Shown one piece after another: positions 1 through 24,843 of a stretch of DNA of 24,843 nucleotides. Position 1 is the first letter of the stretch. Each line of letters begins with the position of its first letter. Under the pieces are notes generated by a model. That model was given only the letters and a program-made list of their open reading frames with translations, made no database searches and was not told the DNA's origin. Made by a program: the position numbers and the translations under genes. Origin of the DNA: a virus; IMG/VR virus record IMGVR_UViG_3300008050_007069, positions 1 to 24,843 of that record; one strand, given 5' to 3'.

Positions 1-77
1 AATTAGATAAATATTATCATCTTCAAGATCTTCGTTTAGCTAAAGAGAAAGATGATACGAAGGTGTATTCAGTATAA
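1..77 (+). CDS. 3' end of an unidentified plus-strand gene (partial)
   Basis: One plus-strand frame is open from the window edge and stops at TAA 75-77. It encodes the last 24 residues of a protein, ending in EKDDTKVYSV. The fragment is Lys/Asp-rich and ordinary in codon use, and the stop lies only 2 bases before the ATG of the methyltransferase, as expected for neighbouring genes in one operon. The fragment is too short to name a family. Its start lies outside the window. Confidence 0.6.
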   Translation, partial: LDKYYHLQDLRLAKEKDDTKVYSV

Positions 78-79
78 CC

Positions 80-628
80 ATGGAAGGTATATACAAAAAG
101 TATGATATCATCTATGCTGACCCTCCGTGGAAATACAACAAGAGGGTAGGTAAAAAGAAGACTAGATTCGGTGGTGGTGCTGATGCCCACTATCCGATGA
201 TGGATCTTCAGGACATAATGAACTTACCAGTTGCTAATATAGCAGCAGACAACTGTGCTTTGTTTCTTTGGACTACCTTCCCTTACTTGAATGAACAAAT
301 AAAAGTTATTGAAGCATGGGGATTTACCTATAGGACACTAGGGTTCAGCTGGATCAAAACAAATAAAAAAAATAACCAACCCTTTTTCGGGGTTGGCTAC
401 TACGCTAAATCAAATTGTGAAGTTTGTTTGTTGGGTGTGAAGGGTAAGATGAAACCTGTATCCAATAAAGTTTCTTCAGTCATTATCTCTCCACTAGAAA
501 GACACAGTAAGAAACCTGATTGTGTCAGGGATAGGATCGTAGAATTATTTGGGGATATTCCAAGAATAGAATTGTTTGCCAGAGAAACGGCAAAAGGTTG
601 GGATCATTGGGGTAATGAAGTTGTATAA
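80..628 (+). CDS. MT-A70 family adenine-N6 DNA methyltransferase
   Basis: Predicted S-adenosylmethionine-dependent methyltransferase acting on the N6 of adenine in DNA. The catalytic DPPW motif is at residues 14-17 in the context YADPPWKYNK. The family's C-terminal signature follows: HSKKP from residue 142, then RDRIVELFGD, IELFARE and GWDHWGNE (173-180). The segment KTNKKNNQPFFGVGYYAKSN in the middle is also typical of phage members. At 182 residues it is a normal compact phage version without an obvious target-recognition domain. The ATG at 80 is the only sensible start, because an in-frame stop at 53-55 bounds the frame. The nearest purine-rich stretch (AAGG at 60-63) is 16 bases away, so translation may be coupled to the upstream gene ending at 77. 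Phages use such enzymes against host restriction or to mark DNA; the target sequence cannot be read here. The gene converges on the late operon and carries an antisense terminator for it. Confidence 0.9.
   Translation: MEGIYKKYDIIYADPPWKYNKRVGKKKTRFGGGADAHYPMMDLQDIMNLPVANIAADNCALFLWTTFPYLNEQIKVIEAWGFTYRTLGFSWIKTNKKNNQPFFGVGYYAKSNCEVCLLGVKGKMKPVSNKVSSVIISPLERHSKKPDCVRDRIVELFGDIPRIELFARETAKGWDHWGNEVV
361..396 (-). terminator. Rho-independent terminator for the minus-strand late operon, inside the methyltransferase gene
   Basis: On the minus strand a perfect 7-bp stem, CCAACCC / GGGTTGG (376-382 and 390-396), closes a loop CGAAAAA. It is followed at once by a T-rich tract, TTATTTTTTTTATTT (361-375). 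On the plus strand the stem is preceded by A's and not followed by T's, so the signal works only for minus-strand transcripts. It lies about 290 bases downstream of the last late gene stop (683), and no convincing hairpin plus T-run is seen in 629-682. The same bases encode KTNKKNNQPFFG of the methyltransferase on the other strand. Confidence 0.72.
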
Positions 629-682
629 CTTAATTAAAGGAAATTGTCTTCTACCGGTGAAAGAGTGCGAGTTTTGGGAGTA

Positions 683-928
683 TCACTCATCCTCTGAATA
701 TTCACTACCCGGCAGCAATGCCTCGACGTCTTCTTTATATTGAGCACCTTCGTCCGTTGTTGGACTCCAGCTATCAACCAAAGACTTAAGTTCAGAAGAA
801 AGATCACCCATGGGCGCGCCAATTTCCAAGACTTCAATTTCCATATGACCTTCTTCAGGTGCTTCCTCTTCCTCATGAATGGCTTTTACTTTATCAGCCA
901 TTTTATCTCTCATATCTTTTTTCAGCAT
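683..928 (-). CDS. Small acidic protein of unknown function
   Basis: 81 residues. The first 20 residues are basic and helical (MLKKDMRDKMADKVKAIHEE), and the rest is strongly acidic, ending GSEYSEDE. No signal peptide or membrane segment is seen. A good Shine-Dalgarno AAGGAG stands 8 bases before the ATG at 926-928, which supports a real gene; a second minus-strand frame over the same bases (634-876) has no such support. It is the last gene of the minus-strand operon, downstream of the holin-like gene, and the terminator at 361-396 follows. The family is not recognised. Confidence 0.62.
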   Translation of the reverse strand: MLKKDMRDKMADKVKAIHEEEEAPEEGHMEIEVLEIGAPMGDLSSELKSLVDSWSPTTDEGAQYKEDVEALLPGSEYSEDE

Positions 929-973
929 TTTAAATTCTCCTTATGTGTAATTGTTAATATGCTTGTTGTTATA

Positions 974-1165
974 TCAGCCATGTTTCCACTTTACTGCTAA
1001 ATCAACCATTGCCTGTGATCCTATATAAACTAGTGTTACAGCAACCCAATCGTCACTTGTTAAACCTCCGGCCAATATTAAATAGGTTGCTGTACACCAA
1101 GCTAGGAATTTACGGGATATAAATCGGTTAATGTGTTTGTCTAACCATGCTTTTGTTCTGGCCAT
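974..1165 (-). CDS. Holin-like small membrane protein
   Basis: 63 residues with a basic N-terminus (MARTKAWLDKHINRFISRKF) and two hydrophobic stretches, about residues 20-34 and 41-57, separated by a short polar turn (TSDDW). The wording ISRKFLAWCTATYLILAGGL and VTLVYIGSQAMVDLA resembles small phage proteins often annotated as holins. The likely role is to permeabilise the inner membrane at lysis; this rests on size, topology and place at the end of the late operon, not on a decisive motif. Its ATG overlaps the stop of the 1411-residue protein by one base (TAATG at 1163-1167), with GGAG 8 bases upstream inside that gene, so the two are translationally coupled. It could instead be another small membrane protein. 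Confidence 0.6.
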   Translation of the reverse strand: MARTKAWLDKHINRFISRKFLAWCTATYLILAGGLTSDDWVAVTLVYIGSQAMVDLAVKWKHG

Positions 1166-4100
1166 TATTCAGGCTCCGTTAATTGTTCGAATGCTGTGCG
1201 CAGATTAAATTTAGATGTTGGATATCCGGCTGATGCATCGAAGTATTCAAAGACTGAAGGTGTTTGAAAGCGTATCTTATCACGTTCTGCCATCCCCCAA
1301 TCTCCCTGCTTTTCCTCTGGGCTTAAGCTTTGGTATTTTAAAGTTTCTTTATCTAGAATATCTTCTCCTATTGCCATTCTTGGTGTTGTACCAAACTCAG
1401 TTGGAGCTGCACCTGTAAGTGCTTTAACTTCTGCAGCTGCTCTTTCTGTATCAGCCTCATAAATGTCTTGACGATAAGTAGGCTCAGTTGCCAAACTAGC
1501 TTCCCAAGATCTAGGTCTTACTAATGAAGGGACCCCAGTATGTACAGCACCAGCAGTTTCTTCTCCTTCGGGAGCACCAAAAATTGGTCCAACATATTGT
1601 GGATCCATTTGTTCTCGTACACTTCCAGCTGCTCGGACTACACCCAATCCACCAAAGGTTAATATATCAGGAATTTGCCAAGCCCATTCTTCTAATGCTT
1701 GTCTCTTGGTATATTCTTGTGTTCGTTCACCAGTACGTCGGGCAGGACGTCTTCCAGGTGGCAGACGTGGATCAGGTTCATATCCTCCATAGTATTCTTC
1801 ACTTGCCCATGGGATATCGGGGTTAGTTAATATTTGAATCAGATCTGTAAATACCATAGTACCAATTCCTGTAGCTACAGCTCTATTGATATTAATACCT
1901 TGAATTCTTTGTTCAATAGCTGTAATCGCTTCAGGATGTGTTTTTCTAGCTACATCTAAAGCTACAACAGCCTCCTCGCCAGCACGTTTAGCTAAAGTAT
2001 CTAAATGTGGAATAGGACGGAATCGTCCAGAAGCAGGTTTTGTGCTTTCAGGATATAATTTACCTACATCGATTGGTGGTATTCTTATTGGTTCGACAGT
2101 AGCAAGTGGACCTTCGGGGGGCGGAGGATCGATAACAGGTGGTACTGTCCGTCCATGTCGACCACCAATATCATAACCCTGTGGTCTTACAAGTGCTTTA
2201 GGTCTAGCAGTTCCAGGAGGTCTAGCAGTTTTAGGAGGCTGAGGATCAGGAACTGATAGAATATTTCTTGCGTGTTCTCGAGCCGCCAGTCGACCAGCTT
2301 CATGCTCTGCCCATGTCGGAGGACGGATTGCTTCTCCTAGCTTCATCCCAACACGACGCTCCAATTCTTGACGTGATGTTGTTCCACCTGTTGCTATTTT
2401 CTCTTCAAGATTGTCCCAAACTGTATGAGGAAATCTTTTAGTAGTTCCATATGGATCCTCGCCTTTCCACTTTTCTATACCTGCCTCTCGTTCTGCCCAA
2501 TAATCTGGAGGCTCATCACCTGGACCACCTATACCTCCAGCCATCGCCATGGCAGCTCCTTCTTCTCTGTCTTCTGGATCCAAGAAGGGAAGCCCAAGCA
2601 ATGCAAATAGACCTGCTTTACCTTTACCTTTGCCTTTAGGCTTACCTTTCCTAGACTTTAATTTACCTTGTTTTGAATCTGCTATTCGCTTATTAGCAGC
2701 AGCAATTCCTTTATCAATCTCTAAAATATTCTTTCTAGCTACGTTGGCTAAAGCAGCTGCTTGATTTCTAGCAGCTGGGGTAGGACCATTTCTTGCATCA
2801 TCAAGAGCACGATTAAGCGCAGCAGTTGTTCGAGTCTTGTCGGTAGTTAACTGTGTTAAAACTTCATTCATTTCAGTTTCAATACTAGTGGTCACTTTCT
2901 CAAATTTAGGTTTGGGTTTTGCCTGTTCTGCCATGGCAGCATCATTAATCGACAATATAATATTAAGCTCCTCCATCATTTGTCTTTCTGCCCCCACTAA
3001 CTCTTCAGGAGACATTATGCCCACAGCTTCTATTACATCTTCTATCAAATAACCTGTAAATTCTTTCCATCGCTTTGCGAAATGCTTCATGTCTTCTTTC
3101 TGCACTTTGCTGATATCGCCTCCATAGATAGCATTAGCAATGCCCTGTTTAAAAACAGCCTTCTTGGGACGTTCAACCCAATAAGGATCAGGAAGTTTAA
3201 CAGTCATCCCTGCTGTCCTAGGCTTACGTCCTCTAGTATCATCTAGATGACCACCTCTACCATACTGTTCTAGAATTGGTTTGGCTAATGAGGGTCTTTG
3301 AGTACCGCCATAACGTGTCAGCGGTTTGCCCTCATCTAGCTCGATATACGGCTGGCTCTCTAATTTTTCTATATGCTGCATCTGTCTTTCAGCATAGTGT
3401 TCTCCCATAACTGGATCCGTTGGGCTAACTATCTCAGGTCTGGTGGGTGATGATTTAAATGGAGGGTAGGGACCGAAGACTGCTTCTCTTGCAGCCATAG
3501 CTGCAGCTCTATCCTGACCAGCTCCTGACCAAGACTTATGTCTAACAGCATAAAGTTCTGCTCCTGATGGGGTTGGAGTATACCATTTAATATTACGTGG
3601 ATCACTAATATCCCAAACTTCTGCTGGATCAAAAGACTTATGGAATAGTGACTCACCAGCCTTATCTCGTCTTTTTACAAAGAGAAAATCATAGCCCATT
3701 CGTCGATAGTGTTCTCCAACCAACACATCTATCTGAGGATAACTTAACCCAGTCTTTCCTTCTGTGCCTCTCAGCTTTCCTTGTTTCCTTAATTTTGAAA
3801 ATTCCTGATACTGATCACCCTCAATTACTTTAACCTTATTAGGTTTAATCTTTTTAGCATAAGGTTTACGACCCCCCTCTGATCTCCAGACAGTTGTCGG
3901 TTTATCAGTTGGTAAATCTTCCAGCCAATTCTCTGGTTTGTCCCCAGCAATAGGAAGAGTTGCAGCAGTCATCCCTGCTGTCTTAGGCTTACGTCCTCTA
4001 GTATCATCTAAAAAATCTGATATCTGAACTTCGTTCATAGCTTGAATATTCTTAGTAAGAGCTTCAATATGCTTGTCAAGTGAAGCAATTGCTTCTTTTA

Positions 4101-5400
4101 TTACAGCAATGGTACTTTCATGAAGCTGCCTATACTGGGGTTTGATTTCACCGCTGCGAAGTTCAGCTTCATATCTAGCCAAATCCTGCAACTTTCGAAC
4201 CTTTTCTGTTTTATAACGTCGTCTCTTTTGAGCTAGACTTCCTAGGGACGGCTCTGGTGGACCACCTACTGCTCCAGCCATGGCTAATGCACCAGCTTCT
4301 TCTTCCTCCTGTGAAGCAGCATATGCTCCTAAAAGAAGACCAGCAACACCTACAAGTCCCTTCGGAAATTTAATTCCTAACTTCTTTGCTTTAGCTAAAG
4401 TTGATTTAAGTGGCTTGGTATCTCCTCTATGTCGCCAGCTTACTATCTTAGATGCTGGACCAATAACTTCATGAATTAATTGAGCCTCCATTATCTCTTC
4501 AATAAGCAACGGGCTTTCAACTTTATTCATTATATCCATTGCCCAATCTATAAATTCTTTGGCAATCTTTTCGTTCCTAGCTAATTTACGACCAGGGAAT
4601 TGTTCTTCGTTATAATCAGTCCCTGGAACATCCATGTACTCCGTGGCAAACTCCATTGCCTCTTTTTCTATTTGTTCAGGACTAGGTTGTGTGGTACCAT
4701 ATAGCATCCTCGACCTCGCAGCATCACTGGGCTGGAGTTCGTTACGTCCCCAGTATTCTCCTGCTACAGGATTCTCCATCGATCGTCTAGTTTCTGCTTC
4801 GTCTATAGGTCCTAGGATTTGTTGAGTTGCGGCAATTGGTTCAGTTGTCCAAACTTCGGGTGAAGGGCTAGCCGACATTACCTGTTTCAATTTAGGCTTC
4901 TCGGCAATGTTATTTAATGTTTCGACCAAACGACTTACCTTCTCCTCCAGCCCATGTGGTTGCCATTTTCCCCCTCCTTTTTTCGCTAGCTGTTCCTTAA
5001 GCATCTCTTTAACATCTAAAGGATCCATCTGCTTAAGAGTGTTAACTAACTCAAGCGCTTTAACATCGTCTATCTTCGAAGCTAATTCAATTGCAGATTC
5101 TAGAGGTATACCTACAATATTAGAACCAGGAAGGGGTTCAAATCTTTTAGAAATTCGGTTAATCGCACTTATTAACTGTTCTATAGTATAACCAGTCATC
5201 AGCGATCTAGTCAAAACATCGGACACAAGACTATTAAAATGATGTCGTGTCATAGTCATAATAACTGTGTCGTTCCAGAAAAGAGGTCGACCCCATAGCT
5301 GTTTACCAGTCGCACGATATAAGGTAGCCCCTTCTGCAGGTAATTGAATTTTCTTCCTAGGATTCCTAGGATCGGTATATGTCGGTCCCTTTTCAGCCAT
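1165..5400 (-). CDS. Giant (1411 aa) modular protein with internal duplications, probable virion or ejected protein
   Basis: No enzyme motif was recognised. The protein has a repeated architecture. A Lys-rich stretch, a hydrophobic stretch, a Glu-rich stretch and then A(M/L)AMAGxxGGP occurs around residues 337-388 (EEEEAGALAMAGAVGGP) and again around 920-965 (REEGAAMAMAGGIGGP). The peptide DDTRGRKP(K/R)TAGMT occurs at about 464-478 and 719-734. A helical segment of the form DKxIxAxxKxI precedes one motif on each side (SLDKHIEALTKNI; EIDKGIAAANKRI). The C-terminal third is Pro-rich, then has a hydrophobic patch around VATGIGTMVFTDLIQIL. The ATG overlaps the stop of the 71-aa gene (TAATG, GGAG 8 bases upstream). 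Its size and late position suggest an internal virion or co-injected polyvalent-type protein. The duplicated short motifs could be processing sites; that is inference. Confidence 0.6.
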   Translation of the reverse strand: MAEKGPTYTDPRNPRKKIQLPAEGATLYRATGKQLWGRPLFWNDTVIMTMTRHHFNSLVSDVLTRSLMTGYTIEQLISAINRISKRFEPLPGSNIVGIPLESAIELASKIDDVKALELVNTLKQMDPLDVKEMLKEQLAKKGGGKWQPHGLEEKVSRLVETLNNIAEKPKLKQVMSASPSPEVWTTEPIAATQQILGPIDEAETRRSMENPVAGEYWGRNELQPSDAARSRMLYGTTQPSPEQIEKEAMEFATEYMDVPGTDYNEEQFPGRKLARNEKIAKEFIDWAMDIMNKVESPLLIEEIMEAQLIHEVIGPASKIVSWRHRGDTKPLKSTLAKAKKLGIKFPKGLVGVAGLLLGAYAASQEEEEAGALAMAGAVGGPPEPSLGSLAQKRRRYKTEKVRKLQDLARYEAELRSGEIKPQYRQLHESTIAVIKEAIASLDKHIEALTKNIQAMNEVQISDFLDDTRGRKPKTAGMTAATLPIAGDKPENWLEDLPTDKPTTVWRSEGGRKPYAKKIKPNKVKVIEGDQYQEFSKLRKQGKLRGTEGKTGLSYPQIDVLVGEHYRRMGYDFLFVKRRDKAGESLFHKSFDPAEVWDISDPRNIKWYTPTPSGAELYAVRHKSWSGAGQDRAAAMAAREAVFGPYPPFKSSPTRPEIVSPTDPVMGEHYAERQMQHIEKLESQPYIELDEGKPLTRYGGTQRPSLAKPILEQYGRGGHLDDTRGRKPRTAGMTVKLPDPYWVERPKKAVFKQGIANAIYGGDISKVQKEDMKHFAKRWKEFTGYLIEDVIEAVGIMSPEELVGAERQMMEELNIILSINDAAMAEQAKPKPKFEKVTTSIETEMNEVLTQLTTDKTRTTAALNRALDDARNGPTPAARNQAAALANVARKNILEIDKGIAAANKRIADSKQGKLKSRKGKPKGKGKGKAGLFALLGLPFLDPEDREEGAAMAMAGGIGGPGDEPPDYWAEREAGIEKWKGEDPYGTTKRFPHTVWDNLEEKIATGGTTSRQELERRVGMKLGEAIRPPTWAEHEAGRLAAREHARNILSVPDPQPPKTARPPGTARPKALVRPQGYDIGGRHGRTVPPVIDPPPPEGPLATVEPIRIPPIDVGKLYPESTKPASGRFRPIPHLDTLAKRAGEEAVVALDVARKTHPEAITAIEQRIQGININRAVATGIGTMVFTDLIQILTNPDIPWASEEYYGGYEPDPRLPPGRRPARRTGERTQEYTKRQALEEWAWQIPDILTFGGLGVVRAAGSVREQMDPQYVGPIFGAPEGEETAGAVHTGVPSLVRPRSWEASLATEPTYRQDIYEADTERAAAEVKALTGAAPTEFGTTPRMAIGEDILDKETLKYQSLSPEEKQGDWGMAERDKIRFQTPSVFEYFDASAGYPTSKFNLRTAFEQLTEPE
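2201..2236 (-). repeat. Two tandem copies of an 18-base unit in the 1411-aa gene
   Basis: The units 2201-2218 and 2219-2236 begin with the same 12 bases and differ at only two positions. They encode the Pro/Ala/Arg/Thr-rich stretch PKTARPPGTARP. This looks like slippage in a linker. Confidence 0.7.
3201..3245 (-). repeat. 45-base direct repeat, copy 2 (encodes DDTRGRKPRTAGMT)
   Basis: Matches 3966-4010 at 44 of 45 bases. The single difference turns an AAG Lys codon into AGG Arg. It lies 765 bases (255 codons) from the other copy, in the same frame of the 1411-aa gene. The flanking sequences are unrelated. Confidence 0.9.
3966..4010 (-). repeat. 45-base direct repeat, copy 1 (encodes DDTRGRKPKTAGMT)
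   Basis: Partner of 3201-3245, identical at 44 of 45 bases including synonymous positions. Such DNA-level identity points to recent duplication, gene conversion or selection on the nucleotide sequence as well as on the peptide. Confidence 0.9.
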
Positions 5401-5615
5401 TATTCTTTCTCCATTAATCTTTCAAGACGTAACGTTATAACTTCTAATCTTGTAGTCACAGTCTTTAATTGACCTACAACTATCTGAACTTCTGTTACAT
5501 CCTTTTCCAATGCTGACAATCTCCATTCAGTTTCTGCCTTAACATATCCGACCGTAAAAACCCATGAGGCTAATACCAATAATAATGTAAGCATATGTTT
5601 GCGTAACCAATCCAT
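5400..5615 (-). CDS. Small protein with one N-terminal membrane segment and a coiled coil
   Basis: 71 residues. After MDWLRKH comes a hydrophobic segment (MLTLLLVLASWVFTVGYV, about 8-25), then a heptad-like helix to the end (WRLSALEKDVTEVQIVVGQL, then LEVITLRLERLMEKE). This layout, a membrane anchor with a coiled coil on one side, is shared by XhlA-type lysis proteins and by short spanin-like proteins, but no family motif is decisive. It sits between the 202-aa unknown and the 1411-aa gene, whose ATG overlaps its stop. Its stop region supplies the Shine-Dalgarno GGAG for that gene. A lysis accessory role is possible because a holin-like gene lies further downstream. Confidence 0.6.
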   Translation of the reverse strand: MDWLRKHMLTLLLVLASWVFTVGYVKAETEWRLSALEKDVTEVQIVVGQLKTVTTRLEVITLRLERLMEKE

Positions 5616-5621
5616 TTATTG

Positions 5622-6230
5622 TCACTTTTTTCCCGTATGTTCTTTAAAGCGTTCTCTCAATATATCAAATAAATCACCCGACATCGGATCTAATATTTCA
5701 TCTGGTTCGCCTCCTATAGGTTCGTAAGCCCATGCGTCTGCTGCATTCGGTCCAGTTTTCCACGTTCCATCACCTAATCCGTCTGTTGCGCCTGGATTCC
5801 CGTGTTTAATCCACCAATCTTGATCACCGTAAGCACCCATAGGATTTGTATCACTTACCCTATCGGGATACCAACCGCCTACACCTTCTGGTAATTGAAG
5901 ACGCATAGCTTCTATGGCATCCTCCTCTGTCTGATGCTTAAGATTCATTTCATTCCAGGCAGCTCTTTGTTCCTCTGTAAAGAGAGGCGCTTCAGATTCT
6001 GGCAATTTACCTTTAAAGGGTAAGAAATTAATTACTCCTTCTTCATCAATTTCATAAGCCATACCACTTTGCCCTGCTGCAGGATTTACTCCATAAAGTA
6101 TTTTAGTTGGAGTTGCCTCGACTTCTGTTATAAGATCTGCTGCAGCTTTTTTTCTTGGATCAGAGCCATATCTTGTTGCTCCTTTTTTATCCTTGATCAA
6201 GTAGGGGTATTTTTTAGGTTTGTCAGCCAT
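5622..6230 (-). CDS. Hypothetical protein of the late operon (202 aa)
   Basis: The frame is open to 6305, but the best start is ATG 6228-6230 (MADKPKKYPYLIKDKKG), 7 bases after the stop of the 109-aa gene, with GGGA 10 bases upstream. The longer version would overlap that gene by about 70 bases and add an artificial hydrophobic leader. The N-terminus is basic; the rest is acidic and rich in Gly, Trp and Asp (GGWYPDRVSDTNPMGAYGDQ, then DQDWWIKHGN), with no membrane segment and no catalytic motif I recognise. The string GSDPRKK near the start resembles TDPRNPRKK at the start of the 1411-aa protein, which is a weak hint of relationship. Soluble; function unknown. Confidence 0.6.
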   Translation of the reverse strand: MADKPKKYPYLIKDKKGATRYGSDPRKKAAADLITEVEATPTKILYGVNPAAGQSGMAYEIDEEGVINFLPFKGKLPESEAPLFTEEQRAAWNEMNLKHQTEEDAIEAMRLQLPEGVGGWYPDRVSDTNPMGAYGDQDWWIKHGNPGATDGLGDGTWKTGPNAADAWAYEPIGGEPDEILDPMSGDLFDILRERFKEHTGKK

Positions 6231-6237
6231 TATATAT

Positions 6238-6567
6238 TTATCCCATAAATACCATAACGGCACAAGGGGTAGCACCAGATTCATAAGTGATGTCAGTGCC
6301 ACCACCCCATGCCAAGAACAGGTTCGTCCCGGCTGTAATTTTTACTCCTGTTCCCGGGCCGGCCGTGCCTCCAACAAAAACGTCATTACCTGTTGACGCA
6401 GAGATCAGAAGCCCGGTAAACCTAGGTAGGCCGCCGGCGGGGGCCCCTATAGCTGTATTAATTGCGGTTAGCAAAGAAGTAGGTGCCGCCGCGGCTGCGA
6501 CCATTACCGTCATAGTTTGCCCGTCTACTACCGGGTTGTTTGCGTATTGTTTTGATGATAAGCCCAT
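6238..6567 (-). CDS. Small beta-rich protein, candidate virion decoration protein
   Basis: 109 residues, rich in Gly, Ala, Thr and Val, with short alternating beta-type stretches (LPRFTGLLISASTGNDVFVG, VKITAGTNLFLAWGGG) and no membrane anchor or charged tail. The DNA is clearly more GC-rich than its neighbours. It has the strongest ribosome binding site seen here: AGGAGG (6577-6582), 9 bases before the ATG, after an untranslated gap of 124 bases. Those features fit an abundant structural protein such as a head decoration or small fibre protein, but no family was recognised and the assignment is inference. Confidence 0.6.
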   Translation of the reverse strand: MGLSSKQYANNPVVDGQTMTVMVAAAAAPTSLLTAINTAIGAPAGGLPRFTGLLISASTGNDVFVGGTAGPGTGVKITAGTNLFLAWGGGTDITYESGATPCAVMVFMG

Positions 6568-6691
6568 TTTATATTTCCTCCTATTGTAATAAAAATATTG
6601 TTAAAAGCTAATTTTTAGGTTATTTAATTGCATACATGTATTAGTTTTTATTCCGCCGCTAGCTGCAGCTAATACTTGGAATTCTTTTTAA
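6568..6691 (-). promoter_or_regulatory. 124-base AT-rich gap ahead of the 109-aa gene with a consensus Shine-Dalgarno
   Basis: This is the only sizeable non-coding gap between late genes. It holds AGGAGG at 6577-6582, a 10-bp palindrome ATACATGTAT (6632-6641) and a 12-bp palindrome TAGCTGCAGCTA (6660-6671). TACAAT at the 3' side resembles a -10 box but lacks a fitting -35, so a host-type promoter is not supported. A phage-specific promoter or an RNA processing site is possible. Confidence 0.35.
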
Positions 6692-9600
6692 TTAATTAGT
6701 ATCCTTATGTTTTAATGATTCAATCTGGGAAGCATATTCTTCTTCAATTGCCTCCAAATCATTATTGATGGCCTGCAGCCATTTCTCTCCGACTGCTTCC
6801 ACACGTGCAGCTTCTTCTAGAAGTCCTGCATCTTCTAGAGCATCAGCACGATCCCATATGGGCTGAATGATACTCTTTTTATATTCTTGACGAAGACCTT
6901 TAAAAAACCAATCATAACTCTTCCACAAATCTTGCTTCCTCATTAATTGGCCAGTTAATGTTCTCACAAACCACCTCAAATCACTAGTCTGTTGTACACT
7001 TGGATCAAAGGTTCTCCTACCAATAAACTGTTTAAAAACCTCGACCTCTTTAAGATCAGTTAAACCTAGGGTCGCTCTCAAAGCTTTTGAATAAGCGCCT
7101 CCCATCATCGCGCTAGCTAGAGTTCTAGAGAATTTACCAGCGTTAAAATCAAACCCTTGTTTCTCTGAAAGCTTAACGGCGTCCAACATATCAAAGAAAT
7201 AAGATCCGGCTGTTCCCATAATATTAGCTAATGTACCCATATCTTGGCCCTTACCGGAATGCCAACGATGCCACCAATTTCTTGTTTTGATTATTTCTCT
7301 TTTCTCTGCATCAGATATATCCGGATCAGCTTTGATTTCTTTAATGGTCTGATCTAGATGCAGGGAGGTCGGTGTATAAATATCTGCAACTGCGTCGACA
7401 CTATTTTTAAATGCGCCGGACAAGCCATCTAAAAGCTGATATGTTCCTTCATAAGGGTTCATCCAACGAAAATCTCTTGTCATACCATATCCTGGATCAA
7501 CAGAGGCCTCGACCAAATGGACGCCCAGATCTTTTGGCAACCAATCTAATATCTCTTTAAAATCTTCATTTCCAGCCAATTGGGACTTGAGACCAGATAC
7601 CACAGTAGCTCTTCGAAGCGCTAGCATAGCTTCATTCTTTGCCGCTATAGCGTTCAATTTTGGTGAATTAGTTGCGATCCATGGTGTTGCTGTATGGTTA
7701 ACTGTGTGACTTACAAGGCCTTTTTGAAATCCCGGTATATCCAGGCTCTTTATAAACCACGTATAAAACGGAGATAGTATACCTAAAGCCGGGACTGATT
7801 TTAACATCTTGGCATAATTGCCCACGTCTGAATAATCAAATAATATATTTTTTGCCTTGAAAGAAGCAGTTTCTCCCAGCAGTTTTTCAAATGCGTTGTT
7901 CGATATTACCTTTCCATCAACCGAGAATGAATTATCTGCGTTTTTAGTTATTTTAACCTTGGTGCCTCTCTTTGGAAGAAGTGTCATTGTTTCGCCAGAT
8001 TCAAGCATTCTAGATCCATTCATTAATTTCTTGAATTCATCGACGAATATTTGTACTTTGAATATTGAGTCACCGGCCTTATAACCCTTGGCCGCTAGCT
8101 TGGTGCCAGGTAGTGGTCCTGTACTCTTACCTCTGGTTAGCGCCAAATCAATATCTGCCATTGAACTATTGATTAAATCTGTATTTCTTAATGCCTCGAA
8201 GGTTATAGCGTCGTCGATACTACCACTAAAGGGCGCTGCCTTATCGCTCTTAAGATAGTTATGATACTTGCGTAAATTAACGATCATATCTTTAAAAACT
8301 AATGGGTTGGCATTACGTAGAGCCATAACCATCATATTGGACATAATATTGTTAATATGAGTACTGGGGTTTAACACCGTAAAATTACTTTTAATGGCTC
8401 TGTTCAGCTTGGCTAGCCAGCTGTCACCGTATAAAGAATTCATTGCTTTGTTTTGCCACTTAAGCGTATCATTTAAGCCTTTAGGTATCATTATATCATT
8501 GGGTCTATAACCAAGCAATTGGGCTGCATCTTTGTTAATTGGCTCAAGCATTTTAAAATGCCTGGCTAGATCATCCATCTCACTAGCTATATCGATTAAT
8601 GGACGTCCTGTTTGCTGCGCCACCTGTTCAATTATATAATCTTTATTGAGTTTCAACTGTTGTTGCAGTTTCGTGAAGCGCGCCTTTGAAATTGTATCTG
8701 GTGTGCTGTATATAACAGGATGTTTTGAATCTCCCATCAATTCAGTTAATATGTCGATAGTAGAAACAACATCTCCTTCCGCGCCTACAACGCGAAGTGT
8801 TGGGCCACTTGCTTTTGGCTGAAAGACCTTACCTTTGTCGCCGGCCATTAAATCATCAACAATCAATTTATAACTTGCTTTTTCGACTTGAGGTAAAACT
8901 TCACGTGATACTACACCTAACACTTCTTCGGCAATTGTAGCATTAAGTACTTTATCCTTCGAAGCAATTGATTGCAATGTGCTTTCGACGTCAAACGTTG
9001 CACCGTTTGCTAGCTGATAATCTGGGAATGTATTATCAGCTGATCTAGCTGCCTTATTGTGTTCGATCCAGGTTTCTAAATCTGCTTTAATCTTTTTACG
9101 TACTGCTCGGTTTGGTTCAATTTCTTTAAGCTTATGCATAAGTTGTTTAAAACCAATCGGAGTTTCTAATACTCGCGCGAGATATGGTTTAGTAGCTTCA
9201 ATCATAGCTTCTTGTATACTGATTAATTCAGCTGGTCTGAACCCACTATCTGATAATGCCTCCATTACCCGGGGCAGTATTGCTGCAGCATCAGCTGTTT
9301 TAAATGTTTGACCCTCGCCCTTAAACAGTCTCTTTACGTTATCAAAAACCTCGGCATACACAGCAGCCACCTCGATACTATTGATGTCTATTAACCCGCC
9401 GCCGGCCATCTCACGTATTTCTGTGATTGTTGCTCCTGCGATATCGATATCCGGGACATCAATAGGTTCAACAGCTCCTTCTTCACCTATTCTTCTCTGC
9501 ACTCGCTTGGCTTTGGTTTTATGTATGGGTGTACGTACTCCGGCTTCTTCTTTATGAAGAATACGAACAGCGGCTTCTTCGAAAGCAGCACCCATTTTTG

Positions 9601-10423
9601 CTCTAACTTCCGATGGCTCTTCTAAAAATCTTTTAGCGATCCTTTCTAATTCAGGTGTGACTTGTGCTGAAGGATCTGATATCCATCGTCTTAATTTAGT
9701 ATACGTATGCGTGCGCACAATTGGTTCAACCAAGGATGTCAGTTTTGTATCTATTTTTTCTGCTGCCTTCAGCGCTGTTTTGGCTGCAGGAGCTAGCTTC
9801 GTCCCACTGGCCGCGGCCTTCAAAGTACCAGCTTTGGTTAAACCCTTAACTGCTCTTACCGTCGGGAGCATTACCAAGGCAAGATCAATCGGTCGAGTCT
9901 GGGCATTATCAAAGATATTCGCTGGATTTAACAAATTTGTCATATCACCTAAAACAACTTCATGAAGATCTTCTGTTGTTCCATAGGCTTTTGTTGCTTG
10001 TTCTGAAACAACATCAAAGAAAGTAGAATCTTCAGGAACAAATTCTTGCACATTGAAAGGAGATGTTAATATTGTTACAAAGCCCTCGGCCAAGTTACCG
10101 ATGTTCTTGCCTAGGTTATCGATAAAGTCATTATCCAAATACTCTGCGACGTGGCTTTGTGACTGATTGTAGGCCTCTTTATAGCCTTCCGGGATGATGT
10201 CACCTTCCATAACGCCGACTGCGCGTAAGGGGGCAGTACCTAGGTTATATAAGTTTTCCCCGGTAGCCTCTGCTAATCCAGCCAGGCCGGCTCCAATATT
10301 GGTGGCTACAGAACCAATACGCTCTGGATAGGTTGTTTCACGTTTACCTTCAGGTGCCAATGATGGCACCTCTTCCGGATCTGGTTGAGCTGTTGGATCT
10401 TCTATGTCAATTATTTCTGGCAT
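6692..10423 (-). CDS. Very large internal virion / DNA-ejection protein (1243 aa)
   Basis: Predicted to travel in the capsid and enter the cell with the DNA. It is third in a 229-837-1243 series that matches T7 gp14-gp15-gp16 (about 196, 747 and 1318 aa) in order and approximate size. It has an acidic N-terminus, Gly/Ala-rich helical stretches (SVATNIGAGLAGLAEATGEN), a long helical middle, and two motifs familiar from large phage polyvalent or internal proteins: LNPSTHINNIMSN (684-696) and FDYSDVGNYAKMLKS from 862, followed by LSPFYTWF. These recall the LPD38-type large polyvalent domain as I remember it; this was not checked. No lytic transglycosylase motif was found, unlike T7 gp16. The ATG at 10421-10423 follows the previous stop by 3 bases. 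Confidence 0.68.
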   Translation of the reverse strand: MPEIIDIEDPTAQPDPEEVPSLAPEGKRETTYPERIGSVATNIGAGLAGLAEATGENLYNLGTAPLRAVGVMEGDIIPEGYKEAYNQSQSHVAEYLDNDFIDNLGKNIGNLAEGFVTILTSPFNVQEFVPEDSTFFDVVSEQATKAYGTTEDLHEVVLGDMTNLLNPANIFDNAQTRPIDLALVMLPTVRAVKGLTKAGTLKAAASGTKLAPAAKTALKAAEKIDTKLTSLVEPIVRTHTYTKLRRWISDPSAQVTPELERIAKRFLEEPSEVRAKMGAAFEEAAVRILHKEEAGVRTPIHKTKAKRVQRRIGEEGAVEPIDVPDIDIAGATITEIREMAGGGLIDINSIEVAAVYAEVFDNVKRLFKGEGQTFKTADAAAILPRVMEALSDSGFRPAELISIQEAMIEATKPYLARVLETPIGFKQLMHKLKEIEPNRAVRKKIKADLETWIEHNKAARSADNTFPDYQLANGATFDVESTLQSIASKDKVLNATIAEEVLGVVSREVLPQVEKASYKLIVDDLMAGDKGKVFQPKASGPTLRVVGAEGDVVSTIDILTELMGDSKHPVIYSTPDTISKARFTKLQQQLKLNKDYIIEQVAQQTGRPLIDIASEMDDLARHFKMLEPINKDAAQLLGYRPNDIMIPKGLNDTLKWQNKAMNSLYGDSWLAKLNRAIKSNFTVLNPSTHINNIMSNMMVMALRNANPLVFKDMIVNLRKYHNYLKSDKAAPFSGSIDDAITFEALRNTDLINSSMADIDLALTRGKSTGPLPGTKLAAKGYKAGDSIFKVQIFVDEFKKLMNGSRMLESGETMTLLPKRGTKVKITKNADNSFSVDGKVISNNAFEKLLGETASFKAKNILFDYSDVGNYAKMLKSVPALGILSPFYTWFIKSLDIPGFQKGLVSHTVNHTATPWIATNSPKLNAIAAKNEAMLALRRATVVSGLKSQLAGNEDFKEILDWLPKDLGVHLVEASVDPGYGMTRDFRWMNPYEGTYQLLDGLSGAFKNSVDAVADIYTPTSLHLDQTIKEIKADPDISDAEKREIIKTRNWWHRWHSGKGQDMGTLANIMGTAGSYFFDMLDAVKLSEKQGFDFNAGKFSRTLASAMMGGAYSKALRATLGLTDLKEVEVFKQFIGRRTFDPSVQQTSDLRWFVRTLTGQLMRKQDLWKSYDWFFKGLRQEYKKSIIQPIWDRADALEDAGLLEEAARVEAVGEKWLQAINNDLEAIEEEYASQIESLKHKDTN

Positions 10424-10426
10424 TCT

Positions 10427-12940
10427 TTAATTTCCACGAATCTCTTTTAAAAGAGCTTTGGTTTGTTTCATCTTCTCTGTTCTGCTTCTAATACCTTGGA
10501 TCCTTGAGGCCTCGTTAGCCCAGTCCTGATATTGTCCTGTTGCAACGTTGGTGGATCCGTGGATATTTGCCAAGCTTTCCTTTTTATTTCTTACGCCTTC
10601 CAACTTTCCGCGCACTGTTGTCCTTTTACCTACGATAGCGTCTCTCTTCTTTTTAAGCGCTGATACGTTCTGTTTCCACGTGATGTATTCTGGATTAGGC
10701 TTATTACGTGCTCTTGCCGCCGGCGCTTGGCCTTCCAGTGCGGCTAATGCATTCCGAGTTGCAACTTCCTGTTCATGAAGTTCTCCATCAGTGGTAACTA
10801 ATTTGACGTCATTGGCTTCAAGCTTTGCTAATTCAGTATTGATCTGATCAAATTTACGGCCACTGGCTGTTGCCGCGGCATTGTTTTGTTTAACCAGATT
10901 TTTTAACAAGGCCCTGGGATTATTGCTTTTCATCCCGGTCTTTGCTCCGGTCGTTAATGATCTCTTAAGCATTCTTTTTATGTTTTTGCTTGAAGCAGCT
11001 TTAGCTGCAGCGCCAGACGTTCTAGCTTGCTGCGCTTTAATACCCTCGAATTCCTTAAGAAGTTTTACTTCCGCTTGTGCTTTCTTTGTGCGCGCAGAAT
11101 CAACCAATTGGCGATATCTTAATTTGGCGGTTGCCAATTGCAGCTGCCCCTTTTCGGTGGTAGGCTTGGATTTCTTTGGGAACTGACTAACCAACAATTT
11201 CAGTCTTTTGGACTTTTCTGGTGTATCACCGCCTAAAGAAGCAATTGCCTCCCATACATTCGCCGCCCTGCCACCAAGATGTTTATTGGCATGAGCAATC
11301 AGTCTTTGCTGTTCCTTTATAGTACCAACGTGAGGCGCCAATGCATATAATCCTTCCCATGATCCAGGGAGAATTTTTGGCAATATCTCTTTGGGCGTGG
11401 GATCATATGCTGGAAATAATTCTTCAAAGGTGGGGACAGGCGCAGCAATAGTTTGCGCCAACTCCTGAAATTTATTGATTAATGGCTCTGCAGCTCCGGC
11501 TTGGCGCAGTAATTCCAGGCCTTGATTCGACATACCCAAATTCACAATCGCTTTAGGATCAGGCTCACCCTCGGGATCCCACAGATTCTCGACGAACTCA
11601 ACCTCTGTTTCTGCCATGGCGGCCATTGGCCGGGCTGCTTCGTAAGGATCAGCTAAAGGAGGTTCTGCTGCTGTGGACGCAGCTAAAGGTGGTTCTGCGC
11701 CTGTTGCGGATGGTGCTGCAGCGGCAGGGCTAGCCGGCTGGTGGGATGGCGGAAGGCCGTAACTTAAGGTACCAGGCGATAAAGATGCGCCGGGTTTACC
11801 CACCGATGTCCCCCGCTGGTAAGGAATTGGTGTTGCACCGCCAGCTGAAGCCATTCTCGACCCGGGTACCTCGACAAATCCGCCGGCCCCACCACTCCTA
11901 GGAGCTGGCACCGGTACCTCAAGGGGCTCGACGTCTTTAAGAGTTGGTTTTGTTTCTGCCGGTACAGGCGTATATCCCATGCGTTCCCAGAAAGCTTTCT
12001 CTTCCGCGGTCCAGATGTCGTAGTCATCGATCCGATCGAGCAGTGCATCTGCCTTTTCTTGATCTGATGGCGGAGCAGCTAGCTGATGTTCTTGCGCGGC
12101 CGGTGTTGGATCCGTACGATATTCAAGTCGTCTTTTAAGTATATTTTTTAATTGCAATTCATATGCATCCAAAGCTTGTAGGCCGGCGGGATCTAAAGTT
12201 GGCTTAATTTCTGAAATTCGAACTAGTTGATCTTCAATACGAGCTGCAGCCGCTGTTGGATTAGTGGCCATGGCTGTTTCAAGTCTAACAAGCTGGTCTC
12301 CCATTCCCGGGATCGCCTGCAGCGCGCTAGCGAGTTCCTGCGCTTCTTTATATGCGCCGTGCATGGGCATATCTCCCATAAACCCCGGGGTATATGGTTT
12401 TTTGATAGCTTCGGACGTTGTAGGCACCGGCTCTGAGCCCGGAGGTGAATCACCAATTATGGTCCGACCACCATGTTTGGTCCCAAGTATGGTCGGCATT
12501 GACAATTTTGCGCCTTGTCCCATTATAGCCTCGCCCTGTTCCGCTTGCAAGTCTTCCATAAGTTTGGCATATGCCCAATCGGCAGCTGCGCCTTCAGGAA
12601 TTTTCTGCGCCGCCTGTATCGAGGCGGCGTCCTCTAATAATTGAGGCTCATCCTTTTCGAATTCTTTTTGAGCTGCAGCATGCCTGGCTTGTATCGCTGA
12701 AAATTCTGGTCCTGCCAATTCTTCTTTTTGTGCGGTGATAATGTCTTCTTCAGAAGGCTGCATAGCACCACCAACTGCTTGAACAACAGAGGAAACCAAT
12801 GGCGAAGAAGCATATTCTAATCCTTTATCGATATATTTTAATACATCATCAGCTGATATTCCTTTCTTTTTGATCTGTTTACGATTATAAAATTTACGAT
12901 CGCGATCTTGCAGGCCAACATATTTAATCTTTCTTGCCAC
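10427..12940 (-). CDS. Large helical Pro/Ala-rich protein, candidate ejection protein (837 aa)
   Basis: Starts with GTG (12938-12940), with AAGGAG 7 bases upstream. The N-terminus is basic (MARKIKYVGLQDRDRKFYNR), followed by a mildly hydrophobic helix (EYASSPLVSSVVQAVGGAM). The middle is a long Ala/Pro/Gly linker containing the repeated AEPPLA. The C-terminal third is Lys/Ala-rich and looks coiled-coil (KAQAEVKLLKEFEGIKAQQA; EKMKQTKALLKEIRGN). No enzymatic motif is seen. Position and length parallel T7 gp15, the middle member of the ejection tunnel, but sequence similarity cannot be claimed. It lies between a 229-aa Ala-rich gene and the 1243-aa gene, with short gaps of 14 and 3 bases. Confidence 0.58.
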   Translation of the reverse strand: MARKIKYVGLQDRDRKFYNRKQIKKKGISADDVLKYIDKGLEYASSPLVSSVVQAVGGAMQPSEEDIITAQKEELAGPEFSAIQARHAAAQKEFEKDEPQLLEDAASIQAAQKIPEGAAADWAYAKLMEDLQAEQGEAIMGQGAKLSMPTILGTKHGGRTIIGDSPPGSEPVPTTSEAIKKPYTPGFMGDMPMHGAYKEAQELASALQAIPGMGDQLVRLETAMATNPTAAAARIEDQLVRISEIKPTLDPAGLQALDAYELQLKNILKRRLEYRTDPTPAAQEHQLAAPPSDQEKADALLDRIDDYDIWTAEEKAFWERMGYTPVPAETKPTLKDVEPLEVPVPAPRSGGAGGFVEVPGSRMASAGGATPIPYQRGTSVGKPGASLSPGTLSYGLPPSHQPASPAAAAPSATGAEPPLAASTAAEPPLADPYEAARPMAAMAETEVEFVENLWDPEGEPDPKAIVNLGMSNQGLELLRQAGAAEPLINKFQELAQTIAAPVPTFEELFPAYDPTPKEILPKILPGSWEGLYALAPHVGTIKEQQRLIAHANKHLGGRAANVWEAIASLGGDTPEKSKRLKLLVSQFPKKSKPTTEKGQLQLATAKLRYRQLVDSARTKKAQAEVKLLKEFEGIKAQQARTSGAAAKAASSKNIKRMLKRSLTTGAKTGMKSNNPRALLKNLVKQNNAAATASGRKFDQINTELAKLEANDVKLVTTDGELHEQEVATRNALAALEGQAPAARARNKPNPEYITWKQNVSALKKKRDAIVGKRTTVRGKLEGVRNKKESLANIHGSTNVATGQYQDWANEASRIQGIRSRTEKMKQTKALLKEIRGN
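11651..11698 (-). repeat. Two 18-base copies with a 30-base period in the 837-aa gene
   Basis: 11651-11668 and 11681-11698 differ at one base. They encode AEPPLA twice within the Pro/Ala linker (AEPPLAASTAAEPPLA). Likely slippage within low-complexity coding DNA. Confidence 0.65.
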
Positions 12941-12954
12941 TTTATAACTCCTTT

Positions 12955-13644
12955 TTAATCTAGCGGATTTGTGTCGCCGGTGGGAACAACAGCACCTTCA
13001 TCTCTTAAGCCGGCAACATATGCATCATCATTCAAGTCAAATAGAGTATGCGTATTCCCCTCCGGATCTGTCCATGGACGTTTAACATTAATTGCTGATA
13101 GTCCTCCCGGGCCTGTCAGGGCATCCTCAACTAGTGCAAATTGATTTTCCCATAATTGACGCAGCTGCGGATCGTTAATTGAAGCTAGCTCCGCGCGCAT
13201 CTCATTTAACATAGCTAAATTAACATTTGGATTATCACCTAACATAGTATTTAATCGACTGGCAAACTCTTCTTTTTGTGCGACATAATCATCAGCACCG
13301 GTAGGCAATCCTTCAATCGTCTCGTCGATCGCTGCGGATTTTAATCCTTCAGTTGTTTCTGCTTCCAGTGCTCTTTCTTCTGCGGCTGCCATTTCAGCAG
13401 CTGCAGCTGATTTAGCTGACGCGCCTGTGGCGGATACTGCTTGAAGTCCTGCGCCGCTAGTCAGTGCACGACTGCCAGCAGTGCGCAGCGCGGCACCTGC
13501 AGCATGCGCGCCACCTTCTACAGCAGCTCTTCTTCTAGCTTCTCCGCCTTCACGTATTGTGCCCGGCAGCTTTTTTAAAGCGCTTTGAGACTTTTCTAAT
13601 AAATCGATCGCTGCATCGCTGCGGGTTATAGTGTCTTTTGCCAT
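12955..13644 (-). CDS. Ala-rich helical protein, candidate small ejection protein (229 aa)
   Basis: After a short basic start (MAKDTITRSDAAIDLLEKSQ) comes a long Ala/Gly/Ser-rich stretch (about 45-95, including SAAAAEMAAAEERALEAETT) typical of flexible or membrane-interacting helices. The C-terminal half is ordinary and soluble (LWENQFALVEDALTGPGGLS). The ATG at 13642-13644 has AAGGAA 8 bases upstream. It precedes the 837- and 1243-aa genes, the place occupied by gp14 in T7 and by the short ejection proteins of P22. The function is inferred from order and composition only. Confidence 0.55.
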   Translation of the reverse strand: MAKDTITRSDAAIDLLEKSQSALKKLPGTIREGGEARRRAAVEGGAHAAGAALRTAGSRALTSGAGLQAVSATGASAKSAAAAEMAAAEERALEAETTEGLKSAAIDETIEGLPTGADDYVAQKEEFASRLNTMLGDNPNVNLAMLNEMRAELASINDPQLRQLWENQFALVEDALTGPGGLSAINVKRPWTDPEGNTHTLFDLNDDAYVAGLRDEGAVVPTGDTNPLD

Positions 13645-13660
13645 TCTCTTATTCCTTTTG

Positions 13661-15478
13661 TTAAACTAGGGCTTTCTTTCCAATTATATATATCCAGGAG
13701 CCCTGGTATCCTTGATATAAATCTGTAATTAAATGCTTTGCGTTGGTGACTGAATCTAGTCCGGGCGTCGCGGCATCATCATTATATATTCTCCACGAAA
13801 CCATTAAGAACTGTTCTAATCCATATGTAGTTGAAGTATTACCAGCAGCTACAATATCAGTTCTGGCTGCATTTCCTACTCCGCTTGGTCCGCCCCACTC
13901 GTTTGCATGTGATTGGCCAACAAAGACCGGCTTTCCTTGAGGATAATAGCCAGTACCACCGGCACCGACTAAAGGTATGTTTCTTATTTCCCATTCTGGA
14001 TACTGCACACGATAAGGCTGCGTTGAACCGGCGGTACCCATTTTATTTGCGTTGCTTAATGTTTCCTCTAGAGGGTATTGGATCCAATCGATCACGCCGG
14101 CCATCCAATTGGTTGAATATACGTTTGCCGCAATCAGGGGGCTGCTAGCTGCATCACTCGCGATTAATTGATATGATGTAAACTCTGAAGCAATGCCTGT
14201 GCCCATTTCCAAGGTTATATTGGATTTGGTGTTGTTCCCTGGGCCGAGCTGTTCTTGGAATCCAAACGTATCTGTATTGCTGCCGGCGGTAAAGTTATGT
14301 GCTGCGATAACATGATGAATTGTCATTGGATATGAAATTGGAATAAAGCGACGATCAACAAGCTGTGTATAAGGCGCGGCATTTTGATAAGGTTGATGAT
14401 CTAGATTGTTTACTCCATCCGCGGTTGCTTTAAACGCGTATAACTGTTGGAACATTGGAACAGCAATAACTTCATAACCAGCGTCTGCAGTCAAATGATT
14501 GAAGCGCGCAATGTTACAATTAGCTAAATAACCACCCTCCATTCTTTCTCTCATAGCAGAATCGATTGTGGTCATTCCAGTATTAACACCGTCCGCGGTA
14601 TCTGCTTCTATTCCTGTGCCGGCCAAAGGTGCGGCCACTGGCGGTATTACGTTATCTACTACAATATTGCCCATATGGACGGGTATATTTTGTATTGGGC
14701 CATTAACAGCATCATTGTCCCGGGGAACCAATGGGTGACGAAATTTTAATGATATTTGAATGTTCATTAGGTCGACCGGCTCTCTGCCATCACCATATAA
14801 ATTTGTGTTAATACAGAACAGATAAGTTGAATACGGTGATATATTTTTATTTAGATCAGCGATAACAAGAGGATTAAGATCTGCGCCACTAAAGAACGTG
14901 GAGTCTAATTTATAAGAGAATATCTCTGATGTTGGTTTGAAGTTCTCCTTATTCCCAGCTGCAGCTGTGACGATGCCATATGATTGAAGCGGCTGCTTGG
15001 CCATGAGTGATATTTCAACGTTGAGATTATGGTTGCCGGCAAAATTAAGAAGCCCGGAAGTTTCGATGGCTGTACCAGCGATATCGTTATGTGTTGCGCC
15101 CCCACCGGCTAATCTATAAGTAATTGCAGCAAATTCATCTTTTTGATCGAATGAGAACATTACCTCATCCAATATTATTCTAGGTGTGATATTATTAACT
15201 GCGAAGGTTGGTACGGCGCCGTCGAGTGTCATAAACTCTTGTAACGGAGGCAATACAAATGGAATATAATAAGGCGTATTTGGATTAGCTTGGTCCCAAG
15301 TATTTGTTAACATTGGAATATTTAAATTCACCCTAAACGTACCGTGAGGAGCATCAGTTTGATCAGGTGTAATAGCGGCAGCTGCCAATTCAGCCCTCAT
15401 ATTTTGAAGACTGCCATAAATACCATCAGGTGTAAGTTCTGTTCCTCTTGGCAACGTTACTTTGGGTTGTTTAGACAT
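13661..15478 (-). CDS. Beta-rich structural protein of the tail region (605 aa)
   Basis: No named domain is recognised. The sequence is rich in Asn, Thr, Gly, Pro and aromatic residues with many short strand-like stretches (GTFRVNLNIPMLTNTW; NIQISLKFRHPLVP; LEQFLMVSWRIYND), and it lacks long helices and membrane segments, a composition usual for phage spikes, fibres or baseplate-like proteins. The N-terminal 40 residues are helical (LTPDGIYGSLQNMRAELAAA) and may attach to the virion. It overlaps the preceding gene by one base (TAATG at 15476-15480) with GGAGGAG about 8 bases before its ATG. It lies between nozzle/beta-helix genes and the ejection-protein cluster. Candidate tail fibre or spike subunit. 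Confidence 0.58.
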   Translation of the reverse strand: MSKQPKVTLPRGTELTPDGIYGSLQNMRAELAAAAITPDQTDAPHGTFRVNLNIPMLTNTWDQANPNTPYYIPFVLPPLQEFMTLDGAVPTFAVNNITPRIILDEVMFSFDQKDEFAAITYRLAGGGATHNDIAGTAIETSGLLNFAGNHNLNVEISLMAKQPLQSYGIVTAAAGNKENFKPTSEIFSYKLDSTFFSGADLNPLVIADLNKNISPYSTYLFCINTNLYGDGREPVDLMNIQISLKFRHPLVPRDNDAVNGPIQNIPVHMGNIVVDNVIPPVAAPLAGTGIEADTADGVNTGMTTIDSAMRERMEGGYLANCNIARFNHLTADAGYEVIAVPMFQQLYAFKATADGVNNLDHQPYQNAAPYTQLVDRRFIPISYPMTIHHVIAAHNFTAGSNTDTFGFQEQLGPGNNTKSNITLEMGTGIASEFTSYQLIASDAASSPLIAANVYSTNWMAGVIDWIQYPLEETLSNANKMGTAGSTQPYRVQYPEWEIRNIPLVGAGGTGYYPQGKPVFVGQSHANEWGGPSGVGNAARTDIVAAGNTSTTYGLEQFLMVSWRIYNDDAATPGLDSVTNAKHLITDLYQGYQGSWIYIIGKKALV

Positions 15479-16398
15479 TATTCAATCTCCTCCAAACCGG
15501 TTAAACAAACAGACCAAGCTGTTGTATCAGGCTTATAGGATCCATTTGCTTCAGTCCAGCTGCTAGCAACGTTGCTGGTTATTGAATAAGCCGGCACTAT
15601 AATGGCCAGGCGCGCTCTGCTTCTACGATGTAAAGGAATATTCAAAGCTTCCTTGTTCATAACCAAACCTAATGAGTTAACTCCTCCTGGATGTACAATT
15701 TGTGGTTCTGCAGAAGGATAGCCGCCGGCTACGAGACCGTTATAAGGCAGTGTAGCATATTTTTGTGAACCTTGATGAAAGTTATTCCAAGTCAATACGA
15801 TATCGTTTAAACGTCGATCGTGTGAATTAAACTCGTCATCAACAGACAATTGCACTGATATATCATTGGCCCAATTGCCGGGTGTTTCATCTTGTGGCCA
15901 GGCTTGTGGAGGCCCTGCTACTGTCGACCATTTAAAATTATTCACATATCCATTAACAGTACCAGCTGGATCAGAGGCCATAAATATCGATATTCCCTGC
16001 ACGATGAAGGGCTTATTGAAAAAGAAAGAAGTTGTCCAGGCCAGTCGATCTCCATCACCCGGCACTGGTTCAATTGCTGGTGAATCACAGCTTTTATGGC
16101 GATAAGGATTTTCATATGCATCCGGCGGCACACCAACAGTTACTGCAGTATCAGAAGAATTTTCTGTATACATAAAAGGACCATAGAGGTCAATTCCTGT
16201 GATCGCGACTTCCGGTGTTGGTTGGAATCCTTGCACAAACTGTGTCTGCATCCAGCGCCTCTTCATACTCTTTGGGGGGATATTGTTATAGTAATCAACA
16301 ATATCATTCATCCCGGCTTCTAGACGATCGCCATCGATCGTTGTACCTTCGCTGAACTGTTGGTCTGTTGTTTCTCTGTTAGCTTTTTCGTATGGCAT
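15478..16398 (-). CDS. Beta-rich structural protein of the tail region (about 306 aa)
   Basis: The frame extends to 16488, but the first 30 residues of that version overlap the upstream gene and are Cys/Trp-rich unlike the rest. ATG 16396-16398 (MPYEKANRETTDQQFSEGTT) comes 2 bases after the upstream stop and is preferred, although the nearest purine-rich site (GGGAG) is 15 bases away, so coupling to the upstream gene is probable. The N-terminus is polar and helical (DGDRLEAGMNDIVDYYNNIP). The rest consists of beta-type stretches such as NDISVQLSVDDEF and RRLNDIVLTWNNF, with a composition close to the following 605-aa protein. Probably a tail or fibre component; not identified. Confidence 0.55.
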   Translation of the reverse strand: MPYEKANRETTDQQFSEGTTIDGDRLEAGMNDIVDYYNNIPPKSMKRRWMQTQFVQGFQPTPEVAITGIDLYGPFMYTENSSDTAVTVGVPPDAYENPYRHKSCDSPAIEPVPGDGDRLAWTTSFFFNKPFIVQGISIFMASDPAGTVNGYVNNFKWSTVAGPPQAWPQDETPGNWANDISVQLSVDDEFNSHDRRLNDIVLTWNNFHQGSQKYATLPYNGLVAGGYPSAEPQIVHPGGVNSLGLVMNKEALNIPLHRRSRARLAIIVPAYSITSNVASSWTEANGSYKPDTTAWSVCLTGLEEIE

Positions 16399-16400
16399 AA

Positions 16401-17021
16401 TTAAATATTTAAACTCCCTATACTTGTGCCGGTCACACAGAAAGAAGGCGCCGCACCAATAACTGCAGCTCCAGTTTTGTTGTGACATCCTATGAAGTTA
16501 AGATTGGCAGCTGGAACACCGGCCGCATCAATTATAACATTTGGCACTGCAACATTAAAGATACCAATCCACTTGCAAGCGACAAAGTTAGCAGAGGCTG
16601 TAGATGCTATAGCCACATGTGTTGAAGGTGAATCACTCGTTCGTTTTTTGAATGTACAGTTATTAAAGATAACAACTGCAGTACCCTGAATATCAACCAT
16701 TGCGCCAGTGAAATCACCAGACTGGAATGTGACATTATCAAACATCGTATCCGTCGTTATTGTGGTTTGTGTTGTTATAATTGTATTTTTTGCTATGCCT
16801 CCAAGCCTTCCATCTTGTTTCCTGATTGTAAAACCGGCTCTCTCTCCATCGGCCAAAGCAGCTGCGTTATTAGCTAGCTGCTCTTCCAACGGCATATCAT
16901 TTGATGTTTGGATATTAAGCTCGCTGACGAGGGCCAATAGTTTATTGAACTGCTGATCATTCTGTTGGCCGGCCTTTGAAGCTCTGTTGGCAGAATATAT
17001 ATTTTTAACTATCTGTGCCAT
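16401..17021 (-). CDS. Small beta-helix-like protein, candidate tail fibre component
   Basis: 206 residues. Residues 1-65 look helical and charged (SELNIQTSNDMPLEEQLANN), and the remainder carries repeated coil signatures of right-handed beta-helix proteins: FDNVTFQSG (94-102), FNNCTFK (119-125), FVACKWIG (146-153) and FIGCHNKTG (176-184). Spacings of roughly 25-30 residues fit coils that place one F/Cys-type residue in the stacked core. Such folds are common in phage fibres and spikes, sometimes with depolymerase activity; no catalytic site can be named and this protein is shorter than usual enzymes of that kind. The ATG overlaps the nozzle stop (TAATG at 17019-17023) with AGGA 5 bases before it. 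Confidence 0.55.
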   Translation of the reverse strand: MAQIVKNIYSANRASKAGQQNDQQFNKLLALVSELNIQTSNDMPLEEQLANNAAALADGERAGFTIRKQDGRLGGIAKNTIITTQTTITTDTMFDNVTFQSGDFTGAMVDIQGTAVVIFNNCTFKKRTSDSPSTHVAIASTASANFVACKWIGIFNVAVPNVIIDAAGVPAANLNFIGCHNKTGAAVIGAAPSFCVTGTSIGSLNI

Positions 17022-20000
17022 TAATGTCCTGTCTTCCTTCTTCTACTAGTAATAGGCCTAACAATTGCCTTTAAACTCATCATAACTATTTCTTCAGCCT
17101 TATCTTGGATATGACCGAATGCCATATAACTTATCCACTCACCTCTTACATTATCTGAAGTGGTGATCTGATTAACCTCTTGCTCATCAACTAAATAATT
17201 ACCAACAGTGCCGGTGGTGTCATCCCATAAGATTTGATTATTGCCAAACGTTCTGGTTGATAATGCTGTGCCATTACTAAAACGATTGCGAATAGTTGTT
17301 TTGTCTAGTACTCTCTGTAGCGCAACTGGTACCGCAGCTGATGCGTCAATATCAACTGTTTGTGATGTCCACTCTTTCCAATCACTACCTCCAAGTGTAT
17401 TAAACAATCCAGACCACCAGCCAGACACTAATGGATTTGTTGATTTGCCGTGAGATTTGATTCGCGTTGTTATTCCTCTGGCTTTAAAATTAATATTATT
17501 ATTTATACCAACCTGTGCTGACTTATAAGCCCAATCAACTGGTTGTGCTACCGAATCTTCTTTATGAGGACTGGGGTTAACCGCTTCTTGCCAATATATA
17601 ACGTTCGGGTGTATTGTTATAGGAGTGTGCAGGCCACCGACCGCATCAACCCATTGGCCTAACACAGCCGTTGTAGCTGGAATAGGTTCAATGCCCATAG
17701 AAGTTACCGGTCCAGTACCAATATAAAAGAACTTTAAATATATCATTGGATTGCGATAATCCGGATTTAGATTGAGTGAGTCGAGCGCGCCACCCGCAGC
17801 GCTTTTATGGTTCCAACCGGCGCCGCGCTGTGCTACAGCATTTGCTGACGCATATCTGATATGGATTTGATTGCCATTAACATTTGGTGCACCACCCAGG
17901 TAGCATTGCACTTCAGAAGCGTTAACGATTGGCGCTGGAAGGCCTGCGATCGGTTGGTTATGATATCCAATACCTGAATATCCTCTTTCATTGGGGATGG
18001 GAGATACAACTGTTTGATCCCATGCTCCAGCCGGAGTGCCGGTATAAAACACCGGTCTCCAATTTGTATTATCAAACCAGAAGTCAAACGTGAAATTAAC
18101 TACATTTAAAGGATATGCATTATCAGTTACAGGATAAGCTACTGGCGCCTCGTCGGGTGTTGTTGTACTAATCGTCGGTGGCACAAGTTGAATTGGCAAC
18201 ACATATATTGGATAAGGAGGCCCTTGTCCAACCGGCGTATTTGAGTACGGTTCCTCTTTAATCCAACGATCAATATATATATTGCCGTTAGATCTGATAT
18301 TGTCGACGACCAATGGCGCCGGTAATGTAGGCGCCACGCTAGCATTGTTTTGTATATACCATTTACCAATGATACGACGATAATCTTCATTATCAATTGA
18401 TCGATCTAATCCTCCGCCTCTTCCATATTCCATTATATAATAAGAGGATATCAGAGCATCATCATCTATTGGATTGCCGGTGCTGGCATCTATGCTAACA
18501 TCAACCCAAGTTTGCGTGGTTGGCCCGCCAATACAATAGATCTTTGTTAATCCAGTAACAATCCAAGGGTTTTCTATATTATTCGTGGCCAGTACATCGA
18601 AGTTGCCGGCATCCTCATTAACCAGTGTTTCTGTCGTCCACAGTGACCAATTGTCCCCATCTGATAATACCAGAATCTGATTTGTTTCAGGCATGCCAAT
18701 CAACAACATGTTATTATGTTCCGAGAAAGACATATGGATGCCATTGGGATTTAGTTTAAGTGTAATCCCGGGAGGATTCGTTGTTGTCCCCAAGGCGCCT
18801 GATTGAGTATACCAGTTGTTTAACGGATTTGTAATATATTCTTTAAAATAGTTTTGAATAACACCAGATATAACAGTTATATTTTGGTTTCCTGGCGTAC
18901 TGTATATACCGTTCTTATCCGCCCATATAAGCTGGTTATTAGCCATTGCAATGGCATTTGGAGACACGCATCCAATCTCGTTGGAAAGCTGCGTTAAAGA
19001 GCCCGTTAATAGGGCGCCCTGGACAGCAGGAGAGAATATCCAAGTTGTTGATTCAGTGAAGATATATATGAGATCTCTATATGTGTTAATAGCCACAATT
19101 GGCTCGCTCAACGAAAGGTAGGCGCTGTTACCGGCCAATATTGATCCGGGCTTTCCTGTGTCGCTGAACCATAATGTATTTGTTGTTGCGTATATATATG
19201 TCCCGTTAAGAAAAGTCATATCAACTATAGAATCGAAGATACTTGTTTCCAGATAAGGCAGTTCATTCTTGAATGTGCCTGGAGATATTGATAGGTTTTT
19301 TACCAAGCTTGTCTCAGATCTGCCTAAAGCCCATTCGAATCTTAGGTGATCATCCAACTGTTGGAATACAGATGCATCACCTTGCTGTGTTCGTGTGCCC
19401 CTGAATGAAGAGGGAACGTAATACCAAACACCGATATCTTCATTACCGAAGAATAGGCAGTCAGCAGCATGCTCGAACCAAGCATAGTCTGCTTCTGATT
19501 GGATCCAAGCTTGAAAGTTTTTATCTAGATTTGTTTCATAGTTGCCATGCAGTTCATATAAAGGAAGTGTACGATTGGTTGATGTATGTGAGTATAGCGG
19601 CTCTTCCCATCTCTCCCCGGTTGTTATATCAAATATGCTAACAAGATACAAATGATATATGGTGGTGGGCGATGTTGATTTAGATTTTGATATCCCGCCT
19701 TTCATATTCCCATTATCAAGCACCAATCCAGTACTGCCGCCAGTGGCAAAGAAGCCATGGATAATTGAAACAATTTGATCATGGCCAAATGAAGTTTTTA
19801 TTAGTTGGGATCCTGTATGCTTTTCATATGCCCAAGATACTACTGTACTCTGTGCGATATTACGCATCACAGTTGTATCAAATTCAGCCAATTGACCGAA
19901 GCCCTTGCGCACGTGCCAGGCACCATTTTTATTATGCATATTTAAAGCAAAAGAACCCTTATCGGGGCTTATCGCTTCTATGCCGGCATCGAGCAGCTCA

Positions 20001-20023
20001 ATTTCTTGTTTGTTACCAGCCAT
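17021..20023 (-). CDS. Tail nozzle / tail tubular protein, beta-propeller type (1000 aa)
   Basis: A tail tube end protein that would sit beneath the adaptor ring and close the DNA channel. The N-terminus carries the family pattern of residues leading to NMHNKNGAWHVRKGFGQL (about 28-45). The stretch about 268-400 has propeller-like repeats (FLNGTYIYATTNTLWFSDTG, then VAINTYRDLIYIFTESTTWI, then IGCVSPNAIAMANNQLIWAD). This resembles T7 gp12 and SU10/P22-type nozzle or stabilisation proteins. At 1000 residues it is longer than T7 gp12 (about 790), with much Thr/Pro/Asn-rich material in the second half (about 580-1000). It overlaps both neighbours by one base (TAATG at 20021-20025 and 17019-17023). 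The Shine-Dalgarno before its own start is poor (GAGG, 15 bases away), so coupling is likely needed. Confidence 0.78.
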   Translation of the reverse strand: MAGNKQEIELLDAGIEAISPDKGSFALNMHNKNGAWHVRKGFGQLAEFDTTVMRNIAQSTVVSWAYEKHTGSQLIKTSFGHDQIVSIIHGFFATGGSTGLVLDNGNMKGGISKSKSTSPTTIYHLYLVSIFDITTGERWEEPLYSHTSTNRTLPLYELHGNYETNLDKNFQAWIQSEADYAWFEHAADCLFFGNEDIGVWYYVPSSFRGTRTQQGDASVFQQLDDHLRFEWALGRSETSLVKNLSISPGTFKNELPYLETSIFDSIVDMTFLNGTYIYATTNTLWFSDTGKPGSILAGNSAYLSLSEPIVAINTYRDLIYIFTESTTWIFSPAVQGALLTGSLTQLSNEIGCVSPNAIAMANNQLIWADKNGIYSTPGNQNITVISGVIQNYFKEYITNPLNNWYTQSGALGTTTNPPGITLKLNPNGIHMSFSEHNNMLLIGMPETNQILVLSDGDNWSLWTTETLVNEDAGNFDVLATNNIENPWIVTGLTKIYCIGGPTTQTWVDVSIDASTGNPIDDDALISSYYIMEYGRGGGLDRSIDNEDYRRIIGKWYIQNNASVAPTLPAPLVVDNIRSNGNIYIDRWIKEEPYSNTPVGQGPPYPIYVLPIQLVPPTISTTTPDEAPVAYPVTDNAYPLNVVNFTFDFWFDNTNWRPVFYTGTPAGAWDQTVVSPIPNERGYSGIGYHNQPIAGLPAPIVNASEVQCYLGGAPNVNGNQIHIRYASANAVAQRGAGWNHKSAAGGALDSLNLNPDYRNPMIYLKFFYIGTGPVTSMGIEPIPATTAVLGQWVDAVGGLHTPITIHPNVIYWQEAVNPSPHKEDSVAQPVDWAYKSAQVGINNNINFKARGITTRIKSHGKSTNPLVSGWWSGLFNTLGGSDWKEWTSQTVDIDASAAVPVALQRVLDKTTIRNRFSNGTALSTRTFGNNQILWDDTTGTVGNYLVDEQEVNQITTSDNVRGEWISYMAFGHIQDKAEEIVMMSLKAIVRPITSRRRKTGH

Positions 20024-20742
20024 TAGAAAATGAAAGAATCCTCATCAATACGGCCGACATATGAAGGCCCATCATAATCTCTGCGCAGGAAGAACTCACG
20101 CATTGCAATAATTCTTTCTTGCAGCCGGTTCGCTGCCACTGGATTTTCGGCCTGCTCCCTGATAGCATAATGCTTGCTAGCCAGAAGGGCGATAACATCG
20201 TGGAACTGATCAAAGCGATCGAACCATACATGTAGGAATGGTAATGCGAATACTGTTACATCAATATCAACTGCATATTCTATCACCAACGGGACACCAG
20301 GCGCAGAATCAAAATAGATACGTGCGTCGGATCCAAGCCAATAACTATTAAAAGTTGTATATAAAGCTTTGCGTTCTGTGACGGCTTGATATTCATATGA
20401 ATCAGCATGAAAATCTACGTTTGTGACGTCATCACTAATCGGCCGGTATATACGAATAATTCTTTCAAGTTTGTTGCCGGCCGGTACAGTAGCTCCTTCA
20501 ATAGTGACAACCACATTATTAAGGTTGGTGAAATTTGGTGCAATCGTTGCAACTGATCGCTGGTTGATTGTATCGATACGTACTTTGGTAGCATACGTAA
20601 ATGGAGCATAATCTGTGATCATGTTCCGGAATTCTTTATATCCCAATTGCAGATAAGTTTGTACATCGATATCGGATAGATAGGTCTGGTCCGGTTCATC
20701 AACATACTGCCTGAATAGATTTACTAATTCATTTACTAACAT
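20023..20742 (-). CDS. Head-tail adaptor protein, SU10-type
   Basis: 239 residues. The N-terminus VNLFRQYVDEPDQTYLSDID, then VQTYLQLGYKEFRNMI (about residues 7-42), is the characteristic start of phage adaptor proteins (SU10 adaptor family) that form a ring bound to the portal and pass DNA into the tail tube. The C-terminal helical half (HDVIALLASKHYAIREQAEN) is also consistent. It follows the portal directly and overlaps it by one base (TAATG at 20740-20744). The portal's last codons GGGLG supply the Shine-Dalgarno GGAGG 9 bases before the ATG. The nozzle gene overlaps its stop. Confidence 0.85.
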   Translation of the reverse strand: MLVNELVNLFRQYVDEPDQTYLSDIDVQTYLQLGYKEFRNMITDYAPFTYATKVRIDTINQRSVATIAPNFTNLNNVVVTIEGATVPAGNKLERIIRIYRPISDDVTNVDFHADSYEYQAVTERKALYTTFNSYWLGSDARIYFDSAPGVPLVIEYAVDIDVTVFALPFLHVWFDRFDQFHDVIALLASKHYAIREQAENPVAANRLQERIIAMREFFLRRDYDGPSYVGRIDEDSFIF

Positions 20743-22661
20743 TAGCCTAGGCCTCCACCGTTATTTAAGTTTGTCATTAATGCCTCCACATCTTTAATCT
20801 GGCCTTGCCCTGCTTGTTGAGCTAAACCCTCTTCCATCATCTGTGCGCTAGTTGCAGGGGATCCTGGAGCCAACACCGGCGCAGCCTGGTTTGTAACACT
20901 GCCGGCTGTTGCTGGTTTTCTTGGGAATACTTTATAATTCTGTTCTTGCTGAATGAAAGCTTCCTGCGGCATGCCTGCTGTAACCAAAGATAAATGAATA
21001 TCTCTTACGTATTCTTGGACCTCTGGATCCTGATCATAGTACTCTTCTGTTCTCATATAATCACCGAAGATATCTTTAAATGCTTCAACGTCATCAGAAG
21101 CAAATATTTCAATATGATGACCTTCCAATACTGCGTCAAGCATCTCTTGTGCATGCGCCATATTGCTGATCTTCTTTGAAACAAATGATTTTCCAGTCCG
21201 GAATGATAATTCTTTAAGAGCATCTTTGGGATCCAGAAGGCCAAGCTCAACTAACTCTAGTACCTTCGCGTCTCTATCTTGTGCTTCATTGCGGAATAGA
21301 CTACCGGTCTGAATAAAGATCTCCGGTTCATCTTGAAGATCTGTATTGCCAAGCTCATGGAATATAACAGCACCGGTCTGATCCATCATCCTCATAAACT
21401 TCTTTCCCTTATAATAATGCTTCATTAGTTTAAGGACACATCCAGCCATCTTTTGGGTGGCATATTCAATATTTAATTGTGTAATTTGAAGCTGGCTCAT
21501 ATCTTGTGTGTTAAGCGCTTCAATTGCTTTGCCTGAAGATATACCAACTGCTCGCTTACCCATCGATGTACTATGAATACCAGCAATATCCATCATTTCT
21601 GATTGGAGACGTGAGATATTCTCAATAACATATGAAGGAATTGGTACACCCGAGAGCTGCTCTGGCTTACCTCCGGCTGGATTATAATATACTTTCTCGC
21701 CACTTCTATTGTTAATCGATTGTGGAGAGACACCGCATGCTTTGGGGATCAGCCATTTAGGATTGGCCATCAACTCAACGTTCTCAATAATTTGACTCCT
21801 ACCTTTGTTATATAGCCACTGCAGATCGATAAGCGGTGCTATAACACCGATGCCCCATAGTTGACGGGGAAGCTCTGTATAACGTATAAATTGAATAGGA
21901 ATTTCATCCAAGGGGTTATGATCACGGAAGAGATACGTATCACCCATGGTTACAGCATGCTTTCCATCGCGCCAGTAAGTCTCAAATATTTCAATTCTAT
22001 TTTTTAATACAGATACTGGTGCATTATCTCCAAAGGCGCCTGAGTCATCAGATGCAGATGGCGTGGTCTTAATGGCCTCGCTATGATCCGGGTACATATT
22101 GGCTAGCTCCGATCGCAGCATATATGAACGAATGGAGATCCATTCTGATTCTTCTGGTTTGGATGTACCTGATTCAAAGAATAAATCATATGGAGATACT
22201 ACCGCCATATTGACCTGATCTTTGTCTGGATCATAATATTCATGAAGGCCAACAGCACCGGTCGACAACATCCACTCTGCCATGGTTGCGAACTTTCTTT
22301 TAACATCGTTCTGATTCCAGAAGTATTCTAGTGCTATTTCAGCTGATTTAGCTTTGACGACGTCTTCAGATGAAGGTGACGCAGGAAGCGCGACAACACC
22401 TGGATATGTAATAGCTAAACGAGATAGGAAGTTACGGTATATGTTGAGCACAAGGTTAACTGTGACTCTTACTTTCGATTGTGGTGATTTTAAACTTGTA
22501 TACTGTCGAAGATTTCTATCATAGTTAACCCATTGTCGTCCTTCGAGAAACAACAGGGACAGATCCCAAGAACGCGTTACAAGATTTTTATCTTGCTTGC
22601 TTTCATTAATAAGCTTATCAAAATTTCTTGGGTATTCATTTTCTTCTTCATGACTCAACAT
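20742..22661 (-). CDS. Portal protein
   Basis: 639 residues, a normal length for podovirus portals. Visible hallmarks are FLEGRQW (about 38-44), VNLVLNIYRNFLSRL, a helical wing with MLSTGAVGLHEYYD (about 128-141), PIQFIRYTELPRQLWGIGVI, then the stem/crown region WLYNKGRSQIIENVELMANP (about 280-300) and a helical part before a Gln/Gly-rich tail (QAGQGQIKDVEALM). It forms the dodecameric vertex ring through which DNA is packaged and leaves. It starts 10 bases after the 410-aa protein's stop, with AGGA 9 bases before the ATG. The adaptor gene begins in its stop codon. Terminase genes expected nearby are not in the window. Confidence 0.93.
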   Translation of the reverse strand: MLSHEEENEYPRNFDKLINESKQDKNLVTRSWDLSLLFLEGRQWVNYDRNLRQYTSLKSPQSKVRVTVNLVLNIYRNFLSRLAITYPGVVALPASPSSEDVVKAKSAEIALEYFWNQNDVKRKFATMAEWMLSTGAVGLHEYYDPDKDQVNMAVVSPYDLFFESGTSKPEESEWISIRSYMLRSELANMYPDHSEAIKTTPSASDDSGAFGDNAPVSVLKNRIEIFETYWRDGKHAVTMGDTYLFRDHNPLDEIPIQFIRYTELPRQLWGIGVIAPLIDLQWLYNKGRSQIIENVELMANPKWLIPKACGVSPQSINNRSGEKVYYNPAGGKPEQLSGVPIPSYVIENISRLQSEMMDIAGIHSTSMGKRAVGISSGKAIEALNTQDMSQLQITQLNIEYATQKMAGCVLKLMKHYYKGKKFMRMMDQTGAVIFHELGNTDLQDEPEIFIQTGSLFRNEAQDRDAKVLELVELGLLDPKDALKELSFRTGKSFVSKKISNMAHAQEMLDAVLEGHHIEIFASDDVEAFKDIFGDYMRTEEYYDQDPEVQEYVRDIHLSLVTAGMPQEAFIQQEQNYKVFPRKPATAGSVTNQAAPVLAPGSPATSAQMMEEGLAQQAGQGQIKDVEALMTNLNNGGGLG

Positions 22662-22671
22662 ATATTAATTC

Positions 22672-23904
22672 CTAGGTAAACAACTTCAAGATATCCGGAT
22701 CCATACCTTCTAGTCCGGCCAAACTCTTTCCGCCTTTAATGGAAGCTTGGCCAGGCTCTCCACCGTAGATCTCTTTGCCAGATGATCGAGAAGCATTTCC
22801 CATCAACCAATCTAGCCATGTAAACGCAACATCTTCGGGCTTTTCAGCATCAATTGATTTTCCAATTGCATCGATGCCAGTTCCCAACGCAGCAATGCCA
22901 CCAGGCGCCTGCTTCGACCCCATTGCAATTGATCGATCTGCTAATTTTTCATACCATTGTTTATCTTCTGGCGGGGTTGCTGCAGAAACATCCGTTTCTT
23001 GGCTATATTTGCCTGCCGGGGGGGTTGTTGAGGCCGGGGCATCACCAGACGTTAAGGCTAGCTGTGCGGTGCCATATACGGGCTGTTTTTGAGCCTCTGC
23101 GGCCACTGCAGCGGGAAGGCTACCACCAGGCCCAGCGCCAGGGGATGATCCGACTGCTGCAGTTGGTGTCGCAGCTTGTGTTAAATTCTTTCCAAACGTT
23201 CTTGTTGGCGGTGGAGGAGAAACCACAGCTGCAGCATATGGATCGATGTTTGATGCTAAACCAAAAGGATCACCACCACCGAAGGCAGCTTCTTGTCGCG
23301 CAGCTTCAAGTCGTTGTTGACTAGTCTCTGCTGCTAGCTGCTCTTGTTCCTTACGATATATATCACCATATTTTCTTTCAAAGGCAGCTGCTGTCTCTGC
23401 TTCCAGTGATCCTGGTGTTGGAGCTGCCTTTGCAGCCTCTTGCTGGAAATAACCAGCACCGGCAGCGCCAGCACCTTTTGCTCCGGCGCCTGAACCCATC
23501 AGTGCTGCAGCCAATCCTTTATCACTCTCACCGGCAGCTTTGCTGGCAGCACCAGTACCGGCAACATCGCCGACGCCTTGGGATCCTGCAGCTGCAGCTA
23601 GCAAGGCATGCTTCTTGGCCAATTCTGGTTTATTCTGTAACTCATAACTGCCGGCTATAGCACCTTCCGTCAAAGCTTTGCCGGCTGCAGTAACTGCTGC
23701 ACCAGCTGCCGGGCCTGCATATGCTGTTGTAACAGCGCCTCCAACATTGGATAGGATATTGCCCAATAGCGCTCCCCATCCTTCTTCTTCACCTTCCGTT
23801 AAACTTTCTATCTTTTGTTTGGCAGCTCGTTCAGCACTAGCAACTCGGGCTTTAAGTTTCCTTTCTGCGCGCTTAATCTTTTGTTCTTCTTTCCAACTAG
23901 CCAT
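22672..23904 (-). CDS. Ala/Gly-rich virion-associated protein of unknown function (410 aa)
   Basis: Starts with a basic coiled helix (EEQKIKRAERKLKARVASAE), then a Gly/Ala-rich, weakly hydrophobic block (about 44-78: LLGNILSNVGGAVTTAYAG; AAGAAVTAAGKALTEGAIAG), then more Ala-rich helix (SGAGAKGAGAAGAGYFQQEA) and a Pro-rich middle (SPPPPTRTFGKN). The C-terminus is polar, with KPEDVAFTWLDWLMG. The composition resembles ejection or scaffolding proteins, but the order capsid-X-portal does not prove either. The ATG at 23902-23904 has GGGAGA 6 bases upstream. A small membrane protein gene lies just upstream, and the portal starts 10 bases after its stop. Confidence 0.6.
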   Translation of the reverse strand: MASWKEEQKIKRAERKLKARVASAERAAKQKIESLTEGEEEGWGALLGNILSNVGGAVTTAYAGPAAGAAVTAAGKALTEGAIAGSYELQNKPELAKKHALLAAAAGSQGVGDVAGTGAASKAAGESDKGLAAALMGSGAGAKGAGAAGAGYFQQEAAKAAPTPGSLEAETAAAFERKYGDIYRKEQEQLAAETSQQRLEAARQEAAFGGGDPFGLASNIDPYAAAVVSPPPPTRTFGKNLTQAATPTAAVGSSPGAGPGGSLPAAVAAEAQKQPVYGTAQLALTSGDAPASTTPPAGKYSQETDVSAATPPEDKQWYEKLADRSIAMGSKQAPGGIAALGTGIDAIGKSIDAEKPEDVAFTWLDWLMGNASRSSGKEIYGGEPGQASIKGGKSLAGLEGMDPDILKLFT

Positions 23905-23920
23905 ACATTATCTCCCGGGG

Positions 23921-24082
23921 TTAAGGTCTAGACCACATATCAGCCAAAAGAGAAGGACTTTCGTTATTGCTGAATTTAATCATATCTTTATATTCGTTTC
24001 TTTTAATAAGGGCGAGGATCCCAATGAGGACATTAATATTAATCAGTGTTAAGGCCATTAATATTTCCAGTATCAAACTCAT
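23921..24082 (-). CDS. Small membrane protein gene between capsid and the 410-aa gene (53 aa)
   Basis: A 53-codon frame with ATG at 24080-24082 and TAA at 23921-23923 fills the 225-base space between the capsid stop and the 410-aa gene, ending 16 bases before the next start. AAGGGG (24089-24094) stands 6 bases ahead of the ATG. The first 25 residues are almost entirely hydrophobic (LILEILMALTLINI, VLIGILALI) and end in KR, as in a single membrane span; the tail is polar (KDMIKFSNNESPSLLADMWS). Being under 60 codons, it is easily missed by automatic calling. The start is covered by a long inverted repeat, which suggests regulated translation. It could be a lysis, superinfection or capsid-region accessory protein; the function is unknown. 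Confidence 0.62.
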   Translation of the reverse strand: MSLILEILMALTLININVLIGILALIKRNEYKDMIKFSNNESPSLLADMWSRP

Positions 24083-24090
24083 TGGGATCC
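24016..24090 (-). promoter_or_regulatory. Two-tier hairpin covering the start codon of the small membrane protein
   Basis: A perfect 13-bp inverted repeat, GGATCCCAATGAG (24078-24090 on the minus strand) with CTCATTGGGATCC (24016-24028), flanks a 49-base loop that itself contains a perfect 9-bp stem, AATATTAAT / ATTAATATT (24057-24065 and 24035-24043). In the transcript the left arm contains the ATG and two G's of its Shine-Dalgarno, so folding would hide the start. The right arm lies within the coding frame (codons for LIGIL). Confidence 0.7.
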
Positions 24091-24103
24091 CCTTACGTAA
24101 ATG

Positions 24104-24131
24104 CCTGCCCCGAAGAGCAGGACTTTTTTTT
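24104..24131. terminator. Stem-loop with UUCG tetraloop after the capsid stop
   Basis: In the minus-strand transcript CCTGCTC-TTCG-GGGCAGG (24104-24121) forms a 7-bp stem, including one G-U pair, closed by a C(UUCG)G loop, starting 8 bases after the capsid stop. On the plus strand a shorter stem is followed by eight T's (24124-24131), so a terminator would work for plus-strand (antisense) transcription. For the minus strand there is no T-run, and the hairpin more likely stabilises or processes the capsid mRNA 3' end. Confidence 0.55.
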
Positions 24132-24843
24132 ATAGAGCCAGGCCAGTTACAATCGCGTTAGCACCAGGACGTGTGCAAACACAGTCGTAGTACCACTTCA
24201 TGAAACCTTCCCAAGCGTCAGCATTAGCAACGCGAGAGAGGACTGAACCATCTAGATCCGCAAATTCTGCAGAGGAAAGCTCGCACATCTTCCAGGTTTT
24301 GGTACTCAGATGAATAACCAAACCGTTGTCGACGTGACGTGACACTTTCACCGGGACGCCAGCATAACTGAAGCCAGTGAAACCACCGTCGCCTTTAACT
24401 CCTGTAGTACGCGAAGACGTATCCATCGCGATATTGCCAACCAGAAGAGCAGCCATTCTAGAACGCTGCGCAGGATTAACCAACAGGTAATCCGGAGCTT
24501 CCTCACTGCCATTGGCAGCCAGAGCAATAATATCGGTTACTGCCTGGAAATGCCGATCAAGGGACATTGCCGTACGTGCCAGTGGCGCGGCCGCAGTCGT
24601 TGTCGTAAGGAATTGCGCGCGCAACGTTGCGTTAGCAACTAATGCGCGATTAAGACCAAAGTGAACGCCTGAAGCCAGGTTGCTGTAAATGCCAGAAGGC
24701 TCAACATCCGTGATCGCAATTGCACCGGCAACTGTCGGATCAGCTTCAAGAGCTAGAGGCAAGAACTGTCCTGCCGGGCCCTGCGTTGTGGGAAAACCAG
24801 CAGCCGCGGCGAGGCCTCGGACTGTCAGCTCGATCTGGCCAGC
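24130..24843 (-). CDS. Major capsid protein (3' part, start outside window)
   Basis: The frame is open to the right edge of the window without a stop. The visible 237 codons read from GQIELTVRGLAAAAGFPTTQ to the stop TAA 24130-24132; a TTG at 24760-24762 is probably internal, not the start. Features match the C-terminal part of HK97-fold phage capsid proteins: FTGFSYAGVPVKVSRHVDNG, KTWKMCELSSAEFADLDGSV, and AWEGFMKWYYDCVCTRPGAN. The DNA is more GC-rich and more uniform in codon choice than its neighbours, as expected of the most heavily expressed virion gene. Downstream come a hairpin, a small membrane protein, the 410-aa protein and the portal. Assignment as the capsid rests on these motifs and position. 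Confidence 0.78.
   Translation of the reverse strand, partial: AGQIELTVRGLAAAAGFPTTQGPAGQFLPLALEADPTVAGAIAITDVEPSGIYSNLASGVHFGLNRALVANATLRAQFLTTTTAAAPLARTAMSLDRHFQAVTDIIALAANGSEEAPDYLLVNPAQRSRMAALLVGNIAMDTSSRTTGVKGDGGFTGFSYAGVPVKVSRHVDNGLVIHLSTKTWKMCELSSAEFADLDGSVLSRVANADAWEGFMKWYYDCVCTRPGANAIVTGLAL

Follow-up and report, generated by a model that had tools for sequence, protein, structure and literature searches.

The window, the whole 24,843-nucleotide stretch of IMG/VR virus record IMGVR_UViG_3300008050_007069 analysed here, comes from an uncultured phage and carries almost every gene on the minus strand; the sole clear plus-strand gene, a DNA methyltransferase (phrog_359, E=2e-81; 80 to 628), lies at its far end. 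The C-terminal 237 codons of the major capsid gene occupy positions 24130 to 24843 on the minus strand (PHROG major head protein, E=1.7e-7), and the 5' end of the gene lies beyond the window edge, the full-length protein in locus L002 being 467 aa. Directly after the capsid gene comes a 53-aa gene (23921 to 24082, minus strand) for a small protein with a single transmembrane (TM) segment, for which no Pfam or PHROG family was matched. Next in the gene order come a protein of 410 aa, a portal protein of the P22 type (Pfam P22_portal, E=1.6e-26) and virion proteins. Alignment searches with the capsid and portal proteins gathered about 260 related loci, and the window capsid shows 40 to 53% identity to many IMG/VR capsids. 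A single-TM ORF of 50 to 90 aa comes next after the capsid gene in most relatives; its C-terminal S-V/I-x-D-like or TPxxSV stretch is loosely conserved, and because this syntenic small ORF recurs in most of them, we regard the 53-aa gene as real. In L085 (also L084), the small gene is replaced by an ORF that begins with MNSGIYYIRNPKGKLYIGSTNNFKRR and looks by eye like a GIY-YIG homing endonuclease. Genome contigs gave no match in an exact DNA pattern search and no relative in a capsid alignment, and no close relative was found among the annotated phages searched. A holin label for the 53-aa protein is unwarranted, because lysis-like small proteins are located elsewhere in the genome, namely a 63-aa holin-like ORF (974 to 1165) and an ORF of 71 aa that combines an N-terminal TM segment with a coiled-coil-like tail and looks spanin-like by eye (5400 to 5615).

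The start of the small gene is embedded in a long inverted repeat, whose perfect 13-bp arms lie at 24016-24028 and 24078-24090 with 49 nt between them. The inner 9-bp arms described in the earlier note were also recovered (24035-24043 and 24057-24065), forming an AT-only and weak stem in the loop on the minus strand (24035 to 24065). The same note had placed the ATG and part of the Shine-Dalgarno (SD) sequence within the 13-bp stem; they do lie in the stem, but the helix is longer than claimed, reaching about 23 pairs on the mRNA (minus) strand, where a left arm from -19 to +5 pairs with a right arm from +55 to +81 around one 4-nt bulge. The left arm (24078 to 24101) holds the ATG (24080 to 24082) and the SD-like AAGGGG (24089 to 24094), identified by sequence and spaced 6 to 8 nt from the ATG, while the right arm, or anti-RBS, covers codons ~19 to 27 (24002 to 24028, with the bulge at 24012-24015). 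The window element is thereby of the general kind in which the SD or start codon is paired in a stable mRNA-strand helix. The window region gave no Rfam match at the gathering score or at E values up to 1, and the sequences of the arms do not repeat elsewhere beyond chance.

Upstream of this helix stands another hairpin, H1 (CCTGCTC-UUCG-GGGCAGG; 24104 to 24121, minus strand), with a folding energy of -9.9 kcal/mol and a distance of 21 nt to the ATG. On the sense strand, an A run precedes H1 and a U run after it is absent; on the plus strand, H1 has the form of an intrinsic terminator (CCTGCCCCGAAGAGCAGG followed by T8; 24104-24130) antisense to the capsid operon. The start hairpin likewise has no U run after its stem on the sense strand, as would mark an intrinsic terminator. 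In 34 of 39 relatives, the stretch from the capsid stop to the small gene contains a hairpin with an energy of -10 kcal/mol or below, followed in 15 by a T run, and a UUCG loop is frequent in these post-capsid hairpins (e.g., L042, L019, L089, L173). The post-capsid hairpin of the relatives is probably a conserved terminator or stabiliser. Terminator or processing hairpins of the T7 type follow capsid genes, for example T7 gene 10, and H1 resembles them in standing directly after the capsid gene, whereas the start hairpin extends into the next gene and is not followed by a T run.

The earlier note had judged arms of this length unlikely to arise by chance, and the calculation bears this out, as 200 dinucleotide shuffles gave an expectation of 0.035 perfect inverted repeats of at least 13 bp with a loop of up to 100 nt per window. 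The 151-nt region has a minimum free energy z of -4.07, and none of 200 shuffles was as stable. Because the right arm is coding, synonymous recoding is the proper null, and we applied it as weighted random recoding, which replaced codon permutation. The duplex between the start and the coding sequence (CDS) reaches -29.0 kcal/mol, compared with -12.9 ± 3.3 kcal/mol after recoding, with 0 of 2000 recodings as strong (p=0.0005), and start-to-CDS pairing as strong as that of the window occurred in none of 430 control genes. When the synonymous null was run on 248 control genes of the same contig set, p<=0.001 was reached by none and p<0.01 by 2, and a z of -2.8 or lower was found in 4 of 38 relatives versus 2 of these 248 genes (Fisher p=0.003). 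The window pairing is therefore far stronger than its protein sequence or composition would give.

The energetic consequence was calculated with folding energies for 37°C and with start codons assigned by rule. Holding the region -18 to +12 open costs 23.7 kcal/mol, compared with 9.3 ± 4.1 kcal/mol and a maximum of 23.3 kcal/mol in 250 control genes. Transcription of the right arm raises this cost from about 8 to about 24 kcal/mol, and an elongating ribosome that covers this arm brings it down to 6.7 kcal/mol. Upstream capsid translation had been proposed to open the start, but both geometry and energy speak against it: the capsid stop lies 48 nt upstream of the small-gene ATG, and a ribosome terminating on the capsid gene lowers the cost only to 21 kcal/mol, compared with 24 kcal/mol without it. 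Capsid translation is thus predicted to leave the start closed, whereas transcription still in progress or active translation of the small gene itself would be predicted to open it.

Comparison with the relatives separates the particular stem of the window from the closed start as such. Every contig in which the hairpin of the window occurs matches the window at more than 99.7% identity and has the hairpin unchanged, and the stem is absent from the nearest relatives L011, L012, L056, L156, L157, L161, L162 and L173. The sister lineages of the window, with capsids about 50% identical, mostly bury the start in a UUCG hairpin of -20 to -27 kcal/mol located 6 to 8 nt before the ATG, while the start is open in L011 and L161. 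For the earlier note, change of one arm without compensation in homologous genomes would have spoken against its proposal; the stem is indeed not conserved, but the closed start is mostly kept. In 23 of 38 loci, no other gene has a start as closed as that of the small gene, where 7.4 loci would be expected, and the small gene exceeds the other genes of the same locus in the 38 relatives with the window excluded (Wilcoxon p=1.6e-7). Homologous sequences do not count as independent observations, and for this reason we also ran tests at the level of clades and of covariation. With the upstream sequence removed, so that only own-codon pairing counts, 10 of 11 clades were positive (p=0.0034), and the own-codon opening cost lies above all 180 controls in the window, L111, L088, L179, L217, L218, L123, L147 and L083. 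On the capsid tree, the own-codon-closed start is clustered (5 changes versus 19.6 when shuffled), forming one large clade and arising separately in the window lineage and in L111. Family-wide CDS pairing showed no excess over codon permutation (p=0.17), a weak null for a 53-codon gene, which indicates that the closed start is a trait of several lineages rather than of every member. Several measures were tried, and single p-values should be weighed accordingly; the covariation result described below is independent of them.

The large clade consists of 25 distinct relatives with capsids about 40% identical to that of the window, in which a hairpin has the start codon at its base and arms formed by codons 1 to 7 and ~10 to 20. 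In a near-gapless alignment of the 25 sequences, 87.6% of the cells are paired and 13 pairs are changed on both sides, with 89 double-changed cells versus 31 after shuffling and a covariation score of 0.544 versus 0.260, which 0 of 500 shuffles reached. Sliding the helix by 1 to 3 columns drops the pairing to 40-56%. Codons 2 to 4 vary in amino acid (TDA, KEA, HSA, QDV, MDA, RDV and others) with matching changes in the right arm, giving 17 combinations, and synonymous recoding yielded p<=0.024 in 25 of 25 members. With one fixed U-G column excluded, 63 G-U pairs were counted versus 8 A-C mismatches, and this excess points to the sense (mRNA) strand; together with the finding that the window arms are not repeated elsewhere more often than by chance, it led us to reject a DNA-level element such as a cruciform or terminal repeat. 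Sequestration of the start by the gene's own codons, as the earlier note proposed, is supported by the 23-pair helix of the window and by the covarying own-codon hairpin of this clade. The compensatory changes that it looked for in relatives are strong in these 25 sequences, and the closed start extends across the family, but the window's stem itself, known from near-identical copies, has no covariation support. The covarying hairpin matched no Rfam family, and its covariance model R1, which matches L252, L264 and L217 at E < 1e-17, had no match in the window or L002. A family-wide stem homologous to that of the window was rejected because the registers differ and R1 does not match there, and the stem of the window therefore represents a solution of its own in a different register. 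In the clade of L123, L121 and L148, which has its own start stem, 94% of the cells are paired with one double-changed pair, giving no covariation evidence. Together, these computations show that this phage family repeatedly keeps the small-gene start closed, in one large clade by a covarying hairpin. In several members of the covarying clade (L083, L216-L218, L256 and others), a second long stem-loop follows closely on the start hairpin, in the codons after it (in L217, GGCCCGTTACATCTGGCT...GATGAGCGGGCC).

RBS-sequestering hairpins are known from the T4 genes e, soc, 49 and I-TevI (PMC3014915, PMC2988022), and the start helix of gene e cuts lysozyme synthesis about 100-fold (PMC3014915). The window element resembles them in that an intramolecular helix closes the SD and/or AUG within a polycistronic phage message. 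In T4 e and I-TevI, however, the strand that closes the RBS lies upstream of it, and late promoters within this strand give transcripts that omit it, whereas in the window the closing strand is 3', in the gene's own codons, and is carried by every transcript; a T4-style promoter escape was rejected because the blocking arm lies downstream of the RBS, at +55 to +81. No description of the element was found in open-access papers. The principle of a start-sequestering helix is known, and what we describe is a new recurrent variant of it, of which the window is one lineage-specific example.

Three other explanations have to be weighed. A hairpin after the capsid gene may have been selected to protect, process or terminate the capsid message, with burial of the start as a side effect of the short intergenic space. 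The strong post-capsid hairpins of the relatives fit this idea, as does the covarying clade, where the start hairpins lie 12 to 42 nt past the capsid stop with little or no separate H1 in the members examined, and RNase III could plausibly cleave a helix of about 20 bp. However, H1 and a separate start hairpin are both present in the window, L111, L119 and L123, the start hairpins have no T run, the opening cost remains raised when only the CDS is considered, and the register of the covarying helix is fixed to the start codon while the stop-to-start distance ranges from 12 to ~39 nt, so that we consider this explanation rather unlikely. A hairpin bound by a phage protein, for example the capsid protein, and repressing the next gene is suggested by analogy with MS2, in which coat protein binds a hairpin on the start of the replicase gene, the gene after the coat gene (PMC9894550). 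Both the place and the topology are similar to the MS2 TR operator, since the start codon of the gene next after the coat gene lies in a hairpin. Yet MS2 is an RNA phage with a short protein-recognised hairpin, while here the helix is long and varied in sequence; the A10 loop varies freely in length and sequence, no unpaired motif is kept, no recognition loop or bulge nucleotides of the MS2 type are conserved across A10, and the helix by itself is predicted to be strongly inhibitory already. Such an operator would be very improbable.

The perfect 13-bp repeat of the window could also have arisen recently by chance or by a mutational process, for instance template-switch palindrome formation, and have no selected role. 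The perfect arms occur in one lineage only, no sister carries them, and the window was picked as striking, with a 3.5% chance of such a repeat somewhere in it. Against this, the helix runs past the perfect arms into the SD and is centred on the ribosome site, none of the 2000 recodings matched it, and the same start is closed family-wide, which makes a purely accidental origin distinctly unlikely.

According to the above analysis, we favour, with a probability of roughly 60%, that the window element is a candidate cis-acting hairpin of the late polycistronic mRNA that would limit translation and keep the small protein scarce beside the capsid protein. The SD and AUG of the small membrane-protein gene pair with the anti-RBS from its own codons 19 to 27, and de novo initiation on the completed mRNA would then be rare. 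Because of this rarity, translation would begin chiefly on unfinished transcripts that still lack the right arm, or alternatively while an elongating ribosome occupies the right arm. The outcome may be a low copy number, or restraint of a protein harmful in excess, beside the abundant capsid protein. It seems that keeping initiation low is the likeliest role of the start hairpin, and regulated opening is speculative. With an anti-RBS in its own codons, the mRNA could be loaded only before the right arm is made or while it is ribosome-covered, and the self-burying start might even act as a nascent-transcript timer, evolved several times in different registers and fixing the ratio of small protein to capsid protein on one message; we offer this extension tentatively and think it doubtful.

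If the translation-limiting reading is true, dsDNA phages known only from metagenomes would possess a family-wide, covariation-supported RNA control element at the junction of the capsid gene and a widespread small membrane protein gene. Protein and RNA constraints would be fused, since the coding sequence itself supplies the blocking strand, and, unlike in T4, promoter choice could not lift the block. The element would thus offer a directly testable model of how one message may give very unequal amounts of two adjacent proteins.
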